Part shown: in pieces, positions 1 to 64,000 of the stretch
Layout: every line of letters starts with the position of its first letter
Numbering within the stretch: position 1 is the stretch's first letter
Source of the DNA: Actinomycetota bacterium
Lineage (GTDB): Bacteria > Actinomycetota > Nitriliruptoria > Nitriliruptorales > Nitriliruptoraceae
NCBI GenBank assembly: GCA_019347575.1
Contig: JAHWKY010000003.1
Span: forward strand, 124,001 to 188,000
Length of the DNA: 64,000 nucleotides
Reading direction: 5' to 3'
Notes under the pieces: model-generated
The model's database searches: none
What the model was told of the DNA's origin: nothing
What the model saw: the letters and a program-made list of their open reading frames with translations, nothing else
Position numbers and translations under genes: made by a program

Positions 1-1105
1 GGGCCACACCGACGTCGTCCCCGCCAACCCCGACCGGTGGCGCCACGATCCGTTCGGCGGCGAGCTCGTCGACGGGTTCGTGTGGGGCCGCGGGGCGGTC
101 GACATGTTCAACCTCACCGCGACCATGGCCGTGACCGTCAAGGAGCTCGCACGCACCGGGTTCCGTCCCCGCGGCGACCTGGTCTACCTCGCGGTGGCGG
201 ACGAGGAGGCCGGCGGGACGCACGGGGCGGAGTGGCTCGTCGACCACGAGCCCGACGCGGTACGCACCGACTACGTCGTGACCGAGTTCGGTGGTCAGCG
301 CTTCCCCCTGGGCGACGGACCACCCACCCTCCCCATCACCGTCGCCGAGAAGGGTCCCCACTGGACCGAGATCCACGTGACCGGGACACCGGGACACGGG
401 TCGATGCCGCTGCGGACGGACAACGCGGCCGTCACGGCGGCGGAGGTGGTCGCCCGGGTCGCCGCCTACCGACCCCCTGCGGTGCTCACGGAGGTGTGGC
501 AGGGTTTCGTGTCGGGGCTCGCGTTGCCCGAGGAGCTGCGGCAGATGCTGCTCGACCCCCTCCAGCTCGACGACGTGCTGGAGCAGCTGCCCGATATCGG
601 GCTGGCTCGCTTCGCGCACGCGTGCACGCACACGACCTTCTCGCCCAACGTGGTCGTGTCGGGCACCAAGGTCAACGTCATCCCCGACCGCGCCACCGTG
701 CAGGTCGACGTGCGCGCGCTGCCAGGCCACGACAGCAACGACATCCGCGCGATGCTCGAAGAGGCGCTCGGGGATCTCGCCGACCGCTGCGAGATCGTGT
801 TCGCGTTCGATCAGGTCGCGTCAGCATCACCCACGGATACGCCGCTGTGGGACGTGTTGTCGCAGCGGGCCGCGGAGCTCGTCCCGGGGGCCAACGTCGT
901 GCCGTTCCTCCTCCCCGGCGCGACGGATTCGCGCTACCTGCGGCGGCTCGGAGCCATCTGCTACGGCTTCGGGCTCTACACCGAACGCATCCCCTTCGAC
1001 GATTTCGCGACGATGTTCCACGGTGACGACGAGCGCATCGACGTCGGATCGCTCGACCTCACGACGCAGCTGTGGCTGCGCACCGTGCGCGACATGCTGG
1101 AGTGA
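1..1105 (+). CDS. M20 family metallopeptidase (5' end missing)
   Basis: C-terminal part of an M20/M28-type zinc hydrolase (peptidase, deacylase or succinyl-diaminopimelate desuccinylase-like). The open frame runs in from the window edge (codons from base 2), so the true start lies outside. The first visible residues give the family signatures: GHTDVVP (first metal His and Asp), then GRGAVDM (bridging Asp), then ADEEAGG (catalytic Glu and a metal Glu). GHGSMPLRTDNA marks the lid/dimerisation domain. Only about 30 residues precede the first internal Met at base 80, and that Met falls inside the metal-site motif, so it is not the start. The substrate cannot be told from sequence. The stop overlaps the start of the next gene by four bases, so the two are probably translationally coupled. 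Confidence 0.9.
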   Translation, partial: GHTDVVPANPDRWRHDPFGGELVDGFVWGRGAVDMFNLTATMAVTVKELARTGFRPRGDLVYLAVADEEAGGTHGAEWLVDHEPDAVRTDYVVTEFGGQRFPLGDGPPTLPITVAEKGPHWTEIHVTGTPGHGSMPLRTDNAAVTAAEVVARVAAYRPPAVLTEVWQGFVSGLALPEELRQMLLDPLQLDDVLEQLPDIGLARFAHACTHTTFSPNVVVSGTKVNVIPDRATVQVDVRALPGHDSNDIRAMLEEALGDLADRCEIVFAFDQVASASPTDTPLWDVLSQRAAELVPGANVVPFLLPGATDSRYLRRLGAICYGFGLYTERIPFDDFATMFHGDDERIDVGSLDLTTQLWLRTVRDMLE

Positions 1106-2316
1106 GCGTGGAACTGGTCGACGTGACCGCCGTGGAGACCGCGCGTGAGCGGTTGGCAGCGGTCATGCAACCCACTCCGATCGAGCCGTCGCGTGCGCTG
1201 ACCGAGCTCGTGGGCGCCGAGGTGGTGCTCAAGTGCGAGAACCTGCAACGCACCGGCTCGTTCAAGCTGCGGGGCGCCTACAACCGCATCGCCCAGCTCA
1301 CCGAGGACGAGCGCCAGCGCGGTGTCGTATGCGCGTCGGCCGGCAACCACGCCCAGGGGGTGGCCCTCGCCGCTCGCCTCCAGGGCGTCGAGGCCACCGT
1401 GTTCATGCCCGAGCAGGCGCCACTACCCAAGGCAGAGGCGACCGCGGCGTACGGGGCGCACGTCGAGTTCGTCGCGGGTCCCTTCGACGCCAGCCTCGAG
1501 GCAGCGATCGCGTACGCCGAGGAGAAGGGCCTGGTCTTCGTCCACCCCTTCGACCACCCCGACATCATCGCTGGCCAGGGGACGCTGGGCCTCGAACTGC
1601 TCGATCAGATGCCCGAGCTGGGCTCCGTCGTCGTGCCCGTAGGTGGGGGAGGGCTGATCTCGGGTGTCGCCACCGCCATCAAGGCCCGCCGTCCCGAGGT
1701 GACCGTGGTGGGCGTCCAGGCGCTCGGAGCGGCGTCCTTCCCGGCTTCGCTCGAGGGAGGCGCTCCCCGTGCGGTCACGGAGGTAGACACGATCGCCGAC
1801 GGCATCGCCGTCAAGGAGCCAGGCGAGCTGACCCTCGCCCACGTCCGCGATCGGGTGGATCGGGTCGCCACCACCTCCGATGACGCCATCGCCCGAGCCG
1901 TCGTGCTGCTGTTGGAACGGGCCAAGCTCGTCGTGGAGCCGGCCGGCGCCGCGGGTGTCGCGGCGCTCCTCGACGGCGACCTCGACCTGCGGCCTCCGAT
2001 CGTGGCGGTGCTGTCGGGCGGCAACATCGATCCTCTCGTCATGCAGCACCTGGTGACCTCGGGCCTGACGGCAGAGGGGCGCTACTTCACCTTGCGGACC
2101 CGCATCGTCGACCGCCCCGGGGCGCTGCATCGCATCCTCGGGCTGATCGCGGCGGAACGGGGCAACATCGTCGGTGTGGAGCACCACCGCTTCGGACGCC
2201 GACTGCGCCTGGGTCAGGTCGAGGTGGTCGTCGAGCTCGAGACCCGCGGACCCGAGCACATCGCCCACCTCCGTCAGGTCCTGCAGGACGCCGGCTACCC
2301 GATCGTGTCCTTCTGA
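1102..2316 (+). CDS. ilvA: Threonine ammonia-lyase (threonine dehydratase) with ACT domain
   Basis: PLP-dependent fold-type II enzyme that deaminates L-threonine to 2-oxobutyrate, the entry to isoleucine synthesis or threonine catabolism. About 404 residues. The PLP lysine is K55 in GSFKLRGAYN, the phosphate-binding glycine loop is VGGGGLISG near residue 185, and a single ACT-type regulatory domain fills roughly residues 330-404 (DRPGALHRILGLIA). The one-ACT layout resembles the short TdcB/IlvA form rather than the two-domain E. coli IlvA. I chose GTG 1102, whose GTGA overlaps the upstream stop; GTG 1108 is an alternative. An upstream Met at 1072 lies inside the peptidase gene and is unlikely. 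Confidence 0.93.
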   Translation: MSVELVDVTAVETARERLAAVMQPTPIEPSRALTELVGAEVVLKCENLQRTGSFKLRGAYNRIAQLTEDERQRGVVCASAGNHAQGVALAARLQGVEATVFMPEQAPLPKAEATAAYGAHVEFVAGPFDASLEAAIAYAEEKGLVFVHPFDHPDIIAGQGTLGLELLDQMPELGSVVVPVGGGGLISGVATAIKARRPEVTVVGVQALGAASFPASLEGGAPRAVTEVDTIADGIAVKEPGELTLAHVRDRVDRVATTSDDAIARAVVLLLERAKLVVEPAGAAGVAALLDGDLDLRPPIVAVLSGGNIDPLVMQHLVTSGLTAEGRYFTLRTRIVDRPGALHRILGLIAAERGNIVGVEHHRFGRRLRLGQVEVVVELETRGPEHIAHLRQVLQDAGYPIVSF

Positions 2317-2327
2317 GGACCCCTGCA

Positions 2328-2510
2328 CCAGAACGCCCCGTATCCGGTGGTTCCTGGTGTGGTGGGTGGCGGGGCGGCCCGTGAGCCCCAGAACCCGCGT
2401 ATCCGGTGGTTCTGGATGCGCGGTGGTGGGTGGGGCGGGCCGTGGGCCCCCAGAACCCGCGTATCCGGTGGTTCTGGATGCGCGGTGGTGGGTGGGGCGG
2501 GCGGAGGCAG
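2328..2510. repeat. Three tandem ~60-base hairpin-forming repeats
   Basis: Three consecutive copies begin with CCAGAAC at 2328, 2388 and 2450 (periods 60 and 62). Copies 2 and 3 are nearly identical over their length and copy 1 is diverged. Copies 2 and 3 each contain a perfect 8-base inverted repeat, CCAGAACC / GGTTCTGG (2388-2395 with 2408-2415; 2450-2457 with 2470-2477), around the 12-base loop CGCGTATCCGGT. The array lies between the ilvA stop and the S15 hydrolase start. It reads as an intergenic REP-like element; no protein is plausible from it. Confidence 0.85.
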
Positions 2511-2590
2511 GGAACGGCCCCGCTCGTGTCGAACCTCTTCCAGAGCCCCGATACCCCTCCTTCCCGGGGCACCCACCTGGAGGCTTGCTC

Positions 2591-4453
2591 ATGAGGTTGC
2601 GAACCGCACTCTCCGGCCTGTTGGCGCCGGTCCTGGCCGCGAGCCTGCTGGCCGCCCACGACGCGCCCCGCGATGCCGGGCCACCGGCGGACTTCATCGC
2701 GATGGCCGACCAGCTCTCACAACCGGACTACCCGGACACGGTGACGGTCGTCGAGCAGCTCGTCGTGCCGCACGACGACGTCGACATCTACGTCGAGATC
2801 ACCAAGCCCGATCCCGAGTTGCACGGCGACGGGCCGTGGCCGGTCATCCTCGAGGCCAGCCCGTACCACGGCACGATCGCCACACGCATCGGCGACCGGA
2901 TGTTCCCCGATCCGAAGAACCCTGACGGCTCCAGCGCCGGGCTCACGGGCTACTTCGCGCCCCGTGGGTACGCGGTCGCCATGATGGACCTGCGGGGTAC
3001 AGGGCGCTCCGGCGGGTGCCTGGACCACCTGGGTCCCAACGACGCCAAGGACCTCGAGTACACCATCGAATGGCTCGCGAGCCAGGAGTGGAGCAACGGG
3101 CGCGTCGGCATGACCGGCCACAGCTACGTGGGATCCACCCCGTCGGTCGCGGCCGCGCAGCGCCCCGACGGCCTCGTGACGATCATCCCGTCGGCCGGCC
3201 TCGCGTCGATGTACGACCACCAGTTCCTCTACGGGGTGCCGTGGCTGCTGCAGTACGTCGGTCCCCAGGCGGCCTACGCCACCCTGGCGACGCAGCGCCA
3301 CATGCCGTCTCAGGCGCCCGCGCCCCCGGTGATCAGCAGGGGCGACACCGGCGACGACTTCGGCAACCACCCCACCGACACCGGCTGCGGCTGGAAGAGC
3401 TCCGCGGCCCTGTCCGGCCCTGGTCAGTACACCGGCCAGTACGAGCGCTGGCACGCCGAGCGTGACTGGCGTGCCCTGGCATCCGAGGCTGACATCCCCG
3501 TGTTCATGATCCACGGGGTCAACGACAACGCCGCGCGCATCCCCGCCGCGGAGTGGTTCTTCGGCCACCGGTTCATGCGCCCCGGCGATAAGGTCTGGAT
3601 CGGGCAGTGGGACCACGGCTCGACGAACGGCCGCTGTGGCGACGTGGACAACAAGCGGGTCTCGCACCCCACGTGCCGCTTCGACCAGATGAAATACGCC
3701 ATCCACGCCTGGTTCGACAAGCACCTCAAGCAGATGGATGTGGACACCGGCCCCGCCGTCGAGGCGTTCCTGAACGCCGAGAGCGCCCGACCGACTGGCA
3801 GCAACCCCAACTCACCCACGAACGACCCGCTCGACCCGATGAGTCCCGAGTGGGGTCGCACGGCGATCACCGACACCGCTTGGCGTCACCCTGACCACCG
3901 TGTGGAGCTCCACGCCGACGGCGAAGCGCTGAGCTTCGCGCAGCCGTCCGACGAGCAGTCGCGGACGTTCACGACCAACGCCAACGCGGTGCTGGCCCAC
4001 GTCGGCAGCGGGTCGGTGACCTTCCTGTCTGACCCGCTCGATGAGGATCTGGTGACGCTCGGGCTCATGCGGATGCAGCTGACGGCGTCGGTCCGCAACA
4101 GCCAGGTCGTCCATCTGGTCGCGACACTGTCGCGGCGCGACCCCGCGACGGGTCAGGTGCAGGACATCGGGTACTGCGGGATCCAGCCAAGCCTGCGTGA
4201 CTCGGTCTCGACGTTCTCGCCGATCGTCCCCGATCAGGCGATGACGCTGCACCCGCAGTGCTTCACCGTCGCTCACCACGTGCCGGCCGGCCAGCAACTC
4301 CTGCTGACGATCGGGACGAACGGGAAGCACTTCGCCTCCCACGGCAGCGAACGACAGGTGACGATCTACACCGGACCGGACCACACGAAGATGCTGCTGC
4401 CGGTCGTCGAGGATGCCGTCATCCACCCCGACGTGTCGCTGCGGGAGCAGTGA
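2591..4453 (+). CDS. Secreted S15/CocE-family serine hydrolase
   Basis: About 620 residues, an alpha/beta hydrolase of the X-Pro dipeptidyl-peptidase (S15) / cocaine-esterase-like family. The N-terminus is a signal peptide (MRLRTALSGLLAPVLAASLLA). The catalytic triad can be placed as S178 in GHSYVG, D312 in GVNDNA and H342 in WDHGS. The C-terminal ~200 residues form the beta-rich jelly-roll domain (PepX_C) typical of this family. The start is fixed by a Shine-Dalgarno-like CTGGAGG just before ATG 2591; an open frame extends upstream to 2174 but would read through ilvA and the repeat array. Substrate (acyl ester, amide or peptide) is unknown. It is probably transcribed alone: repeats precede it and a strong hairpin follows. 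Confidence 0.9.
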   Translation: MRLRTALSGLLAPVLAASLLAAHDAPRDAGPPADFIAMADQLSQPDYPDTVTVVEQLVVPHDDVDIYVEITKPDPELHGDGPWPVILEASPYHGTIATRIGDRMFPDPKNPDGSSAGLTGYFAPRGYAVAMMDLRGTGRSGGCLDHLGPNDAKDLEYTIEWLASQEWSNGRVGMTGHSYVGSTPSVAAAQRPDGLVTIIPSAGLASMYDHQFLYGVPWLLQYVGPQAAYATLATQRHMPSQAPAPPVISRGDTGDDFGNHPTDTGCGWKSSAALSGPGQYTGQYERWHAERDWRALASEADIPVFMIHGVNDNAARIPAAEWFFGHRFMRPGDKVWIGQWDHGSTNGRCGDVDNKRVSHPTCRFDQMKYAIHAWFDKHLKQMDVDTGPAVEAFLNAESARPTGSNPNSPTNDPLDPMSPEWGRTAITDTAWRHPDHRVELHADGEALSFAQPSDEQSRTFTTNANAVLAHVGSGSVTFLSDPLDEDLVTLGLMRMQLTASVRNSQVVHLVATLSRRDPATGQVQDIGYCGIQPSLRDSVSTFSPIVPDQAMTLHPQCFTVAHHVPAGQQLLLTIGTNGKHFASHGSERQVTIYTGPDHTKMLLPVVEDAVIHPDVSLREQ

Positions 4454-4475
4454 TCGGGACTCACTGAGCCACGGC

Positions 4476-4503
4476 GGAGGGCGGGGGCGATGCCCCGCCC
4501 TCC
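4476..4503 (+). terminator. GC-rich hairpin terminator
   Basis: Perfect 11-base inverted repeat GGAGGGCGGGG / CCCCGCCCTCC around a 6-base loop, 22 bases past the stop of the S15 hydrolase. No T-run follows, as is common for intrinsic terminators in high-GC actinobacteria. Confidence 0.65.
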
Positions 4504-4598
4504 GTGCGCTGGGCCGTTCGCACGGTTCGGGCCAGCGCGATGTGGGTATGTTCCAACATGCTGCGGAACACCCGGTCGAGACCCGAGGCTCCTTCGCC

Positions 4599-5318
4599 AT
4601 GTGCCTAATCAACCGGATCGCCATCGGAGCGCTGCTCGCGACCTTGCCGGTCGCGGCGTGCGCAACGGAGGACGGCGAAGGACCGACCCCCACGGATGCC
4701 GTACAGCCAGCAGATGACGTAACGACCAGGCCTCGTGCAACGTCGAGTCCCAGCATCCCGGATGACGCCCTGCGCCTCGAAGGGGAGGCTACGGGCACGA
4801 CAGAGCCTGTGGAGCTGAGTCCCGGACTGGTCCGGGTCGACTTCCGCAGCGACGGTCCCGCTCCGATGCGCATCGAGGTGCAGGGACCGGACGGTCGGCG
4901 ACAGCTGATCGCCGAGCGGGTTCGGGGCGCCGGCTCTGTGGCCCTCTACGTCCGCGACCCCGGCGAGCATCTGTTCGACGTCGCGGCCGAAGGTGTTTGG
5001 GAGCTCGGTGTGAGCCCGGTAAGACCTGACGACGCTCGCCCCCTGCCCGCACGCCTGAACGGCAACGGCACGACCGTTACGGCTCCGTTCCTGGTCGAGG
5101 ACAGCGTCAGTGTCACCGTGCAGTTCTCGGGCCAGGGACGGCTCGTGCTGCAGCCTCTCGCGGTCACCTCTTCACGGTCGATCGAACCCGTGGCCATCGA
5201 CGCTCCAGGACGGAGCACTCACACGATCGCCCTCGAGTCGGACACGTACGTGCTGGCGGTCGACACGGTCGATCCATCGGCCCGGTGGACGGTGGAGCTG
5301 TCCGCCAAGGCGGCCTGA
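4599..5318 (+). CDS. Predicted lipoprotein, function unknown
   Basis: About 239 residues. The N-terminus MCLINRIAIGALLATLPVAAC has a short positive region, a hydrophobic core and a lipobox, with C21 as the likely lipidated cysteine. A Thr/Pro/Ser-rich linker follows (to about residue 60). The rest (about 65-239) is beta-rich with two similar halves (EPVELSPGLVRVDFRS... and TVTAPFLVEDSVSVTVQFSG...), reminiscent of carbohydrate-binding or pre-peptidase C-terminal-type sandwiches. I do not recognise the family. ATG 4599 is chosen because it gives the signal sequence directly; the frame is open back to 4413. Confidence 0.7.
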   Translation: MCLINRIAIGALLATLPVAACATEDGEGPTPTDAVQPADDVTTRPRATSSPSIPDDALRLEGEATGTTEPVELSPGLVRVDFRSDGPAPMRIEVQGPDGRRQLIAERVRGAGSVALYVRDPGEHLFDVAAEGVWELGVSPVRPDDARPLPARLNGNGTTVTAPFLVEDSVSVTVQFSGQGRLVLQPLAVTSSRSIEPVAIDAPGRSTHTIALESDTYVLAVDTVDPSARWTVELSAKAA

Positions 5319-5657
5319 CCACCCGCCGCTACCGCTCTGCACGTGCTGGCTCTGAGCGTGGAGCGCACACCGGACGATCGCGATTTCGTCGTCGGCGGTT
5401 GGCGCGCTGGGCGGTCGACCCTCTAGTCCGCGGGGATCAGCACTGCTGGTATGACCGCGTGAGCGCGGTCTTCGGTGTCCGCACGTCGTCGGGTGTGTGG
5501 GCCGTTCGGGCTAGCCGGCTCGGACGGTGGCCGCCTCATGTGCGATCGGTGGTGGCGTCACACCATCGTCGGATTCGCTTGCCGTCGTGTCCCCACCGTA
5601 CGTACCGTCCGCGCTCTTCACGACCCGCTCGGGGTCGCTCGTACCGGGGCACATGTC
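5319..5657. other. 339-base gap before the giant surface protein
   Basis: No convincing gene on either strand. It holds a compact hairpin at 5453-5470, listed separately. The reading frame of the next gene is open through 5475, but the upstream residues lack signal-peptide character. I see no clear operator or consensus promoter. Confidence 0.5.
5453..5470. terminator. Compact GC hairpin, possible terminator or leader element
   Basis: GACCGCG / CGCGGTC, a perfect 7-base stem with the 4-base loop TGAG, followed by only two T residues. It lies 135 bases past the lipoprotein stop and 190 bases before the giant surface protein start. Its role is uncertain. Confidence 0.35.
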
Positions 5658-8600
5658 ATGGTTGAAGCATCGAACCTCTCCTTCGCGTACGCACCTTTCC
5701 CCCTCCTGACCGGCTTCCGACGGGCCCTCATCGTGCTCCTCGCGGCGGGTGCTCTGCTCGTGGTCGGAGCGTGGCGTGCGGAAGCGGTACCCGGCAACGA
5801 CGCCTTCGCCTATGCCGCATCTGTCGGTCCGGCTATCCCGACCTCGGTGTCCGCCGATACGGTCGGGGCGACCACCGAGCCCGACGAGCCCCTGCACTGC
5901 GACATGGACGCGACCCTGTGGTACGCGTTCACGCCCTCGACGTCGGGCGTGGTCGTCATCGACACGGTCGGCAGCGGCTTCGACACCGTTCTCGCCGTGT
6001 TCGACGGTGACCCCTTCGCCGGCGATCCCAGCGCCCCGACGCACCTGATCGATTGCAACGACGACTTCCACGACCTCCAGTCGCAGGTCACGGTCGAAGT
6101 CACGTCCGGAACCACCTACCGCATCCAGGTCGGCGGATGGTCGGGTGACACCGGAGCGCTGACCCTGAACCTCGCTGAGGCGCCGGGTGGCGTGATCTCG
6201 GGCACGGTCACGGATGCGGCCACCGGGGCGCTGCTCGCGGGCATCTGCGTCGAAACGTGGGGCGAGACCACCATCGGCTACGGCTCCGACGTCACCGACG
6301 CTACCGGCTCCTACACGCTCGGCGGGCTCTCCCCCGACAGCTACCGCGTGTACCTCTACGACTGCGGTGGTGGCGGCTACATCGCCGAGTACCACCAGAA
6401 CGCGCCCGACTGGGAGTCGGCAACGCTGGTCGTCCTCGGCGACGGCGAGCACGTCACGGTCAACGAGGACCTGTCGACTGGGGGGTCGATCTTCGGCCAG
6501 GTCACCGAGGCTGGCACCACCACCGGCATCGAGAACGTGTGCGTCACCGCCCACGATCCCGACCTCGGTCTGTGGAGCTACGGCACCACCGATGCGAACG
6601 GTGACTACGTCATCGGTGGCGTCGAGGACGGGTCGTACACCGTGTACTTCACTGTCTGCGACACCGGGCCGTTCATCCCCGAGTACTTCGACGACGCCGC
6701 CGACGCGACGACCGCGACCCGCGTCGCCGTGAGCTCGGGCGCGGCGACGGAGGTCGACGAGGACCTGTCGCGCGGAGGCGTGATCCATGGGATCGTCTCC
6801 GCCGCGGGCGGGGGTGGCGCCATCGGGAACGTCTGTGTACACGTCTACGGCGAGAACACCGGGGTGTGGACCACCGCGTACACGGACGAGGCCGGTCAGT
6901 ACGAGACCGAGGGCCTGCCCGCGGACAACTACCGCCTCGAGTTCATCGACTGCTCCGGTGTCGGTTACCTCACCGAGTACTACGACGAGCACCGCGACTG
7001 GCTCGACTCCGATCTCGTCTCGCTCGCGTTGGGGCAGATGCAGGCGATCAACGAGGATCTCAGCCTCGGCGGCACCATCACGGGTCACGTCACCGATACC
7101 ACGACGGGAGACCCGATCGAGTTCGTGTGCGTGTCGGTGGAGGATGACGCCGGGATCTGGGGCTCGGACGTAACCGACATGATTGGCCACTACGAGGTGC
7201 CGGCGCTGTACCCGGGCATGTACAAGGTCCACTTCTCCGACTGCGGGGGCGGCGGCTACGGCGACGAGTGGTACAACGACCAGACCACCTTCGAGACGGC
7301 CGACGCCGTGGAGGTCTTCGCGAACATGCTCACGCATGTCGAAGAGGACCTGAGCTCGGGTGGGCGAATCGAAGGTGTCATCACCGACGCCGGAACGACG
7401 GACACCCTGGTCGACATCTGCGTCGACGTCACCGGCAACCTGACCGGTCACTACGGGTTCGACGCCACCGGTGCTGACGGCCACTACTCCATCGGCGGGC
7501 TCCCCGCCGACGACTACCGCATCCACTTCTACGACTGCGGTGGCCTGGGCTACCACGAGGAGTACTGGGACGAGCAGCCCGACTGGGCCAGCGCCCACCT
7601 CCAGCCGGTTGGCGAGAACCAGACCGTCACGATCGACGAGGACCTCGTGGCGCTCGGCCGCATCGCGGGCACCCTGGTGGATGCCGCGGACGGCGTGACG
7701 CCAGCCCAGGGCGTATGCGCGTGGGCCGTCGACGTCCTGGGCGGGGGCTGGTACGGGGCCAACCCCAGCGACGAGTCCGGCGGATACCTCATAACGGGCC
7801 TGCCCGACGGTGACTACAAGGTCCTCTTCGAGGACTGCCTCGACGACTACTGGCTGTCCGAGTGGTACGCCGACGCTGCCGACGAGACGTCCGCCACCCC
7901 CGTGTCCGTGGTGCAAGGCGTCACCACCTCCGTGGACGAGGACCTCGTCGCAGGTGGTCGGCTCGGAGGCACCGTGCTCTCGGATCTCACCGGCAACGGC
8001 GTCGACGGCATCTGCATCGACATCCACGACACCGGCGACCCGGTGGCGCGCGACAGCGCCTGGACGGGGTGGGACGGCGCCTGGCAGAGCAGCGTGCTGC
8101 CAGCCGGGGACTACCAGCTGTTCCTCAGCGACTGCACCCGCATGCGCTACCACGACGAGTGGTACGACGACGCAGCCGACCAGACCGGCGCGGCCGAGGT
8201 CGCCGTCATCGGCGGCCAGGTCACCGACGTGACCGAGAGCCTGTTCGCGGACAACGTCGCGCCCGATGCGGTGGAAGATGTCTTCGACGTGCTGAAGAAC
8301 CGTCAGGCCACCCTCTCGCCCCTCGACAACGACACCGATGGTGACGGTGATGGGCTGACGATCACCGCCGTCGAGACGGCCGACGCGGCCGAGCACGGCG
8401 TGGTCTCCCACGACGGCTCCACGATCACGTACGTGCCCGCGGCCGGCTTCCTCGGCAGCGACACCTTCGACTACACCGTCGACGACGGCTTCGGGGGGAC
8501 CGACACCGCGACCATCACGGTGACCGTCGCCGACTGCCCGGACCTCACGCCGGGCATCGACGACGCTGGACTCGTCACCGGCTACGAGTGGGTCGAGTGC

Positions 8601-11600
8601 AGTGCCATCGATGCCAACGGCCTGAGCCCCCAGGTCACCAGCCACTTCCCTGTGGTCGGTGACTCCATGGGACTGATGACCAGCGGCGACCGGGCGCTCG
8701 CCCCGACCGCCAACGACGGAGGCGGCGACGGGCGGGACAACGCCTGGAGCGCGCGCGGCGCGAACGACCCGTCGATACTGCGGCTCGACCTCGATGTCCC
8801 CGACGGCGGCACGTGCCTCGCGATGCACGTCGCGTTCATGTCCGAGGAGTACCCGGAGTACGTGGGGAGCGGGTACAACGACGCGTTCCTCGCCGAGCTC
8901 GACGCGACCACCTGGTCGGTGAGCGACAGTGTCATCACCGCTCCCGACAACTTCGCGTTGGCTCCCGGTGGAGACCTGCTCTCCATCAACAGCGTCTTCT
9001 TCGACGGCGCTCGCGCCATCGTCGACAACGGCACCACCTACGACGGCATGACCGCGCAGCTGCGCGTCCAGACTCCGGTCACCCCGGGTGAGCACAGCCT
9101 GTTCCTGACCATCTTCGACCAAGGCGACGGCATCTACGATTCGGCCGCGTTCGTCGACGATCTCCACGTCGAGAGCGACCCGGAGGGGGGCTGCACCGCA
9201 GGTGTCAACGCGCTGCCCGAGGCTGAGGACAACACCGCGGCGACGGACGAGGACACCCACGTCGACATCGATGTGCTCGCCAACGACAGCGACGCCGACC
9301 TCGACCCGCTCACGATCGTGGCGGTCGACGACCCGGCACACGGCACGGCCACCATCGTCAGCGGCCAGGTGCGCTACGTGCCTGACACGAACTGGTTCGG
9401 CACGGAGGACCCGTTCACCTACACCATCGCCGACGCCTTCGGTGGGTTCGCCAGCGCCACGATCAACGTCGATGTCGCCCCGGTGAACGACGCCCCGGTG
9501 GCTGACGATCTCGGGGAGACCACCGACGAGGACACGCCCGTCGATGTCACGCTGACCGCCAGCGACGTCGAGGGCGATCCGTTCACGTTCTCGATCGTCG
9601 ACGGGCCGGCCAGCGGCATCCTGTCCCCCATCGTGGCCGGAGTGGTGACCTACACGCCCGCTGCGGACACGAACGGGATGGACTCGTTCACCTACCGCGC
9701 CTCGGATGCGGACGATGGCCCGATCGCGACGGTGACCCTGGACGTCACGGCGGTCAACGATGCCCCCGATGCGGTCGATGACGGGGAGGGCACGGACGAG
9801 GACGTCGCGGTCGACGTGGCCGTGCTGGCCAACGACTCCGACGTCGACCTCGTCCACGAGGGCGACACGCTCACGGTTACCGGCGTCAGCGATCCCGCCA
9901 ACGGCACGGTGTCGATCGCCGTGGACGGGCAGTCGGTGTCCTACACGCCCGACCCGGACTGGTTCGGCGAGGACACGTTCACCTACACGCTCTCCGACGC
10001 CGATGGTGCGATGGACACGGCCACGGTGACGGTGACGGTGAACCCGGTCAACGACGCGCCGGTGGCCGACGACCTCGGGGCGATCACCGACGAGGACACC
10101 GCGGTCGATGTCACACTGACGGCCAACGACGTCGAGGGCGATCCGTTCGTGTTCTCGATCGTCGTCGGGCCGGCCAGCGGCACGCTGTCGCCCATCGGGG
10201 CTGGGGCCTCGGTCGTGACCTACACGCCCGACGCGGACGCGAACGGGATGGACTCGTTCACCTACCGCGCCTCGGATGCCGACGATGGCCCGATCGCGAC
10301 GGTGACCCTGGACGTCACGCCGGTGAATGACGCGCCGGTGGCGAGCCCTGCGGAGGAGACGACGGCGGAGGACACGCCGCTGGAGGGTGCACTGCTCGCC
10401 ACGGATGTCGACGGCGACGAGCTGAGCTACGTCGTCGTGGCTCCGCCTGCTCACGGTGAGGTGGTGCTGGGTGTGGGTGAGGCTTTCACGTACACGCCGC
10501 ACGTGGATTACAACGGCGCGGACTCGTTCACCTTCAAGGCGAACGATGGTGTAGCGGACTCCAACGTGGCTGCGGTGTCCATCACGGTCACGCCCGTCAA
10601 CGATGCACCTGAGGCCGCGGACAACCTCGCGTGGGTCGTGGAGGAGGACGCTTCCGTGGTGATCATGATGGAGGCGGGAGACGTCGAGGACGATCCGCTG
10701 ACGTTCTCGATCGTGGCCGGCCCGGAGCACGGTGGGCTGTCGGTGGTGGACGGTAATCAGGTCACCTACACACCTGTTGCGGACTACAGCGGATCGGACT
10801 CGTTCACTTTCAGGGCCAACGATGGCGGGCTGGACTCCAACGTCGCCACCATCGGCATCGATGTCACCCCGGTCAACGACGCCCCGACTGTCGACGAGGT
10901 CGAGGTCGGGACCAGCCAGAACTCTCCGGTCCAGGTGATCCTCGTCGGTGCCGACGTCGACAACGACCCCTTGGTCTTCTCGATCGTTTCCGGCCCGAGT
11001 AGCGGCACGTTGGGACCCGTCTCGGGGAACCAGGTGACGTACACGCCCGACGACGGCTACTTCGGTCCTGACTCGTTCACCTTCAAGGCCAACGACGGGA
11101 CCGTGGATTCCGGCAGTGCGACCGTGTCGGTCACCGTTCTCGAGAACAGCGCGCCGGTCGCTTCAGCGGTGGAGGCGTCGACTGCCGAGGACACTGCGAA
11201 GCAACTGACGCTGCCGGCATCGGACGCGGATGACGACTCGCTGACCTGGTCGATCGTGTCCGCGCCCGTGCACGGCGACCTCGGAGCGCTGGTCGGCAAC
11301 GTGGTCACGTACACCCCGGACCCTGACTACAACGGGACGGACTCCTTCACGTTCAAGGCGAACGATGGGCTGTCCGACTCGAACGTCGCCACCGTGGACA
11401 TCACGGTCACGCCGGTCAACGACGCCCCGGAGGCGGCACCCAACACCTACGAGGTCGATGAGGACTCATCGGTCGTGGTGGTGCTGGAGGCTGGCGACGT
11501 CGAGGACGATCCGTTGACGTTCTCCATCGTCGCTGGCCCCGACCACGGTTCGCTGTCGTCAGTGTCAGGTGGCGAGGTGACTTACACGCCGGACGCCGAC

Positions 11601-13352
11601 TACGACGGTGTCGATTCGTTCACGTTCAAGGTGAACGACGGCGAGGCGGACTCGAACGTGGCGACGATCGGTCTCGACGTCCTTCCGATCAACGATCCGC
11701 CGACGGCGACGGACACTGCGGTGGAGGTGAGTGCCGGCCAGTCGGTCACGGTGACGCTGCCTGCGACCGACGTGGACAACACGAGCTCGCAACTCACCTT
11801 CAGCGTCGGAGGATCGCCGTCGAAGGGGACGTTGTCGTCGGTGTCGGGCAACCAGGTCACGTACACGGCGAACGTAGGAACCAGCGGCACCGACTCGTTC
11901 ACCTTCAAGGTGAACGACGGAGCGGTCGACTCCAACACCGCCACCGTAAGCGTGACCGTGAAGCAGTCGACGACATCCACGAACACGACCGTCGAACCGG
12001 GCGGGACGGCGTCCACCGAGGGCACGACGGCCACGTCCGACAACCCCGTCGTGACCGCAGTCACGTCGCCGACTGGTGGTGAGGTCACCGTCCAAGAGGG
12101 CGAGCGGACCACGGGCGCCCCGTCGGGCTACCGGATGTTCGACGTCCAGGTCGAGATCCACGCCCCCGACGCCACGGTCGAGGAGCCGCTCCTGTTGGTG
12201 TTCCGCGTCCACGAGTCGCAGGTCCCGGACGGTGCACGCAGTCTGACGGTGTTCCGCAACGGGCGGCGCGTGCCGAACCCGTGCACGCACCCAACCTCCG
12301 CCCAACCCGACCCCTGCACCGCGTCGATCGTCAAGGATGGCGAGGAGTGGGTCATCACCGTCCGTACCTCGAAGGCCTCGACCTGGAACTTCGGTGAGCA
12401 GACCGACGTCGAGTTCGAGCGGCTCTCCGGTGACGGAAGGATCCAGACCGCCGTTGCCATCTCTGCGGACACGTTCACGGCCGCGGACACGGTGATTATC
12501 GCCAGGTCGGACAAGTACCCCGACGCGCTCGCGGGCGCCCCGCTGGCTGCGAAGCTGGCAGCGCCGATCCTGCTCACCACCTCGGACGTCCTCGACCCAG
12601 CGGTGGCCGCGGAGGTGGACAGGTTGGGTGCCGACCGCGCCATCCTGCTCGGCGGTGAGACCGCGTTGTCGCCGGTGGTGCGCGACCAGCTCCTCGCTCT
12701 GGGGGTCGCTACGGTCGATCGGATCGCGGGCAACACGCGCTTCGACACCGCTGCGGAGATCGCCAAGCAGGTCGGTGGAAGGGCCGTCTACGTGACGGAG
12801 GGTGCGAACGCCGATGAGGGCCGCGGCTGGCCTGACGCGGTGGCGGTATCCGGGCTGGCGGCGTTCCAGCAACGGCCCATCGTGCTGGCGGAGCGCGACG
12901 TGCTGCCTGGTGCGAGCGCCGCGGTCCTGGATGCGCTCGGTGTCACGCAGGCCACCATCGTGGGCGGTGAGGCTGCCGTCTCGGCCGCGGTCGCCGGACA
13001 GATCACTCAGCACGACGTGGAGGTGGGACGCATCGCCGGAGCCAACCGCTACGACACCTCACGCCAGGTCGCAGAGTGGGCGGTCGTGGCTGGGATGGAT
13101 CCGGCGACCCTCTGGGTGGCGACGGGCCTCAACTTCCCCGACGCGCTCGCGGCAGGACCGGCGGTCGCCGCCACCAAGGGCGTGCTGGTGTTGGTCCACG
13201 GTCAGACGTTGGACAACGCACCAGCGAGCCTGGAGTACATCGAGGCTCAGGCGGCGAGCATCGCGCGCGTCGCCCTGGTGGGCGGCGACAAGGCGGTGAC
13301 CGAGACGGTCGCCGGCCAGATCGCCGATGCGATCGCGGCGGCAGGGTCCTAG
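5658..13352 (+). CDS. Giant secreted multi-repeat surface protein with CWB2 anchor
   Basis: About 2,564 residues. Order of parts: a signal peptide (hydrophobic about 24-40, AEA cleavage near 44); a pre-peptidase C-terminal-like sandwich (about 47-175); seven carboxypeptidase-regulatory-like repeats of about 97 residues (bases 6190-8250), each starting GG.I.G.V and containing Y...DCGGGGY-type ends; one Ig-like module; a choice-of-anchor L-like domain (bases 8535-9185); ten cadherin/tandem-95-type repeats of about 90 residues with VNDAP joins (9205-11965); a Thr-rich linker; a globular region; and three CWB2 repeats (12420-13349). It is likely cell-wall-bound through CWB2, and an adhesin or matrix protein by inference. 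ATG 5658 is chosen as the start closest to the signal sequence; the frame is open to 5475. The Asp-rich repeats probably bind calcium. Confidence 0.88.
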   Translation: MVEASNLSFAYAPFPLLTGFRRALIVLLAAGALLVVGAWRAEAVPGNDAFAYAASVGPAIPTSVSADTVGATTEPDEPLHCDMDATLWYAFTPSTSGVVVIDTVGSGFDTVLAVFDGDPFAGDPSAPTHLIDCNDDFHDLQSQVTVEVTSGTTYRIQVGGWSGDTGALTLNLAEAPGGVISGTVTDAATGALLAGICVETWGETTIGYGSDVTDATGSYTLGGLSPDSYRVYLYDCGGGGYIAEYHQNAPDWESATLVVLGDGEHVTVNEDLSTGGSIFGQVTEAGTTTGIENVCVTAHDPDLGLWSYGTTDANGDYVIGGVEDGSYTVYFTVCDTGPFIPEYFDDAADATTATRVAVSSGAATEVDEDLSRGGVIHGIVSAAGGGGAIGNVCVHVYGENTGVWTTAYTDEAGQYETEGLPADNYRLEFIDCSGVGYLTEYYDEHRDWLDSDLVSLALGQMQAINEDLSLGGTITGHVTDTTTGDPIEFVCVSVEDDAGIWGSDVTDMIGHYEVPALYPGMYKVHFSDCGGGGYGDEWYNDQTTFETADAVEVFANMLTHVEEDLSSGGRIEGVITDAGTTDTLVDICVDVTGNLTGHYGFDATGADGHYSIGGLPADDYRIHFYDCGGLGYHEEYWDEQPDWASAHLQPVGENQTVTIDEDLVALGRIAGTLVDAADGVTPAQGVCAWAVDVLGGGWYGANPSDESGGYLITGLPDGDYKVLFEDCLDDYWLSEWYADAADETSATPVSVVQGVTTSVDEDLVAGGRLGGTVLSDLTGNGVDGICIDIHDTGDPVARDSAWTGWDGAWQSSVLPAGDYQLFLSDCTRMRYHDEWYDDAADQTGAAEVAVIGGQVTDVTESLFADNVAPDAVEDVFDVLKNRQATLSPLDNDTDGDGDGLTITAVETADAAEHGVVSHDGSTITYVPAAGFLGSDTFDYTVDDGFGGTDTATITVTVADCPDLTPGIDDAGLVTGYEWVECSAIDANGLSPQVTSHFPVVGDSMGLMTSGDRALAPTANDGGGDGRDNAWSARGANDPSILRLDLDVPDGGTCLAMHVAFMSEEYPEYVGSGYNDAFLAELDATTWSVSDSVITAPDNFALAPGGDLLSINSVFFDGARAIVDNGTTYDGMTAQLRVQTPVTPGEHSLFLTIFDQGDGIYDSAAFVDDLHVESDPEGGCTAGVNALPEAEDNTAATDEDTHVDIDVLANDSDADLDPLTIVAVDDPAHGTATIVSGQVRYVPDTNWFGTEDPFTYTIADAFGGFASATINVDVAPVNDAPVADDLGETTDEDTPVDVTLTASDVEGDPFTFSIVDGPASGILSPIVAGVVTYTPAADTNGMDSFTYRASDADDGPIATVTLDVTAVNDAPDAVDDGEGTDEDVAVDVAVLANDSDVDLVHEGDTLTVTGVSDPANGTVSIAVDGQSVSYTPDPDWFGEDTFTYTLSDADGAMDTATVTVTVNPVNDAPVADDLGAITDEDTAVDVTLTANDVEGDPFVFSIVVGPASGTLSPIGAGASVVTYTPDADANGMDSFTYRASDADDGPIATVTLDVTPVNDAPVASPAEETTAEDTPLEGALLATDVDGDELSYVVVAPPAHGEVVLGVGEAFTYTPHVDYNGADSFTFKANDGVADSNVAAVSITVTPVNDAPEAADNLAWVVEEDASVVIMMEAGDVEDDPLTFSIVAGPEHGGLSVVDGNQVTYTPVADYSGSDSFTFRANDGGLDSNVATIGIDVTPVNDAPTVDEVEVGTSQNSPVQVILVGADVDNDPLVFSIVSGPSSGTLGPVSGNQVTYTPDDGYFGPDSFTFKANDGTVDSGSATVSVTVLENSAPVASAVEASTAEDTAKQLTLPASDADDDSLTWSIVSAPVHGDLGALVGNVVTYTPDPDYNGTDSFTFKANDGLSDSNVATVDITVTPVNDAPEAAPNTYEVDEDSSVVVVLEAGDVEDDPLTFSIVAGPDHGSLSSVSGGEVTYTPDADYDGVDSFTFKVNDGEADSNVATIGLDVLPINDPPTATDTAVEVSAGQSVTVTLPATDVDNTSSQLTFSVGGSPSKGTLSSVSGNQVTYTANVGTSGTDSFTFKVNDGAVDSNTATVSVTVKQSTTSTNTTVEPGGTASTEGTTATSDNPVVTAVTSPTGGEVTVQEGERTTGAPSGYRMFDVQVEIHAPDATVEEPLLLVFRVHESQVPDGARSLTVFRNGRRVPNPCTHPTSAQPDPCTASIVKDGEEWVITVRTSKASTWNFGEQTDVEFERLSGDGRIQTAVAISADTFTAADTVIIARSDKYPDALAGAPLAAKLAAPILLTTSDVLDPAVAAEVDRLGADRAILLGGETALSPVVRDQLLALGVATVDRIAGNTRFDTAAEIAKQVGGRAVYVTEGANADEGRGWPDAVAVSGLAAFQQRPIVLAERDVLPGASAAVLDALGVTQATIVGGEAAVSAAVAGQITQHDVEVGRIAGANRYDTSRQVAEWAVVAGMDPATLWVATGLNFPDALAAGPAVAATKGVLVLVHGQTLDNAPASLEYIEAQAASIARVALVGGDKAVTETVAGQIADAIAAAGS
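9500..11700 (+). repeat. DNA-level duplicated segments within the tandem cadherin-like repeats
   Basis: The segments around 9500-9765 and 10060-10325 are nearly identical, including an unbroken shared stretch ending in GACGGTGACCCTGGACGTCACG. A second pair, roughly 10330-10880 and 11150-11700, encodes closely matching modules (VEDDPLTFSIVAGP in both). This points to recent unequal recombination or duplication of two-module units rather than old divergence. Confidence 0.75.
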
Positions 13353-13370
13353 GTCAGCCTGACGACCGCA

Positions 13371-13409
13371 AGGACAGCCCCGTTCCGGTGCCCCGGACGG
13401 GGCTGTCCT
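13371..13409. terminator. Strong bidirectional terminator hairpin
   Basis: Perfect 13-base inverted repeat AGGACAGCCCCGT / ACGGGGCTGTCCT around a 13-base loop. It sits between the convergent ends of the giant surface protein (13352) and the EthD-like gene (13424), so it can serve both strands. Confidence 0.85.
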
Positions 13410-13423
13410 GTCTCACCTGACGA

Positions 13424-13726
13424 CTACAGGTCGTCGCCGGTCAGGACGGTCATCGTCGTGCCGTGCTTCTCCTGGAGCTGCTTCGCATCGTCGAGCGCCT
13501 CCTTGGCGGCCTCGGAGTTGAGCCCCTCGCCTAGATCCTCGAGCTCGATGATGGTCACGAGGTGGTAGGCGGGATCGCCGAAGGGTGAGTTCGGGGTTCG
13601 GAGGGTCTGCACGCTCTTGAAGCCCGTCCACCGGTGCACGATCTCGGTGTGGGTCGTGCGGTAGTGCTCCTCGAAGCCCTCCACGTCGGTCTCGGGCTTG
13701 GTCCACAAGGCGACGAAATGCGGCAC
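13424..13726 (-). CDS. EthD-like small dimeric alpha/beta-barrel protein
   Basis: 100 residues beginning (GTG) PHFVALWTKPE and containing FEEHYRTTHTEIVHRW, the typical F..hY...H pattern of EthD-type dimeric alpha-beta barrel proteins. Family members assist ring or ether degradation or act as small oxidoreductase/isomerase partners; the exact reaction is unknown. GTG 13726 is preceded by AGGAG at 6 bases. It is the last gene of the minus-strand run aldolase, amidohydrolase, EthD, only 38 bases behind the amidohydrolase stop and just before a strong terminator, so it likely serves the same catabolic pathway. Confidence 0.75.
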   Translation of the reverse strand: MPHFVALWTKPETDVEGFEEHYRTTHTEIVHRWTGFKSVQTLRTPNSPFGDPAYHLVTIIELEDLGEGLNSEAAKEALDDAKQLQEKHGTTMTVLTGDDL

Positions 13727-13764
13727 GGTCTGCTCCTAGCTCGTCCGGCTCGGTCCCGGTGAGC

Positions 13765-14850
13765 CTAGAGCCCGTACAGCCGCCGCGGGTTGGCATCGAG
13801 AGCCTTGTCCAGCACCTCGTCGCCGAGCGCGGCGTTCACCTCGCGTGTGGTCGTGACGCTGCCGGGGAACTCGCAGTCCCAGTGGGGGTAGTCGCTGGCC
13901 CAGATGAGCGCATCCGCCCCGAGGTGCTCGACGAAGTGGGCGACGAAGGGGTCCTCGCACTCGAAGCTGAAGTAGCACTGGCCCCGCTCGATGTACTCGC
14001 GCGGGTCGGCCTTCATGCCGGGGATGAGGTCGCCGCGCTTCTCGCGGTGCTCGTGGGCACGGTCGATCCAGTACGGGACCCAGCCGACGCCGCACTCGAG
14101 GAACGCCACCCTCAGCGTGGGAAAGCGGTCGAGCACGCCGCCCATGGTCAGGGCGGTGAACGCGACCATCTGGTCGACCGGGAAGCTGATCTGGTGCACC
14201 TGCGCGTAGTTGTCGAACAGGTCAGCCGCGGGCAGGGGGTTGTTCATCCCCGGGGCGTTGTGCACCCCGACGGCGAAGCCGGCGTCAGCCACGGCCTCGA
14301 AGAAAGGAGTCAGAGCGGGATCGTGGAGGGGTCGGGGCAGCTCGCCGGGGGAGAGGCGCACCGCCGGCGGGATCGTCACGGCGACCGCGCCCCGACCCGC
14401 GGCGCGACCGACCTCCTCCGCCGCGCCGGCCACGTCCTGCAGCGCGACGACGGCGACGCCCTTCAACCGGTCCGAGTGGCCGCAGACGTCACCCAGGAGC
14501 CAGTCGTTGTAGGCGGTCGCGAAGTCGCGTGCGAAGCCGTGGTCCTCGAAGCTGGTGGTGCCGATGGCGAGGCCGCCGTAGAGCACCTGCACGTCGATGC
14601 CCTCGGCATCCATGTCGCGCAGCCGCGCATCGAGGTCGAACGCCCCCTCCATCGCATCGGGGTGCAGCGCGCTCTCGATCGGCACGCCCCGCCCGCGCCC
14701 CGCCTGCCGGGGGTAGGGCCGTCCCTCGATGATGGCGGCCGCGCCGCCTTCGACCTCGCCGAACGTCAGCCACTCGGGGTACCGCTCCGACAGTTCGGTC
14801 CAAGCGGTCGGGTTCTCGTTGATGTGGGCGTCGGCGTCGATGACCGCCAT
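13765..14850 (-). CDS. Amidohydrolase-2 family metal-dependent hydrolase/decarboxylase
   Basis: 361 residues. TIM-barrel amidohydrolase 2 family, the group with ACMSD and aromatic decarboxylases. The N-terminus VIDADAHINE is the usual DADxH first metal motif, VGVHNAPG carries a further histidine, and WASDYPHWD near the C-terminus carries the conserved Asp. The end (LDANPRRLYGL) is the typical family C-terminus. The ATG at 14850 shares one base with the stop of the aldolase gene (TGATG), indicating coupling; the longer frame upstream lies inside the aldolase gene. The substrate is unknown, probably a ring-cleavage or hydroxy-aromatic intermediate by context. Confidence 0.85.
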   Translation of the reverse strand: MAVIDADAHINENPTAWTELSERYPEWLTFGEVEGGAAAIIEGRPYPRQAGRGRGVPIESALHPDAMEGAFDLDARLRDMDAEGIDVQVLYGGLAIGTTSFEDHGFARDFATAYNDWLLGDVCGHSDRLKGVAVVALQDVAGAAEEVGRAAGRGAVAVTIPPAVRLSPGELPRPLHDPALTPFFEAVADAGFAVGVHNAPGMNNPLPAADLFDNYAQVHQISFPVDQMVAFTALTMGGVLDRFPTLRVAFLECGVGWVPYWIDRAHEHREKRGDLIPGMKADPREYIERGQCYFSFECEDPFVAHFVEHLGADALIWASDYPHWDCEFPGSVTTTREVNAALGDEVLDKALDANPRRLYGL

Positions 14851-15653
14851 CACAGGCTCTCGTCGAGGACGGATGGGTCGCGCCGCAGCTCGCGGCGTAC
14901 CTCGGCCTCCCACAGGTGCGGGAAGGGGACGTGGTCGAAGATGCCGCCGAACTCCTGCACGAACGAGTCGGGCAACGGGACACCGCCCCCGATCTGCTCC
15001 ACCCGCCACGCCATGCGGCAGCGCCACTCGAGGAACACGGCGCGGTGGTGGGCCTGCTGGATGTCCTTGCCGACCACGAGCACACCGTGGTTGGCCAGCA
15101 GGGCGTAGCGGGCGTCTCCGAGACCGCCGGCGGCCTTCCGTGCCGCGTCCTTGTCGGCGACGTTGCCGTCGTAGCTGTCGTAGAGCACAAGGTCGTCCGC
15201 GACCTGCGCCGAGGTCTGGTCGTAGACCGGCGGGACGCGCCGGGCGTCGGCCCACACGGTGCCCCACGACGGGTGGTTGTGCACCGCCACGACGACGTCG
15301 TCGCGCTGCTCGTGGATCGCCAGGTGCAGCTCGATCGCCGGGGTGACCGTCCAGGGCCCTTCGAGGACGTGACCGTCGACCGTCAGGCGCATGACGTCGC
15401 ATGCGCGCAGCTCGTCCCACATCAGCCCGAACGGGTTGGTGAGCAGCGTGCCGTCGGGTTGCAGGTAGGTGATGTGGCCGGCCAGGTGATCGTCGTAGCC
15501 CTCGCGGTGCAGGATGCGAGCCAGGAGCGCCACCTCCTGGCGGGACGTGAGCTCGGGGATCGACGGTCCGAGCGGGTTGGTCTGGTCGAACAGGTGCACG
15601 CCGCCTTCGGGCTGCTCGGAGGCGGTCGTCTCGGTCGATGTCTCGGCACTCAC
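14850..15653 (-). CDS. Class II aldolase/adducin family protein
   Basis: 267 residues. Zinc-dependent class II aldolase fold as in fuculose-phosphate or ribulose-5-phosphate enzymes and sugar-acid or aromatic pathway aldolases/decarboxylases. Seen: EGYDDHLAGHIT near the N-terminus (sugar or phosphate loop), AVHNHPSWGT with the paired zinc histidines, and LLANHGVLVVG with the third histidine. GTG 15653 is chosen because GGGGAGGGA lies 6 bases upstream; an ATG further up has no ribosome binding site. First gene of a three-gene minus-strand operon with the amidohydrolase and EthD-like genes. Confidence 0.85.
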   Translation of the reverse strand: MSAETSTETTASEQPEGGVHLFDQTNPLGPSIPELTSRQEVALLARILHREGYDDHLAGHITYLQPDGTLLTNPFGLMWDELRACDVMRLTVDGHVLEGPWTVTPAIELHLAIHEQRDDVVVAVHNHPSWGTVWADARRVPPVYDQTSAQVADDLVLYDSYDGNVADKDAARKAAGGLGDARYALLANHGVLVVGKDIQQAHHRAVFLEWRCRMAWRVEQIGGGVPLPDSFVQEFGGIFDHVPFPHLWEAEVRRELRRDPSVLDESL

Positions 15654-15676
15654 GCTCGTCCCTCCCCCCCGCGCGT

Positions 15677-15696
15677 CCCTGACGCGGGCGTCAGGG
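15677..15696 (-). terminator. Hairpin between zinc-ribbon gene and aldolase operon
   Basis: CCCTGAC / GTCAGGG stem around a 6-base loop, flanked by C-rich/G-rich runs. It lies 40 bases past the end of the upstream minus-strand gene and 24 bases before the aldolase start, so it could terminate the former or form part of the leader of the latter. Confidence 0.5.
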
Positions 15697-15735
15697 GGGA
15701 GCGTACAACGTGTCGCGAGGGAGGACCGCGGGCGA

Positions 15736-15975
15736 TCAGGCGCTGACGCGATCCTCGATGCCCTCGACGCCGGCACGCTCGGCGCAGTGCGCGCAGCAGT
15801 AGACGGTGCCGTTGGCCTGCACGCCGTGCCCGACCACCCGGACGCCGCAGACGTCGCACGTCGGGGCGAGGCGGTGCATCGCGCACTCGAACGAGTCGAA
15901 CGTGTGGGTCTGCCCGTCGAGCTCGATCGTCATCGCGCGGTCGTAGTCGTTGCCACAGGTGTCGCAGGTCGCCAT
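15736..15975 (-). CDS. Small double zinc-ribbon (TRASH-like) protein
   Basis: 79 residues with three CxxC pairs (CDTCGND, CDVCGVR, CCAHC) and single Cys/His residues (FECAMH), a pattern expected to bind one or two zinc ions. The middle part FDSFECAMHRLAP resembles TRASH/YHS-type metal-binding modules. Function unknown. ATG 15975 is chosen because GGAGG sits 8 bases upstream; the earlier Met overlaps that ribosome binding site. It stands alone, upstream on the minus strand of the aldolase operon and downstream of the mutase gene. Confidence 0.75.
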   Translation of the reverse strand: MATCDTCGNDYDRAMTIELDGQTHTFDSFECAMHRLAPTCDVCGVRVVGHGVQANGTVYCCAHCAERAGVEGIEDRVSA

Positions 15976-16060
15976 GGTTCCGTCCTCCATCGGGGTTCGC
16001 TACTCCCGAGGGTGGCGCAGATGACGGGGCGCCGTGATGGACGAACGACCGGTGTTCAGC

Positions 16061-18004
16061 TCAGACCAGTTCGGCGACCTGGGCGAGGACCTCGGTGAGT
16101 TCGTAGTCCTTGGGGGTGAAGACGGCGGCGACACCGGCCTCGCGGAGCTTGTCGGCGTCGGCGGGCGGGATGATCCCGCCGGCGACGACCGGGATGTCGT
16201 GGCCCGCGCCTCGAAGCCCCTCGATCACCTGCGGGACGAGGCCGAGGTGCGATCCGGACAGGATGGACAGCCCGACCAGGTGGACGTCCTCGTCGACGGC
16301 CGTGCGGACGATCTGCTCCGGCGTGAGGCGGATGCCCTCGTAGATGACCTCCATGCCGAGGTCGCGGGCGCGGATGGCGACCTGCTCGGCCCCGTTGCTG
16401 TGCCCGTCGAGCCCGGGCTTTCCGACGAGGATGCGCAGCTTGCGCCCGACACGCTCCTCCACCGCCGCCACACGTTTCCGGGCAGCCGCCAGCCGGTCAG
16501 CCAGCGGTCCGCCCGACGCCAGCGCGCGCTCCGACACGCCGGTCGGGGCGCGGTACTCGCCGAACACCTCGCGCAGCACCCCGGCCCACTCGCCGGTCGT
16601 CACGCGCGCCCGTGCGCACTCCAGGGATGGCCCCATGAGGTTGGCGTCGCCCGCAGCGGCCTCGGCCAGCGCGTCCAACGACGCGCCGACCGCTGCATCG
16701 TCGCGCCCCGCACGCCACCCCTCCAGACGCTCGAGCTGGTCCCGCTCCGCGGCGTCGTCGATGACGAGGATCCCGCCCTCCTCGTCGACGAGCGGCGAGG
16801 GCTCGGCCTCGGTGAAGCGGTTCACCCCGACGACCGTCTGCTCGCCCGACTCGACCCGGCGCATCCGCTGGGCGTTGGAGCGGACGAGCTCGGACTTCAT
16901 GTGGTCCACGGCCTCGAGCGCCCCGCCCAGCGCCAGCACCTCGTCGAGCTCGGACTGGGCCGCGTCGACGAGGCGCTCGACCTCACGCTGCATCACGACC
17001 GATCCCTCGAAGATGTCGTCGTGCTCGAGCAGGTCGGTCTCGAAGGCGAGGATCTGCTGCATCCGCAGGCTGAGCTGCTGGTCCCAGGGTCGCGGGAGCC
17101 CGAGCGCCTCGTTCCACGCCGGCAGCTGCACCGCCCGGGCGCGCGCGTCCTTCGACAGGGTCACGCCGAGCATCTCGATCAGGATGCGGCTGATGTTGTT
17201 CTCGGGCTGCTGCTCGGTCAGCCCCAGCGAGTTCACCTGCACCCCGTAGCGGAAGCGTCGGTACCTGGGGTCCTGAACGCCGTAGCGGTCGCGGGTGATG
17301 CGGTCCCACAGCTCGACGAAGGCGCGCATCTTGGCGACCTCCTCGACGAACCGGATGCCCGCGTTGACGAAGAACGAGATGCGGCCCACCACCTCGGGGA
17401 AGCGGTCATCGGGGACGTTGCCGCGCTCGCGGACCGTGTCGAGCACGGCGATCGCGTTGGCCATGGTGAAGGCCAGTTCCTGCACCGGCGCGGCGCCGGC
17501 CTCCTGGAGGTGGTAGCTGCAGATGTTCAGCGGGTTCCAGGCGGGGATGTGCTCGACGGTGTGCTCGATGACGTCCGCGGTCAGCCGCATCGACGGCTGG
17601 GGCGGGAACGCGTAGGTCCCGCGCGACAGGTACTCCTTCAGGATGTCGTTCTGCGTCGTGCCCCGGAGTTCGCGCGTGTCGGCGCCCTGCTCCTCCGCGA
17701 CCGCGACGTACAGCGCGAGCAGCCACATCGCCGTGGCGTTGATCGTCATCGACGTGTTCATCTGCTCGAGCGGGATGCCCTCGAACAGGGCACGCATGTC
17801 CTCGATCGACGAGATGGGGACCCCGACCTTGCCCACCTCGCCCCGCGCGAGCACGTGGTCGCTGTCGTAGCCGGTCTGGGTGGGCAGATCGAAGGCCACC
17901 GACAGGCCCGTCTGGCCCTTCGCGAGGTTGGTCCGGTACAGCTCGTTGGAGGCCGCTGCCGAGGAGTGACCCGAGTAGGTCCGCATGATCCAGGGACGGT
18001 CCAC
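16061..18004 (-). CDS. MeaA-type acyl-CoA mutase (probable ethylmalonyl-CoA mutase)
   Basis: About 647 residues. Coenzyme B12-dependent carbon-skeleton mutase with both the substrate TIM-barrel (about 1-480) and the B12-binding domain (about 515-645) in one chain. The B12 motif is LDGHSNG, with H535 as the lower axial ligand. GLDGHSNGAEQ and the catalytic-domain segments YSGHSSAAASNELYR and PLEQMNTSMTINATAM resemble MeaA/ethylmalonyl-CoA mutases rather than methylmalonyl-CoA mutase subunits. Known role: isomerises (2R)-ethylmalonyl-CoA to methylsuccinyl-CoA in the ethylmalonyl-CoA pathway of acetate assimilation. GTG 18004 has CTGGAGG 5 bases upstream. No crotonyl-CoA carboxylase/reductase gene is present in this window. 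Confidence 0.85.
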   Translation of the reverse strand: MDRPWIMRTYSGHSSAAASNELYRTNLAKGQTGLSVAFDLPTQTGYDSDHVLARGEVGKVGVPISSIEDMRALFEGIPLEQMNTSMTINATAMWLLALYVAVAEEQGADTRELRGTTQNDILKEYLSRGTYAFPPQPSMRLTADVIEHTVEHIPAWNPLNICSYHLQEAGAAPVQELAFTMANAIAVLDTVRERGNVPDDRFPEVVGRISFFVNAGIRFVEEVAKMRAFVELWDRITRDRYGVQDPRYRRFRYGVQVNSLGLTEQQPENNISRILIEMLGVTLSKDARARAVQLPAWNEALGLPRPWDQQLSLRMQQILAFETDLLEHDDIFEGSVVMQREVERLVDAAQSELDEVLALGGALEAVDHMKSELVRSNAQRMRRVESGEQTVVGVNRFTEAEPSPLVDEEGGILVIDDAAERDQLERLEGWRAGRDDAAVGASLDALAEAAAGDANLMGPSLECARARVTTGEWAGVLREVFGEYRAPTGVSERALASGGPLADRLAAARKRVAAVEERVGRKLRILVGKPGLDGHSNGAEQVAIRARDLGMEVIYEGIRLTPEQIVRTAVDEDVHLVGLSILSGSHLGLVPQVIEGLRGAGHDIPVVAGGIIPPADADKLREAGVAAVFTPKDYELTEVLAQVAELV

Positions 18005-18157
18005 AGCTACCTCCAGGACGGCTCCGAGCGTACCGCCGGGCACGCCCTGGCCCGCCTCCCGTGCGACCGGTATGACCGAACCGCCCGATCCGTCCGGTTC
18101 GCTGCGACGTCAGCGCGTCCCGCATCGCTCGCAGGTGTTGTCACACCGGATGTCGTA

Positions 18158-18198
18158 TAGGCTCCGTGGCCAGGTCCACCCCTCCCCTCTGGTGGACC
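18158..18198 (+). promoter_or_regulatory. Putative -10 and 5' leader hairpin of the M23 peptidase gene
   Basis: TAGGCT at 18158-18163 matches the -10 hexamer seen before several other genes here. Transcription from about 18170 would give a leader of about 120 bases that opens with the perfect hairpin GGTCCACC (18173-18180) / GGTGGACC (18191-18198). Actinobacterial M23 peptidase genes often carry c-di-AMP (ydaO) riboswitches, but I cannot see the hallmark core sequence, so the leader class is undecided. Confidence 0.4.
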
Positions 18199-18292
18199 GC
18201 CCGCGTCCCGTCCCCAGGCGCGAACCACCTGACCCCGAGCTGGTGAGTCCGACCTGAGTACACGCACGCTGTCACGTCCCCGCGCCCGTGCG

Positions 18293-19279
18293 GTGCGGCG
18301 GGTGGTGGTCACCCTCCTCGTGCTCGCCCTGTCGCTGACCGGTTCGGCCACGGCCCAGGACCTCGAGGACGTCGTCGAGCAGCGCGAGGAGCTCGAGGCC
18401 GAGCTCGATCAGGCCGTCGCCGCCTGGGAGGATCTGGTCGCTCGCCTCGCGACCGCGGAGGAGGAGCTGGCCCAGCTCGAGACCCGGGTCGCGGCCCTCG
18501 AGGCCGAGGCCCAGGAGGTCAACGCCGCCCTCGCGGACCGTGCCCGCGCCGCTTTCAAGCGCGGCGACGGGTCGATGCTGACCACGATGCTCGGAGCCGA
18601 GGGCCCTGAGGGAGCGCTCGAACGTGCCCAGTTCCTCGTGGCCCTGACGGGCCGTGACCGCGGCCAGCTCGAGGGCGCCACCAACCTCAAGGTCCAGCTG
18701 CAGCAGTCCCGCACCCTGCTCGAGGACAAGGCGGCAGAGCTCGCCAGCCTGCGCGAGGAGATGGCCGCGATCCAAGCCGACCTCGAGGGCCGCCTGTCGT
18801 CGGTCAAGGTCAAGGAAGCCGAGCTGCGCAGTCGTCGCGAGCGGCAGCGGACCATCTCCAACGGCGTCCAGAACGGCACCTACGCCTGCATCATCGCGGC
18901 GCCCTACCACTTCCGCGACACCTGGGGACATCCCCGGTCGGGTGGACGTCGACACAAGGGCACCGACGTGATGGGCCAGATGAACGCCCAGGTCTACGCC
19001 TTCACCCACGGCCGCATCTCGCGGCTGAGCAACGGCGGCCTCGGCGGCATCTCGGTGTACCTGTGGGGCGACGACGACGTCGAATACTTCTACACCCACC
19101 TCAACGGCTACGCCCCGGGCGTCCACGTCGGCATGCGCGTCGAGGCTGGGCAGTGGATCGCACTGAACGGCAACACCGGCAACGCGCGCGGTGGCGCCCC
19201 GCACATCCACTTCGAGATCCACCCCGGTGGTGGCGGTGCCGTGAATCCCTACCCGTGGCTCAGCCCCGCGTGCTTCTGA
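18293..19279 (+). CDS. Secreted coiled-coil M23 metallopeptidase (LytM/EnvC-like)
   Basis: 328 residues. Signal peptide (MRRVVVTLLVLALSLTGSATA), a long coiled coil of heptads (about 25-190, broken near 85-110), then an M23 beta-barrel. Zinc ligands are visible as HKGTDVMG (HxxxD) and HIHFEIH (HxH). Such proteins cleave peptidoglycan cross-bridges or activate amidases at division (the EnvC/NlpD pattern); this one keeps the zinc ligands, so it may be enzymatically active. GTG 18293 is the first usable start; no clear ribosome binding site is seen and a CTG at 18254 would add 13 residues. It is divergent from the mutase gene. Confidence 0.88.
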   Translation: MRRVVVTLLVLALSLTGSATAQDLEDVVEQREELEAELDQAVAAWEDLVARLATAEEELAQLETRVAALEAEAQEVNAALADRARAAFKRGDGSMLTTMLGAEGPEGALERAQFLVALTGRDRGQLEGATNLKVQLQQSRTLLEDKAAELASLREEMAAIQADLEGRLSSVKVKEAELRSRRERQRTISNGVQNGTYACIIAAPYHFRDTWGHPRSGGRRHKGTDVMGQMNAQVYAFTHGRISRLSNGGLGGISVYLWGDDDVEYFYTHLNGYAPGVHVGMRVEAGQWIALNGNTGNARGGAPHIHFEIHPGGGGAVNPYPWLSPACF

Positions 19280-19322
19280 TCTTGGCGAAGGCGCAACCGC
19301 GCTATCGATCGGGACGCCACCG

Positions 19323-19769
19323 GTGACGACACCGCTCGCGGTTGTCCTCGCGGCGGTTGGGGGCGCGCTCATCGCGACGCAGGGGGCGCTGCTCGGCCCG
19401 TTCTCGGACCGGGTCCGCAACGTCATGGTCGTGGCGCTGTGGGTCCACGTCGCCGGGGCGGTGTTCGCCGGAGCGGTCGTGCTCTTCGGCCGCTACGAGC
19501 TGGGCATCACCGAGCTCCGCAGCGCCCCGTGGCTGTTGCTCGCCGGTGTGGCCGGCGTCGGTATCGTCGCGTCGATCGGTGCCGTGGTGGGCTACCTCGG
19601 TCTGGGCACCACGCTGGCGGTGCTCACCGGCGTGCAGCTGCTCATCGCGCTCCTGCTTGATGCCTCCGGGATCCTCGAACGCACGGTCGAGCTGAGCCTC
19701 CAGCGGGTGCTCGGCGCGGGCCTGATCGTGGTCGGCGTGCTGCTGGTGTTCGGGCGCGGCGAGGGCTGA
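19323..19769 (+). CDS. Small DMT/YdcZ-like membrane transporter
   Basis: 148 residues with five hydrophobic segments (about 5-20, 35-55, 65-90, 92-110, 125-143). This matches the half-size DMT/DUF606 (YdcZ) transporters that work as homo- or heterodimers. The substrate is unknown. GTG 19323 begins 43 bases after the M23 peptidase stop on the same strand, so co-transcription is possible, and it converges with the O-methyltransferase gene. Confidence 0.75.
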   Translation: MTTPLAVVLAAVGGALIATQGALLGPFSDRVRNVMVVALWVHVAGAVFAGAVVLFGRYELGITELRSAPWLLLAGVAGVGIVASIGAVVGYLGLGTTLAVLTGVQLLIALLLDASGILERTVELSLQRVLGAGLIVVGVLLVFGRGEG

Positions 19770-19784
19770 TCCGCCAGGCTGAGC

Positions 19785-20435
19785 TCAGGCCACGCGCAGC
19801 GCCACGAGGACCCCGTCGCGGATGGGCACGATGCTGGAGACGAAGTCGGGGTCCTCGGTGACGAGCCGGTTGTGCTCCTGGATCGCGGCGGTCCAGCCCT
19901 CGAGGCCCGGTCGGTCGTCGCCGGTGACGACGTGGCCGTCCCAGAGCGTGTTGTCGCACAGGTACAAGCCGCCCATGCGGATGCGCGACCGCGCCGCGCG
20001 CCAGCAGTCGGGGTAGCCGTCCTTGTCGACGTCGCAGTACACGATGTCGAAGGTGCCATCCTCAGTCGCGAACGACTCCAGCGCGTCACCCACGTGGTAA
20101 CGGACACGGTCCCACAGACCCGCGCGTGTGAGGTAGCCCTCGGCGTCGCGAGCGTTCCCCGGGTCGCCGTCCGTGCACACCACCTCGCCGTCCGCCCCGA
20201 CGGCGCGGGCGAACCAGTAGGCCGAGTAGCCGTACCCCGATCCCAACTCCATCACCCGTTCGGCCCCGATGGCGCGTGCCTGGGTCTCGAGGAAACGTCC
20301 GACGGCTCGGCCGACGATCGGGAAGCCGTGCTCCTCGGCCCGTTGCTCCATGTCCTCGAGCACGTCCGAGCCGTGCTGTACCGCTGCGAGAGCGGTCAGG
20401 TAGTCGCTGACCTGTTCGTCGAGTAGCCCGGTCAC
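19785..20435 (-). CDS. O-methyltransferase (class I SAM-dependent, CCoAOMT-like)
   Basis: 216 residues. Rossmann-type methyltransferase of the catechol/caffeoyl-CoA O-methyltransferase family. SAM motif I is MELGSGYGYSAYW, motif II holds CTDGDPG, and the metal/acidic motif is YCDVDKDGYP, followed by LCDNTLWDG (second metal-binding Asp-Asn). GTG 20435 is preceded by CAGGAGG at 6 bases, better than the upstream GTG of the longer frame. The small-molecule substrate is unknown. It is divergent from the NYN-domain gene with 134 bases between starts. Confidence 0.88.
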   Translation of the reverse strand: MTGLLDEQVSDYLTALAAVQHGSDVLEDMEQRAEEHGFPIVGRAVGRFLETQARAIGAERVMELGSGYGYSAYWFARAVGADGEVVCTDGDPGNARDAEGYLTRAGLWDRVRYHVGDALESFATEDGTFDIVYCDVDKDGYPDCWRAARSRIRMGGLYLCDNTLWDGHVVTGDDRPGLEGWTAAIQEHNRLVTEDPDFVSSIVPIRDGVLVALRVA

Positions 20436-20537
20436 CGTCGCCTCCTGGTCGTCACTCACGCTATCCGCGGGTCGGGGTTGTGGCCGTTGCGACCAGCATC
20501 TGACCCAGAGTGGGATCTCGCGCGTGCCGCCCGGGCG

Positions 20538-20543
20538 TACCCT
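20538..20543 (+). promoter_or_regulatory. Putative -10 box of the NYN gene
   Basis: TACCCT, the same form as the -10-like hexamers before pstB and ispH. It lies 26 bases before ATG 20570, leaving room for a short leader with the GAGGGAG ribosome binding site. Confidence 0.35.
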
Positions 20544-20569
20544 CGTGCCAGATCTCCTCGAGGGAGCGC

Positions 20570-21163
20570 ATGCGCCACCTGCTGCTGTGGGACGCACCGA
20601 ACATCGACATGACCGTCGCCAACATCATCGACGGCAAGCCGACCTCGAAGGAACGTCCGGACCTGCACGTCCTCGGCAAGTGGCTCGTCGACCGCGCTGC
20701 GGGCGGCGATGTCGAGGCGTGCGTCTTCATCAACGTCGCCCCGCACGTCGCCGGGCCCCTGCGCGGCTGGGTGCTGTGGCTGCTCGAGCAGGGCTACCGC
20801 GTGTTCGCCAGGCCGAAGGTCGGCGACAGCGACGTGGACGAGGACATGCTCGCGCACATCCACGCCCGAGCAGCGGATGGCGACCTCGGTGCGGTCTACG
20901 TGGGCTCGAACGACGCCAGGAACTTCCTCCAGCCGCTCGAGACGCTCGCAGGCGACGAGGTGGCGGTCCACGCGCTGGGGTTCACCGAGTACGCCGGCGG
21001 ACTGTCGACCAGCGATCTCATCACCTTCGTGGACCTCGAGGACATCCCCGGTCTGTTCGAGCAGGCGCTCCCACGCATCAACCTCGAGGTGCTGCCCGAC
21101 GAGGGCCGCTGGTTCGAGCCGACGGGCACGCTGGGTGTCGCCGTCGGGGAGGACGTCGCCTGA
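20570..21163 (+). CDS. NYN-domain (PIN-like/DUF88) protein
   Basis: 197 residues. Opens with LLWDAPNIDMT, the Asp-Asn-bearing first strand of NYN/LabA-type PIN-like nucleases. VGSNDARNF near residue 105 is the second acidic motif, and a further acidic cluster DSDVDEDML lies between them. The fold suggests a metal-dependent RNase or RNA-binding regulator; the target is unknown. ATG 20570 follows GAGGGAG directly. Single gene, with a hairpin 70 bases past the stop. Confidence 0.75.
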   Translation: MRHLLLWDAPNIDMTVANIIDGKPTSKERPDLHVLGKWLVDRAAGGDVEACVFINVAPHVAGPLRGWVLWLLEQGYRVFARPKVGDSDVDEDMLAHIHARAADGDLGAVYVGSNDARNFLQPLETLAGDEVAVHALGFTEYAGGLSTSDLITFVDLEDIPGLFEQALPRINLEVLPDEGRWFEPTGTLGVAVGEDVA

Positions 21164-21231
21164 CGTCGCGGGTGGCTCCTGCCGCCGCAGGTACGTGACC
21201 GCAGGCGCTCCGTGCGGCACAGTTGCGGTTC

Positions 21232-21256
21232 CACCGAGCATCAGGGACGCTCGGTG
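21232..21256 (+). terminator. Hairpin after the NYN gene
   Basis: Perfect 8-base inverted repeat CACCGAGC / GCTCGGTG with a 9-base loop, followed by ATTCCTGT. It lies between the NYN stop (21163) and the amidase start (21310). Confidence 0.5.
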
Positions 21257-21309
21257 ATTCCTGTGCTCAAGCAGGCCGAAGGCCGGTAGCACGATGGTGG
21301 TGGGGGACG

Positions 21310-23865
21310 ATGACACGAGGGTGGTCTGTGAGTGCGAGAACGCAGCGTGGGGTCGGGGCGCGGACGCCCACGATCCTGCTCCTGCTCGTCCTGACAGCGG
21401 TCGCGTGGGTCCTCCCCCTCGCGCCCTCGTCGAGCGAGCCGCCGAGCACCCGGACCCGCCACGTCACCGTCGCGCCGCCCGGGCAGACGGGGGCGGCGCG
21501 ATGGGCGATCGCGGAGCGCATCGACGCCGGTGACGCCGTCCTCGTCGGTGCCGACTGGGGCGGCGACCACGACGTCGAGGTCGAGGTCCGCGCCCGTCGG
21601 GGCCAGCGCTGGGATCCCTGGCAGGAGCTGCACCTGCCCGACGACCACGGACCCGATCCCGGTTCCACCGAGGCGGAACGTGCCGTGAGCGCGACCGTCA
21701 GCGACCCGGTGTGGCTCGGCCCCTCCGACGAGATCGAGGTGCGCGTCCGAGGTCAGCTGCAGCGGCCGGTCGACCTCACGCTCGTCGAGGTGGGCGGCGG
21801 AGACGGGCTGGCGTACACGCCGCCCCAGCTGCACCGTGGCTCGGGGACCGCGCACGCCGCGACCACCCAACCCGAGATCCTCAGCCGCGCCTCGTGGGGC
21901 GCCAACGAGGACATCCGCAAGTACGTGCCGCTGTACGCGGGGGACGCCCGCTTCGCGGTCGTGCACCACACCGCTGGCTCGAACAGCTACTCGCGCGAGG
22001 AAGCCGACGACGTGGTGCGAGCGATCTACTCCTACCACGTCGAGAGTCGCGGCTGGGACGACATCGCCTACAACTTCCTCATCGACCGCTACGGGACCAT
22101 CTACGAAGGGCGCTCCGGGGGCATCACGGAGGCGGTGATCGGGGCGCACGCCGCCGGCTGGAACGAGGGCTCGTTCGGCGTAGCGGTGATGGGCGACTTC
22201 ACCTCCACCGAGCCGACCCAGGCGTCACTCGACGCGCTCGACCGCCTGCTCGCCTGGAAACTCGATGTGCACCACATCAACCCGCACGGCGAGACCACCG
22301 AGATCGCCGGCGGAGGCTCGAGCAACCGCTACGACCGCGGTGACCGGGTCACCTTCCCGACCATCATCGGGCACCGCACGAACAACCACACCACCTGTCC
22401 GGGCGAGCGGCTGTTCGACCACGTGATCGGGTCCGACCCGATCGCCGACCGTGTCGAGGCCATCGGGCTGCCGAAGGCCTACGGCGGCCTGCCGGCTGCC
22501 CGCGAGCAGCCACAGGTGGGCAACCGGCCCAACGTCGCGGCGGTCTTCACCGACGACCTCGACTGGCAGTTCACGATCCGGGACGAGGAGACCGGCGAGC
22601 TCGTGCGTTCCACGGGAGGTGTCCACCAGTCCGAGGTGGACCTGGTGTGGGATCTGCGTGATGCCGCCGGGACGCCCGTCCCACCGGGCGCCTACGTGGC
22701 GGAGCTGCAGGCCCGGCTCGGCACCGACGAGATCACACCGGTCACGACCGAGATCGAGGTCACGCCACCGGCAGAACGGCGCGGTGGCGAGACGCGCATC
22801 GAGACCGCGGTCGAGCTGTCACGGTGGGCCTTCCCGAGCGCGCGCCGCGTCGTCATCGCTGCGGCATCGGCCTACCCGGATGCACTGGTCGCCACACCAC
22901 TCGCGGGCTCGTTCGGCGGACCCGTGCTGCTCGTCGACCGCAAGGTCGTGCCCGAGGTGGTGATCGAGGAGATCCGTAGGCTCGGAGCCGACGAGGCCTG
23001 GATCGTCGGAGGGACCGCTCGCATCTCGAAGCAGGTCGAGGAACAGCTCGTTCGCGAGACGCGCGTGCCAGCAGATGCGATCCACCGTCGGGCAGGCATC
23101 GACCGGTTCGAGACCGCCGCCGCGGTCGCCGAGACCGTCATCGCCCGCGAGGACCCGACCGAGGTGCTGCTCGCCCTCGGTGCGCACCCTGATGACACCC
23201 GCGCCTTCCCGGACGCGCTCTCGGCCGGGGCGTTCGGGGCCGAGTTCGACCTTCCGGTCCTGCTGACGCAGGGCACGTTCCTGCCGGCACGGACCCGGGA
23301 GGTCCTCGCCAGCCGGCCGTGGGAGGACGGCATCCGCGTGTTCGGCGGCGAGGCCGCGGTGAGCGCCGCGGTCGCGGACGCCGCCCGGGACGCGGCCAGC
23401 GGGACGGGTGTGTTCCGCTTCGCAGGCGCCGACCGCTACGACACCAGCCGACTCGCCGCCGAGGAGACCCTGCGGCGGTGGCAGGAGCGCATCGAGGAGG
23501 AGGGTCCCGACCCCAACGACGACCCGACCGGCCTCGAGGTCGTGCTCTCGTCCGGGCTCAACTGGCCCGATGCGCTCGGGGCCGGTGCCGCGGCGGACCG
23601 TCGCAACGCCGTGTTCCTGCTCGTCCACGCCGCCGAGGTCGGGCGCTCGGCCGCGGTCCAGGAGTGGCTCACCGACAACGCGGTCACGCTCGCGCACGGC
23701 CTGATCAGCGGCGGGCCCGAGGCGGTCGACGACGAGGTCGTGGATGCCATCGGCTCGATCATCGCGTCCGCCGGTCCACACCAGGACGATCCCGAGACGT
23801 GGGCGCCCGACCCCTTCGCCCCCCAGCCCGAACCGAGTCCGACCGCGATCCCCACGTTGCCGTGA
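21310..23865 (+). CDS. N-acetylmuramoyl-L-alanine amidase (PGRP/Amidase_2) with CWB2 repeats
   Basis: About 851 residues. N-terminal export segment (hydrophobic about 18-35), a beta domain (about 45-180), then an Amidase_2/PGRP catalytic domain (about 195-375) with zinc ligands readable as H219 (VVHHTAG), H355 (GHRTNNH) and C363 (TTCPG). It cuts the amide bond between MurNAc and L-Ala in peptidoglycan. A FlgD-Ig-like module follows (about 415-480, PPGAYVAEL), then three CWB2 repeats (about 490-845) that should hold the enzyme on the wall. ATG 21310 is chosen to precede the signal; GTG in SARTQRG a few codons later is an alternative. The stop overlaps the arginine deiminase start. Confidence 0.9.
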   Translation: MTRGWSVSARTQRGVGARTPTILLLLVLTAVAWVLPLAPSSSEPPSTRTRHVTVAPPGQTGAARWAIAERIDAGDAVLVGADWGGDHDVEVEVRARRGQRWDPWQELHLPDDHGPDPGSTEAERAVSATVSDPVWLGPSDEIEVRVRGQLQRPVDLTLVEVGGGDGLAYTPPQLHRGSGTAHAATTQPEILSRASWGANEDIRKYVPLYAGDARFAVVHHTAGSNSYSREEADDVVRAIYSYHVESRGWDDIAYNFLIDRYGTIYEGRSGGITEAVIGAHAAGWNEGSFGVAVMGDFTSTEPTQASLDALDRLLAWKLDVHHINPHGETTEIAGGGSSNRYDRGDRVTFPTIIGHRTNNHTTCPGERLFDHVIGSDPIADRVEAIGLPKAYGGLPAAREQPQVGNRPNVAAVFTDDLDWQFTIRDEETGELVRSTGGVHQSEVDLVWDLRDAAGTPVPPGAYVAELQARLGTDEITPVTTEIEVTPPAERRGGETRIETAVELSRWAFPSARRVVIAAASAYPDALVATPLAGSFGGPVLLVDRKVVPEVVIEEIRRLGADEAWIVGGTARISKQVEEQLVRETRVPADAIHRRAGIDRFETAAAVAETVIAREDPTEVLLALGAHPDDTRAFPDALSAGAFGAEFDLPVLLTQGTFLPARTREVLASRPWEDGIRVFGGEAAVSAAVADAARDAASGTGVFRFAGADRYDTSRLAAEETLRRWQERIEEEGPDPNDDPTGLEVVLSSGLNWPDALGAGAAADRRNAVFLLVHAAEVGRSAAVQEWLTDNAVTLAHGLISGGPEAVDDEVVDAIGSIIASAGPHQDDPETWAPDPFAPQPEPSPTAIPTLP

Positions 23866-25064
23866 CCGGCTCGATCCGCTCGGAGGTCGGGGCGCTGCGT
23901 CAGGTGCTGGTGCACCGCCCCGGTACCGAGCTGCGGCGGATCACCCCATCCAACAAGGAGGAGCTGCTCTTCGACGAGCTGCTCTGGGTCGATCGCGCGA
24001 GGGAGGAGCACGCGGCGTTCGTCGACGTGCTCCGCGAGAGCGGGGCCGAGGTGCTGTTCGTCCAGGACCTGCTGACCGACGTGCTGGAGGACGACGCTCT
24101 CGCCGCCGAGGTGGTCGCTCGACACGTGACCGATGACGCCTGCGGGCCCGAACTCGCGGCACGGGTCCGCTCCTTCCTCCTGGAGGGCCCCACCGACGAG
24201 TTGGTCCGCCACCTCGTCGGTGGTGTCTCAGTCGAGGAGGTCGGCTCGGGAGCCGGCCTGGTGGCGCGTATCCTGGCCCCCTCCGAGATGCTGCTCGCAC
24301 CCCTGCCGAACCTGGTGTTCATGCGCGACTCCTCCGCCTGGGTCGGTGAGGGTGTCCTCCTCTCGCCGATGAACCGGCTCGTCCGACGCCGCGAAGCCGA
24401 TCTGCTCCGGCTGGTCTACGACCGTCACCCGCGCTTCGTGGACACGCCGGTGTGGTTCGGAGGAGAACGGCGCGAGTACTTCCCCGCGACGGTCGAGGGC
24501 GGCGACGTCCTCGTCGTCGGTGACCGTGGGCTCGCCATCGGTATCTCGGAGCGCACGACGCCGCAGGGGGTCGAAGCCCTCGCCACGCGGCTGTTCGAGG
24601 CTGACGTGGTCGATCGCATCCTCGCCGTCGATCTGCCGAAGGTCCGCGCAGCCATGCACCTCGACACCGTGGTCACGATGGTCGACGTCGATGCGTTCAT
24701 CGTCTACCCATCGATCACCCCGGAGGTCCGCACCTTCCAGGTGACCCCGACGAAGAAGGCGCTGCGGGTCGAGCAAGCCGACGGGCTGCTACAGGGTCTG
24801 GCCTGGGCGGCGGGGCTCGACCACGCCCGCGGCATCGAGCCGGCCCTCGGTTCGGTGCAGGCCGAACGCGAGCAGTGGAACGACGCCAACAACACCCTGG
24901 CCGTCCGCCCCGGGGAGGTGGTCGCCTACGAGCGCAACGTCGCGACCAACAGCATCCTCAGCGACGCCGGGATCACGGTCCGGACCATCCCCAGCTACGA
25001 GCTCCCCCGGGGCCGGGGCGGTCCGCGCTGCATGACGTGCCCGATCCTGCGCGACCCCCTGTAG
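23862..25064 (+). CDS. arcA: Arginine deiminase
   Basis: About 400 residues. Hydrolyses L-arginine to citrulline and ammonia, a catabolic and acid-stress function. Family hallmarks: N-terminal SEVGALRQVLVHRPG, NLVFMRDSSAW (Asp in FxRD), EGGDVLVVG (Glu), MHLDTVVTMVD (His) and the nucleophile C390 in GGPRCMTCPI close to the C-terminus. Length matches ArcA. GTG 23862 overlaps the stop of the amidase by four bases (GTGA); the longer frame to 23319 lies within the amidase. No arcB, arcC or arcD gene is visible nearby, so any partners are elsewhere or absent. Confidence 0.95.
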   Translation: MTGSIRSEVGALRQVLVHRPGTELRRITPSNKEELLFDELLWVDRAREEHAAFVDVLRESGAEVLFVQDLLTDVLEDDALAAEVVARHVTDDACGPELAARVRSFLLEGPTDELVRHLVGGVSVEEVGSGAGLVARILAPSEMLLAPLPNLVFMRDSSAWVGEGVLLSPMNRLVRRREADLLRLVYDRHPRFVDTPVWFGGERREYFPATVEGGDVLVVGDRGLAIGISERTTPQGVEALATRLFEADVVDRILAVDLPKVRAAMHLDTVVTMVDVDAFIVYPSITPEVRTFQVTPTKKALRVEQADGLLQGLAWAAGLDHARGIEPALGSVQAEREQWNDANNTLAVRPGEVVAYERNVATNSILSDAGITVRTIPSYELPRGRGGPRCMTCPILRDPL

Positions 25065-25122
25065 GCGGCGGGGAACCACGGCACCGGTACGGGCGTCCCA
25101 CACGGTACTCGGGAGGTGGATC

Positions 25123-25671
25123 TTGGAACGTTTCACCGCAGCGCTACCGATGCTCCTGGTCGCCGCGTTCGCCCTCGTCGTGCTCCTGCCCGCCCCGGCA
25201 CGCGCCTGCTCGTGCGCGTTGCAGACGCCGGCGGAGGCGCTCCGGACCGCTGACGCGGCCGTCGTCGGCACGGTCGTGGACGTCGCGAAGGGACCCGGCG
25301 TGGGCTTCGACGCTGCCGTGACCTACGCGCTCGAGGTAGAGGCGGTCCTCGCCGGTCAGCTCCCCGAGCGGCTCGAGGTCCACTCGTCCGCCGACTCCGC
25401 ATCGTGTGGACTCAGCGCCACCGCGGGCGATCGCCTCGGCTTGCTGCTCTACCCCGGCGATGCCGGCTGGCACGGCAACCTCTGTTCGACCTACGACGCG
25501 GACGAACTCCTCACGGCCGGGCCCGCGACCGCCCCGACCCCGCTGCCACCGGACGACCCTGACCCCGGCGACGAGCGCGGTGTGGACGGCTGGCTGCCGT
25601 TGGCGGGCGCCATCACCGGGTCCCTGGCGATGTTCGGGGCGCTGGCCCTGTGGGTCCGGCGTCGAGCTTGA
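25123..25671 (+). CDS. Secreted TIMP/NTR-like protein with C-terminal membrane anchor
   Basis: 182 residues. A signal peptide (hydrophobic about 8-24) is followed immediately by ACSCA, the N-terminal CxC of netrin/TIMP-like OB-fold domains. Further cysteines (ASCGLS, NLCSTYD) could form the typical disulfides. A Pro/Asp-rich spacer leads to a C-terminal membrane helix (about 157-175) ending WVRRRA, a stop-transfer pattern. Function unknown; bacterial relatives are found near copper or surface proteins. The start is TTG 25123, with GGGAGGTGGA upstream. Confidence 0.65.
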   Translation: MERFTAALPMLLVAAFALVVLLPAPARACSCALQTPAEALRTADAAVVGTVVDVAKGPGVGFDAAVTYALEVEAVLAGQLPERLEVHSSADSASCGLSATAGDRLGLLLYPGDAGWHGNLCSTYDADELLTAGPATAPTPLPPDDPDPGDERGVDGWLPLAGAITGSLAMFGALALWVRRRA

Positions 25672-25721
25672 AGTGTTGGGTGCGCTGTGGCGTACTCAAC
25701 GCTTCAACGCCGGGAGGTCGC

Positions 25722-25740
25722 GGCTAGCTAGCTAGTTAGT
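25722..25740. repeat. Short CTAG tandem run
   Basis: GGCTAGCTAGCTAGTTAGT, a run of CTAG units, lies 46 bases before the DUF5060/DUF4038-like lipoprotein start. CTAG is normally rare in GC-rich genomes. It sits where a promoter or operator for the lipoprotein gene would be expected. Confidence 0.5.
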
Positions 25741-25785
25741 ATGGGTCCCCGCGGCTGAAGCGGAGCCACGACGGAGGAGTGAGCA

Positions 25786-27858
25786 ATGCGTCCGTCAGCA
25801 AGGCTCGCGCTCCTCGTGACCGTCGTCCTTGCCGCTGCCGCATGCGACTCCACTACGCAAGCAGCCAGGCAGGGCGCCCCTCAAGGCACGGTTGCTCCCG
25901 GCGCCACGGCCGGTGTCGGCGAAAACGAACTCAGCCTACCGGGGGTTCCTGAGGCACAAGGGGAGGCACAAGGGGGCGACGTCGGTCCCGGCGGAGACCT
26001 CGACGTGGAGGCCCCAGGTCGGCAGCAGACTGATGGAGCAGGCGGTGGCGAGCCAACGGAGGGACGTGCTCCGGCGAGCGGCCGCGCAGCGGGGGACTCC
26101 CGTCCGCACCGCGCTGCCCGGTGTGACGCCGGCAAGACGGACGCGGCGACGCCGACCGTGGAGGTCACCGGTGAGCTGAAGAGGTGGCACCGTGTCACCT
26201 TGAGTTTCGCCGGACCGTCGTCAACCGAACAGGCAGAGCCCAACCCGTTCCTGGACTACCGCCTCGAGGTCCGCTTCGAGTCACCCTCGGGCAGGTCGAT
26301 CACGGTCCCCGGCTTCTTCGCCGCCGACGGTCACGCCGCACAGACCAGCGCGGAGGCTGGCAACGTCTGGCGTGCGCACCTCACACCCTGGGAGCGCGGG
26401 AGGTGGCACTGGCAGGCATCCTTCCGGACCGGCAAGGGTGTGGCCATCGGCCTGACCGGCGGCAGGCCGCTGTGCTTCGACGGCGCTGAGGGGTCCTTCG
26501 TGGTCGCTCGATCGGACAAGTCGGGGCGCGACTTCCGCGGCAAGGGTCTGCTGGCCTACGCGGGCGAGCGATACCTGCGCTTCGCCGGCACCGGAGAACG
26601 GTTCCTCAAGGGTGGGGCCGGCAGCCCGGAGAACTTCCTCGCCTACGCGGACTTCGACGGCACGACCGGCACCCACCGGTACCAGCCACACGAGCGCGAC
26701 TGGAAGCCCGGCGACCCGCAGTGGAAGGGACGCAAGGGTCGAGGGATCATCGGTGTCGTGAACTACCTGGCGAGCAAGGGCGCCAACTCGCAGTACTTCC
26801 TCACCATGAACGTCGCAGGCGACGGCAACGACGTGTGGCCGTGGACCGCACCCACCGAGTTCACCCGGTTCGACGTGAGCAAGCTGGACCAGTGGGAGAT
26901 CCTGTTCTCACACATGACCGCACGCGGTGTCCAGCTCCACGTGTTCCTGCAGGAGCTGGAGAACGTGCACCTGCTCGACGGAGGGGAGACCGGCGTCCAC
27001 CGGAAGCTCTACCTGCGCGAGCTCGTCGCCCGGTTCGCCCACCATCCGGTCCTGCAGTGGAACATCGGCGAGGAGAACAACGAACTGACCGATGCGCAGC
27101 GCAAGGCCATGGCCGACTACCTCCGCGCCGTCGACCCGTACGACCACCCCCAAGTCGTCCACACGTTCCCGGGCAGCCAGGACACCATCTACCGGCCGCT
27201 GCTCGGTCATCCGTCGTTCGATGGGGCGTCGATCCAGGCACGGGACTGGAACGAGCCGCATCCCGTCACGATCAAGTGGATCGACGCATCGGCACGGGCC
27301 GGTCGACCGTGGGCGGTCTCCATCGACGAGTGCTGCTTCGGCGTGCACGGAGCGCTGCCCGACCGTGTCGATCCCACCGATCACCACCTTCCCCGCAGCC
27401 GGACCCTCTGGGGCAACCTCGTAGCCGGCGGTGCCGGAGCGGAGCACTACTTCCCCGGAGGGATGCCGGAAGGCGATCTCACGTTGGAGGACTTCCGCAC
27501 CCGAGACCGACTGTGGGACCAGACGCGGTACGCCCTCGAGTTCTTCCAACGGCACCTGCCGTTCTGGGACATGGCCCATGCCGACCATCTGGCGATCAAC
27601 CGGAACGACGCCTGGGTCCTCGCATCCCCAGGCGAGATCTACGCCGTCTACCTACCGGAGGGCGGCACCACCGTTCTCGACACCGAACCATCCGCCGCGG
27701 AACACCTCGACGTGCTCTGGTACGACCCGCGCAACGGCGGCCAACTGCGACCAGGATCGGTCGCCCCTGTCGCCGTCGGCGACCGGCTCTGGCTGGGTGT
27801 CCCTCCCGACGAACCACAGCGTGACTGGGTCGCCCTGGTCCGCCGTGCAGGAGGATGA
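25786..27858 (+). CDS. Lipoprotein with DUF5060/DUF4038-like glycoside-hydrolase barrel
   Basis: 690 residues. Lipoprotein signal with lipobox LAAAAC (C20), then a low-complexity Gly/Pro linker to about residue 120. A beta-sandwich like DUF5060 follows (about 125-230: VEVTGELKRWHRVTLSFAG, GRWHWQASF). A TIM-barrel region like DUF4038 (about 255-610) has LKGGAGSPENFLAYADF, FLTMNVAGDGNDVWPW, LQWNIGEENNE (a candidate acid/base glutamate pair) and WAVSIDECC. A small C-terminal beta domain (about 610-690) resembles the putative collagen-binding module that ends such proteins. Probably a surface polysaccharide-active enzyme; substrate unknown. ATG 25786 follows GGAGGAG. Confidence 0.75.
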   Translation: MRPSARLALLVTVVLAAAACDSTTQAARQGAPQGTVAPGATAGVGENELSLPGVPEAQGEAQGGDVGPGGDLDVEAPGRQQTDGAGGGEPTEGRAPASGRAAGDSRPHRAARCDAGKTDAATPTVEVTGELKRWHRVTLSFAGPSSTEQAEPNPFLDYRLEVRFESPSGRSITVPGFFAADGHAAQTSAEAGNVWRAHLTPWERGRWHWQASFRTGKGVAIGLTGGRPLCFDGAEGSFVVARSDKSGRDFRGKGLLAYAGERYLRFAGTGERFLKGGAGSPENFLAYADFDGTTGTHRYQPHERDWKPGDPQWKGRKGRGIIGVVNYLASKGANSQYFLTMNVAGDGNDVWPWTAPTEFTRFDVSKLDQWEILFSHMTARGVQLHVFLQELENVHLLDGGETGVHRKLYLRELVARFAHHPVLQWNIGEENNELTDAQRKAMADYLRAVDPYDHPQVVHTFPGSQDTIYRPLLGHPSFDGASIQARDWNEPHPVTIKWIDASARAGRPWAVSIDECCFGVHGALPDRVDPTDHHLPRSRTLWGNLVAGGAGAEHYFPGGMPEGDLTLEDFRTRDRLWDQTRYALEFFQRHLPFWDMAHADHLAINRNDAWVLASPGEIYAVYLPEGGTTVLDTEPSAAEHLDVLWYDPRNGGQLRPGSVAPVAVGDRLWLGVPPDEPQRDWVALVRRAGG

Positions 27859-27955
27859 CGCGATCCATGGGGCCTCATCGGAGCAGTACCACGGCAGGCG
27901 GCGGCCCGGCGGAGGTCGGTCGTTGGGCGCTGGTCATGATCGGAGGTCGGTCAGT

Positions 27956-28717
27956 ATGAGGAGTCGACTCATGGTCTCGGCAACGGCCGCAGCGGTGCTG
28001 TCCATCGTGGCGCTGGCACCGCCTTCACACGCCGGCCAGCAGCAGTCGGTCGAGACGTTCGCCGGCCGGTCACACGGGTGCGCCGGAACGGGGCTGGTCC
28101 CAATCGTCAACGAATCGAACGCGTTCACGTCGCCGGTCATCGCCTTCCACGGTTGTCGAGAGCGTCCACCAGGCATCACCGGTGCTGCCGCGACGAGCCA
28201 CCGCTGGTCTCCTGAGGGCGAGGTCGCGGTCGACGTCTCCGCCGAACGCGGATCGCAGATCGCGTCCGCGGTCGCGAACGCCACAGCCACCGTCGTCGCC
28301 ACCGTCGACATCCCGGTCACGTCGGCTCGCATCGAGGTACGCGCGCCCTACGAGGTCATCGACGTCTCTCGCACCCCAGGAGTCTTCGCCGCACGCGTAC
28401 CGTTCCCCGCATCGGTCTGGGTCTACCCCGAACACGATCAGGCCACCGCGTACGGTGGTGTCCGCGCCGGCGGGCCGAGTTGCGCCGACGGATCCCCGGT
28501 CGCATCGAGCCGTTCGCTCTTCTTCAACGACCTCACGCCGCCGACCAAGGGTGAGTTCACCACGGAGCTCTACTGCCCGGGCGGCGCACGCATCACGAGC
28601 GGCCGGGCGTGGGTCCAGCTCTACGTCCACGCAGAAGCGCGTTCAGCGAACGGAACGGCGCAACACGCCCAGGCATCCGCCCAACTCGTCCGCGTCACCT
28701 TCAGAACGTTCAGATAA
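27956..28717 (+). CDS. Secreted protein of unknown function
   Basis: 253 residues. Signal peptide MRSRLMVSATAAAVLSIVALAPPSHA, then a beta-rich chain with paired cysteines (SHGCAGTG, FHGCRER, GPSCADG, LYCPGG) suggesting two disulfides. It is Ser/Thr/Ala-rich with little charge, and I do not recognise the family. ATG 27956 has CGGAGG at 10 bases; the longer frame begins inside the preceding gene. It lies 97 bases after the DUF5060/DUF4038-like lipoprotein on the same strand, so the pair may act together at the cell surface. Confidence 0.6.
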   Translation: MRSRLMVSATAAAVLSIVALAPPSHAGQQQSVETFAGRSHGCAGTGLVPIVNESNAFTSPVIAFHGCRERPPGITGAAATSHRWSPEGEVAVDVSAERGSQIASAVANATATVVATVDIPVTSARIEVRAPYEVIDVSRTPGVFAARVPFPASVWVYPEHDQATAYGGVRAGGPSCADGSPVASSRSLFFNDLTPPTKGEFTTELYCPGGARITSGRAWVQLYVHAEARSANGTAQHAQASAQLVRVTFRTFR

Positions 28718-29067
28718 GCGGCAGGGCGGCCCGCGCGGCCTTCCTGGCCGGTCGGCCGTGAACGAGGACCGTTACCGACGCGTCGAGCAGCGTCTCGTTC
28801 GGCTACCTCGTGTTCTTGTGGGGCGAGCAGGGCCCGTTCGCCCCGTCTGAGATCCCCGACTTCGAGGCACGCATCCCCCCCAACTGCATACGGTTCTTGC
28901 TGAGGGCTACGCCGCCTGACTCGGAGCCGAGACTTCCTCGAGCGCGTCTGACTCGCGAAGCCATGTGGACCACCCCCGCGTTCGTACACACGACCGTCTC
29001 GGAGTTCGTCGTCGAACGCGCCAACGTGACGCGACGACGAACCGGCGTTTACGTGCACCTCGGAGCG
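28718..29067. other. 350-base stretch beside the recombinase remnant
   Basis: No gene I can support. Short frames occur on both strands but lack ribosome binding sites and homology that I can recognise. A weak CGGCC / GGCCG hairpin (28737-28751) follows the secreted protein stop. I looked for a tRNA, a usual integration target, and found none. Confidence 0.5.
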
Positions 29068-29911
29068 TTATTGAGCGTTTCCGTTCTGTCCGTTGGGTGA
29101 CGTCTCGCCGAGTCGGCGAGCGAGGCGGTCGACCGCCTCCGCTTGCTGGCCGGGCAGCACGGCGGCGTAGCGCCGAGCGGTGAACGCCTCGTTCGCATGA
29201 CCCAGCCGACGCGATACGACATGCAGAGCTTCACCTTGCTGCAGCAGTAGCGTCGCATGGGTATCACGCCGACCGTGCGGCGAGAGGTGCGGCAGGCCAC
29301 TGACACGCACGAGACGGCGGAACCGACTTCCTACGCCGTCCCGGTGGAGTGGCTCGTCGGTGCCCGGGACGAGGAAGACGTAGTCACCCGGAGCGTTGCG
29401 TCTCTCGATGTCGTGCAGCTCGACGAGCTGCTTCATCGTGTCGGCGTCGAGATCGGCGGTCCGCCGTCCTCGCTGGGTCTTCGGAGTGCCGGTGCTGACG
29501 CGCCCCTCCACGCCTTTCGAGCGCGTGCGTCGTACGATGCGGTTGCGGCTCCAGTCGACGTCGCGCCACCGGAGACCGAGCGCCTCGCCGATGCGCAGCC
29601 CGCTCGTCGCCAGCAGTCGCCACAGTGCGAGAAGAGCTCGTCGTCCCCAGCGACGTCGAGGAACGTCGACAGCTCGTCGGCCGTCCACGCATCGGGGTCG
29701 CCAGGTCGGAGAGCCGGTGGGCGCCGTCGGCGACGTTGCGCACTACGAGCTGGCGACCGACCGCCCACTCGAGAGCCGAGTGCACGACGAGGTGCACCGA
29801 GTGGACAGACGACGGCGACAGGCCTCCCCGACCACGCACGCGACCTGATGTCGCCAGCGTCCGGTAGAGGCGTTGCACGTCGGCGCGCGTGAGTTGCTGG
29901 ACGGGAACAAG
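29068..29911 (-). pseudogene. Degraded tyrosine recombinase/phage-type integrase
   Basis: Recombinase read in three frames. The 5' part (up to about 29700) encodes the core-binding segment VQRLYRTLATSGRVRGRGGL ... SALEWAVGRQLVVRNVADGA. A second frame continues DPDAWTADELSTFLDVAGDDELF (shift near 29700). A third frame, from about 29630, encodes the catalytic domain: ATSGLRIGEALGLRW (Arg I), SPHGRRDTHA (His and Arg II, HxxR), RRLGHANE (His III) and RRYAAV (Tyr nucleophile), ending at TAA 29068. The arm-binding N-terminus is missing: the frame is cut by the TAG that ends the MFS gene at 29912. The catalytic residues persist, but two frameshifts and the truncation argue for inactivation. Confidence 0.85.
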
Positions 29912-31234
29912 CTAGAGGGGGCCCTGGGCGACCGGGGCGGCGTCGTCGGCGTGGAGCGGTTCGACCTGCACCAGCCGTTCGGGGCGCCCCGCCGCGTCCA
30001 CCCTCCCGGCAGGCACCCAGGCGAGCAGCGCGAGCAGCGATAGCGCCAAGCCGCCACCGGCCAGCACCGGCTGGACGCCGAACGCGGTGGCGAGGGCCGG
30101 CGCGAACGCTAGTGGGAGCATCTCGCCGACCTGGTGGTGCACGTTCAGGGCGCCCATGACGCGCCCGATGAACCGCGGCTCGGTGTAGACCTGTAGCAAC
30201 GTGCGGATGACCGGGAACAGCGCCCCGAGCACCCCGCCCCACAACAGCGCCCCGGCGATCACGACACGGAGGTCGTCGGTCCCGGCGTACAGCGCTGCTC
30301 CGAAGCCGCTCAGCACGGTGATGACGACCATCGCGCGCGTGCTCGTCCACCGTCCTGCCATGCGTTCGACGGTCACGGTGCCAGCGAGGAGACCGATCCC
30401 GAACACACCGTTGACCCAGCCGATCGCCTCGGGTCCCGTCTGGAGCACCTCGCGGAAGAACAGCGGCTCGAGCGCGCCGAACGCCCCGAACGACACGAAC
30501 GTGGCCATGCCGAGCAAGAGCACCAGGCGGATCGATGGGTGGCCGTAGGCGTAGACGAGTCCGTCGCGGAGCTGACGCAGACCGGGACCGCGCTCGCGAT
30601 CCGCGGACCGGCGCAGGTGGATGCCCCAGATGATCCCGAGCGCCACCACCGACGTCGCGGCATCCAGGACGAAGACCCACGAGACGCTCCAGAACTTCAC
30701 GATCACGCCGCCGAGCGCGGGGCCGGCGATGAACGCCGCGGTGCCGGCGCCCTCGATCGTGGCGTTGATGCGAGCGAGATCGTCGGGGTCGTCGGTGAGG
30801 AACGGAGGCATCGAGTCGACGGCGGTGACGACGAGGGCGTGCGCCAGCCACGCCGTGGGTGCGAGCACCGCCAGCGACGTCATCGACTGCGCGGGGATGA
30901 TCGCGAGTACGGCAGGGACGAAGGCCACCTCGCCCAAGAGGAGCACGCGGCGCGGGTCGAGCCGGTCGACGAGAACGCCTGCGATGAGCGAACCGATCAG
31001 CGACGCGACACCGAGGGCGAACATGAGCAGCGCGAGCTCGCCTGCGGTGGCTTGCAGGTCGTAGGCAGCCTTGCCCCACATACCCACGAAGAAACCGGCC
31101 CATCCTCCGAGACGGCTGATGAGGCGTGCGAGCGCGAGACGTCGCACGTTGGGATCGGCGAGCACGGCGGCCCTCGTGGTTGCGCTGGGACGTGAGTCCG
31201 GGATGTTGCCACCGCCGGCCGGCGGTGTCGTCAT
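29912..31234 (-). CDS. MFS transporter
   Basis: 440 residues, about 12 hydrophobic segments, cytoplasmic N-terminus. Contains VLVDRLDPRRVLLLGE, the loop 2-3 motif of the major facilitator superfamily (D-R-x-x-R-R form). It resembles the MFS_3/enterobactin-exporter-like proteins that export small molecules; the substrate is unknown. The last ~35 residues are a charged tail ending PVAQGPL, and the TAG stop is directly followed, in the same frame, by the recombinase remnant. ATG 31234 is used; the ribosome binding site is weak. Confidence 0.85.
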   Translation of the reverse strand: MTTPPAGGGNIPDSRPSATTRAAVLADPNVRRLALARLISRLGGWAGFFVGMWGKAAYDLQATAGELALLMFALGVASLIGSLIAGVLVDRLDPRRVLLLGEVAFVPAVLAIIPAQSMTSLAVLAPTAWLAHALVVTAVDSMPPFLTDDPDDLARINATIEGAGTAAFIAGPALGGVIVKFWSVSWVFVLDAATSVVALGIIWGIHLRRSADRERGPGLRQLRDGLVYAYGHPSIRLVLLLGMATFVSFGAFGALEPLFFREVLQTGPEAIGWVNGVFGIGLLAGTVTVERMAGRWTSTRAMVVITVLSGFGAALYAGTDDLRVVIAGALLWGGVLGALFPVIRTLLQVYTEPRFIGRVMGALNVHHQVGEMLPLAFAPALATAFGVQPVLAGGGLALSLLALLAWVPAGRVDAAGRPERLVQVEPLHADDAAPVAQGPL

Positions 31235-31296
31235 CGACCCGGATGGAGCGCGCTGAGCGGTCAGGGGTCGGCTACGGGCGCGAGGACCGAGGGGAG

Positions 31297-31302
31297 TAGC
31301 CT
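31297..31302 (+). promoter_or_regulatory. Putative -10 box of the thiolase gene
   Basis: TAGCCT, same form as other -10-like hexamers in this window, 41 bases before ATG 31343. The predicted leader contains CGGAGCCCC as a possible ribosome binding site. Confidence 0.35.
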
Positions 31303-31342
31303 GTGGTGTCTACGCCTCGCCGACCCGCGATCGGAGCCCCTC

Positions 31343-32563
31343 ATGCCCGAAGCCGTCATCGTCGCCACCGCCCGCAGCCCCATCGGCCGCGCTTTCAAGG
31401 GCTCCATGACCGAGCTGCGCCCCGATGACCTCGCGACCACCATCATCCGGGCCGCGCTCGACAAGGTCCCCGAGCTCGATCCTCACCTGATCGAGGACAT
31501 CCACCTCGGTTGTGGCCTGCCGGGTGGTGAGCAGGGGTTCAACATGGCCCGTGTCGTGGCGACCATGCTCGGACTCGACGAGGTGCCGGGAACGACCCTC
31601 ACCCGCTACTGCGCGTCGTCGTTGCAGACGACGCGGATGGCGTTCCACGCCATCAAGGCCGGAGAGGGCGACGTCTTCGTCTCGGCGGGCATCGAGATGG
31701 TGAGCCGCTACGTGAAGGGGAACTCCGACAGTCTGCCGGACACGAAGAACCCCAGGTTCGCGGAGGCCGAGGCGCGCACCGAGGAGCGATCCCAGGAGGG
31801 CGCCGACCACTGGATGAACCCACGCGAGCTCAAGCAGCTGCCCGACATCTACATCCCGATGGGTCAGACCGCCGAGAACGTGGCACAGATCAAGGCGGTC
31901 TCGCGTGAGGCGCAGGACGACTTCGCGTTCGAGAGCCAGATGCGGTACGGCAAGGCCCAGGCCAACGGCTTCTGGGAGCGCGAGATCACGCCGGTGGAGC
32001 TCCCGAACGGCGAGACGATGAGCCAGGACGACTCACCGCGCCCGAGCACCACGCGTGACAAGATGTCCGAGCTGCAACCGGTGTTCCGCCCCGACGGCAC
32101 GGTCACCGCCGGCAACGCGTGCCCGCTCAACGACGGCGCCGCCGCAGTCATCGTGATGAGCGACACGAAGGCTGCTGAACTCGGCATCACGCCGTTGGCG
32201 CGCATCGTGTCCTCCGGAGTGTCCGCCATCAGCCCCGAGATCATGGGTCTCGGTCCGGTCGCGGCGTCGCGACAGGCGCTCGACCGCGCCAGCATGACCA
32301 TCGGCGACATCGACCTGGTCGAGATCAACGAGGCATTCGCGGCCCAGGTGATCCCCTCGGCGAACGACCTCGGCGTCGACTTCGACAAGCTGAACGTGCA
32401 CGGGGGCGCGATCGCGGTGGGCCACCCCTTCGGCATGACCGGCGCGCGCATCACCGGGACGTTGCTCAACGGACTCGACTTCACCGACAAGACCATCGGC
32501 CTCGAGACCATGTGCGTCGGCGGTGGTCAGGGGATGGCGATGATCTTCGAACGCCTCAGCTGA
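31343..32563 (+). CDS. Acetyl-CoA C-acyltransferase (thiolase)
   Basis: 406 residues. Thiolase of the degradative or biosynthetic type that splits 3-ketoacyl-CoA with CoA, or condenses two acyl-CoAs. Catalytic residues: C90 in RYCASSLQ (acyl acceptor), the NEAFA motif (about 327-331), H361 in GGAIAVGHPFGMTGAR and C391 in CVGGGQG. Full length. Which direction it serves (fatty acid beta-oxidation or acetoacetyl-CoA synthesis) cannot be told. ATG 31343; a DUF6027-like gene follows one base after its stop. Confidence 0.93.
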   Translation: MPEAVIVATARSPIGRAFKGSMTELRPDDLATTIIRAALDKVPELDPHLIEDIHLGCGLPGGEQGFNMARVVATMLGLDEVPGTTLTRYCASSLQTTRMAFHAIKAGEGDVFVSAGIEMVSRYVKGNSDSLPDTKNPRFAEAEARTEERSQEGADHWMNPRELKQLPDIYIPMGQTAENVAQIKAVSREAQDDFAFESQMRYGKAQANGFWEREITPVELPNGETMSQDDSPRPSTTRDKMSELQPVFRPDGTVTAGNACPLNDGAAAVIVMSDTKAAELGITPLARIVSSGVSAISPEIMGLGPVAASRQALDRASMTIGDIDLVEINEAFAAQVIPSANDLGVDFDKLNVHGGAIAVGHPFGMTGARITGTLLNGLDFTDKTIGLETMCVGGGQGMAMIFERLS

Positions 32564-32564
32564 C

Positions 32565-32957
32565 GTGCCGGGTCGGCCCGACGATCCGACGGTCCGCCTC
32601 GAACGGTGGGATGGACCGGTCGCGTCGGACGACCCCGACGCCAACTTCAAGCGTGAGGTGGCCGCCTACAGCCAGCAGGACCCCCTGTTCACCCTGAGGA
32701 ACATGGCGCGCAACCTCGACCTGCCGGTCGGGGCGCTGGCCCGGTACGTGCTGGCGAAGTGGGCCGCGGCCGGGAGCGAGGCACTGCTCGAACTCGGCCC
32801 GTCGGTCGTCGATCGCATGAGCGCGGCGATCGCGCAGGCCGAGGAGGCGGGCAGCGAGGCAGCGCGACTGGAGGCGTACGAACAGCTCCGTCAGGTCATC
32901 TCGTGGCTGCGCATCCCGCTCGATGACCCCGACGTCAACCCTGCCGGTGGTGCTTAG
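32565..32957 (+). CDS. DUF6027-like small protein
   Basis: 130 residues, soluble, acidic, largely helical. The middle SDDPDANFKREVAAYSQQDPLFTLRNMARNLDLPVGALARYVLAKWAA looks like an N-terminal strand plus a helix-turn-helix-like bundle with a regulator-like pattern (LARYVLAKWA); this resembles actinobacterial DUF6027 proteins of unknown function. The rest (about 75-115) is an amphipathic helix. GTG 32565 starts one base after the thiolase stop, so the two are co-transcribed and probably coupled. It converges with the LuxR-type regulator, sharing four bases at the 3' ends. Confidence 0.65.
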   Translation: MPGRPDDPTVRLERWDGPVASDDPDANFKREVAAYSQQDPLFTLRNMARNLDLPVGALARYVLAKWAAAGSEALLELGPSVVDRMSAAIAQAEEAGSEAARLEAYEQLRQVISWLRIPLDDPDVNPAGGA

Positions 32958-33640
32958 CGGATCAGGTTGAGCCGGAAGCCGCGGGCGACCGCACCGGTCC
33001 GGTCGGGAACGTCGAGCTTCGCCAGCAGGTTCTGCACGTGCGTCTTGACCGTCCTGGCGGACAGGTCGAGCCGCTTGGCGATCCCCTGGTTGGTCAGGCC
33101 CTCGGCGAGGAGCTGGAGAACCTCGAGCTCGCGCGGTGTCAGCACCGAAGCCGGCGCCTCCGCCCCCGTCGCGGGACGCCACGAACCTGCCAGCTGCATC
33201 GCGACCTGGGGCGACACGACCCGCTCACCGGCCGCGGTGCGGGCGACGGCGTCACGGATGTCCTCTTCGGTGGCTGTCGTCAGGAGGAAGCTGTCCACCC
33301 CGGCGATCACCGCCTCGCGCAGGTCGATCACGGTCGAGCCGTCGGCCAGGACGAGTACCCGCAGATCTTCGGAGAGCGCCTTCGCGGTGGCGATGGCGTG
33401 GAACGGATCGGGGTCGTTCTCCCGCACGGCGACGATGAGCACGTCGGGGCGGTGGCGCTCCACCGCGGCGACGGCGTCGCTGATGGCCACACCCTCGGTC
33501 AGGTCGATGTGCTCGCTGCCGGAGAGGATGGCACGGATGCCGGCGTGGATCAGGGGACGATCGTCGGCCGCCAGGACGGTCGTGACGATGGCGGCCTGGG
33601 CCACGCGCTGGAACCGTTCCGGCTGTGCCTCTGTCGCCAC
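32954..33640 (-). CDS. NarL/FixJ-type response regulator with degenerate receiver
   Basis: 228 residues. Receiver-like domain (about 18-145) plus a C-terminal LuxR helix-turn-helix (about 165-225: LTPRELEVLQLLAEGLTNQGIAKRL, ARTVKTHVQNLLAKL). The acidic pair D26-D27 is present. The phosphoacceptor position, however, is alanine (PDVLIVAVREN, A71) and the conserved lysine is threonine (SFLLTTA). The domain therefore cannot accept phosphate in the usual way and is probably an atypical, ligand- or partner-controlled receiver. GTG 33640 has GGAGG at 5 bases. No kinase gene is adjacent; it is divergent from the coiled-coil gene. Confidence 0.85.
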   Translation of the reverse strand: MATEAQPERFQRVAQAAIVTTVLAADDRPLIHAGIRAILSGSEHIDLTEGVAISDAVAAVERHRPDVLIVAVRENDPDPFHAIATAKALSEDLRVLVLADGSTVIDLREAVIAGVDSFLLTTATEEDIRDAVARTAAGERVVSPQVAMQLAGSWRPATGAEAPASVLTPRELEVLQLLAEGLTNQGIAKRLDLSARTVKTHVQNLLAKLDVPDRTGAVARGFRLNLIR

Positions 33641-33775
33641 GTGGTCCTCCGATCGGGCGGTCGGCCCAGCCGCCGGCGGGGGCGGGGAGACCGGTGCTGC
33701 GATGGTGGCCCGCCACGCGGTCGCGACCTACGACCCAGGAGGACGGTTTCGGTGGCCTCACGCTGGCCACTTCGA

Positions 33776-33789
33776 ACTAGTACTAGTAC
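33776..33789. promoter_or_regulatory. AT-rich palindrome in divergent promoter region
   Basis: ACTAGTACTAGTAC contains two overlapping perfect palindromes (ACTAGTACTAGT and GTACTAGTAC). It lies between the divergent starts of the degenerate response regulator (33640) and the coiled-coil gene (33861) in an otherwise GC-rich spacer, and is a candidate operator. Confidence 0.4.
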
Positions 33790-33860
33790 GAGCGACGCTA
33801 CTTCCGCGTCGTCGACGGATGGGGTGGCACCCTACGCACGTCCCGGCTGGAGGTGTTGGC

Positions 33861-35510
33861 GTGAGCGGCAAGGACGGACCCGACCTGGAACTCGACGTCA
33901 GCGATGTGCTGGCCGAGATCGGGGCGGAGGAGGCAGTCGCGCGTCTGGAGGCCCGGGTCGCCGACCTCGAGCAGGACCTCGAACGCGCCGGCACCAGGAA
34001 CGAGGAGGCCGAGCGGGCCCGTGCGGGCGAACTCGAGGTCATGCGCGCCCGCGTCGACGACGCGCTCGAGCTCGTGCGCGAGACCATCGAGGACCACAGC
34101 TCCATGTGGCGACGGATCGAGGAGCGCCTGGACGAGGCCGCCGACGCGACACGGGAGTCGGTCGGTTCGGCGCTCACAACGGTCCGTGACGACCTCTCCC
34201 CCAAGCTCGATCGCGCGACCGCCGAGCTCGACACGACCGTCGCCCGCATCACCGGACAGATCCAGGCCGCACGTGACGACCTCGAGGGTCGTGTGACGAC
34301 GATCGAAGGCGTCGTCGCGGAGGCCAGGACCTCGCTCCAGGACACGGTCGAGGAGCTGCGCGCCGAGCAGGTCGATCGGGACGAGACGCTCGACTCGGCG
34401 CTCACCGAGGTCGCGGCGCGCGCCGACGGGCGGCTCGCCGAACTCGAGACCAGCTTCGGGAAGCGGCACGACGACCTGGCGACGAGGATCGACGCGCTGC
34501 GTCGTGAGCTCGATGGTGCGGCGGGCGAGCTCCGCGCATCGATGAACCTCAAGGCCCAGGAGGCCACCGAGAGCGTCGAGACGTTGCGCCACGAACTGGA
34601 GGAGACCTACGAGCGGCACGACGTGGCCGCGGCGGAGCTCGAACGACGGTGGATCGAGGGGACACGCGAGATCGCACGACTGGTCGAGGACCACGCGGCC
34701 GCCGCGCGTGAAGCGGTCCGCGAGGAGCGCGTCTCACGCGAGGAAGCCGTCCACGCAGCGGTCATGAAGACCGACGACCTCGCGACCCGGGTCACCGAGC
34801 TCGACGGGCGGATCGCCAGCGAGTCGGCGCGCTCGAAGGGGCCGATCGAGGAGCTCCGCAACCGTGCCGACGAGCTCACCAAGCGTCTCGAGGCGACCCA
34901 GTCGCGCCTCACGACGCTGGCGGAGGAACTCGGCAGCGGCATCACCGATCGCGTCGCGACCGTGACGGCCGAGGTCGTCGCGCTGCGTGAGGCCATCGCG
35001 CCTCACGAACAGACCGCGGCCGGTCTCGCCCACCTGCACGGACGGGTCCGTGAGCTCGCCGCCCGCATCGATGCCATGGACCACCCCGTCACGCCCGGTG
35101 TCGACGACACGCGCGTCGCAGCGATCGAGGACAAGCTCGGTGCGATCCGTCGTGACCTGGCGACCCTCGCCGGAGGCGTCGGTGCCGCCGTGGAGCAGAC
35201 CCAAGGCGTTGGGGCGCGACTGGCCGAGCTGCAGGAGTCGGTCCGGGCCCAGGGCGCGCTGACGATCGAGGTGCGTGAGCTGACCGCGCGCACCTCCGAA
35301 CTCGCTGCGCGTCTCGACGAGACCGACAAGCTGGCCCGGGCCGCCGGTCAGGCCATCGCGAGCGCCGTACGACGGGCGCGAGCATCGCAGCCCCGGGTGC
35401 CCCCGGTCCGACCTCTGCCGGAAGGCGCGCCCAGCGTCGCCGCCGCGGAACGGCCGCTGCTGTTCAGGCCGGAGCCGCCACCTACGGGCGGCGCAGATCC
35501 TTCACCGTGA
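33861..35510 (+). CDS. Long coiled-coil protein, function unknown
   Basis: About 549 residues, almost wholly predicted alpha-helical coiled coil (about 15-505) with long charged heptads such as RLEARVADLEQDLER and a tail rich in Pro/Ala. No signal peptide or membrane segment is seen, so it is likely cytoplasmic. It resembles SMC-like or apolipoprotein-like scaffold proteins in composition only; I do not recognise a family. GTG 33861 has CTGGAGG at 7 bases; the frame is open far upstream to 32967 but that part overlaps the regulator on the other strand. Its 3' end overlaps greA convergently by 29 bases. Confidence 0.7.
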   Translation: MSGKDGPDLELDVSDVLAEIGAEEAVARLEARVADLEQDLERAGTRNEEAERARAGELEVMRARVDDALELVRETIEDHSSMWRRIEERLDEAADATRESVGSALTTVRDDLSPKLDRATAELDTTVARITGQIQAARDDLEGRVTTIEGVVAEARTSLQDTVEELRAEQVDRDETLDSALTEVAARADGRLAELETSFGKRHDDLATRIDALRRELDGAAGELRASMNLKAQEATESVETLRHELEETYERHDVAAAELERRWIEGTREIARLVEDHAAAAREAVREERVSREEAVHAAVMKTDDLATRVTELDGRIASESARSKGPIEELRNRADELTKRLEATQSRLTTLAEELGSGITDRVATVTAEVVALREAIAPHEQTAAGLAHLHGRVRELAARIDAMDHPVTPGVDDTRVAAIEDKLGAIRRDLATLAGGVGAAVEQTQGVGARLAELQESVRAQGALTIEVRELTARTSELAARLDETDKLARAAGQAIASAVRRARASQPRVPPVRPLPEGAPSVAAAERPLLFRPEPPPTGGADPSP

Positions 35511-35943
35511 TGTCGAGTCCTCCGCCGGGCGTCTCGGCTTTCACGGAGTCGCCGGGCTTCGCGCCGAGGACCGCCTTGCCGATCGGCGAGGACGTCGACA
35601 GCACCTCGTACTCGTCGTGGCTGTCCTCGCGGCTGCCGACGAAGTAGGTCTCCTCGTCGCCCTCGACGAGCAGGGTAACGATCAGCCCCGCGGCGACCTC
35701 GTCGGCCGGTGGGGTCTCGCCGATCCGCGCGTCACGGAGCAGCTCCTCGAGCTGGCGGATGCGGGCCTCCATCCGGCCCTGCTCCTCCTTCGCGGAGTGG
35801 TACTCGGCGTTCTCCTTGAGGTCGCCGTGGGCGCGAGCCTCCTCGATCGCCGCCGTGATCGAGCTGCGGCCCTGCGTCTTCAACTCAGCCAGCTCGGCCT
35901 GCAGACGGTCGTAGGCCTCCTGGGTCAGCCACGTCTCGGCCAC
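35482..35943 (-). CDS. greA: Transcription elongation factor GreA
   Basis: 153 residues. N-terminal antiparallel coiled coil (about 8-75, LTQEAYDRLQAELAEL) with the catalytic loop ARAHGDLKENAEYHSAKEEQ. The acidic tip is D-L-K-E-N, matching DLSENAEY-type motifs. The C-terminal FKBP-like domain runs about 82-153, with SPIGKAVLGAKPGD. It rescues backtracked RNA polymerase by stimulating transcript cleavage. GTG 35943 has AGGAG at 7 bases. It is convergent with the coiled-coil gene, overlapping by 29 bases. Confidence 0.95.
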   Translation of the reverse strand: MAETWLTQEAYDRLQAELAELKTQGRSSITAAIEEARAHGDLKENAEYHSAKEEQGRMEARIRQLEELLRDARIGETPPADEVAAGLIVTLLVEGDEETYFVGSREDSHDEYEVLSTSSPIGKAVLGAKPGDSVKAETPGGGLDITVKDLRRP

Positions 35944-36122
35944 GGCGGGACTCCTGCTCGGGTGGGGATGAGGGTGAGGATGCGTCGCGGTGCTTCGCAG
36001 TGCGCGATGCGTCGGTCGGAACGTGGAGGCTACCCGCCGGGGCCAGCGGAGACCGAGCCGCGCGGCTGCGCGCGACTACCTTGTGGGGTTGCGGGGGTCT
36101 GCGTCGCGGATCGGAGGGTGCG

Positions 36123-36521
36123 GTGGGTGAACGGCAGCTGCGACGGTTCCTGGGCCTGTCCGCCATCGCCTACGCCATCGGTGCTGCGCTCTTCGCCGCC
36201 CGCCCCGACGGCACCGCGCGCGACCTCGGGCTGGTCGGTGGCAGCCCCCCCGAACCCGCACGGCTGTGGAACGCTCTGAGCGTCGCCTACATGGCGACCA
36301 TCGCGACCACAGCGGCCGTGGCGGCACGCGATCCGCTGCGCCACTCCTCGGCGTTGCCCGCGCTCGTCACCGCGAAGGTGACCAGCAGCGCCATGCTCGC
36401 GGACCAGTACCGACGGACCCGCAGCCGCGGGTACCTCGTCGGCGTCGCCACCGATCTGCCGCTCGCGCTCGTCACCGCCGCGCTGTACTGGAAGGCGCGG
36501 CGCGAACGCTCCCTTCGCTGA
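36123..36521 (+). CDS. Small integral membrane protein
   Basis: 132 residues with three or four hydrophobic segments (about 8-25, 45-65, 72-88, 105-122), no recognised domain, and a positively charged C-terminus (KARRERSLR). Family unknown. GTG 36123 is preceded by GGAGGG at about 4-6 bases; an upstream ATG at 36000 lies in the greA promoter region. It lies 46 bases before uppS on the same strand, but uppS appears to have its own promoter. Confidence 0.6.
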   Translation: MGERQLRRFLGLSAIAYAIGAALFAARPDGTARDLGLVGGSPPEPARLWNALSVAYMATIATTAAVAARDPLRHSSALPALVTAKVTSSAMLADQYRRTRSRGYLVGVATDLPLALVTAALYWKARRERSLR

Positions 36522-36555
36522 CCGTCCGACACGAACCGACCGGCCGGGACGAGGT

Positions 36556-36570
36556 TACGATCGGTCCATG
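36556..36570 (+). promoter_or_regulatory. Leaderless-type promoter of uppS
   Basis: TACGAT at 36556-36561, then six bases CGGTCC, then ATG 36568. This spacing puts the transcription start at or next to the start codon. The same six-base spacing recurs before three other genes in the window. Confidence 0.5.
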
Positions 36571-37347
36571 GCCACCCGCGACCTCGTCTACCGCCTCTAC
36601 GAGCGCCAGCTCGAGCGTGAGATCCGCAGCGACGAGCTGCCGCGCCACATCGGCGTGATCCTGGACGGCAACCGCCGCTACGCCCGTCAGATGGGGATGC
36701 TCGACCCGGCACTGGGCCACGCTGCGGGAGCGGTCAAGATCGACGAGTTCCTGGACTGGTGCTGGGAGCTGAACATCCCCTACGTCACGCTGTGGCTGCT
36801 GAGCACCGAGAACCTCGACCGTGACAGCCAGGAGATCGCGGCGCTGCTCGGGATCATCGAGGACACGGTGACCCGCATCGCGGCACACCCCAAGACCCAC
36901 GAACGCAGCCTGCGCGTGACCGCGGTCGGGGCGCTCGACCTGCTCCCGGACTCGACGAGGCGCGCGCTCAAGGACGCCGAGGAAGCCACCAGCGACCATG
37001 ACCGCTTCTTCCTCCAGTTCGCGGTCGGCTACGGCGGCCGCCAGGAGATCACCGACGCCCTCCGCAGCCTGCTCGATGCCAAGGCCCGCGCCGGTGCCAC
37101 CATCGACGAGATCATCCAGACCCTGCAGCCCGAGGACATCGGCGACCACCTCTACACCACCGGCTTCCCCGATCCCGACCTGATCATCCGCACGTCGGGG
37201 GAGGTACGGCTCTCGGGGTTCCTGCTGTGGCAGAGCGCGCACAGCGAGTACTACTTCTGCGACCCGTACTGGCCCGAGTTCCGGCGCATCGACTTCCTCC
37301 GCGCGCTGCGGGACTACCAGCGGCGGCACCGACGCTTCGGCCGCTGA
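36568..37347 (+). CDS. uppS: Isoprenyl (cis-prenyl) transferase, UppS family
   Basis: 259 residues. Condenses isopentenyl diphosphate onto an allylic diphosphate in cis, giving the polyprenyl (or short Z-prenyl) carrier lipid precursor for cell-wall synthesis. HIGVILDGNRRYA carries the catalytic D33 in the first conserved region, and the C-terminal region has RTSGEVRLSGFLLWQSAHSEYYF with the conserved Arg, Ser and Glu residues that bind diphosphate and Mg2+. Product chain length (decaprenyl, undecaprenyl or C15) cannot be told by eye. No ribosome binding site is seen before ATG 36568, in line with the leaderless promoter. Confidence 0.92.
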   Translation: MATRDLVYRLYERQLEREIRSDELPRHIGVILDGNRRYARQMGMLDPALGHAAGAVKIDEFLDWCWELNIPYVTLWLLSTENLDRDSQEIAALLGIIEDTVTRIAAHPKTHERSLRVTAVGALDLLPDSTRRALKDAEEATSDHDRFFLQFAVGYGGRQEITDALRSLLDAKARAGATIDEIIQTLQPEDIGDHLYTTGFPDPDLIIRTSGEVRLSGFLLWQSAHSEYYFCDPYWPEFRRIDFLRALRDYQRRHRRFGR

Positions 37348-37431
37348 TCGGCCTCCGTGCCGGGTGCTCGGAGCGCGTCGGCACCCCCGGTACCGTGAGG
37401 CTCGCGGCTGGCACGGACCGGAGACGACCGC

Positions 37432-38805
37432 TTGCTCGAGCTGGGGAACGGACGCGAGCCATCCACGACCACCACCCCGGCAGATCCGCCAACACCCCAG
37501 ACCGCGGTCCTGTACGTCCTCGACACGTGTGTGCTGCTCGCTGATCCCGGGGCGCTCTACCGCTTCGCCGAGCACGACGTCGTGGTCCCGCTCGTCGTCG
37601 TCGAGGAACTGGACAAGCAGAAGACCCGTGCCGACGAGGTCGGCGCCAACGCGCGCCAGGCGGTCCGACTGCTCGAGGAGCTGCGCGTCGCCAACGAAGG
37701 CACACTCGCGGAACCCGTAGCGCTCCCCGAGGGAGGACGGCTGTGGGTCGAGACCAACCACGTCGATGGTGAGTTGCCTCCGTACCTCGATCCACGCCAT
37801 CCCGACCACCGCATCCTCTCCACGGCCATGGGGATCGGCGCCACGCTCGTCACCAAGGACGTGGCGCTCAGACTGAAGGCGGCGCAGCTCGGCGTGGCCG
37901 CTCAGGACTACCGCGGCGACACCGTCCGCGTCAGCGAGGCCTACGAGGGCGTGAGCGAGCTCGAGGTCTCGGGCGCCGACCTCGACACGTTCCACCGCGA
38001 GAGCCAGGTCACCCTCACCGCGGGAGACAACCTCGTCAACGAGTGCCTCGTCATGCACGCCGGTCCGTCGGCTGGCGGACTCGGACGCGTCACCGACACC
38101 GACCCCGTGCGGATCGCGAAGGTCGGCCACCGCAGCGCCTTCGGGGTGCATCCACGCGATGCCCGGCAGACGCTCGCGCTCGATCTGCTGCTGGACCCCT
38201 CGGTGTCGTGCGTCTCGCTCATGGGCATGGCGGGGACGGGCAAGACCTTCCTCGCCCTGGCTGCCGGGCTCGAGCAGGTGCTCGAGCAGGACCGCTACCG
38301 GCGGCTGTCGGTCTACCGCCCGCTGGTCGCCGTCGGGCGCCAGGAGGTCGGCTACCTCCCCGGCGACCTCGACGAGAAGCTCGCCCCCTGGATGGCGGCC
38401 GTGTACGACAACCTCTACGGGCTGTTCCGGCGCGACAGCCGCGGCAGCTGGAACGGCCACCGCAGCGTCACGCAGGCGGTCCAGGGGCTCGTCGATCGCA
38501 ACCAGCTCGAGATGGCCGCCATCACCTACCTGCGGGGACGCTCGATCACCGACGAGTACGTCATCGTCGACGAGGCGCAGAACCTCGAGCTGTCGACCCT
38601 CAAGGTGATCCTCACGCGCATCGGCGAGGGCAGCAAGCTGGTGTTCTGCGGCGACCTCAGCCAGGTCGACAACCCCTACATCTCACCACACGGCGGTCTC
38701 GCCGCCATGATCGAGCGCATGAAGGGCCGTGAGCTGTTCGGCCACATCACGCTCGAGAAGGGCCAGCGCAGCCCCCTCGCCGAGCTCGCCGCCCGCTACC
38801 TCTGA
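37432..38805 (+). CDS. PIN-PhoH fusion protein (PhoH2-like ribonuclease/helicase)
   Basis: 457 residues. N-terminal PIN nuclease domain (about 25-150; VLDTCVLLADP and acidic residues VVEELDKQK, STAMGIGATLVTKD) joined to a PhoH-type P-loop ATPase (about 240-450; MAGTGKTF with Walker lysine K271, Walker B VIVDEAQN, arginine/sensor segment GDLSQVDNPY). PIN-PhoH (PhoH2) proteins are RNA-unwinding ribonucleases. The start appears to be TTG 37432 with CGGAGA upstream; a later start would cut the PIN domain. It follows uppS by 84 bases and converges with the MmyB-type regulator (17 bases between stops). Confidence 0.92.
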   Translation: MLELGNGREPSTTTTPADPPTPQTAVLYVLDTCVLLADPGALYRFAEHDVVVPLVVVEELDKQKTRADEVGANARQAVRLLEELRVANEGTLAEPVALPEGGRLWVETNHVDGELPPYLDPRHPDHRILSTAMGIGATLVTKDVALRLKAAQLGVAAQDYRGDTVRVSEAYEGVSELEVSGADLDTFHRESQVTLTAGDNLVNECLVMHAGPSAGGLGRVTDTDPVRIAKVGHRSAFGVHPRDARQTLALDLLLDPSVSCVSLMGMAGTGKTFLALAAGLEQVLEQDRYRRLSVYRPLVAVGRQEVGYLPGDLDEKLAPWMAAVYDNLYGLFRRDSRGSWNGHRSVTQAVQGLVDRNQLEMAAITYLRGRSITDEYVIVDEAQNLELSTLKVILTRIGEGSKLVFCGDLSQVDNPYISPHGGLAAMIERMKGRELFGHITLEKGQRSPLAELAARYL

Positions 38806-38822
38806 CGCCCCGATCGTCACGA

Positions 38823-39623
38823 TCAGGCGGCGCCGTCGCTGGCGACCGCGAGGTCGTTGAGGCGTCGCGCGGTGGCGGCGTCGGCGGGGAAGAAGGTCTC
38901 GAGCGCGAGCTCGTCCACGGTCACGTCGACCGGCGTACCGAACGTGGCGATCGTGGTGAACAGCGATAGCTCGCCACGCGGGTGGCGCAGGCGCACGGGC
39001 ACCACGACGCCGGGGTGCTCCAACGACGGACGCGGGAGTTCACGGACGGTCGCGTAGCTCTCAACTTCCTCCAGCAGCGCCGCGAGCTCGGGATCGGCTG
39101 ACACGGTCGTGTCGTGGCGGAGCCGCTCCAGGAGGTGGTGGGCGAACTCGGCGAAGTTCACGACGCGCGGGGCGAGACCCTCAGGATGCAGGCTGATGCG
39201 GTAGACGTTGGGCGGTGATCCCATCACCTCAGGGGCGATCCCGGCGGCGAGCAACGCTGCCGCTTGGTTCATCGACACGATGTTCCAGTACCGGTCCACC
39301 GCAAGTGCCGGGTAGGGCTCGTGACCGCTGAGGACGAGCTCGATCGCGGAGCGAACGGCCTTCATCTCGGGCGCGTCCAGCGGCGTCCTCCCGTAGACCG
39401 CTGCGAACCCGGCGGCGGTCAGCAGGACGTTGCGCTCGCGCAGTGGGATCTGCAGGTGCTCGGTCAGTGCCAGCACCATGTCCCGGCTTGGCTTCGACCG
39501 TCCCGTCTCGAGGAAGCTCAGGTGTCGCGTCGAGACCCCGGAGTGTGCGGACAGGTCGAGCTGGGTCAGCTTCCGGCGTTCCCGCCAGGTCCGCAGCAGC
39601 TCGCCGAAGGTCGTGTCGTCCAT
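38823..39623 (-). CDS. XRE-family regulator with MmyB-type ligand domain
   Basis: 266 residues. N-terminal XRE helix-turn-helix (about 6-65: FGELLRTWRERRKLTQLDLSAHSGVSTRHLSFLETGRSKPS) followed by an MmyB-like PAS-related ligand-binding domain (about 95-255: PALAVDRYWNIVSMNQAA, NVYRISLHPEGL, ELSLFTTIATFGTPVDVTV). Such regulators in actinobacteria often control an adjacent oxidoreductase or thioesterase; the ligand is unknown. ATG 39623. It is divergent from the thioesterase gene with 106 bases between, so it may regulate it. Confidence 0.88.
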   Translation of the reverse strand: MDDTTFGELLRTWRERRKLTQLDLSAHSGVSTRHLSFLETGRSKPSRDMVLALTEHLQIPLRERNVLLTAAGFAAVYGRTPLDAPEMKAVRSAIELVLSGHEPYPALAVDRYWNIVSMNQAAALLAAGIAPEVMGSPPNVYRISLHPEGLAPRVVNFAEFAHHLLERLRHDTTVSADPELAALLEEVESYATVRELPRPSLEHPGVVVPVRLRHPRGELSLFTTIATFGTPVDVTVDELALETFFPADAATARRLNDLAVASDGAA

Positions 39624-39729
39624 ACCCCAACGGTAACCCCACGCGTGCAAGCAGGACATGACCTCGGAGGTAATCGACCGCGCGCACGTCTCCGGGCAAC
39701 GTGTCGGACGACCGCTCGAGGAGGCACCG

Positions 39730-40152
39730 ATGACACCGACCGCTGAGATGACCGGAACCGACGTGATGCGCGAGTTCCTGCCGAACAGCCCGTTCGTGGG
39801 ACACGTCGGGATCGAGCTGGAACGCCTCGAGGACGGGCACGCCCGGCTCAGGCTGCCCTTCCGCGACGAGGTGGTCACGATCGGACGGGTCGTCCACGGG
39901 GGCGCGATCGCGACGCTGATCGACACGGCCGCCATGGCCGCCGCGTGGGCCGGGGCCGAGGTCCCGGAGCAGTTACGTGGCGCCACAGTCGCGCTGTCGA
40001 TCACCTACCTCGCCCCGGCCGATGGCCAGGACGTGATCGCCACCGCGCAGGTCCTCCGGCGCGGTCGGCGGCTCGTCAACGTTCAGGTCGAGGTCGCCAC
40101 TGTGGACGGCGACACGGTCGCCGTCGGCACCGTCACCTACCAGCTCGGATGA
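39730..40152 (+). CDS. PaaI-like hotdog-fold thioesterase
   Basis: 140 residues. Hotdog thioesterase: FVGHVGIELERLEDGHARLRLPF, then VVHGGAIATLIDTAAMAAAW (the catalytic HGG-x-x-x-x-x-x-D turn) and LSITYLAPADGQDVIATAQV. It hydrolyses acyl-CoA or aryl-CoA thioesters; substrate unknown. ATG 39730 follows GAGGAGG; the frame extends up to 39658 without ribosome binding site. Its stop overlaps or closely precedes the next membrane-protein gene. Confidence 0.85.
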   Translation: MTPTAEMTGTDVMREFLPNSPFVGHVGIELERLEDGHARLRLPFRDEVVTIGRVVHGGAIATLIDTAAMAAAWAGAEVPEQLRGATVALSITYLAPADGQDVIATAQVLRRGRRLVNVQVEVATVDGDTVAVGTVTYQLG

Positions 40153-40163
40153 GAGGAGCCACG

Positions 40164-40565
40164 GTGAAGCGCCACATCCTGACACGACTCCTGACCCTGG
40201 ATGCAGCGGCCAACGTCCTCGCCGGCGCCGTCGTCACGGCAGCCAGCGGCTGGCTCGCCGACCAGCTCGGACTGTCGGCGACGTGGCCGGTCGTCGTGGT
40301 CGGACTCGGCCTCGTCGCCTACGGACTCGAGAACCTCCTGGTGGCCAGACGACCAACCGCTGGCGGTGTCGTGGCGCTGGCCACGATCGATCTCGCGTTC
40401 GCGGTCGTCGTGCTGACGCTCGCGATCGCCGACCCGACGTCCGCCGAGGCGTGGAGCCGTTGGACCCTCGGGGCGGTAGCCGACCTCAGCGCGGTGTTCG
40501 GGATCGCCAAACTGCTCGGCGTGAGGTCGCTTCGACGGGAGCCAGTTCGGAGCGCGGCGCGCTGA
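40164..40565 (+). CDS. Small four-helix membrane protein
   Basis: 133 residues with about four hydrophobic segments (about 5-25, 35-52, 58-85, 95-115) and a basic C-terminus. No family recognised. GTG 40164 is chosen because GAGAGGAG sits 6 bases upstream; ATG 40149 would overlap the thioesterase stop by four bases (ATGA) and is also possible. The 3' end overlaps the convergent MFS gene by 80 bases. Confidence 0.6.
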   Translation: MKRHILTRLLTLDAAANVLAGAVVTAASGWLADQLGLSATWPVVVVGLGLVAYGLENLLVARRPTAGGVVALATIDLAFAVVVLTLAIADPTSAEAWSRWTLGAVADLSAVFGIAKLLGVRSLRREPVRSAAR

Positions 40566-41859
40566 CTGCCGTCTCCGCGGCTGGCGGCCCGGCGAAGACG
40601 TACAGCGGCGCCGCCGCCGCCAGGACCGCGGCGCCGACCACGATCCCCGCCGTCAGCCCGCTCGCGTCAGCGAGCACGCCGAGGGCGATACCCCCGAGCA
40701 TCCCGCCGACCTGCGAGGCCATGTTGTTCGCGGACACCACCGTCGCGCGACGCCGTGGGTCGGTGACGGCTCGGTGCAACATCCCCTGGTGGATCGGGTT
40801 CGACGCCCCGTGGACCGCCAGCGTCGCGACGTAGGCCGCGACCACCGTGGCCGGACCGGTGAACCAAGCGATACCGAGCACGGTGACCGCCTGGACGACC
40901 CGGAGGCCTGCGGCGGCACGGACCGGCCCGATCAGGCCGGTGAGCGCGGGGACCAGAGCGGCCCCGACGGCGGAGGCGAGCCAGGCCGCGGTGTTGGCCG
41001 GCCCCAGCCACGTCGCGGCGGCGCCGGCGGAGGGCAGGAGCTGCTCGAGGCGGGCGGGGGTGAACATCTCGAAGGACACCATCCCGAAGCCCCAGAGCAG
41101 CTCCACCACCGCCAACGCGAGCAGCGCGCGACTCCGGCGGACCGAGCGCGCGGCAGCGGCGATGACGTGCGGCACCTCGCGCGCCGTGGCACGGAGCGAG
41201 ACGGTGCGCCACCCGGTGGGCTCGACCATCAACTTCGCGATCGCGCCCATCTCGACCGCGCGCAGCACGCCTGCGAGCAGCAGCGGGGTGATGAGCGGGT
41301 CGACGGAGGGAAGTGGTGCCAGCGCCACCAGCCCACTGCTGAACAGCGAACCCGCCGAGATGGCGACCCCGATGACGGTGCCGCCCACGGCCAGGCCCGA
41401 TCCGATGTTCGCTCCGGCGTCCGCCGCCTGCGTCGTATCGACGAACCACGAGTCGAGTGGGCCACTCTCGAGCGCTCGGTAGACACCTTGGAGTCCGAAC
41501 GCGACCAGCAGCAGTGGCACCGTGTCGGCGAACACCAGCAGCGCGATGGTCGCCAGGTCGAACAGGGACGCGGCGAGCAGGACGGGGCGCCGGCCGAGCG
41601 CATCCGCCAGTCCGCCGGTCGGGAGTTCGAGGGCGAGGACCAGCAGACCCTGGGCGGCGATCACCACACCGATGTCGCCGAGGGACAGGCCCCGATCGAG
41701 CAGCAGCACGACGAGCACCGGGATGAGCAACCCGGTAGGCAGCCACCGCAACCCGCGTAGGACGAGGAAGCGGCGACGCACTCGGGCGACGTCCAGCGCG
41801 TGGGCGTCGGTCTCAAGTAGCCCGGAGGGCGGTAGACCATCAGAGTCGCCTTCGGTCAC
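40486..41859 (-). CDS. MFS transporter
   Basis: 457 residues with about 12 hydrophobic segments. TGGLADALGRRPVLLAAS is the MFS loop 2-3 signature (G-x-x-x-D-x-x-G-R-R). Probable drug or metabolite exporter; substrate unknown. GTG 41859 overlaps the stop of the upstream ArsR-like regulator by four bases (GTGA), so the two form an operon. The C-terminal end overlaps the convergent membrane gene by 80 bases. Confidence 0.85.
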   Translation of the reverse strand: MTEGDSDGLPPSGLLETDAHALDVARVRRRFLVLRGLRWLPTGLLIPVLVVLLLDRGLSLGDIGVVIAAQGLLVLALELPTGGLADALGRRPVLLAASLFDLATIALLVFADTVPLLLVAFGLQGVYRALESGPLDSWFVDTTQAADAGANIGSGLAVGGTVIGVAISAGSLFSSGLVALAPLPSVDPLITPLLLAGVLRAVEMGAIAKLMVEPTGWRTVSLRATAREVPHVIAAAARSVRRSRALLALAVVELLWGFGMVSFEMFTPARLEQLLPSAGAAATWLGPANTAAWLASAVGAALVPALTGLIGPVRAAAGLRVVQAVTVLGIAWFTGPATVVAAYVATLAVHGASNPIHQGMLHRAVTDPRRRATVVSANNMASQVGGMLGGIALGVLADASGLTAGIVVGAAVLAAAAPLYVFAGPPAAETAVSAPRSELAPVEATSRRAVWRSRTPR

Positions 41860-42440
41860 ACGCGCGGCTCCGGATGCGGGAAGGTGTCGAGGAGCACCAT
41901 CACCTTCTGCGCGTTCCCGTCGTCGTCCGGCCCCGCCCGGCGGTAGCGCTCGATGACCGCGTACAACTCGTCGTTCATGGCGCGCAGTTGGTCGGGCGTC
42001 ACCTCGACCTGCAGGTCGGAGCTGTCCGCGGCAGCACGCCAGTCGGTGGACCATTCGTGGCGCTGCTCCAACCAGTCCTCCAGCCACCGCGTCTTGGTCC
42101 GGACGTGGTGACCGACGAGCCAGTCGGCGGCCGCGCGGTCGTCGGGATCGGCGAGGAAGTCGGTCTCGGTCCACGACGTCATCTCGTGGGCCGCCCGCCA
42201 CCAGCGCTCACGTGCCGTCCCGCGCTGTTCCTCCTCGATGATGAGGCCGACTTCGGCGAGCTGACGGAGGTGGTAGCTGGTCGCGCCGCTGTTGGTCCCC
42301 AGACGCTGGGCGAGCCCGGAAGCGGTGGCGGGGCCGTAGGCCCGCAGGGCGCTCAGCAGTCGCGCGCGCAGGGGATGCGCCAGGCAGCGCAGCGAGGCAC
42401 GGTCGAGCCTGACGATGCGAGGATCGGTCATAAGTTGCAT
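41856..42440 (-). CDS. ArsR-like winged-helix regulator
   Basis: 194 residues. Winged helix (about 15-85: LRCLAHPLRARLLSALRAYGPATASGLAQRLGTNSGATSYHLRQLAEVGLI) followed by a helical C-terminal part (about 90-190) with a charged amphipathic pattern (VGHHVRTKTRWLEDWLEQRHEW). It resembles the ArsR/HTH_20-type repressors, with an effector domain extension. The first gene of a two-gene operon with the MFS transporter, which it probably represses. ATG 42440 or ATG 42431; both overlap or adjoin the dyad operator at 42435-42466, so autoregulation is likely. Confidence 0.82.
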   Translation of the reverse strand: MQLMTDPRIVRLDRASLRCLAHPLRARLLSALRAYGPATASGLAQRLGTNSGATSYHLRQLAEVGLIIEEEQRGTARERWWRAAHEMTSWTETDFLADPDDRAAADWLVGHHVRTKTRWLEDWLEQRHEWSTDWRAAADSSDLQVEVTPDQLRAMNDELYAVIERYRRAGPDDDGNAQKVMVLLDTFPHPEPRV

Positions 42441-42466
42441 AGTATCTTTGCAAAGAGATCATGCAA
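42435..42466. promoter_or_regulatory. Nested dyad operator at the regulator/MFS operon start
   Basis: TCTTTGCAAAGA (42445-42456) is a perfect 12-base palindrome, and TTGCAT (42435-42440) / ATGCAA (42461-42466) is an outer inverted repeat; both share the centre 42450.5. It overlaps the start of the ArsR-like gene and is AT-rich against its surroundings, as expected of an autoregulatory operator. Confidence 0.65.
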
Positions 42467-42502
42467 CCGGAGCGGAGGAGACGGGCCGGGGGCCCGCCCG
42501 GA

Positions 42503-43168
42503 TCAGGGTGGGTAGGCGATCATCAGGGCGGTCCACGCCCCGTGCGCCACCATCGGGACCGCCACGCTGCCGCTGCGCTCGAGGAGCCACCCCCACACCA
42601 GCCCTCCCAGTAGTGCGGCGGCGACGAGGGCTGGCTGGAACGTGACGAGGTGGAAGGCTGCGTAGGCGATCGCCCCGCCGACGATGCGCCTCGTCGCGCT
42701 CCGATCGGCCCGCGTCACCACGGGCTGCACCGCCCCGCGCCAGAACACCTCCTCCAACGGCGCCGTGACCAGACCCGCCATGACGAGCGCGGCGGCGAGT
42801 GGCACCTCCGCCGTGCGCCCGTAGATGTCGGCTGCGGCGCCGGGGAAGACGTCCCAGCGGGCGGCAACGAACCTGAAGGCGGCCACCCCCACCACGTAGT
42901 GGACGCCGGCTGTGACCAGACCGACCACGACCCACGTCGGCGTCGTGGTGAAGGGCGGCCGGCGGCTGACGATCGTCGCCCGCACCCACAGCCCGAGCGC
43001 CCCCGCGATCGCGCCCCCGACGAGGACGGTGGGGAAGAACGGGAGGACGGGCACCGCGAACGACAGCGCCCAGACGATGGCGAGCAGCGCCGTGCCCACC
43101 TGGACGCGAGCGTGCGGGGAGCGGACGTCCACGGAACTCCGTTGGCATCTGAGTGAGTGCTCACTCAT
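42503..43168 (-). CDS. CPBP-family intramembrane glutamic protease
   Basis: 221 residues, with six to eight hydrophobic segments. Family motifs: APLEEVFWRGAVQ (EExxxR, catalytic glutamates), AAFHLVT (FxxxH-like motif 2) and MVAHGAWTAL (motif 3). CPBP proteases are Rce1-like; in bacteria they act in membrane-protein processing or peptide-related immunity. ATG 43168. It is divergent from the TetR regulator with two operator-like dyads in between, so it is probably under the same repressor. Confidence 0.85.
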   Translation of the reverse strand: MSEHSLRCQRSSVDVRSPHARVQVGTALLAIVWALSFAVPVLPFFPTVLVGGAIAGALGLWVRATIVSRRPPFTTTPTWVVVGLVTAGVHYVVGVAAFRFVAARWDVFPGAAADIYGRTAEVPLAAALVMAGLVTAPLEEVFWRGAVQPVVTRADRSATRRIVGGAIAYAAFHLVTFQPALVAAALLGGLVWGWLLERSGSVAVPMVAHGAWTALMIAYPP

Positions 43169-43188
43169 AATGAGTGAACGCTCACTCG
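43150..43188. promoter_or_regulatory. Paired TetR-type operators between divergent genes
   Basis: Two inverted repeats 21 bases apart: TGAGTGAGTGCTCACTCA (43150-43167) and TGAGTGAACGCTCACTCG (43171-43188). Their arms are nearly identical (TGAGTGA / TCACTC). They span the promoter space between the CPBP gene (ATG 43168) and the TetR gene (GTG 43213), which fits a repressor binding at two turns of the helix and controlling both directions. Confidence 0.75.
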
Positions 43189-43212
43189 TTCACGACCTCC
43201 AGGAGGCTAGCC

Positions 43213-43815
43213 GTGCCCATGCGCGACGATCTCCTTGCGGCGGCGGAGCGGGTGATCAGACGCGAGGGACTCGGAGGCGCCACGACGCGTGCGATCGCGA
43301 CCGAGGCCGGCTGCTCCGAAGGGACCCTCTACAACCACTTCGAGGACAAGCAGGACCTGATCGCCGAGGTGATGACCACACGGCTCCCGGCGTTCATCCA
43401 GTACGCCGTCGACCTCCCCGGTCGAGCCGGCACCGGCTCCGTGCGCGGCAACCTCACCGAACTCGCTGAGCTGGCCATCGCCTTCTTCCGCGAGATCGCC
43501 CCGATGGTGGCGAGCACCCTGGGGGACCCGGACCTGCGTGCGCGGCACCTCAAGTCACTGGCGGAGCACGGGCGCGGGCCCCACCGGCCGATCCTCGCGG
43601 TCGCGGAGTACCTGCAGGCGGAGCAGCGCCTGGGCCGCGTGCGCAAGCGGATCGACACGACCGCGGTCGCCACGCTCTTCCTCGGCGGTTGCTTCCAGTA
43701 CGCCTTCCTGACCCTCGGGCTCCCGCCCGAGCTCGTACCCATCGACCAGGACCAGCTCGTCAGGGGCGGCGTCCGCGCCCTCCTGGTGGGGCTCGAACCG
43801 CAGCTCGAGGAGTGA
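43213..43815 (+). CDS. TetR/AcrR-family repressor
   Basis: 200 residues. N-terminal TetR helix-turn-helix (about 5-50: DDLLAAAERVIRREGLGGATTRAIATEAGCSEGTLYNHFEDKQDLIAEVM), followed by a helical ligand domain. GTG 43213 has AGGAGG (43201-43206) at six bases; ATG 43219 is two codons later. First gene of the operon with an ABC ATPase and permease, downstream of two matching operators; it probably represses drug-efflux genes and the divergent protease gene. Confidence 0.9.
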   Translation: MPMRDDLLAAAERVIRREGLGGATTRAIATEAGCSEGTLYNHFEDKQDLIAEVMTTRLPAFIQYAVDLPGRAGTGSVRGNLTELAELAIAFFREIAPMVASTLGDPDLRARHLKSLAEHGRGPHRPILAVAEYLQAEQRLGRVRKRIDTTAVATLFLGGCFQYAFLTLGLPPELVPIDQDQLVRGGVRALLVGLEPQLEE

Positions 43816-43817
43816 GC

Positions 43818-44807
43818 ATGACCAGTATCGAGGTCCGGGATCTCGTCAAGATCTACGCCCGCGGCGATGTCCGCGCCGTCGACGGGATCTCGCTGGACGT
43901 CAACCGCGGCGAGGTCTTCGGGTTCCTGGGACCGAACGGCGCCGGCAAGACCACGACCGTCCGCATCATGACGACCCTGCTCCGTCCCACCGCTGGGACC
44001 GTTCGGGTAGCAGGTCACGACGTGGTCGAGCAGCCCGCGGCGGTCCGCGGTGCCATCGGAGTCGCGCTGCAGGAGGCTGGCCTCGACAAGCTGGCCACGG
44101 GGCGCGAGTTCCTCGAGCTCCAGGCCATGCTCTACGCCGTTGCCGAGCCCCGGCGGCGCGCGGGGGAGCTGCTCGACATCGTCGGTCTCAACGACGCTGG
44201 CGACCGACGGATCGCGACCTACTCGGGTGGTATGAAGCGGCGCCTGGACCTGGCGGCAGGCCTGGTCCACCACCCCGAGCTGCTGTTCCTCGACGAGCCG
44301 ACGACCGGACTGGACCCGGCGTCACGGAAGAACGTGTGGACCGAGGTCCGGCGGCTCAACGAGTCGGGCACGACCATCTTCCTCACCACCCAGTACCTCG
44401 AGGAGGCGGATGCGCTGTGCGATCGGCTCGCCATCATCGACTACGGCCGCATCGTCGCCTCGGGTACGCCGTCGGAGCTGAAGGCGACGATCTCCGAGGA
44501 CGTCGTGCGGGTCACCCTCGCCGAGGCTGCGGTCGTCGACCGCGCCGTCGAGTTGCTCGAGAGCAACCGCGGCGTGACCCGCATCGAGCGCAACACCGTC
44601 GCGGTGGACGCCTACGTGAGCAACGGTGCGGCCGCGGTCCCGGCGCTCGTGCGTAGCTTCGACGGGGCCGGCATCGAGGTCGCCGAGATCAGCCTGCGCC
44701 GGCCGACCCTCGACGACGTCTTCCTCCGAGCCACCGGTCACCGCCTCGAGGGTGCCGAGTCCGTCACTGCCTCACCCGAGCTCGTCACATCCGGGAAGGA
44801 GTCCTGA
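43818..44807 (+). CDS. ABC transporter ATP-binding protein (DrrA-like)
   Basis: 329 residues. ABC ATPase with Walker A GPNGAGKTT (K44), Q-loop ALQEAGLD region, signature YSGGMKRRLDLAAGL, Walker B LLFLDEPTTGLDP and H-loop replaced by TTQYLEEAD (Gln instead of His, as in DrrA-type proteins). The C-terminal extension (about 215-329) ends with the DrrA-like LRRPTLDDVFLRATGH. Probable multidrug or antibiotic efflux with the next gene. ATG 43818 starts two bases after the TetR stop. Confidence 0.93.
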   Translation: MTSIEVRDLVKIYARGDVRAVDGISLDVNRGEVFGFLGPNGAGKTTTVRIMTTLLRPTAGTVRVAGHDVVEQPAAVRGAIGVALQEAGLDKLATGREFLELQAMLYAVAEPRRRAGELLDIVGLNDAGDRRIATYSGGMKRRLDLAAGLVHHPELLFLDEPTTGLDPASRKNVWTEVRRLNESGTTIFLTTQYLEEADALCDRLAIIDYGRIVASGTPSELKATISEDVVRVTLAEAAVVDRAVELLESNRGVTRIERNTVAVDAYVSNGAAAVPALVRSFDGAGIEVAEISLRRPTLDDVFLRATGHRLEGAESVTASPELVTSGKES

Positions 44808-45613
44808 TGTCCGCCACCACGGCCGCTACCGCACAGCAGCCGCGCTCGCTGCTGCGGCACGAGCTGCTCCCGCTGTACCTGCGGTCGATGCGCATCTGGC
44901 TCCGGGTTCCCTCGGCGGTCATCCCACCGCTGTTCATCCCGGTGTTCTTCCTCGTCGTGAACACCGCGGCCTTGGGCGACATCACGGCCCTGCCGGTGTT
45001 CGAGACGACGGACTACGTCGCGTTCTTCGTGCCGGTCTCGCTGCTGATGACCGTGGCGAGCGCCGGCAGCGCGTCGGGTATGGCGCTGGTCCAGGACATC
45101 GACGCGGGCTACTTCGACAAGCTGCTGCTCGCACCCATCAGCCGCACCAGCGTGCTGCTGAGTCGGCTCATGGTCGACGGCACGCGCGCGGCGCTGCAGG
45201 CCGGGATCGTCCTGCTCGTGGCGCTCGCCATCGGGGCGCGCATCGCGACCGGCGTACCCGGAGCCCTCCTCGTCGTGGTGCTGGCGTTCGCGTTCGGCCT
45301 GGCCTACGCCGGGCTGGGTCTGATCATCGCGCTCCGGACGGGGTCGGCCGAGGCCACGCAGGCCTCGTTCATCATCTTCTTCCCGACGGTGTTCCTTGCC
45401 CCGACGTTCGTCCCGCTCGACTTCCTCCCGGGCTGGCTGCAAGGGGTCGCCAAGGTCAACCCGGTGACCTACGTCATCGAGGGCATGCGCGCGCTGACCA
45501 CCAGCCACTACGACTGGGCCGCCGTGGGACGTGCTGGCGTCGCCGTCGCCGCCATCGCCTTCCTCACGCTCGGCGGCGCCTTCCGCGCCCTGACGCACCG
45601 CGCCTCCCAGTAA
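44807..45613 (+). CDS. ABC-2 type permease (DrrB-like)
   Basis: 268 residues, about six membrane segments, of the ABC2_membrane/DrrB family (a typical cytoplasmic loop ends in LLAPISRTSVLLSRLMVDGTRA; C-terminal VKVNPVTYVIEGMRAL). Partner of the DrrA-like ATPase for export. ATG 44807 shares one base with the upstream stop (TGATG). The stop is followed by a 10-base-stem hairpin. Confidence 0.9.
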   Translation: MSATTAATAQQPRSLLRHELLPLYLRSMRIWLRVPSAVIPPLFIPVFFLVVNTAALGDITALPVFETTDYVAFFVPVSLLMTVASAGSASGMALVQDIDAGYFDKLLLAPISRTSVLLSRLMVDGTRAALQAGIVLLVALAIGARIATGVPGALLVVVLAFAFGLAYAGLGLIIALRTGSAEATQASFIIFFPTVFLAPTFVPLDFLPGWLQGVAKVNPVTYVIEGMRALTTSHYDWAAVGRAGVAVAAIAFLTLGGAFRALTHRASQ

Positions 45614-45660
45614 TGGCGACGCCGCATCCGCGTCGTCGATCCGGACATCGAACGGGACCC

Positions 45661-45686
45661 GCGGCCGACAGCGCGGTGTCGGCCGC
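45661..45686. terminator. Hairpin between convergent ABC permease and SirB1 genes
   Basis: Perfect 10-base inverted repeat GCGGCCGACA / TGTCGGCCGC with a 6-base loop, between stops at 45613 (plus) and 45724 (minus). A likely bidirectional terminator. Confidence 0.75.
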
Positions 45687-45723
45687 TGCCTCCTGCCGCG
45701 ACTCGGGGCGACTGGTTGGATGC

Positions 45724-46542
45724 CTAATTGAGTTTGGCGCGGGCGCGTCGGGCGATGACGCGGGCGGACTCGGCGTCGTCGGGGGTCGGGGCGCGGGCGA
45801 TGTACTCGTCGAGGACCGTCGCGGCCTCGCGGTAGCGGCCGGTCTGGATGAGCAGCTCGCCGTACAGGCGAAGGTCCTCGGGTGCCGGGATGGGCAGGAG
45901 CTGCTTCAGCTCGATCGTGCGCAGCGCCCCGTTCACGTCGCCGCGCGTGACCTGGTCCCGCGTGAGGTTGTCGAGCAGACGCCGGATGACCCGAGGCGGG
46001 GTCTCGGGGCGCAGCATGGATAGGTCGAAGCGGGCTCGACCCCCCGTGGCGCGCTCGACCAGCTCCGTCAGCTCCGATTCGTCGATCCTTCGACCCCCGT
46101 GGAAGGGGTCGAGGACGACCGGACGCTCGGGGTCCCCGATGCCGGCGACGAAGTGCCCGGGCAGGCCGATGCCGAAGGCGGAGACGCGGAGCCGGCGGGC
46201 GACGGCGACGTAGACGATCGACAGCGTGATGGGCAGTCCACGCTTGCGCGCGAGCACGTGATCGAGCAGGGAGTTGCGTGGATCGTGGTAGTCGTGGGTG
46301 TCGCCGGCGAAGCCCTGTCGGCCGTGCAGGTAGCCCGCGACGGCTGCTGCCTGCGCGGCGGTGTCCGAGTCCGGGAAGCCACGGGTCCGCAGATCGTCCG
46401 CGTACGCCTCGAGACGCAACAACGCGACGTCGACGTCGAGATCGGGGTTCGACTCGGTCGCGCACAGCAGTGCGGCCTCGGCGAGGTCGGCGTTCGGGTC
46501 GCGGACGACGGCCGCGAGGCGGTTCCGGCTCGAGCGGGACAC
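45724..46542 (-). CDS. SirB1/transglutaminase-like protein with TPR tail
   Basis: 272 residues. SirB1 family: transglutaminase-like N-terminal domain (SLLDHVLARKRGLPITLSIVYVAVARRL, GIGLPGHFVAGI) with a possible protease-like His/Asp arrangement (HDYHDPRNS; GHFVAG) but no obvious catalytic cysteine, and a C-terminal tetratricopeptide-like region (about 200-272). Role unknown in most bacteria. GTG 46542; it is divergent from the enoyl-CoA hydratase gene. Confidence 0.8.
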   Translation of the reverse strand: MSRSSRNRLAAVVRDPNADLAEAALLCATESNPDLDVDVALLRLEAYADDLRTRGFPDSDTAAQAAAVAGYLHGRQGFAGDTHDYHDPRNSLLDHVLARKRGLPITLSIVYVAVARRLRVSAFGIGLPGHFVAGIGDPERPVVLDPFHGGRRIDESELTELVERATGGRARFDLSMLRPETPPRVIRRLLDNLTRDQVTRGDVNGALRTIELKQLLPIPAPEDLRLYGELLIQTGRYREAATVLDEYIARAPTPDDAESARVIARRARAKLN

Positions 46543-46618
46543 GCCGCGAGGCTACCCAGCAGCCATGGCTAGGCTCGCCGACACCCCCCCTCCACCGATC
46601 CGATCCGAGGCGTCGAGC

Positions 46619-47383
46619 GTGACCCCTTCCGTCCTCGTCGAGGACCGCGACCACGAACAGGGTCGTGTCCGGATCGTGCGGATGCACCGTCCCGAGGCTC
46701 GCAACGCCATGAACACCGCGATGCTGACCGAGCTGCTGGACACGCTCGATGCCGTCAGCGCAGCGGCGGACCTCACGGGCCTGCTGCTGACCGGCGACGC
46801 CGACACCTTCAGCGCCGGTGCCGACGTTCGCGAGGGCGACACCGACGGTGGCGTACGCCGGATGGAGCTGTTCACCGTCTTCTACGAGGTGCTGTCCAAC
46901 CTGCCGCTGCCCACGGCGGCGGCGGTCGAAGGACCGGCGATCGGGGGCGGTGCGGAAGCGGCCGGGGCGTGCGACATCCGCATCGCTGGCCGGTCCGCCC
47001 GGTTCCGCTTCCCCGGCGCCATCTACGGCATCCCGGTCGGGCCTGCGAGGTTGGTGGGCCTGGTGGGGTTGGGAACGGCGAAGGACTGGATCCTGTCGGC
47101 ACGGGACGTCGGAGTCGACGAGGCGGCGACGGCCGGGTTCGTCCAGCGCGTCGTCGATGACGGCACGGCCGAGCACGCGGCCTGGGAGTGGTTGGTCCAG
47201 GTCGGATCTCGCGACCACGGCACGGTCCAGCTGCAGAAGCGCATGCTCAACGACTTCGAGGGCGTGCGCGATCGTGTCGCCTGGGAGAACGACGCGCTCC
47301 GCGCTCACGCCGAGATCGGCGGCCTCCCGCCGGGCCTCGACCGTGACCTCCCACGCACCATCCGTCCGCGCCGGACCAGCTGA
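46619..47383 (+). CDS. Enoyl-CoA hydratase/isomerase (crotonase) family protein
   Basis: About 254 residues. Crotonase fold: RMHRPEARNAMN, oxyanion-hole loop DTFSAGADVRE, and AAAVEGPAIGGGAEAAGACD. One catalytic glutamate position (GGGAEAAG) is clear; the second is not certain by eye. The C-terminus (about 200-254) is the usual helical cap. Substrate unknown. A TAGGCT -10-like hexamer lies at 46570-46575, inside the longer version that would begin at ATG 46565, so I favour GTG 46619. Next gene is glpX, 95 bases on. Confidence 0.82.
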   Translation: MTPSVLVEDRDHEQGRVRIVRMHRPEARNAMNTAMLTELLDTLDAVSAAADLTGLLLTGDADTFSAGADVREGDTDGGVRRMELFTVFYEVLSNLPLPTAAAVEGPAIGGGAEAAGACDIRIAGRSARFRFPGAIYGIPVGPARLVGLVGLGTAKDWILSARDVGVDEAATAGFVQRVVDDGTAEHAAWEWLVQVGSRDHGTVQLQKRMLNDFEGVRDRVAWENDALRAHAEIGGLPPGLDRDLPRTIRPRRTS

Positions 47384-47443
47384 GGTCTCCGTCGCGAGGC
47401 TGATGGCCAGCTGACGCGCACACCACGTTGAGCACCGCGCTCC

Positions 47444-47449
47444 TATTCT
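47444..47449 (+). promoter_or_regulatory. Putative -10 box of glpX
   Basis: TATTCT, 29 bases before ATG 47479, in the gap after the enoyl-CoA hydratase stop. The leader carries a GGAG ribosome binding site before ATG. No clear -35 hexamer is seen at the usual distance. Confidence 0.4.
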
Positions 47450-47478
47450 TCGGGTCCCGACCGAGCACGGAGCTCACC

Positions 47479-48462
47479 ATGGCTGAAGCGCCCGACCGCA
47501 ACCTCGCGATGGAGCTGGTCCGCGTCACCGAAGCCGCCGCCCTCGCCGCCGCACGTTGGCAGGGCCGAGGCGACAAGGAGTCGGGCGACCAGGCCGCCGT
47601 GGACGCGATGCGGCAGATCCTCGCCACCGTCGACATGGACGGTGTGGTCGTAATCGGTGAAGGCGAGAAGGACGAGGCGCCGATGCTCTACAACGGCGAG
47701 GCGGTCGGCAGCGGAGCAACGCCGCAGACCGACGTCGCCGTGGATCCGATCGATGGCACCCGGCTCCTCGCCGAGGGTCGTCCGGGCTCACTCGCGGTCC
47801 TCGCGGTCGCCCCGCGCGGGACGATGTTCGACCCGGGCCCGTGCGTCTACATGGAGAAGATCGTCGTGGGACCTTCGGCCGTCGGGGTCGTGGATCTGGA
47901 TGCTCCACTCGGTGACAACCTCGCGGCGATCGCCAAGGCCAAGGGCACCGAGGTCCGAGACCTGACGGTGATGATGCTGGATCGGGACCGGCACGAGGAG
48001 CACAAGCGCGCTATCCGCGACGCCGGTGCACGTCTGCAGCTCATCACCGACGGTGACGTCGCGGGGGCCATCCTTGCCGCGTGGGACGAGCGGCGCATCG
48101 ACGTGCTGGTCGGGATCGGAGGTACGCCCGAGGGCGTCACCGCAGCCTGCGCCGTCAAGGCCCTCGGGGGCGAGATCCTCGGCCGACTGTGGCCGCGCGA
48201 CGACGAGGAGCGTCGCGCCGCGCTGGAGGCGGGCAGGGACGTCGACCAGATCCTGACCACCGATGAGTTGGTCGGCTCCGACGACTGCTTCTTCGCGTGT
48301 ACCGGCATCACCCCGGGGCAGCTCGTCGAGGGGGTGAGCTTCGACAACCGTGGGGCCATCACCGAGTCGCTGGTGATGCGCGGCAAGAGCGGCACGATCC
48401 GGGTCGTGCGTGCGCGCCACCGCCTCGAGAAGCTGCGCCAGTACGCCTCGATCGACTACTGA
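47479..48462 (+). CDS. glpX: Class II fructose-1,6-bisphosphatase
   Basis: 327 residues. GlpX-type phosphatase that dephosphorylates fructose-1,6-bisphosphate for gluconeogenesis. Metal-binding motifs: GEGEKDEAPML, and DPIDGT (D89, D92) of the lithium-sensitive phosphatase superfamily; the GIGGTPEGV segment (about 213-221) is typical of GlpX. ATG 47479 with GGAG upstream is preferred; an upstream TTG (47428) would add 17 residues. It overlaps convergently with the alpha/beta hydrolase by seven bases. Confidence 0.93.
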   Translation: MAEAPDRNLAMELVRVTEAAALAAARWQGRGDKESGDQAAVDAMRQILATVDMDGVVVIGEGEKDEAPMLYNGEAVGSGATPQTDVAVDPIDGTRLLAEGRPGSLAVLAVAPRGTMFDPGPCVYMEKIVVGPSAVGVVDLDAPLGDNLAAIAKAKGTEVRDLTVMMLDRDRHEEHKRAIRDAGARLQLITDGDVAGAILAAWDERRIDVLVGIGGTPEGVTAACAVKALGGEILGRLWPRDDEERRAALEAGRDVDQILTTDELVGSDDCFFACTGITPGQLVEGVSFDNRGAITESLVMRGKSGTIRVVRARHRLEKLRQYASIDY

Positions 48463-49424
48463 GCGCTGCCGCGGTGGCCCAGGCGTCGCGCCGTGAAGTC
48501 GAGCAGCGCCTCGCGGATCTCGTCCGGGAACTCGATCAGCGCCCCGTGCGTGCCCCCCGGCAGCACGAGCAGTTCCGCGTCGGGGAGGTGTGAGAGGAAC
48601 TCGTCGCCGATCTCGGGCGGTGTGAACGTGTCCTCGTCTCCCACGACCACGAGAACCGGGACCGCGACGTCGCCCAGCCACGGGTAGGCGTCGAAACGGT
48701 GCATGCCCTTGGCGATCTCGAGCATCACCACCGGATCGCCCCGCGAGAAGTGCTCGAAGTACAGCGACATGCCCTCCGCCGGGGTGTGCTCGCCCAGGGC
48801 ACGGATGAGCCGTGCTCCGGGCATCGCGATCGGTAGCCGGACCGCTCGGGGGATCAGCTTCTGCAGTGGGCGCGGGATGAACCGGATCGCGTGGTAGGCG
48901 AAGGGGAACAGGTACACGCCCAGCTTGGAGCCGTAGAAGGTGTGCAGCGGCGAGGCGTAGGGGCCGGTGATGAGCGCCAGTGCGGCGACCTGGTCCGGGC
49001 GCTGTCGCCACACCTCGAGAGCGACCTGGCAACCCATGGAGTGCCCGATGACGGTCGCTCCCGTCACCTCCTCGGCGTCCATGACGGCGGCGACGTCGCC
49101 CGCGTGCTTCTCGATCGTGTAGTCCTCCGCGCGCACGTCGCGGCCAGCGAACCCCGGGTCACGCGGGTAGGACGACGCCCCGACACCTCGGTAGTTAAGG
49201 ACGGCTACGCGGTAGCGGTCGAGGAGCGGCGGGATGAGGTAGCCCCAGAAGTTGTCCGGACACATGAAGCCGGCACAGAGCACCAGCCACGGGGCGTCCT
49301 CGGCCCCGATGACCGTGTACCGGATCCACGCCCCGTCGCCTGCTCGGACCTCGCGGTCCTTGGGCCAGACGTGCCCGCCGCGGTCCTCCGGCCACGGTGG
49401 ACCGATCGTCTCCGTCGCTGCCAC
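48456..49424 (-). CDS. Alpha/beta hydrolase
   Basis: 322 residues. Alpha/beta hydrolase fold: nucleophile Ser in VIGHSMGCQ, acid in VVGDEDTFTP, and His in LPGGTHGAL. NYRGVGASSYPRDPG is the typical oxyanion/loop region (N-Y-R-G-x-G). The function (esterase, lactonase or haloalkane/epoxide hydrolase) cannot be told. GTG 49424 with GGAGG upstream. It is convergent with glpX and divergent from the next membrane gene. Confidence 0.85.
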   Translation of the reverse strand: MAATETIGPPWPEDRGGHVWPKDREVRAGDGAWIRYTVIGAEDAPWLVLCAGFMCPDNFWGYLIPPLLDRYRVAVLNYRGVGASSYPRDPGFAGRDVRAEDYTIEKHAGDVAAVMDAEEVTGATVIGHSMGCQVALEVWRQRPDQVAALALITGPYASPLHTFYGSKLGVYLFPFAYHAIRFIPRPLQKLIPRAVRLPIAMPGARLIRALGEHTPAEGMSLYFEHFSRGDPVVMLEIAKGMHRFDAYPWLGDVAVPVLVVVGDEDTFTPPEIGDEFLSHLPDAELLVLPGGTHGALIEFPDEIREALLDFTARRLGHRGSAQ

Positions 49425-49456
49425 ACCCGCCTCCCGCTGGCGAGCGATACTACGCC

Positions 49457-49957
49457 GTGTCCTCCTTCCGTCTCCTGCTCAGCATGCGGTGGCTCACCGC
49501 GGGGCTGGCGGTCGGCATCGGCGTCAGCGTCTCGTCAGGGATCGTCGCCGCGCTCGCTGACGACGTGGGGCGCGGCACGACCGCCGCGGTCGTCGTGATG
49601 CCGACCCTCCTCGGCGCTCTCGTCGGACTCGCCACGGGAAGCTTCGTGCGTCTGGGCGTCAGTGGGGCGCCGTTCGCGATCACGGCAGCTGTTTCTGCGG
49701 TGTTCCTCGGCCCACTCGTGCCGCTCGGCGCGGTGCCCATCCTGGTCGGGACGGGTGCGCTCGCCGTCGGAGAACGCACCTGGGTCCGGGTGATCGCGGG
49801 GCTCGCGATCGCGCTCGCGGTGGCGCTGGTCGTGGGTGTCCCCATCGTCGCGGCGGTCCGTGACGCCGACGGGCCGGTCGCGCTCGGGGCGGTCGCCGCG
49901 GTGGCCTGCGGGCTAGGCGCTGGCCTGGCAGCCCTGCGGCTCGTGCACCCCCGATGA
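49457..49957 (+). CDS. Small hydrophobic membrane protein
   Basis: About 166 residues, with perhaps five hydrophobic segments (about 15-35, 42-62, 68-95, 100-135, 145-160). No recognised domain. GTG 49457 is chosen since the hexamer GATACT (49446-49451) would be a -10 ending five bases before it, in keeping with a leaderless or near-leaderless start; ATG 49484 is an alternative. It is 85 bases upstream of pstB. Confidence 0.55.
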
Positions 49958-50006
49958 GGGGCATCGAACACCCCTCGGGTTGTCGAGCGCACCTCGTGTC
50001 GGTGAC

Positions 50007-50012
50007 TACCCT
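50007..50012 (+). promoter_or_regulatory. Putative -10 box of pstB
   Basis: TACCCT, 30 bases before ATG 50043, with a GAGGTGG ribosome binding site between. No PHO-box-like 11-base repeats were seen here, unlike upstream of pstS. Confidence 0.35.
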
Positions 50013-50042
50013 CAGCGCCCACGAGCGACATGGGCGAGGTGG

Positions 50043-50867
50043 ATGAGCACTGAGACGCAGGTCGAGGCCGATCGCTCGACGCCGATCGACGACCCCGTCC
50101 TGCAACTGCGGGGAGTCGGGGTCAGCTACGGCAGCTTCACAGCGGTCCGTGACATCTCGTTCGACGTGGCGGTGAACGAGATCACCGCCATCATCGGACC
50201 ATCGGGGTGCGGCAAGTCGACGCTCCTGCGGACCCTGAACCGGATGAACGATCTGATCAAGAGCGCGTCCGTTCACGGCAGCATCCGCTACCACGGCCAG
50301 GACATCTACGCCCCCGACGTCGATCCCGTGGAGGTTCGACGTCGCATCGGGATGGTGTTCCAGAAGCCCAACCCGTTCCCGAAGAGCATCTACGACAACG
50401 TGGCCTACGGTCCGCGGCTGCTCGGCGATGACGACGACCTCGATGCGACTGTCGAGCAGGCGCTGCGGCAGGCTGCGCTGTGGGACGAGGTCAAGGACAA
50501 CCTCTCCACCAGCGGCCTGTCCCTCTCCGGTGGTCAGCAGCAGCGGCTGTGCATCGCACGCACCATCGCAGTCCGCCCGGACGTGATCCTGATGGACGAG
50601 CCGTGCTCATCCCTCGATCCGATCGCCACGCTCAAGATCGAGGATCTGATGCGGGAACTGCGTGACGAGTACACGATCGTGATCGTCACCCACAACATGC
50701 AACAAGCCGCGCGTGTCTCGGACTGGACCGCGTTCCTCACGGTGAACGTCGATGATCACCGGGGTGAGCGGACGGGAGAGCTCGTCGAGTTCGATCGCAC
50801 CGAGACCATCTTCACGCAGGCGTCAGACCCGCGCACCGAGGCGTACATCACCGGCCGGTTCGGCTGA
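50043..50867 (+). CDS. pstB: Phosphate ABC transporter ATP-binding protein
   Basis: 274 residues. ABC ATPase with Walker [10 protein letters not shown] (K58), signature [17 protein letters not shown], Walker [14 protein letters not shown] and [12 protein letters not shown] (H-loop), the last being the usual PstB sequence. The [16 protein letters not shown] segment is PstB-typical. It powers high-affinity phosphate uptake with PstS, PstC and PstA. ATG 50043 has GAGGTGG upstream. It is placed before pstS, unlike the usual pstSCAB order, and separated from it by a 151-base gap with a PHO box. Confidence 0.95.
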
Positions 50868-50883
50868 CAGCGACGCCGCCCAC

Positions 50884-50916
50884 CGTTCGTCGCACGTTCA
50901 CCGTCCGTTCACCTGG
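50884..50916 (+). promoter_or_regulatory. PHO box upstream of pstS
   Basis: Three consecutive 11-base direct repeats, CGTTCGTCGCA (50884-50894), CGTTCACCGTC (50895-50905) and CGTTCACCTGG (50906-50916). The GTTCACC core with 11-base period matches the known Streptomyces PhoP binding sites. It lies 103 bases before the pstS ATG, and the response regulator at 54693-55382 is the likely binder. Confidence 0.8.
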
Positions 50917-51018
50917 TCGTAAGTGCACACTCGGTTGCGACTCGTAGCGTCCCCCTCGTCTACGACGGCGGTCGCAGGACCGCGCCGCCGGCGGAACCGG
51001 ACCAGAGGAACGACGCCC

Positions 51019-52089
51019 ATGGGCACTCAAGCTCGAGCACGGACCGGCATCGGGATCGTCCTGACCGCGGCCCTCCTCCTGAGCGGCTGTGGCGGTGGCG
51101 GCGACAGCGGCGGAGACGACGGCTCCTCCGCGGGGATCGTGATCCGTGGTTCCTCGACGGTGGAACCCATCAGCTCCCGGATCGCCGAGCTGTTCCAGGA
51201 CGAGGGCTCCGGGGTCCCCATCTCGGTCGGCATCGACGGTACCGGCAAGGGCTTCAGCGACTTCTTCTGCACCGGCGAGGCGGACATCGCCGACGCGTCA
51301 CGTCCGATGAAGGCATCGGAGTACACCGACGTCTGCGAACCCAACGGGGTCACCGACATCATCGAGCTCGTGATCGGCATCGATGGGATCGCCGCGCTGA
51401 CGTCGCCGGAGACCGAGGATGTCGGTGAGTGCCTGTCGTTCAGCGACATCTACGGCCTGGTCGGGCCCGAGTCGACTGGTTTCTCCAACTGGCAGGACGC
51501 GAACCCGATCGTCGAGGAGCTCGGAGGTGGGGTCGCTGCACCCTTCCCCGACCTGGCGTTGACCACGTTCGGCCCCGGGACCGAATCGGGCACGTTCGAC
51601 AGCTTCCTCGAGATCGCGCTCGAGCCCGCCGCCGAGCAGCGCGCCGAGGCCGAGGCCATCGACGCCACACAGGCCGAGACCCCGATCCGTGATGACTGGA
51701 CCGGCAGTGCCAACGACGACGTCATCATCGAGACCCTCGGTGGGACGCCTGGATCCTTCGGGTGGGTCGGTTACGCGTTCTTCTCGAGCAATCAGGAGAG
51801 GGTGAAGGCGTTCCAGATCGACGGTGGTGACGGCACCTGCGTCACCCCAACCGAGGAGACGATCCAGGACGGCAGCTACCCACTCTCGCGGCCGCTCTTC
51901 ATCTACGTCAACGCCGATAAGCTCGAGACCAGCCCTGCACTCGTCGACTTCGTCGACTTCTACCTCAGCGAGACCGGTCAGCGCGCCGTGGCCGACGTCG
52001 GCTACGTCAACGTCGCGGACGAGACCTGGCAGGAGACCTTGGATCGGTGGAACGAGCGGACCCTGATCGATCCCAGCGAGCTGGCGTGA
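51019..52089 (+). CDS. pstS: Phosphate-binding lipoprotein
   Basis: 356 residues. Lipobox LLLSGC (C24) followed by a Gly/Asp-rich linker, then the PstS-like substrate-binding fold: RGSSTVEPISSRIAELF (phosphate-binding N-terminal loop with Ser/Thr), DIADASRPMKASE, and FGPGTESGTFD (second phosphate-binding loop). It captures phosphate outside the membrane for the PstCAB transporter. ATG 51019 with AGAGGAACG upstream. Three PHO-box repeats precede it. Its stop overlaps the pstC start. Confidence 0.95.
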   Translation: MGTQARARTGIGIVLTAALLLSGCGGGGDSGGDDGSSAGIVIRGSSTVEPISSRIAELFQDEGSGVPISVGIDGTGKGFSDFFCTGEADIADASRPMKASEYTDVCEPNGVTDIIELVIGIDGIAALTSPETEDVGECLSFSDIYGLVGPESTGFSNWQDANPIVEELGGGVAAPFPDLALTTFGPGTESGTFDSFLEIALEPAAEQRAEAEAIDATQAETPIRDDWTGSANDDVIIETLGGTPGSFGWVGYAFFSSNQERVKAFQIDGGDGTCVTPTEETIQDGSYPLSRPLFIYVNADKLETSPALVDFVDFYLSETGQRAVADVGYVNVADETWQETLDRWNERTLIDPSELA

Positions 52090-53003
52090 TCGACGCGGTC
52101 CCGAGCCTCACTGGGAACCCGGGCCGCCGACGCCGGGAGCGTCGCGTCTCACGCATCCTGGCGGTCGCGGCGATCACGTCGATCGTCATCAGCGTGCTCA
52201 TCGTCGTCAGTCTGATCGGGCAGGCGGTGAGCTTCATCACCAGCATCGACCTCAGCTCGTTGTGGGACCTGGGCTGGTTCCCCCAGCGGAACAAGTTCGA
52301 CCTGAGGACGATCATCGTCGCCTCCGTCATCATCTCCGGTGTGGCCATCCTCGTCGCCGGACCGCTGGGGCTCGGCGCCGCCGTCTACCTGTCCGAGTAC
52401 GCCCCGTCGCGGGTGCGTCGGATCCTCAAGCCCATCCTCGAGGTACTGGCATCGATCCCCTCGGTCGTCGTGGGTTTCTTCGCGCTCACCTTCATCAACC
52501 CGGTGATCGTGCAGTCCTTCTTCACGGATGCCGGCACCCACACGATGCTGGCCGCCGGGATCGGTGTGGGCGTGCTGGTCACGCCGTTGATGGCGTCGAT
52601 CGCGGAGGACGCGCTGCGGGCTGTGCCCGACTCGCTGCGGGAGGCGTCCGCGGGGCTCGGGGCACGGAAGCGCACGACGGTCCTGAGGGTCGTGCTCCCC
52701 GCCGCTCTGTCGGGCGTCGTCGCGGCGGCGATCATCTCGGTCTCACGCGCCATCGGCGAAACGATGGTCGTGACGATCGCGGGAGGGGCGACCGGGTCCG
52801 CGCTGTTCGAGGCGAACCCGCTCGAGCCCGGACTCACGATGACCGCTGCGATCGCCAACCTCGCGCTGGGGTCGGACAACCCCGCCATCGGTGATCCCTT
52901 CGCGAGCCTGTACTTCGTCGGGATCGTCCTCTTCATCTTCACGCTCGGTCTGAACATCCTGGGCGACCGCATCGTTCGGCGCTATCGGAGGGTCTACGCC
53001 TGA
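52086..53003 (+). CDS. pstC: Phosphate ABC transporter permease PstC
   Basis: 305 residues, six membrane segments, PstC family (FNAAYLSEYAP-like GAAVYLSEYAPSRVR; SREASAGLGARKRTTVLRVVLPAALSG is the EAA-type coupling helix loop). Forms the membrane channel with PstA. GTG 52086 overlaps the pstS stop by four bases (GTGA), and its stop shares one base with the pstA start (TGATG). Confidence 0.93.
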   Translation: MIDAVPSLTGNPGRRRRERRVSRILAVAAITSIVISVLIVVSLIGQAVSFITSIDLSSLWDLGWFPQRNKFDLRTIIVASVIISGVAILVAGPLGLGAAVYLSEYAPSRVRRILKPILEVLASIPSVVVGFFALTFINPVIVQSFFTDAGTHTMLAAGIGVGVLVTPLMASIAEDALRAVPDSLREASAGLGARKRTTVLRVVLPAALSGVVAAAIISVSRAIGETMVVTIAGGATGSALFEANPLEPGLTMTAAIANLALGSDNPAIGDPFASLYFVGIVLFIFTLGLNILGDRIVRRYRRVYA

Positions 53004-53956
53004 TGGCTGCGAGCGAGCCCCTCGCCCGTCCCTTGACCGGATCCGGCGTGGCAGCGCGTCGTGCGAGGGTCGGCGAGCACGCCTTCCAGGCGCTGTGCCT
53101 TCTCGCGCTCCTGTCCGGTCTCGCGGTCCTGATCGCACTCATGGTCGAGATCGTCCAGGGTGCGGCTTCGGTGATCAGCGAGCGCCTCGGCTCGTTCATC
53201 AGCAGCGGCCTGTCCACCTTCCCGGAGCGAGCTGGGGTGTGGCAGGGGATCGTCGGGTCGGTCCAGATCGCGGTTATCACCATCGCGGCCGCGTTCCCCG
53301 TCGGGATCGCGACCGCCATCTACATCGAGGAGTACGCCACCGACAACCGGCTGACGCGTCTGCTGGACATCAACATCCGTAACCTCGCCGGAGTCCCCTC
53401 GATCGTCTACGGGTTGCTCGGTTTCGCGATCTTCACGCGCTTCCTGGGACCGCGGGACCTCGGAGGCGTCGTGAACCTGACCGGCGGCGGGACGGCGCTC
53501 TCCGGAGGGCTGACGCTGGCCATCCTGGTCCTGCCCATCGTCATCATCACGTCGGCAGAGGCCGTCCGGGCGGTCCCGCGCTCGCTCCGCGAGGCGGGGT
53601 ACGGACTCGGAGCGACCCGGTGGGACGTGACCAAGAGCCTCGTCCTGCCCAACGCGGCGCCGGGCATCCTCACCGGCACGATCCTCGCGTTGTCCCGAGC
53701 CATCGGGGAGACGGCGCCCCTCCTGGTGGTCGTCGGCGGTCTGGGGTTCCTCTCGACGGGCGGGGCGGGCTTCGTCGAGTCGTTCCGTGAGCCCTTCACG
53801 GCTCTCCCCGTCGTCGTCTTCAACTGGTCGAGGTTGCCGCAGGCCGAGTACCGGGAAGCACTCGCACCCGCGGCGATCCTGGTCCTGCTCGCGTTCACGC
53901 TCACGCTGAACGCGTTCGCGATCTACCTGCGCAACCGCTACGACCCGGACCGGTGA
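53003..53956 (+). CDS. pstA: Phosphate ABC transporter permease PstA
   Basis: 317 residues, six membrane segments, with GIATAIYIEEYATDN (PstA-like) and LREAGYGLGATRWDVTKSLVLPNAAPGILTG (EAA-type loop that contacts PstB). ATG 53003 is coupled to pstC. It converges with phoU, the stops being three bases apart. Confidence 0.93.
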   Translation: MAASEPLARPLTGSGVAARRARVGEHAFQALCLLALLSGLAVLIALMVEIVQGAASVISERLGSFISSGLSTFPERAGVWQGIVGSVQIAVITIAAAFPVGIATAIYIEEYATDNRLTRLLDINIRNLAGVPSIVYGLLGFAIFTRFLGPRDLGGVVNLTGGGTALSGGLTLAILVLPIVIITSAEAVRAVPRSLREAGYGLGATRWDVTKSLVLPNAAPGILTGTILALSRAIGETAPLLVVVGGLGFLSTGGAGFVESFREPFTALPVVVFNWSRLPQAEYREALAPAAILVLLAFTLTLNAFAIYLRNRYDPDR

Positions 53957-53959
53957 GCG

Positions 53960-54640
53960 TTAGCTGCGTGATCGGGTGGGGGCGTTGGACGACAGCTCCA
54001 CGAGTTCGCCCGTGACGGCGAAGATCGTCTGTTCCCCGATGTCCACGGCGTGGTCGGCGTACCGCTCGAGCTGGCGTGCGACCAGGATCATGTGCGTTGC
54101 CCACTCGAGTCGCAGCTCGTCCTGGGCGGCCAGCCGGATGAGGCGATGGAACAGGCCGATGTTGAGGCGGTCGACAGGATCGTCCATCTCCGGCAGACGG
54201 CGGGCGAGTTCGACATCCTTGCGCGCGTACGAGCGGACCGCCGCGGACGCGACTTGGCGCGCGGCGGCGCCCATCTCCTGGAGCTGCTGGGCGATGTCGG
54301 GGTCGTCGACGAGCTCCGCCGACAGCAGGACGGCCTTGGCGATGCTGGTCGCGTAGTCACCGAGCCGCTCGAGGTGGATGTTCACGTGGAGCATGGAGGA
54401 CACGAGCCGCAGGTCGCTGGCCACGGGCGCCTGGAGCGCCATCACACGGATGACACCGGCGTTCACGGCCTCGTACCGTTCGTCGACCTCGCGGTCCCGG
54501 AGACGCGTGGCCTCGGCGAGTTCGGTGTCGTTGGCGATCAGGGCGTTGGTCGCAGCCTCGAGCATCTCGTTCGAGATGTCGCCCATCTCGATCAGGGTGT
54601 CGAGGAGCGTGTCGAGCTCCTGCTGGTACGCGTCCCTCAC
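53960..54640 (-). CDS. phoU: Phosphate transport regulator PhoU
   Basis: 226 residues. Two PhoU three-helix bundles (about 5-95 and 115-210), each with the E/DxxxD-type metal-binding stretch (ATRLRDREVDERYE; LVARQLERYADHAVDIGEQ). PhoU links PstSCAB activity to the sensor kinase and represses Pho signalling when phosphate is ample. GTG 54640 with GGAGGTGA upstream. It is on the opposite strand to pst and divergent from the response regulator, 52 bases apart. Confidence 0.94.
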   Translation of the reverse strand: MRDAYQQELDTLLDTLIEMGDISNEMLEAATNALIANDTELAEATRLRDREVDERYEAVNAGVIRVMALQAPVASDLRLVSSMLHVNIHLERLGDYATSIAKAVLLSAELVDDPDIAQQLQEMGAAARQVASAAVRSYARKDVELARRLPEMDDPVDRLNIGLFHRLIRLAAQDELRLEWATHMILVARQLERYADHAVDIGEQTIFAVTGELVELSSNAPTRSRS

Positions 54641-54680
54641 GGCTCACCTCCGGCGCGCGAGGCTACTTCCCCACGAGCGC

Positions 54681-54695
54681 TAGGCTGAGGATATG
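54681..54695 (+). promoter_or_regulatory. Leaderless-type promoter of the response regulator
   Basis: TAGGCT at 54681-54686, then six bases GAGGAT, then ATG 54693. This spacing predicts a transcript that starts at or within a base of the ATG. Confidence 0.5.
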
Positions 54696-55382
54696 CCCAA
54701 GGTGCTCCTGGTCGAGGACGGAACCTCGATCGCTCAAGGGCTCAGCGTGACGCTCGAGTCCGAGGGCTTCACCGTCACCTGGGTCAAGGACGGTCGCGAC
54801 GCGGTGCCGACCTGGGAACGGGTCCGGCCGGACGTCGTCCTCCTCGACCTCATGCTCCCCGAGGTGTCGGGCACCGAGGTCTGTCGACAGCTCCGTCGGC
54901 GCAGCCGGGTTCCGATCATCATGGTCACGGCCCGTGATAGCGAGGTCGATCGCGTCGTCGGTCTCGAACTGGGCGCGGACGACTACGTGATCAAGCCCTT
55001 CTCCAGCCGTGAACTGGTCGCGCGCATCCGGGCGGTTCTCCGTCGCAGCGGCGAACAGGTCGGCGTGGACGTCGACGCTCCGTCCGAGGCGGCAGGTGTC
55101 CGGGTGGACCGTGCGCGTCACGAGGTACTGGTGGACGGTGCAGCGGTGGAGCTGCCACCCAAGGAGTTCGATCTCCTCGCGCTGCTGGTGGACAACGCCG
55201 GCCGGGTGCTGACGCGCGACCAGCTCATCGACAGCGTGTGGGGTTCCGACTACGTGGGCGACACGAAGACGCTCGACGTGCACATCCGTCGCCTGCGCAC
55301 GCGTGTGGAAGCGGATCCCCACGAGCCCAGCCGCATCCTGACGGTGCGCGGTGTCGGCTACCGCTTCGCCGACGACAGGTAG
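54693..55382 (+). CDS. OmpR/PhoB-family response regulator (RegX3/PhoP-like)
   Basis: 229 residues. Receiver domain (about 1-120) with D9, phosphoacceptor D52 in VLLDLMLP, T81 in MVTARD and K103 in VIKPF, and a winged-helix output domain (about 135-229) with KEFDLLALLVDNAGRVLTRDQL and RTRVEADPHEPSRILTVRGVGYRF. Together with the next gene, a kinase, it is the probable phosphate-starvation regulator that binds the PHO box before pstS. ATG 54693. Its stop is 20 bases before the kinase start. Confidence 0.93.
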   Translation: MPKVLLVEDGTSIAQGLSVTLESEGFTVTWVKDGRDAVPTWERVRPDVVLLDLMLPEVSGTEVCRQLRRRSRVPIIMVTARDSEVDRVVGLELGADDYVIKPFSSRELVARIRAVLRRSGEQVGVDVDAPSEAAGVRVDRARHEVLVDGAAVELPPKEFDLLALLVDNAGRVLTRDQLIDSVWGSDYVGDTKTLDVHIRRLRTRVEADPHEPSRILTVRGVGYRFADDR

Positions 55383-55402
55383 GTCAGGCCACGGTTCCCG
55401 CG

Positions 55403-56641
55403 TTGCTCGTCCTCTCGGCGTTGGCGATCGTCGCCGTCATCTGGCTGGCGGTGCGCTCGCACGAACGGGCGAGGAGGATCATCGAGCTCGTCAACCCAGC
55501 GCTCGACGGAGACGCCTCGACGGCGTCCTTGGGTGGCCGAGGAGTGTGGCGGGAGGTCGGCACGAGCATCGCTGCCATCGTTTCCAGCCACGAGCAGCTC
55601 GCTCAGGAGCTGCAACGACAACAGCCGTGGCGGCGCCAACTCGTCGACGCGATCACCCTCCCGGCGCTGCTGTTCGACGAGGACGGTTACCTGCTCGCAG
55701 CCAACGACGCTTCCGCACGCAGCTTCGGTGCGACCGATGCGGGGCGTCTGACCGCGCTTCAGGCGCTCGGCAGCACCGCGCTCGCGGACGCGGTCGCGCT
55801 CGCGCGCGAGAGCCAGCGACCGGTCGAACTCGACGCGCGCGTGGCGGACGATCGTGAGGTCTTCGGCGTGGCTTCCCCGGTCGGCGACGAGACGCTGTTG
55901 ATCGTGTCCGATCGCACCGCGCAGCGGCGGCTGAGCGAGGTACGCCGTGACTTCGTCGTCAACGCGTCCCACGAGCTCAAGAGTCCCGTCGCGGGCATCC
56001 AGGCCCTGAGCGATGCGTTGCGCCTCACCGTCGACCGCGACCCCGAGCGAGCTCGGGAGTTGAGCGAACGGCTGAGCGATGAAGCGGAGCGGCTGAGCGG
56101 TCTCGTGCATGACTTGCTCGATCTCCGACGCCTCGAGTCGGATCGCGGAGGTGACACCACGCCCGTCGATCTGGTGGCGATCATCGACGATCGCATCGAA
56201 CGGGTCCGTGCGATGGCGGACGCCCGCAACATCACGGTCGAGACCGAGGTTCCCGAGCACGCGGTGGTGGGCGGGGTCGAGGAGGACCTGCGTATCGCCA
56301 TCGGGAACCTGCTCGACAACGCGGTCCAGTACAACCACGACGGGGGACACGTGCTCGTCACGCTGGAACGGGAGGGACCGGGCTACCGCCTACGGCTCCA
56401 GGACACCGGGATCGGCATCCCCAAGCATGACCTCGAGCGTATCTTCGAGCGTTTCTACCGCGTCGACGTCGCCCGTTCCCGCGCGACGGGTGGCACCGGC
56501 CTGGGTCTGTCGCTGGTCCGACACGCGGTCGAGCGCCAGGGCGGCCGGATCACCGTCGAGAGTCTGCTCGGCGAGGGCACGACCATCACCGTGACCCTCC
56601 CGGTGGCGCCCCGGGACGGGGCGAGGGCCGGCGGGAGGTGA
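55403..56641 (+). CDS. Sensor histidine kinase (SenX3/PhoR-like)
   Basis: About 412 residues. One N-terminal membrane helix (about 1-20), a PAS-like region (about 85-175: LPALLFDEDGYLLAANDASARSF), then HisKA with phosphorylated H190 in NASHELKSPVAG and an HATPase_c domain (N-box IAIGNLLDNAVQYN, DTGIGIP, GTGLGLS). Likely senses phosphate status with PstSCAB/PhoU and phosphorylates the preceding regulator. TTG 55403 is the only reasonable start within the gap after the regulator stop; the frame is open upstream but only through that gene. The stop lies in a strong hairpin. Confidence 0.88.
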   Translation: MLVLSALAIVAVIWLAVRSHERARRIIELVNPALDGDASTASLGGRGVWREVGTSIAAIVSSHEQLAQELQRQQPWRRQLVDAITLPALLFDEDGYLLAANDASARSFGATDAGRLTALQALGSTALADAVALARESQRPVELDARVADDREVFGVASPVGDETLLIVSDRTAQRRLSEVRRDFVVNASHELKSPVAGIQALSDALRLTVDRDPERARELSERLSDEAERLSGLVHDLLDLRRLESDRGGDTTPVDLVAIIDDRIERVRAMADARNITVETEVPEHAVVGGVEEDLRIAIGNLLDNAVQYNHDGGHVLVTLEREGPGYRLRLQDTGIGIPKHDLERIFERFYRVDVARSRATGGTGLGLSLVRHAVERQGGRITVESLLGEGTTITVTLPVAPRDGARAGGR

Positions 56642-56654
56642 GCGCCGGCCCTCG
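56622..56654 (+). terminator. Strong hairpin at end of the sensor kinase gene
   Basis: Perfect 12-base inverted repeat CGAGGGCCGGCG / CGCCGGCCCTCG around a 9-base loop. It overlaps the stop codon of the kinase (TGA 56639-56641), ending the Pho regulator operon. Confidence 0.75.
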
Positions 56655-56740
56655 ACGTGGGAAACGGCACCACTCCGAGCGTGTCGCTCGCCCACCCCTG
56701 TGCGTGAGCCGCTCTTGAGGGCGGCGTGGTCCCCCGACGG

Positions 56741-56755
56741 TAGGCTGCGTCCATG
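56741..56755 (+). promoter_or_regulatory. Leaderless-type promoter of nth
   Basis: TAGGCT at 56741-56746, then six bases GCGTCC, then ATG 56753, the same arrangement as before the response regulator gene. No ribosome binding site is present. Confidence 0.5.
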
Positions 56756-57457
56756 CCCGACGCCGTGACCCGCGACAGCGGCAAGACCAAGCGGGCACCG
56801 GTCATCCTCGAGCGTCTCGAGCACGCCCTGCCCGATGCCGAGATCGCCCTGCGCTTCTCCGACCGATGGCAGCTGCTGGTGGCGACGATCCTGTCGGCCC
56901 AGGCGACGGACAAGAAGGTCAACGAGGTCACGACCGCGCTGTTCGAGCGCTACCCGGGGCCCCAGGCCGTCGCGGAGGCGTCACTCGACGAGTTGATGGA
57001 GGCGATCAGCTCGCTCGGGTTGTTCCGTCAGAAGGCGCGCAACATCCAGGCGACCGCACGTCTCGTGCTCGGGCAGCACGGGGGGGAGGTGCCGGGGACC
57101 ATGGACGAGCTGCTGCAGCTCCCTGGCGTCGCGCGCAAGACCGCCAACGTCGTGCTCTCCAACGGCTTCGGGACCAACGTCGGCGTCGTCGTCGACACGC
57201 ACGTCAAGAGGCTGTCCCTGCGGCTGCGGTTCACGCGCGCGACGGAACCGGTCAAGATCGAGCGCGACCTGCAGCGGCTGTTCCCCCGGGAGCGCTGGCT
57301 GCAGGTATCCGACCTGCTCATCCACCACGGTCGGCGCACCTGCACGGCTCAACGCCCCGCCTGCGACGACTGCGTGGTCGAGGACCTGTGCCCATCCAGC
57401 CAGGTGGCGGGGCGCACCGATAAGGCGCGGTCGACACCCCGCGCTCCGAGGCGTTGA
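56753..57457 (+). CDS. nth: Endonuclease III (DNA glycosylase/AP lyase)
   Basis: 234 residues. HhH-GPD base-excision repair enzyme that removes oxidised pyrimidines and nicks at abasic sites. Helix-hairpin-helix LPGVARKTANVVL with the catalytic K129, catalytic D148 in VVDTHVKRL, and the 4Fe-4S loop C197-X6-C204-X2-C207-X5-C213. All key residues are present. A 25-residue N-terminal extension before the usual start is charged (TRDSGKTKRAP). It converges with the exported OB-like protein, three bases between stops. Confidence 0.96.
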   Translation: MPDAVTRDSGKTKRAPVILERLEHALPDAEIALRFSDRWQLLVATILSAQATDKKVNEVTTALFERYPGPQAVAEASLDELMEAISSLGLFRQKARNIQATARLVLGQHGGEVPGTMDELLQLPGVARKTANVVLSNGFGTNVGVVVDTHVKRLSLRLRFTRATEPVKIERDLQRLFPRERWLQVSDLLIHHGRRTCTAQRPACDDCVVEDLCPSSQVAGRTDKARSTPRAPRR

Positions 57458-57460
57458 GCA

Positions 57461-58177
57461 CTAACGAACGCGAGCCCGGACCCGCTCGGCGATCGTGGTG
57501 GTGAGCGCCACCGCGGCAGCGACGATGGCGACGGCGGTCTGCGCCCCGTGGGTCCGCAGCGGCACGTCGGTGCCGCGGCTGACCAGCTCAGCCTCCCTCG
57601 CGCGCAAGGTCAGCCCGCCTCCGTCCGCGGGGTCGACGCGCAGGATCGGGCCGCGGAAGTGGAAGACGTCGCCGCGGCGGCCGGGTCCACCGGTCATCTC
57701 GATGACGTCGGCGATCTCGGTTCCGACCCAGACCGTCAGCCCGGTGTTCGTGCCGTGGTAGTCGCGGTGCGCCGGCAGCGGCCCGGACTCGAGCGCGTAC
57801 GCGTCATCGTTGACGAGCAGCCACGCCCCGTCGTCCCGTCGCAGGACATCGCCGACGACCTCGCCGATGTACTCGATCGTGTGGCCGTCGAACACCTCGG
57901 GGCAGTTGACGACCTCGCTGGATCGCACCGGCCGGTCAGGGAGGGCCACGACTGCGCCCTCCGGTGTGGTCGGGTCACCGGATGTGCGCCGCCTGCAGGT
58001 GATCGCGGCGTCGGTCGGGTCGTCGGGGGAGCTGCTGCCGGGGGTGATGAACTCCAAGCCTGCGGCCGGCGCCGCGAGCCGGAGCTGGTGGATGCCTTCG
58101 CCCACCGCGAGGGCGAGGATCAGGAACGCCGTGGTGCTCAACCACAAGCGCGCCCGCGACATCCGGCCGCGGTTCAC
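57461..58177 (-). CDS. Exported OB-fold-like membrane protein of the Trk operon
   Basis: 238 residues. N-terminal membrane segment (about 10-30), a beta-rich extracytoplasmic part (about 60-205: VVNCPEVFDGHTIEYIGEVVGDVLRRDDGAWLLVNDD, TGLTVWVG) resembling an OB-fold nucleic-acid-binding-like or tRNA-anticodon-type domain, and a C-terminal membrane helix (about 212-230). Family not recognised. GTG 58177 overlaps the trkH stop by four bases (GTGA) with GAGGGGG upstream; ATG 58162 is an alternative. The tight coupling suggests an accessory role in potassium uptake or its signalling. Confidence 0.7.
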   Translation of the reverse strand: MNRGRMSRARLWLSTTAFLILALAVGEGIHQLRLAAPAAGLEFITPGSSSPDDPTDAAITCRRRTSGDPTTPEGAVVALPDRPVRSSEVVNCPEVFDGHTIEYIGEVVGDVLRRDDGAWLLVNDDAYALESGPLPAHRDYHGTNTGLTVWVGTEIADVIEMTGGPGRRGDVFHFRGPILRVDPADGGGLTLRAREAELVSRGTDVPLRTHGAQTAVAIVAAAVALTTTIAERVRARVR

Positions 58178-59682
58178 GTCCGCCCCCTCAGGGCCGCCAC
58201 CACGAAGCCGACGAACGCGAACACGGCCATGAACTCCAGCCGTCCCAGCCACATCTGGGCGATGTAGATGACCTGTAGCAACTGCGGCATCGCTGGGTCG
58301 GTGATCCCCACGCTCATGCCTGCGTTGGAGGCTGCGGAGACGGACTCGAACAGCGTCTCGGTCAGCTCCCAGCGACCGTAGAAGAGGGCGACCATGGCTC
58401 CGCCGAGGTAAGACAGCAGGTACAGCAGCAGCACCGTGGCTGCCGATTTGACCACCGAGTCCGTCAGGATGCGGCGGCGGTTCGAGTGGTAGGTCTCGAT
58501 GACGAGGGCGTTCTCGGGCATCAGGACGCGCCGGATGTCTCGTAGGAGTCCCTTGGTCACCAACCCGACGCGGATCGCCTTGATGCCGCCGGACGTGGAC
58601 GACGCCATCCCCCCGAGGGCCATCGCCCCGACGATCGCGGCAGGTGCCAGGACGCCCCAGTCGGTGACGAACAGACGCGACGTGTTCACGGTGAGACCGG
58701 TGTTGGTCTGGGCGGACACGATGGTGAAGAAGCCCTTGCGGAAGAGCGGATCGGCGTCGTTGAACGCGCCGCTGCGTACCAGTCCCAGGAACGTCAGGCC
58801 GGTCAGTACCAGCAGTGTCAGCGCGAGAGCGCGCGTCTCGATGTTGCGTAGCAGCTCGCTGCTCTGACCCCGCCACAGCTGGTAGTGGAGCCCGAACGAC
58901 AGCGTGCCAGCGAACATCACGACCATCAGCACACCCTCCACGAGCGCAGAGTGGTAGTACCCCACGCTCGTGGACTGGGTCGCGAACCCGCCCGTGTCGA
59001 ACGCGGCCATGAAGAGGTTGATCGCGTGGAACAGCGCGGTCGGGAAGGCGAGACCGGCCACCGTGTTGGCGATCGTGAGCGCGGCCGTCCCGACGAGCAT
59101 GAAAGCGAACGCGACGATGAAGATGAACCGCGCTGTGCGGATGACGTTGGGCATGATGCGCTCGTCGCGGCCCTCGCCCACGTAGAGGGTGCCGACCTGT
59201 GCGGACCCGGCGGCGAACAGCGTCAGCACGACGATGATGATGCCCTGGCCGCCCACGAACTGGGTCAGGTGCCGGAACAGGTTCATCGACCGAGCGAGGT
59301 GATCGATGTCCTGCAGCACCGTCAGCCCCGTGCTGGTCAGACCCGACATGGCATCGAACAACGCATCGAGGTAGGAGTCGAAGTGCCCCGAGAGGTACAG
59401 CGGGAGCGCGACCAGCAACGGGCCCAGGAGCCACGACAGCGCGACCGTCGCCATGCCGTGCGACCAGTCGAGGGACTCGCGGGTGAAGAAGACGGCCTCG
59501 CTGAGCCGTCCGACCGTAACCGCGACCGAACCGCCGATCACGAACGCCGTCAGGGCGTTCCACTCGCCGAGGACGAACGCCATGGCGGCCGGCAGGAACA
59601 TGACGAGGCCGAGTCCCAAGATGACCTTGCCCACGTAGAAGCCGATGATGCGCATGTCATCGCGGTCGGGGCGGATGAACAT
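58174..59682 (-). CDS. trkH: Potassium uptake channel subunit, TrkH/KtrB family
   Basis: 502 residues. Four M1-P-M2 repeats with selectivity-filter-like loops (GLTSTGLTVL, AFDTGGFATQSTS, AQTNTGLTVN, AASNAGMSVG). Transports K+ (with Na+/H+ coupling in some members) through the membrane and is gated by cytoplasmic TrkA-type RCK subunits encoded upstream. ATG 59682 directly follows the TAG of the 44-codon microprotein gene (TAGATG). Confidence 0.93.
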   Translation of the reverse strand: MFIRPDRDDMRIIGFYVGKVILGLGLVMFLPAAMAFVLGEWNALTAFVIGGSVAVTVGRLSEAVFFTRESLDWSHGMATVALSWLLGPLLVALPLYLSGHFDSYLDALFDAMSGLTSTGLTVLQDIDHLARSMNLFRHLTQFVGGQGIIIVVLTLFAAGSAQVGTLYVGEGRDERIMPNVIRTARFIFIVAFAFMLVGTAALTIANTVAGLAFPTALFHAINLFMAAFDTGGFATQSTSVGYYHSALVEGVLMVVMFAGTLSFGLHYQLWRGQSSELLRNIETRALALTLLVLTGLTFLGLVRSGAFNDADPLFRKGFFTIVSAQTNTGLTVNTSRLFVTDWGVLAPAAIVGAMALGGMASSTSGGIKAIRVGLVTKGLLRDIRRVLMPENALVIETYHSNRRRILTDSVVKSAATVLLLYLLSYLGGAMVALFYGRWELTETLFESVSAASNAGMSVGITDPAMPQLLQVIYIAQMWLGRLEFMAVFAFVGFVVAALRGRT

Positions 59683-59817
59683 CTACAGGATCCAGGTCAC
59701 GATGAGCGCCAGCACCCAGCCGATGACGTAGATGGCGGCCGTCCCCAGTGCGACGATGCCGATGCCCTCGACGGCCTGCCTGACGAGCGGCGGCTCGTCC
59801 CGTCGCGGGGTGCTCAT
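59683..59817 (-). CDS. 44-residue single-span membrane microprotein in the Trk operon
   Basis: Not found by size-limited gene calls, but clear when read by eye. ATG at 59817, TAG at 59685-59683. Protein: MSTPRRDEPPLVRQAVEGIG, then one hydrophobic helix (about 19-44) IVALGTAAIYVIGWVLALIVTWIL. Its ATG overlaps the stop of the trkA gene by four bases (ATGA) and its TAG is directly followed by the trkH ATG. The arginine-rich cytoplasmic N-terminus and single helix fit an N-in small membrane protein. Analogous small subunits exist in other K+ systems (KdpF of the Kdp ATPase), but I know of none described for Trk/Ktr, so function is inferred from context only. Confidence 0.75.
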   Translation of the reverse strand: MSTPRRDEPPLVRQAVEGIGIVALGTAAIYVIGWVLALIVTWIL

Positions 59818-60476
59818 CGCTCGCCCAGCAGGATCTGCTCCAGCCGCTCCTCGAGCTCCGGGGTCGTCAACGCGACGACCTCGTCGCCGGGGAGGATCTC
59901 GGTCGTTCCACGCGGGATGACCGTCTGCTCCTCGCGGAAGATGGCCACGAGGACCGCCTCGTAGGGCAGGCCGAGATCCACGACGTGTCGAGGTGGCGGC
60001 GCGCGTTCGTCATCCGGGATGCGCACCTCGACGAGGCTCACCTTGCCACCCTTGAGGCTGTAGAGGTGGATGAGTTCCCCGACCGTGAACTCGTGCTCGA
60101 GCAGCTCGGAGATCAGCCGGGTCGAGGAGACCGCCTCGATGTCGAGCGTCTCGAAGATCTCGACGTTCTTGGGCGTGTTGACGCGGCTGATGGCGCGTCG
60201 GACGCCGAACTCGACCTTCGCGAGCTGGCAGGCGACCAGGTTGTCGTCGTCCTCGTGCGTGGTTGCCACGAACACGTCCGCCCGGTCGACGTGCGCCTGC
60301 TCCTGGTAGCGCACGTCACAGGCGTCGCCCTGGATGACGAGTACGTCGTGGTCGGCGACCAACTGCTCGCAGCGTCCCGCGAGTCGCTCGAGAACCGTGA
60401 CGTCGTGGCCCTTGACGACCAGATCCGCCGCGATGTAGCGACCGATCCGTCCACCCCCCATGATCACCACGTACAT
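59814..60476 (-). CDS. trkA: TrkA/KtrA-type potassium uptake regulator (1)
   Basis: 220 residues. RCK N-terminal Rossmann domain (about 1-135; MGGGRIGRYIAADL, the GxGxxG nucleotide-binding loop; ERLAGRCEQL) plus an RCK_C domain (about 140-220; PRGTTEILPGDEVVAL). It forms the cytoplasmic ring that binds NAD(H)/ATP and gates TrkH. ATG 60476 shares one base with the stop of the preceding trkA-like gene. Confidence 0.92.
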   Translation of the reverse strand: MYVVIMGGGRIGRYIAADLVVKGHDVTVLERLAGRCEQLVADHDVLVIQGDACDVRYQEQAHVDRADVFVATTHEDDDNLVACQLAKVEFGVRRAISRVNTPKNVEIFETLDIEAVSSTRLISELLEHEFTVGELIHLYSLKGGKVSLVEVRIPDDERAPPPRHVVDLGLPYEAVLVAIFREEQTVIPRGTTEILPGDEVVALTTPELEERLEQILLGER

Positions 60477-61174
60477 CAGCGGGCCTCGTTGCGCGCGACG
60501 GCTCGCTCGGAGGGGTGGATCTCGCCCGCCTGGAGCAGGTGCGAGAGCCTGCGGTACGCGCCACGTCGGACCGCCGCCACGACGAGATCGCCGTGTTCGA
60601 GTCGATCGTTGTCGCCGGGGATGAACACTCGGGCTCCCCTCACGATCGCCGCGATGCGAACCTTCCCATCAAGCTCGAACGCGTCGACCAGCATGCCGTG
60701 GCCGCCCGGACCGATGAGCATCTCCACGACCGCGACGTCACCGTGGGGGAAGTGGACGTGGTGGCGGAAGGTGTCGGCTCGGAACTCGTTGAGGATCAGC
60801 TTGGCGATGACCCCGGTTCCCGAGACGTACCGGATGCCGAGCTTCTGGTAGCTGGTCTCCCGCTCGGGGTTGAAGAGGCGGGCCACGGTCCGCTCGACGC
60901 CGTAGAGGTGCTTGGCGATCTCGACCGCCATGAGGTTGGCGTTGTCGTAGCGCGTGACCGCCACCAGGCCGTGGGCCTGCGCGACCCCGGCACGCTCGAG
61001 CACGTCGCGATCGGTCGTGTCGCCAACGACTGTCTCGCCGTTGAAGGCGGAGCCGAGTCGGTCGAAGGCGAGCGGATCGGTATCGACGACGACCACATCG
61101 TTGTCGGGCTCCTGCGACAGGTGCTCCGCGATCTCCGACCCCAAGCGGCCGCAGCCGCCGACGATGATGTGCAC
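60476..61174 (-). CDS. TrkA/KtrA-type potassium uptake regulator (2)
   Basis: 232 residues. A second, different RCK protein: IIVGGCGRLGSEIAEHL (GxGxxG), DTDPLAFDRL, and an RCK_C domain (about 140-220; RGARVFIPGDNDRLEHGDLVVAAV). The pair of TrkA proteins resembles the two-chain CeoB/CeoC arrangement of mycobacteria. First gene of the five-gene minus-strand Trk operon. GTG 61174; upstream divergent gene is ispH. Confidence 0.9.
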   Translation of the reverse strand: MHIIVGGCGRLGSEIAEHLSQEPDNDVVVVDTDPLAFDRLGSAFNGETVVGDTTDRDVLERAGVAQAHGLVAVTRYDNANLMAVEIAKHLYGVERTVARLFNPERETSYQKLGIRYVSGTGVIAKLILNEFRADTFRHHVHFPHGDVAVVEMLIGPGGHGMLVDAFELDGKVRIAAIVRGARVFIPGDNDRLEHGDLVVAAVRRGAYRRLSHLLQAGEIHPSERAVARNEAR

Positions 61175-61278
61175 CCGTACCCTTTCCGACGCGTGGAGTA
61201 TGCCGCAGTACCTCAGGTCTCCTGTGACAAGCGGTGGGGGTGGGGTCGCCGCCGACAGAGGGCTCGGCCCCGTCTCGC

Positions 61279-61293
61279 TACCCTCATCACGTG
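61279..61293 (+). promoter_or_regulatory. Leaderless-type promoter of ispH
   Basis: TACCCT at 61279-61284, then six bases CATCAC, then GTG 61291. Same spacing as for uppS, the response regulator and nth. Confidence 0.5.
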
Positions 61294-62259
61294 ACTTCCC
61301 CCGACACCCTCCTGCTGGCGGCGCCCCGAGGTTTCTGCGCGGGCGTCGACCGCGCCGTGCTCATCGTCGAGAAGGCGCTGGAGGCGTACGGTCCGCCCGT
61401 CTACGTGCGCCACGAGATCGTGCACAACAAGCACGTCGTCGACCGGCTGCGCACGCTGGGTGCGGTGTTCGTGGAGGACGAACGCGAGGTACCCGAGGGC
61501 GCGGTGATCGTCTTCAGCGCTCACGGGTCACCACCCGAGGCGTTCGAGAACTCGCGCCGCTTGGAGCACACCCTGATCGACGCGACCTGCCCCCTCGTGA
61601 CCAAGGTCCACAATGAGGCGCGGCGCTACGCCGCGGCCGAGATGGACATCGTGCTCATCGGTCACCAGGGACACCAGGAGGTCGTCGGGACCATGGGGCA
61701 GGCGCCCCGCTCGATCGCGTTGGTCGAGAGCCCCGATGACGTCGATCAGCTCGAGTACGACGACGAGTCGCGGGTCGCCTACATCACCCAGACGACGTTG
61801 TCGATGGACGAGACCGCAGGCATCGTGGATCGTCTCCGCCAGCGGTTCCCGCTGCTGCGCCAACCGAAGAAGGACGACATCTGCTACGCGACGCAGAACC
61901 GCCAGGATGCGGTGAAGGCACTGGCCGACCGGTGTGAGGTGATCCTCGTCGTGGGGTCGCAGAACTCCTCCAACTCCAAGCGTCTGGTCGAGGTCGCTCG
62001 CGAGCGAGGCGCGCAGGCGTACCTCGTCGACGACACCTCGGACATCGAGCCGGCGTGGCTCGAGGGTGCGCGGACGGTCGGCCTGACCTCCGGCGCGAGC
62101 GCACCCGAGGTCCTGGTAGGCGAGGTGGTCGAGTGGTTCAGGAGCCGCGGAACGAGTGTCGTGGACACCGTCGCGGTCGTCGACGAGGACGTGGAGTTCG
62201 CGTTGCCGTCCAACCTGGCTCGTCGGCTCGCCCAGGGTGACGATGTCGCCTCCGCGTGA
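61291..62259 (+). CDS. ispH: 4-hydroxy-3-methylbut-2-enyl diphosphate reductase
   Basis: 322 residues. Last enzyme of the MEP isoprenoid pathway, a 4Fe-4S (3Fe-4S) protein that reduces HMBPP to IPP and DMAPP. The three cluster cysteines are C16 (PRGFCAGVDRA), C100 (DATCPLV) and C198 (ICYATQNRQ). GLTSGASAPE is the conserved C-terminal motif. GTG 61291 gives the usual N-terminus; the frame extends to 61234 but no ribosome binding site is seen. It supplies precursors for the UppS product encoded earlier in the window. The stop overlaps the next gene by 17 bases. Confidence 0.96.
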   Translation: MTSPDTLLLAAPRGFCAGVDRAVLIVEKALEAYGPPVYVRHEIVHNKHVVDRLRTLGAVFVEDEREVPEGAVIVFSAHGSPPEAFENSRRLEHTLIDATCPLVTKVHNEARRYAAAEMDIVLIGHQGHQEVVGTMGQAPRSIALVESPDDVDQLEYDDESRVAYITQTTLSMDETAGIVDRLRQRFPLLRQPKKDDICYATQNRQDAVKALADRCEVILVVGSQNSSNSKRLVEVARERGAQAYLVDDTSDIEPAWLEGARTVGLTSGASAPEVLVGEVVEWFRSRGTSVVDTVAVVDEDVEFALPSNLARRLAQGDDVASA

Positions 62260-62755
62260 GGCACGACCGGTTCGTCTCGCGAGGTCCGGTGTCGCGCTCG
62301 GACTGATGCTGGCGGGAACGGTCCTGTTCCTGATGCCCGTCGCGATGGCGGTGGTAGCCGCGTTCACCACACAGCGGGTGGTGGTGTGGACGGTGGGCGC
62401 GGCCGTGATGGTCTCGGTCGCCGCACGGATCGCGCTGCTCGGCGCTCACGTCGGTGCCGACGGACTGATGGTGCGCAACCCGCTGCGGACACGGCACCTG
62501 TCGTGGGAGTCGGTCGCCGGGGTCAGGTGGCAGTGCCTGAAGGCCGGGGCGCTCGATCACCTCCTGCCACCCAACTGTCGCCTGCTCGTCGAGATCCGAG
62601 GGGGCAATCGACTGGCGGTGCACGCGACGGTCTACCTGACCGGTGAGCAGCGCGATGCGGTCGAGCGCCTGGTCCGGCGACTCGCCCCGACGACGGTGCG
62701 CGCGTTCACGCGTCAGTCCTCGGCGGAGGCGGAGCCTGGCGGTTCGCCCTCGTAG
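62243..62755 (+). CDS. Membrane protein with PH-like domain
   Basis: 170 residues. Two adjacent hydrophobic segments (about 15-35 and 45-65) followed by a soluble beta domain (about 70-150: LMVRNPLRTRHLSWESVAGVRWQ ... NRLAVHATVYLTGEQRDAVERL) typical of the bacterial PH-like (bPH6/DUF2581-type) proteins found in actinobacteria. Function unknown. ATG 62243 overlaps ispH by 17 bases, so it is probably co-transcribed with it. The 3' end overlaps the convergent RNase D gene by 43 bases. Confidence 0.75.
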   Translation: MSPPREARPVRLARSGVALGLMLAGTVLFLMPVAMAVVAAFTTQRVVVWTVGAAVMVSVAARIALLGAHVGADGLMVRNPLRTRHLSWESVAGVRWQCLKAGALDHLLPPNCRLLVEIRGGNRLAVHATVYLTGEQRDAVERLVRRLAPTTVRAFTRQSSAEAEPGGSPS

Positions 62756-63861
62756 GCAGCGGCGTAGGCCTCCCAGAGCGGCCCGGCGAGCAGTTCGATC
62801 TGCCACGGTCGCAGTCCGGCTGCGGCACCGAGCGCGGTCGCATCCCGGGGTCGCGCGGACACCGCGACCTTGAGCTGCCGGCTCGGGCAGAGCACGCCGG
62901 CGTCGATCCCGATCTCCTTGGCGGCACGGGATCGGACGCGCCGCATCGCGTCGTAGGCCTCGCGATCGCGATCGTCCCACCGCGGCTGGTTCGGGTCACG
63001 TTCGTGCGGCGGCGCCTCGACTCCTCGGATGGCGGCGGCGGTGAGTCGCTCGGCGTAGGGACGGACGTGCCGTCGGCGCCGACCCTCGGTGCGGGTGAGG
63101 AGGTCCTGTGCGGTAGCGGGCGGATCGTGTGCGAGGCGGACGAGCGTGTCGTCGTGGACGATGCGCTGCGGGGCGACGTCGTCCTCCTTGGCGATCGACT
63201 CGCGCTCGGTCCACAGCTCGGCGAGCACCGCGCGGCCACGCGCTGACAGTCGCCCCGCCCCGCGCGTGCGTTCCCAGTGCCGGCTGTCCTCGGTCGCCGC
63301 GACGATGGTCGCTGCCAGCTCCTGCTCGTACCAGGCGGTGCGATCCTGGTCCTCGAGATCGGCACGTAGCCGGGCCCACAGCACGGGGAGGTGCACCACA
63401 TCACCTGCGGCGTAGGCGGCCATGTCCTCGCTGAGTGGGCGTTCCTCCCAGTCCGCGCGCTGGAAGCGCTCCTTGTCGGCGGTGAGCTCGACCTCGAGGA
63501 CCTCCGCGAGCAGCGGTGACAGTCCGGTCGGCCGTCCCAACACGGCCGCCGCGATGGCGGTGTCGTGCAGGCGGGACGGTCGGACACCGACCACCTCGAG
63601 CGGGATGAGGTCGTTCTCGAGCGCGTGGAGCACGACGTCACGGTCGGCGAGGAAACGGTTGAGCTCGTGGCAGTCGCTGATCGCGACCGTGTCGACCAGC
63701 ACGCAGTGACCGCCCACACCGACCTGGATGAGGGCCGGGGTGCGGTAGTAGCGATGCGAGTCGGCACGTTCGACGTCCACGCCGACCACGGGCGCGTCGA
63801 CCTGGTGCAAGGCGGCCGCGAGCGCTCCCGGGTTGTCGACGAGATCGATGGTCGGTGGCAT
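62713..63861 (-). CDS. rnd: Ribonuclease D-like 3'-5' exonuclease with HRDC domain
   Basis: 382 residues. DEDD exonuclease domain (about 1-195): VVGVDVERADSHRYY (DxE, Exo I), VLHALENDLIPLEV (Exo II), YAAGDVVHL (Exo III, YxxxD). One or two HRDC-like helical domains (about 205-370). Trims 3' ends of structured RNAs such as tRNA precursors. ATG 63861 is preceded by TAGCCT and a 7-base gap, a leaderless-type arrangement; upstream start in the frame (63978) would add a signal-less extension and run into the divergent gene. Confidence 0.9.
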   Translation of the reverse strand: MPPTIDLVDNPGALAAALHQVDAPVVGVDVERADSHRYYRTPALIQVGVGGHCVLVDTVAISDCHELNRFLADRDVVLHALENDLIPLEVVGVRPSRLHDTAIAAAVLGRPTGLSPLLAEVLEVELTADKERFQRADWEERPLSEDMAAYAAGDVVHLPVLWARLRADLEDQDRTAWYEQELAATIVAATEDSRHWERTRGAGRLSARGRAVLAELWTERESIAKEDDVAPQRIVHDDTLVRLAHDPPATAQDLLTRTEGRRRRHVRPYAERLTAAAIRGVEAPPHERDPNQPRWDDRDREAYDAMRRVRSRAAKEIGIDAGVLCPSRQLKVAVSARPRDATALGAAAGLRPWQIELLAGPLWEAYAAAYEGEPPGSASAED

Positions 63862-63874
63862 CCCCGCGAGGCTA
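63862..63874 (-). promoter_or_regulatory. Near-leaderless promoter of rnd
   Basis: On the minus strand TAGCCT (63874-63869) is followed by seven bases CGCGGGG and then ATG 63861. It is one base longer than the other leaderless-type sites. Confidence 0.4.
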
Positions 63875-63925
63875 CTGGTGAGCTGAGGCAGCGGTACGGT
63901 GGCCGCCCTCTCGACGAGAGGTGTT

Positions 63926-64000
63926 GTGACGACACCGGGCCTGCTGTGCGTCCATCCACACCCCGACGACGAGTCCATCGCCGTCGGCGGCTCGATCGCG
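63926..64000 (+). CDS. PIG-L family deacetylase (3' end missing)
   Basis: First 25 codons of a gene that runs off the window. GTG 63926 then TTPGLLCVHPHPDDESIAVGG: the (A/H)HPDDE motif is the zinc-binding signature of PIG-L/LmbE N-acetylglucosaminyl deacetylases, which in actinobacteria include MshB and Mca of mycothiol metabolism. A GAGAGG ribosome binding site is upstream. Which member it is cannot be told from this piece. Confidence 0.85.
   Translation, partial: MTTPGLLCVHPHPDDESIAVGGSIA

Follow-up and report, generated by a model that had tools for sequence, protein, structure and literature searches.

Among receivers of bacteria about 6% are pseudo-receivers, and the acceptor Asp is absent from about 4% of all receivers (PMC12632262, section 4); this 2025 review calls the switching of pseudo-receivers a mystery. 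In the ALR/PsR class, as described in PMC4395418 and PMC12632262, a receiver fold that is still matched by Pfam has its acceptor Asp replaced, the first acidic residue and the K-3 aromatic residue are kept, and the second acidic residue is often lost; loss of the D+4 Pro and the D+8 Gly is described as well (PMC12632262, section 7). Many pseudo-receivers dimerise unphosphorylated, and some act by supply or through heterodimers (PMC12632262, sections 16, 18, and 19). Among Actinomycetota, the Streptomyces regulators WhiI and BldM are orphan atypical regulators of the NarL/FixJ type; WhiI is described as having a degenerate pocket without the Lys and one residue of the Asp pair, while BldM keeps its pocket (PMC4125116). 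JadR1 and RedZ, by their description in section 20 of PMC12632262, are actinobacterial atypical receivers working without Asp phosphorylation, and they sit in antibiotic gene clusters.

In this work we analyzed a regulator gene of a Nitriliruptoraceae genome located in a 64,000-nucleotide stretch of DNA, which as a whole is called the window below. The product shares with the ALR/PsR class the receiver fold and Pfam match with a replaced acceptor Asp, as well as the retained first acidic residue (D26) and K-3 aromatic residue (F118); the second acidic residue is often lost among its orthologues, too. It differs from ALRs in that (i) the acceptor replacement prevailing among its orthologues, Gly, is a minority one there, 11% (PMC4395418, section 7), and (ii) the Lys and Thr/Ser, usually kept there (70% and 61%, respectively; PMC4395418), are lost here. 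It is an orphan atypical regulator like WhiI and BldM but, unlike BldM, has not kept the pocket, and no antibiotic gene cluster of the JadR1 or RedZ kind was seen beside it. Taken by itself the gene is unremarkable, since receivers of the same kind make up several per cent of the total; the regulator is a real, conserved and lineage-specific addition to the known pseudo-receiver class.

The gene begins with GTG at position 33640 on the minus strand, with GGAGGA upstream (Table 1). Its receiver is recognised by Response_reg (PF00072, residues 22-132) at 31.5 bits against a cut-off of 30.2, and the GerE match of 72.9 bits contains the helix-turn-helix. Structural modelling, proposed in the first-pass annotation, gave an AF2 model from 18 orthologues (mean pLDDT 82.4, pTM 0.58) in which the receiver strands and helices follow the usual order. 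VraR, LiaR and NarL are the nearest solved relatives, and the isolated predicted receiver matches VraR with a Z of 21.9 and an rmsd of 1.7 over 133 residues. Together with MadR they are the best sequence and fold matches to the regulator; unlike it, all of them carry the phospho-acceptor Asp and the Lys. Assignment to an NCBIfam equivalog was rejected, the scores of all models being far below the cut-off among the best 25 of 32 matches.

Table 1. Features of the regulator gene and its upstream neighbours (positions in the window)
Feature	Position	Strand	Evidence
CDS, aspartate-less NarL/LuxR-type regulator, 228 aa, GTG start	32954..33640	-	Translation, Pfam
Receiver (pseudo-receiver) domain, residues 21-140	33221..33580	-	Pfam match, AF2 beta/alpha order
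D26-D27 codons, metal pair	33560..33565	-	Orthologue alignment
A71 codon, ex-phospho-acceptor	33428..33430	-	VraR alignment, orthologues
N75-D76 codons, beta3-alpha3 loop	33413..33418	-	Orthologues, control regulators
A99 (ex-Thr/Ser) and D100 (T+1) codons	33341..33346	-	Orthologues, control regulators
Residues 104-120, alpha4-beta5, best-conserved 17-residue receiver stretch	33281..33331	-	Conservation, dN/dS
T121 codon, ex-conserved Lys	33278..33280	-	VraR alignment, orthologues
GerE/LuxR helix-turn-helix DNA-binding domain, residues 165-218	32987..33148	-	Pfam
greA, conserved upstream co-directional neighbour	35482..35943	-	ORFs, Pfam, locus comparison
Coiled-coil gene between greA and regulator	33861..35510	+	Start read by eye

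The pocket was compared in 18 orthologues (alignment A1; all counts include the window protein). The first-pass annotation had claimed Ala at the phospho-acceptor site and Thr in place of the conserved Lys, and alignment to VraR places A71 and T121 in exactly these columns, with A99 in that of the Thr/Ser. Among the orthologues, the acceptor site is Gly (16) or Ala (2), so that the proposed check on the conservation of A71 revealed loss of Asp in 18/18; orthologues all carrying Asp, named beforehand as the finding that would speak against the claim, were looked for, and 0/18 had it. The Lys site is occupied by Thr (10), Ser (5), Ala (2) or Met (1), with Lys in 0/18, and the Thr/Ser site by Ala (16), Gly (1) or Ser (1), being thus lost in 17/18. 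Since neither Asp nor Lys occurs at its site in any orthologue, the acceptor change is not a chance substitution, and the description of the protein as an orphan regulator with an atypical receiver devoid of the Asp comes out strengthened. The metal pair, said to remain, does so in the window protein, which has both D26 and D27; its first residue is Asp in 18/18 orthologues, but the second is Asp in only 8, the others having Ala (6), Ser (3) or Gly (1). F118 is kept in 18/18. The D+4 position is Asp in 16, Asn in 1 (N75 of the window protein) and Ala in 1, with Pro in 0/18; D+8 is Thr (12), Ala (5) or Pro (1), with Gly in 0/18; position 76 is Asp in 17/18, and T+1 (D100) is Asp in 17 and Asn in 1. 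Of the marks of a canonical NarL-type regulator the protein therefore has the GerE helix-turn-helix, while Asp, Lys and Thr/Ser (A71, T121, A99) and a nearby kinase are missing; both marks of an aspartate-less receiver, recognition by the receiver profile and absence of the acceptor Asp, are present.

The control set comprised 46 NarL-type regulators, 16 from this genome and 30 from one Streptomyces genome; it was limited to those available as loci, after removal of two duplicates and of short proteins. The acceptor Asp was found in 45/46 and the Lys in 44/46, with Asp at T+1 in 0/46 and an acidic D+4 residue in 1/46. In a group of canonical regulators taken from 13 of the genomes with orthologues, the Asp, Thr and Lys are all retained in 13/13. 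It should be mentioned that one of the 46 control proteins is itself atypical, being a second NarL-type protein of this genome without acceptor Asp and Lys (L162; G000:C25, near 24326).

Other known modes of control were also considered. Cys redox switching of the RitR or HP1021 type uses a Cys in the linker or the alpha1-beta2 loop; the window protein has no Cys (nor do 6 of the 18 orthologue rows), and this type is therefore excluded for it. VpsT-type c-di-GMP binding regulators carry a W[FLM][TS]R motif; by eye, the window translation has none, its sole Trp lying in SWRPAT, and this identity was dropped.

A profile search with A1 revealed the regulator in 17 of the 35 family genomes. When 66 genomes of the class were searched, 18 matches of at least 276 bits were obtained, 17 from the family and one from G035, which alone represented the rest of the order in this search; the next score was just 141 bits, and thus 0/30 of the other class genomes have the regulator. 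In a protein search of 101 genomes, 35 of them from the wider phylum, orthologues scored at least 166 bits and the next best protein 112. A search of genome contigs gave matches at 12 of 21 loci (46-67% over at least 198 residues), 11 titled Nitriliruptoraceae bacterium and one Actinomycetota bacterium, which look like the same assemblies as in the genome set. In a tree of 64 rows the 18 orthologues form one clade with 100/100 support and a long stem (1.13), in which G035 branches first and the window protein next. The reading frame is intact at 18/18 loci. The regulator is absent from 18/35 family genomes, several of which have the flanks intact, and is therefore dispensable. Nothing on it was found in the literature on Nitriliruptor response regulators, Nitriliruptoria pseudo-receivers or greA-linked orphan regulators, and no literature was found on DUF6027.

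L193, which we take to be Streptomyces BldM, falls outside the orthologue clade in this tree, on a long branch that makes its own place unsure. Its DNA-binding domain is the 17th closest of those compared, and the BldM palindrome TCACcCgnncGgGTGA shows no enrichment in the window (6 matches with at most three mismatches vs 10.5 expected). Identity with BldM is thus not supported.

The receiver has dN/dS of 0.16-0.53 in 10 pairs, below 1 in 10/10, and the DNA-binding domain 0.01-0.27, these ratios being rough because several dS values are high. The receiver is thus under purifying selection and therefore used. In four pairs from a single genus, residues 94-123 carry no non-synonymous change; the dN/dS of this segment is below that of the DNA-binding domain in only 6/10 pairs. 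Residues 104-120 rank first of 104 segments of 17 residues, with a mean entropy of 0.30 vs 0.58 for the DNA-binding domain; in the canonical group the same stretch ranks 15th (0.12 vs 0.20). Because this control is constrained too, the alpha4-beta5 conservation is not special to the regulator family, and its value as a distinguishing mark is weakened. Entropy in the regulator family vs the canonical group is 0.97 vs 0.00 for alpha1, 1.47 vs 0.00 for the beta5-alpha5 loop and 1.16 vs 0.20 for beta3. The change special to the family is a relaxed pocket together with a relaxed alpha1. NarL-family receivers dimerise via alpha1-alpha5, and pseudo-receivers mostly via parts of alpha4-beta5-alpha5 (PMC12632262, section 16); a shift of the dimer interface away from alpha1-alpha5 would fit this pattern.

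The recurrent gene order is thiolase, DUF6027, regulator, greA, uppS, phoH. At 18/18 loci (17 compared and the window) greA lies upstream of the regulator on the same strand; it is directly adjacent at 16 of them, 44-305 bp from the conserved receiver core, and in one genus, represented by four loci (L022, L046, L048, L049), the regulator ATG follows the greA stop by 2 bp. The distance is 1.84 kb in the window and 1.44 kb in L050, with an opposite-strand coiled-coil gene between; this spacing and the opposing gene make co-transcription with greA unlikely in the window. The coiled-coil gene of the window encodes about 549 aa, faces the regulator head to head and shares 29 bases with the end of greA; its relative at the same place in L050 has about 30% identity. 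The claim that the regulator is an orphan holds, no HATPase_c being present within about 22 kb. The genome contains 63 HATPase_c matches, one of them on the contig of the regulator, about 22.6 kb away (C3:180276-180608). It corresponds to window positions 56276-56608 (+) and lies close to a canonical receiver at 54702-55031 (+), the two being likely an ordinary two-component pair.

Promoter-like blocks were seen before the regulator in several genomes. In one genus it is preceded by TCACCC and TTTGATA, 32-33 bp apart and exact in 3/4 genomes. At L035, L036, L038 and L039, the blocks AAGATCACCC and GGTT..ATA stand before the start codon, 32-33 bp apart. A scan of eight genomes for TCACCC-N30-36-TTYGATA found it upstream of the regulator in three and just once elsewhere (G000:C88); a regulon defined by a shared promoter block was therefore rejected.

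The acceptor, the Lys and nearly always the Thr/Ser are gone, so that, judging from the sequences, Asp phosphorylation of the regulator is very unlikely. Since the phosphate site is missing from its close relatives as well, the protein is probably a functional regulator under another form of control. It can be hypothesized that the ancestor of a lineage centred on Nitriliruptoraceae already had the receiver turned into an aspartate-less pseudo-receiver and that the regulator would bind DNA without Asp phosphorylation. Its activity may be set by the amount made, the gene being transcribed together with greA where the gap is 2 bp (at least these four genomes) and from a separate promoter in the others, and also by receiver contacts via the constrained alpha4-beta5 surface, with no cognate kinase; the protein would form homodimers or, as in the WhiI/BldM case, heterodimers with a second regulator. 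We give an even chance to this reading, a transcription factor with a pseudo-receiver controlled by supply and/or receiver contacts. These appear to be the simplest routes, followed by ligand control, to which the new acidic positions lend some weight.

Control by a small molecule or metal whose binding in the rebuilt pocket would switch the contact with DNA, as in JadR1 and RedZ, is possible, if somewhat doubtful. A new acidic set surrounds the old pocket (D26 in 18/18, D+4 Asp in 16/18, Asp at residue 76 in 17/18 and at T+1 in 17/18), with the T+1 Asp in 0/46 and an acidic D+4 in 1/46 control regulators, and ligand-bound pseudo-receivers are known, often involving the beta3-alpha3 region (PMC12632262, section 20); however, the window protein has N75 instead of Asp, and the genes beside the regulator (greA, uppS, phoH, thiolase, DUF6027) include no conserved biosynthetic cluster or obvious ligand gene. 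That D26, D+4, position 76 and the T+1 Asp form a conserved acidic site binding a cation or cationic ligand we consider unlikely; if true, the protein would be a NarL-type regulator that senses an ion or metabolite directly, in a soda-lake/saline lineage of actinobacteria. Still less probable is weak phosphorylation on another residue (Ser/Thr, or an Asp such as D76), which would leave the protein a two-component member: the Lys and Thr/Ser catalytic residues are gone, the second metal Asp is lost in 10/18 and no kinase gene lies within about 22 kb, although the beta5-alpha5 loop is rich in Thr/Ser (T121, T122; S/T common in orthologues) and GlnR is reported to be phosphorylated on Ser/Thr (PMC12632262, section 20).

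The coiled-coil and DUF6027 neighbours, suggested as partners in the first-pass annotation, fared badly. DUF6027 is near the regulator at 12/18 loci, the window counted, but it is also beside greA in 6/19 genomes without the regulator, and L043 and L049 lack it although sequence is available for their thiolase side; the coiled-coil gene neighbours the regulator at only 2/18 loci, the window and L050. Relative to the regulator, DUF6027 is convergent and the coiled-coil gene divergent. Neither is consistently co-inherited with the regulator, and both are therefore poor candidates, a dedicated partnership being very improbable. A decaying gene, with the receiver a relic on the way to loss, would account for the patchy presence (17/35 family genomes) and the strong variation of beta2 and alpha2; this is hardly credible and already contradicted by the intact frame at all 18 loci, by dN/dS below 1 in every pair, and by the constrained DNA-binding domain (0.01-0.27) of a 228-aa protein with an intact helix-turn-helix.

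The clade offers a convenient test case, having lost the whole pocket while a matched canonical control exists in the same genomes. Further assets are presence and absence inside one family and natural variants of gene order, with either the 2-bp greA gap or an own promoter-like block.

In family genomes without the regulator, greA was found in 12/18, and in 10 of these 12 it lies on one stretch with thiolase with no orthologue between. The greA-thiolase space of five such genomes contains other ORFs and no receiver, which rules out a hidden diverged copy there. By eye, small ORFs with a membrane-bound look stand beside greA in L107, L108, L109, L113 and L114, as does an ORF resembling a metallo-beta-lactamase fold protein in L107 and L108. 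In two genomes that lack the regulator, G001 and G014, the interval from greA to uppS contains a different, canonical-looking one that carries both Asp and Lys (L106, 9155-9847, and L112, about 8262-8870), the one in L106 being followed by a kinase-like ORF.

Follow-up and report, generated by a model that had tools for sequence, protein, structure and literature searches.

Structures have been solved for the Trk/Ktr/HKT proteins, a model superfamily of K+ transporters that is viewed as a pore protein working with a cytosolic RCK ring (TrkH or KtrB with TrkA or KtrA in the Trk and Ktr systems). In gating by TrkA, the interface of the TrkH dimer is rearranged (PMC6987127). A small component of a related system is KdpF, a very short membrane protein with a single helix, encoded in the operon of a K+ uptake complex; KdpA, the membrane subunit of that complex, and TrkH are members of one superfamily. 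According to two papers (PMC3618439, PMC6255902), the presumed role of KdpF is to stabilise the KdpABC complex. Accessory microproteins of the CydX/DltX type (PMC10903887) are also single helices encoded in the operon of the complex they serve. For the Trk and Ktr systems the open full-text literature searched yielded no microprotein and no third small subunit embedded in the membrane, which agrees with the first-pass annotation of this DNA, where none was known.

The window, i.e., the whole stretch of 64,000 nucleotides that was analysed, carries a candidate for such a subunit between trkA and trkH. The features of the locus, in the direction of transcription, are:

60476..61174, minus strand: trkA-type gene 1, a single RCK unit of 232 aa that matches the first half of full-length TrkA models
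59814..60476, minus strand: trkA-type gene 2, a single RCK unit of 220 aa that matches the second half of full-length TrkA models
59814..59817, minus strand: the sequence ATGA, a 4-base overlap of the trkA stop and the start of the small gene
59683..59817, minus strand: gene for a small TrkH-associated single-pass membrane protein, 44 codons, stop included in the coordinates
58174..59682, minus strand: trkH, 502 aa, nearly full-length alignment to the solved TrkH (3PJZ/4J9U), N-terminal helices included
57461..58177, minus strand: gene downstream of trkH, 238 aa, its start overlapping the trkH stop as GTGA

The small gene runs from its ATG (59817-59815) to its TAG (59685-59683) on the minus strand and encodes 44 aa, MSTPRRDEPPLVRQAVEGIGIVALGTAAIYVIGWVLALIVTWIL. 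The first-pass annotation had described, with the strand left unstated, a 44-codon frame that exactly fills the gap between trkA and trkH, shares an ATGA with the trkA stop and ends in a TAG followed directly by the trkH ATG; the coordinates agree with it on each of these points, as the trkH ATG at 59682 follows the TAG with no gap. Its remark that common gene callers would miss a frame this short is doubtful, because 135 nt exceeds their usual minimum of 90 nt. The ATGA overlap is likely to couple the translation of the small gene to that of trkA, and in 35 of the related loci the start of the small gene shares four bases with the trkA stop, in 11 a single base. The two trkA genes, the small gene, trkH and the downstream gene, probably the last member, look like one translationally coupled operon.

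The names trkA and trkH given to the neighbours earlier were confirmed by Pfam, with TrkA_N and TrkA_C domains above the cut-off in both trkA-type genes and PF02386 at 127.5 bits (cut-off 27) in TrkH. The locus thus resembles the known Trk/Ktr systems in that the genes around the small gene encode a genuine TrkH and two TrkA proteins of the RCK type, but differs from them in that TrkA is split over two genes, as follows from their matches to the two halves of full-length TrkA. This arrangement of two single-RCK genes suggests a mixed RCK ring. In TrkH, residues 11-492 of the profile align to residues 4-479 of 3PJZ/4J9U; its predicted structure is of moderate quality (pLDDT 70.7), and a PDB sequence search returned TrkH chains only. 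Since TrkH aligns end to end with the solved protein, the helix of the small protein is additional to the known fold. The small frame was also considered as a detached N-terminal part of TrkH; this idea was rejected on the same completeness of TrkH, and no natural fusion of the small protein with TrkH was found among the loci examined. The 57461-58177 product, without a Pfam match, has hydrophobic ends flanking a probable extracytoplasmic domain. Protein ends resembling it sit directly upstream of trkH copies in loci L007, L031 and L055-L057, so the gene seems to be another recurrent member of trk loci.

Several lines of evidence show coding conservation of the small frame. When the stretch was shuffled with dinucleotides preserved, none of 5000 shuffles gave a frame that covered 75% of it and contained a membrane helix; across 73 trkA-adjacent loci such a frame was observed in 97%, versus 0.06% after shuffling. 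Substitutions between close relatives fall 101/80/172 at codon positions 1/2/3, and 12 independent pairs give a pooled pN/pS of 0.45. The small protein is under purifying selection at the amino-acid level, because pN/pS is 0.45 and third codon positions are favoured. As judged from sequence, the frame is a real protein-coding gene and belongs to a conserved family rather than being a product of chance. The shuffles, the selection and the conserved position across relatives all bear out the earlier view of it as a real gene.

The distribution of the gene was followed across Actinomycetota, with class relatives of the window genome that include named Nitriliruptoria MAGs. In the first 30 trkH loci fetched, a one-helix frame lay directly upstream of trkH in nearly all, L007 being the clear exception, and most of the trkH upstream regions then fetched across the phylum have the same type of frame, those of AT-richer genomes included. 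Profile scoring covered 121 trkH loci. Within the TrkH clade of the window the small gene is present in 66 of 67 loci with adjacent trkA, the single exception being L236, where trkA directly abuts trkH, and in 10 of 35 loci without adjacent trkA. Among 20 control loci with more distant TrkH it occurs in none, and trkA mostly abuts trkH there. In the TrkH tree the gene is confined to one well-supported clade (96 rows) with several losses, mostly in trkH copies that lack trkA. The conserved frames in related loci have 37-75 codons and one helix, and keep position, topology and sequence alike. Conservation of the frame and of its helix in other actinobacterial trkA-trkH gaps, on which the first-pass annotation had made its proposal depend, was therefore found. 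The family is linked to one TrkH clade and does not extend to Trk systems in general. The nearly exclusive association of the gene with trkH, even in the ten loci without adjacent trkA, makes TrkH its likely partner. In turn, the 25 trkH copies without trkA that have no recognisable version indicate that TrkH of this clade is not strictly dependent on the small protein.

Part of these 25 negative loci, about ten, carry a different, divergent one-helix frame upstream of trkH (e.g., L115-L122, alignment A4). Profile comparison with the main family gave a probability of 84%, which is suggestive only, because helices resemble one another. Another family of the phylum (L114-L122) has, upstream of trkH genes that lack a neighbouring trkA, a 45-aa one-helix frame with strong conservation (MRKK...ETP..G.GIVLLSL.CFLL..W), which is probably a divergent version of the small gene. 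Two further loci, L044 and L066 (G125/G247), were considered as exceptions and rejected as such, the small gene being present upstream of a partial extra trkH. In L044 and L186 (G125) and in L187 (G247), the small gene and full-length trkH are separated by a partial extra copy of the trkH 5' end. The apparent membrane frames upstream in L031 and L055-L057 proved to belong to the end of another, larger gene and were left out.

Profile A3, built on 79 sequences with the window protein among them, was run on 61 and 397 whole genomes, with matches taken at E <= 1e-5. All such matches lie directly upstream of trkH, save L179, where the contig edge leaves no trkH to be seen. The counts at training loci are partly circular, because profiles A2 and A3 were built from the same families. 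The independent evidence is provided by held-out genomes and by position and hydrophobicity, which were scored before the profile existed. The trkH-adjacent matches include 18 genomes absent from profile building: 13 held-out genomes of the phylum (L173-L178, L180-L185, L188) and five further held-out relatives, trkH-adjacent by coordinates (G005, G013, G025, G026, G052). The window protein, itself part of the profile, scores 43.9-46 bits (E 2.9e-11 genome-wide), and it combines all features of the family: a position directly upstream of a TrkH of the clade, a basic N-terminus, one helix, Gly18 and the A3 match. No Pfam or NCBIfam family matched it or any of the 79 members, and the nine divergent versions had no NCBIfam match. 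The best A3 match away from trkH in the window genome (27 bits) is the last helix of a membrane protein of ~145 aa (G000:C7:19542-19976; L167:2543-2977), whose gene lies directly downstream of those for a TrkA_C protein and a Na_H_Exchanger-family antiporter in a KhtTU-like layout. A homologue of this protein follows the same type of antiporter in a genome of the same order (L250:1486-1923).

All family members contain a strong hydrophobic stretch. In the window protein AlphaFold predicts one helix for residues 11-43, with pLDDT 97-99 over most of it, its core, and a disordered stretch of ten residues before it, in line with the single membrane helix proposed earlier; the model leaves almost no periplasmic tail. 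The mean charge is +2.7 on the N-side and +0.3 on the C-side, which indicates an N-in topology, and the N-side exceeds the C-side in 82 of 96 sequences, so the basic cytoplasmic N-terminus of the first-pass annotation is upheld too. The tail is consistently basic and poorly conserved in sequence and length. Conservation within the helix is modest. Gly occupies position 18 in 77 of 79 sequences. At position 22 Nitriliruptoria have Val and most other members Glu; position 33 carries mainly Ala or Gly, and position 36 Ile, Leu or Val. These four residues could form one packing face. Helical periodicity of conservation was not significant in Nitriliruptoria, the class of the window, and gave p 0.04 in the other group (0.15 without Gly18). 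A scan for TrkH columns that track the membrane Glu22 merely split the two main clades, filter Met/Ser included, and it is uninformative on contact because its signal only separates these clades.

We regard it as moderately probable that the small protein is a single-pass accessory subunit of TrkH similar in role to KdpF. Coupled translation would produce it between TrkA and TrkH, and it would reside in the inner membrane with its basic N-terminus in the cytoplasm. Its helix would most likely pack against the exterior of TrkH and, by analogy with KdpF in KdpABC, most likely stabilise the TrkH dimer or the TrkAH assembly; it is thus physical binding and stabilisation of TrkH that we infer. The KdpF precedent raised in the first-pass annotation holds as a functional analogy but not as membership. 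In the window and its trkA-adjacent relatives the small gene sits in the trkA-trkH gap instead of a kdp operon, the protein has 44 aa versus about 30 in KdpF as well as a basic N-terminal tail, and KdpF models of NCBIfam and Pfam matched neither the 79 members (E <= 0.1) nor the window protein (E <= 1). The Pfam and NCBIfam model searches hence give no evidence of common descent of the two proteins. The CydX/DltX-type microproteins are comparable in size as well as in their single helix and operon setting, but have other partner complexes, and no sequence relation is implied.

Among the competing explanations, a chance open frame in GC-rich DNA is suggested by how common long open frames are in such DNA, with shadow frames listed in all directions here. 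Nevertheless, the shuffles, the purifying selection, the genome-wide specificity of the profile and the conservation of the gene in AT-richer members of the phylum make it extremely improbable. A frame that ribosomes traverse only to reach trkH, its peptide having no role, would fit the 46 trkA-adjacent loci in which it overlaps trkA by ATGA or by a single base, and the stop abutting the trkH start in the window. Such a spacer would hardly require amino-acid-level selection, one conserved Gly, a membrane helix as constant as that observed versus shuffled frames in the 73 loci, or a sequence family detectable genome-wide, and distant TrkH loci manage without any; we consider it scarcely probable.

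The product might also be a membrane protein co-transcribed with trkH and acting elsewhere, e.g., as a general small membrane or stress peptide. Partners encoded elsewhere than in the same operon are common for proteins of one helix, and another profile match in the window genome adjoins an operon of the K+/H+ antiporter type. The linkage to trkH is, however, nearly exclusive across many families of the phylum and outlasts the loss of trkA adjacency, which makes this possibility very unlikely. A direct role in gating deserves more attention, although it too is rather unlikely. The helix would sit on TrkH while the basic tail touched the TrkA ring or acidic lipids, tuning the opening of the channel by the nucleotide state of TrkA; a peripheral helix could affect the TrkH dimer interface, whose rearrangement in the established gating of TrkH by TrkA has been described (PMC6987127). 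The higher frequency of the gene next to trkA (66/67 versus 10/35 loci) and the constantly basic tail are consistent with this role, but the tail varies in sequence and length, some copies are kept without adjacent trkA, and the trkA linkage may merely mean that the operon stays complete around the main, regulated copy.

If the small protein is an accessory subunit of TrkH, the findings suggest that a textbook potassium channel has an overlooked small third subunit. What appears to be new is a Trk system bearing a small subunit, from a family of its own with no known Pfam or NCBIfam match. A microprotein conserved throughout a TrkH clade would supply a missing component that expression and structural studies of those systems would have to include, and would carry the KdpF principle over to the channel-like branch of the superfamily. 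The family also constitutes a compact, directly testable set of microproteins with a predicted partner. A bolder reading, tentative and on balance doubtful, is that across a whole clade of Actinomycetota the Trk channels have three components, with the microprotein setting the gating of TrkH by TrkA, and that analogous small membrane proteins stand beside haloarchaeal trkH, so that small third subunits would have evolved repeatedly and escaped notice.

Six plasmid trkH records from outside the phylum were also inspected. The three haloarchaeal trkA-trkH gaps among them were translated and contain no similar frame; in Acaryochloris and Azospirillum (70-nt gap) trkA adjoins trkH directly or almost so, and in Peptoclostridium it lies downstream of trkH. 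The haloarchaeal plasmid trkH overlaps by four bases a downstream gene of 66-67 aa (L257:2427-2627, L262:2433-2636). The encoded protein, annotated only as hypothetical, has two probable membrane helices and is possibly an unrelated small partner of TrkH.
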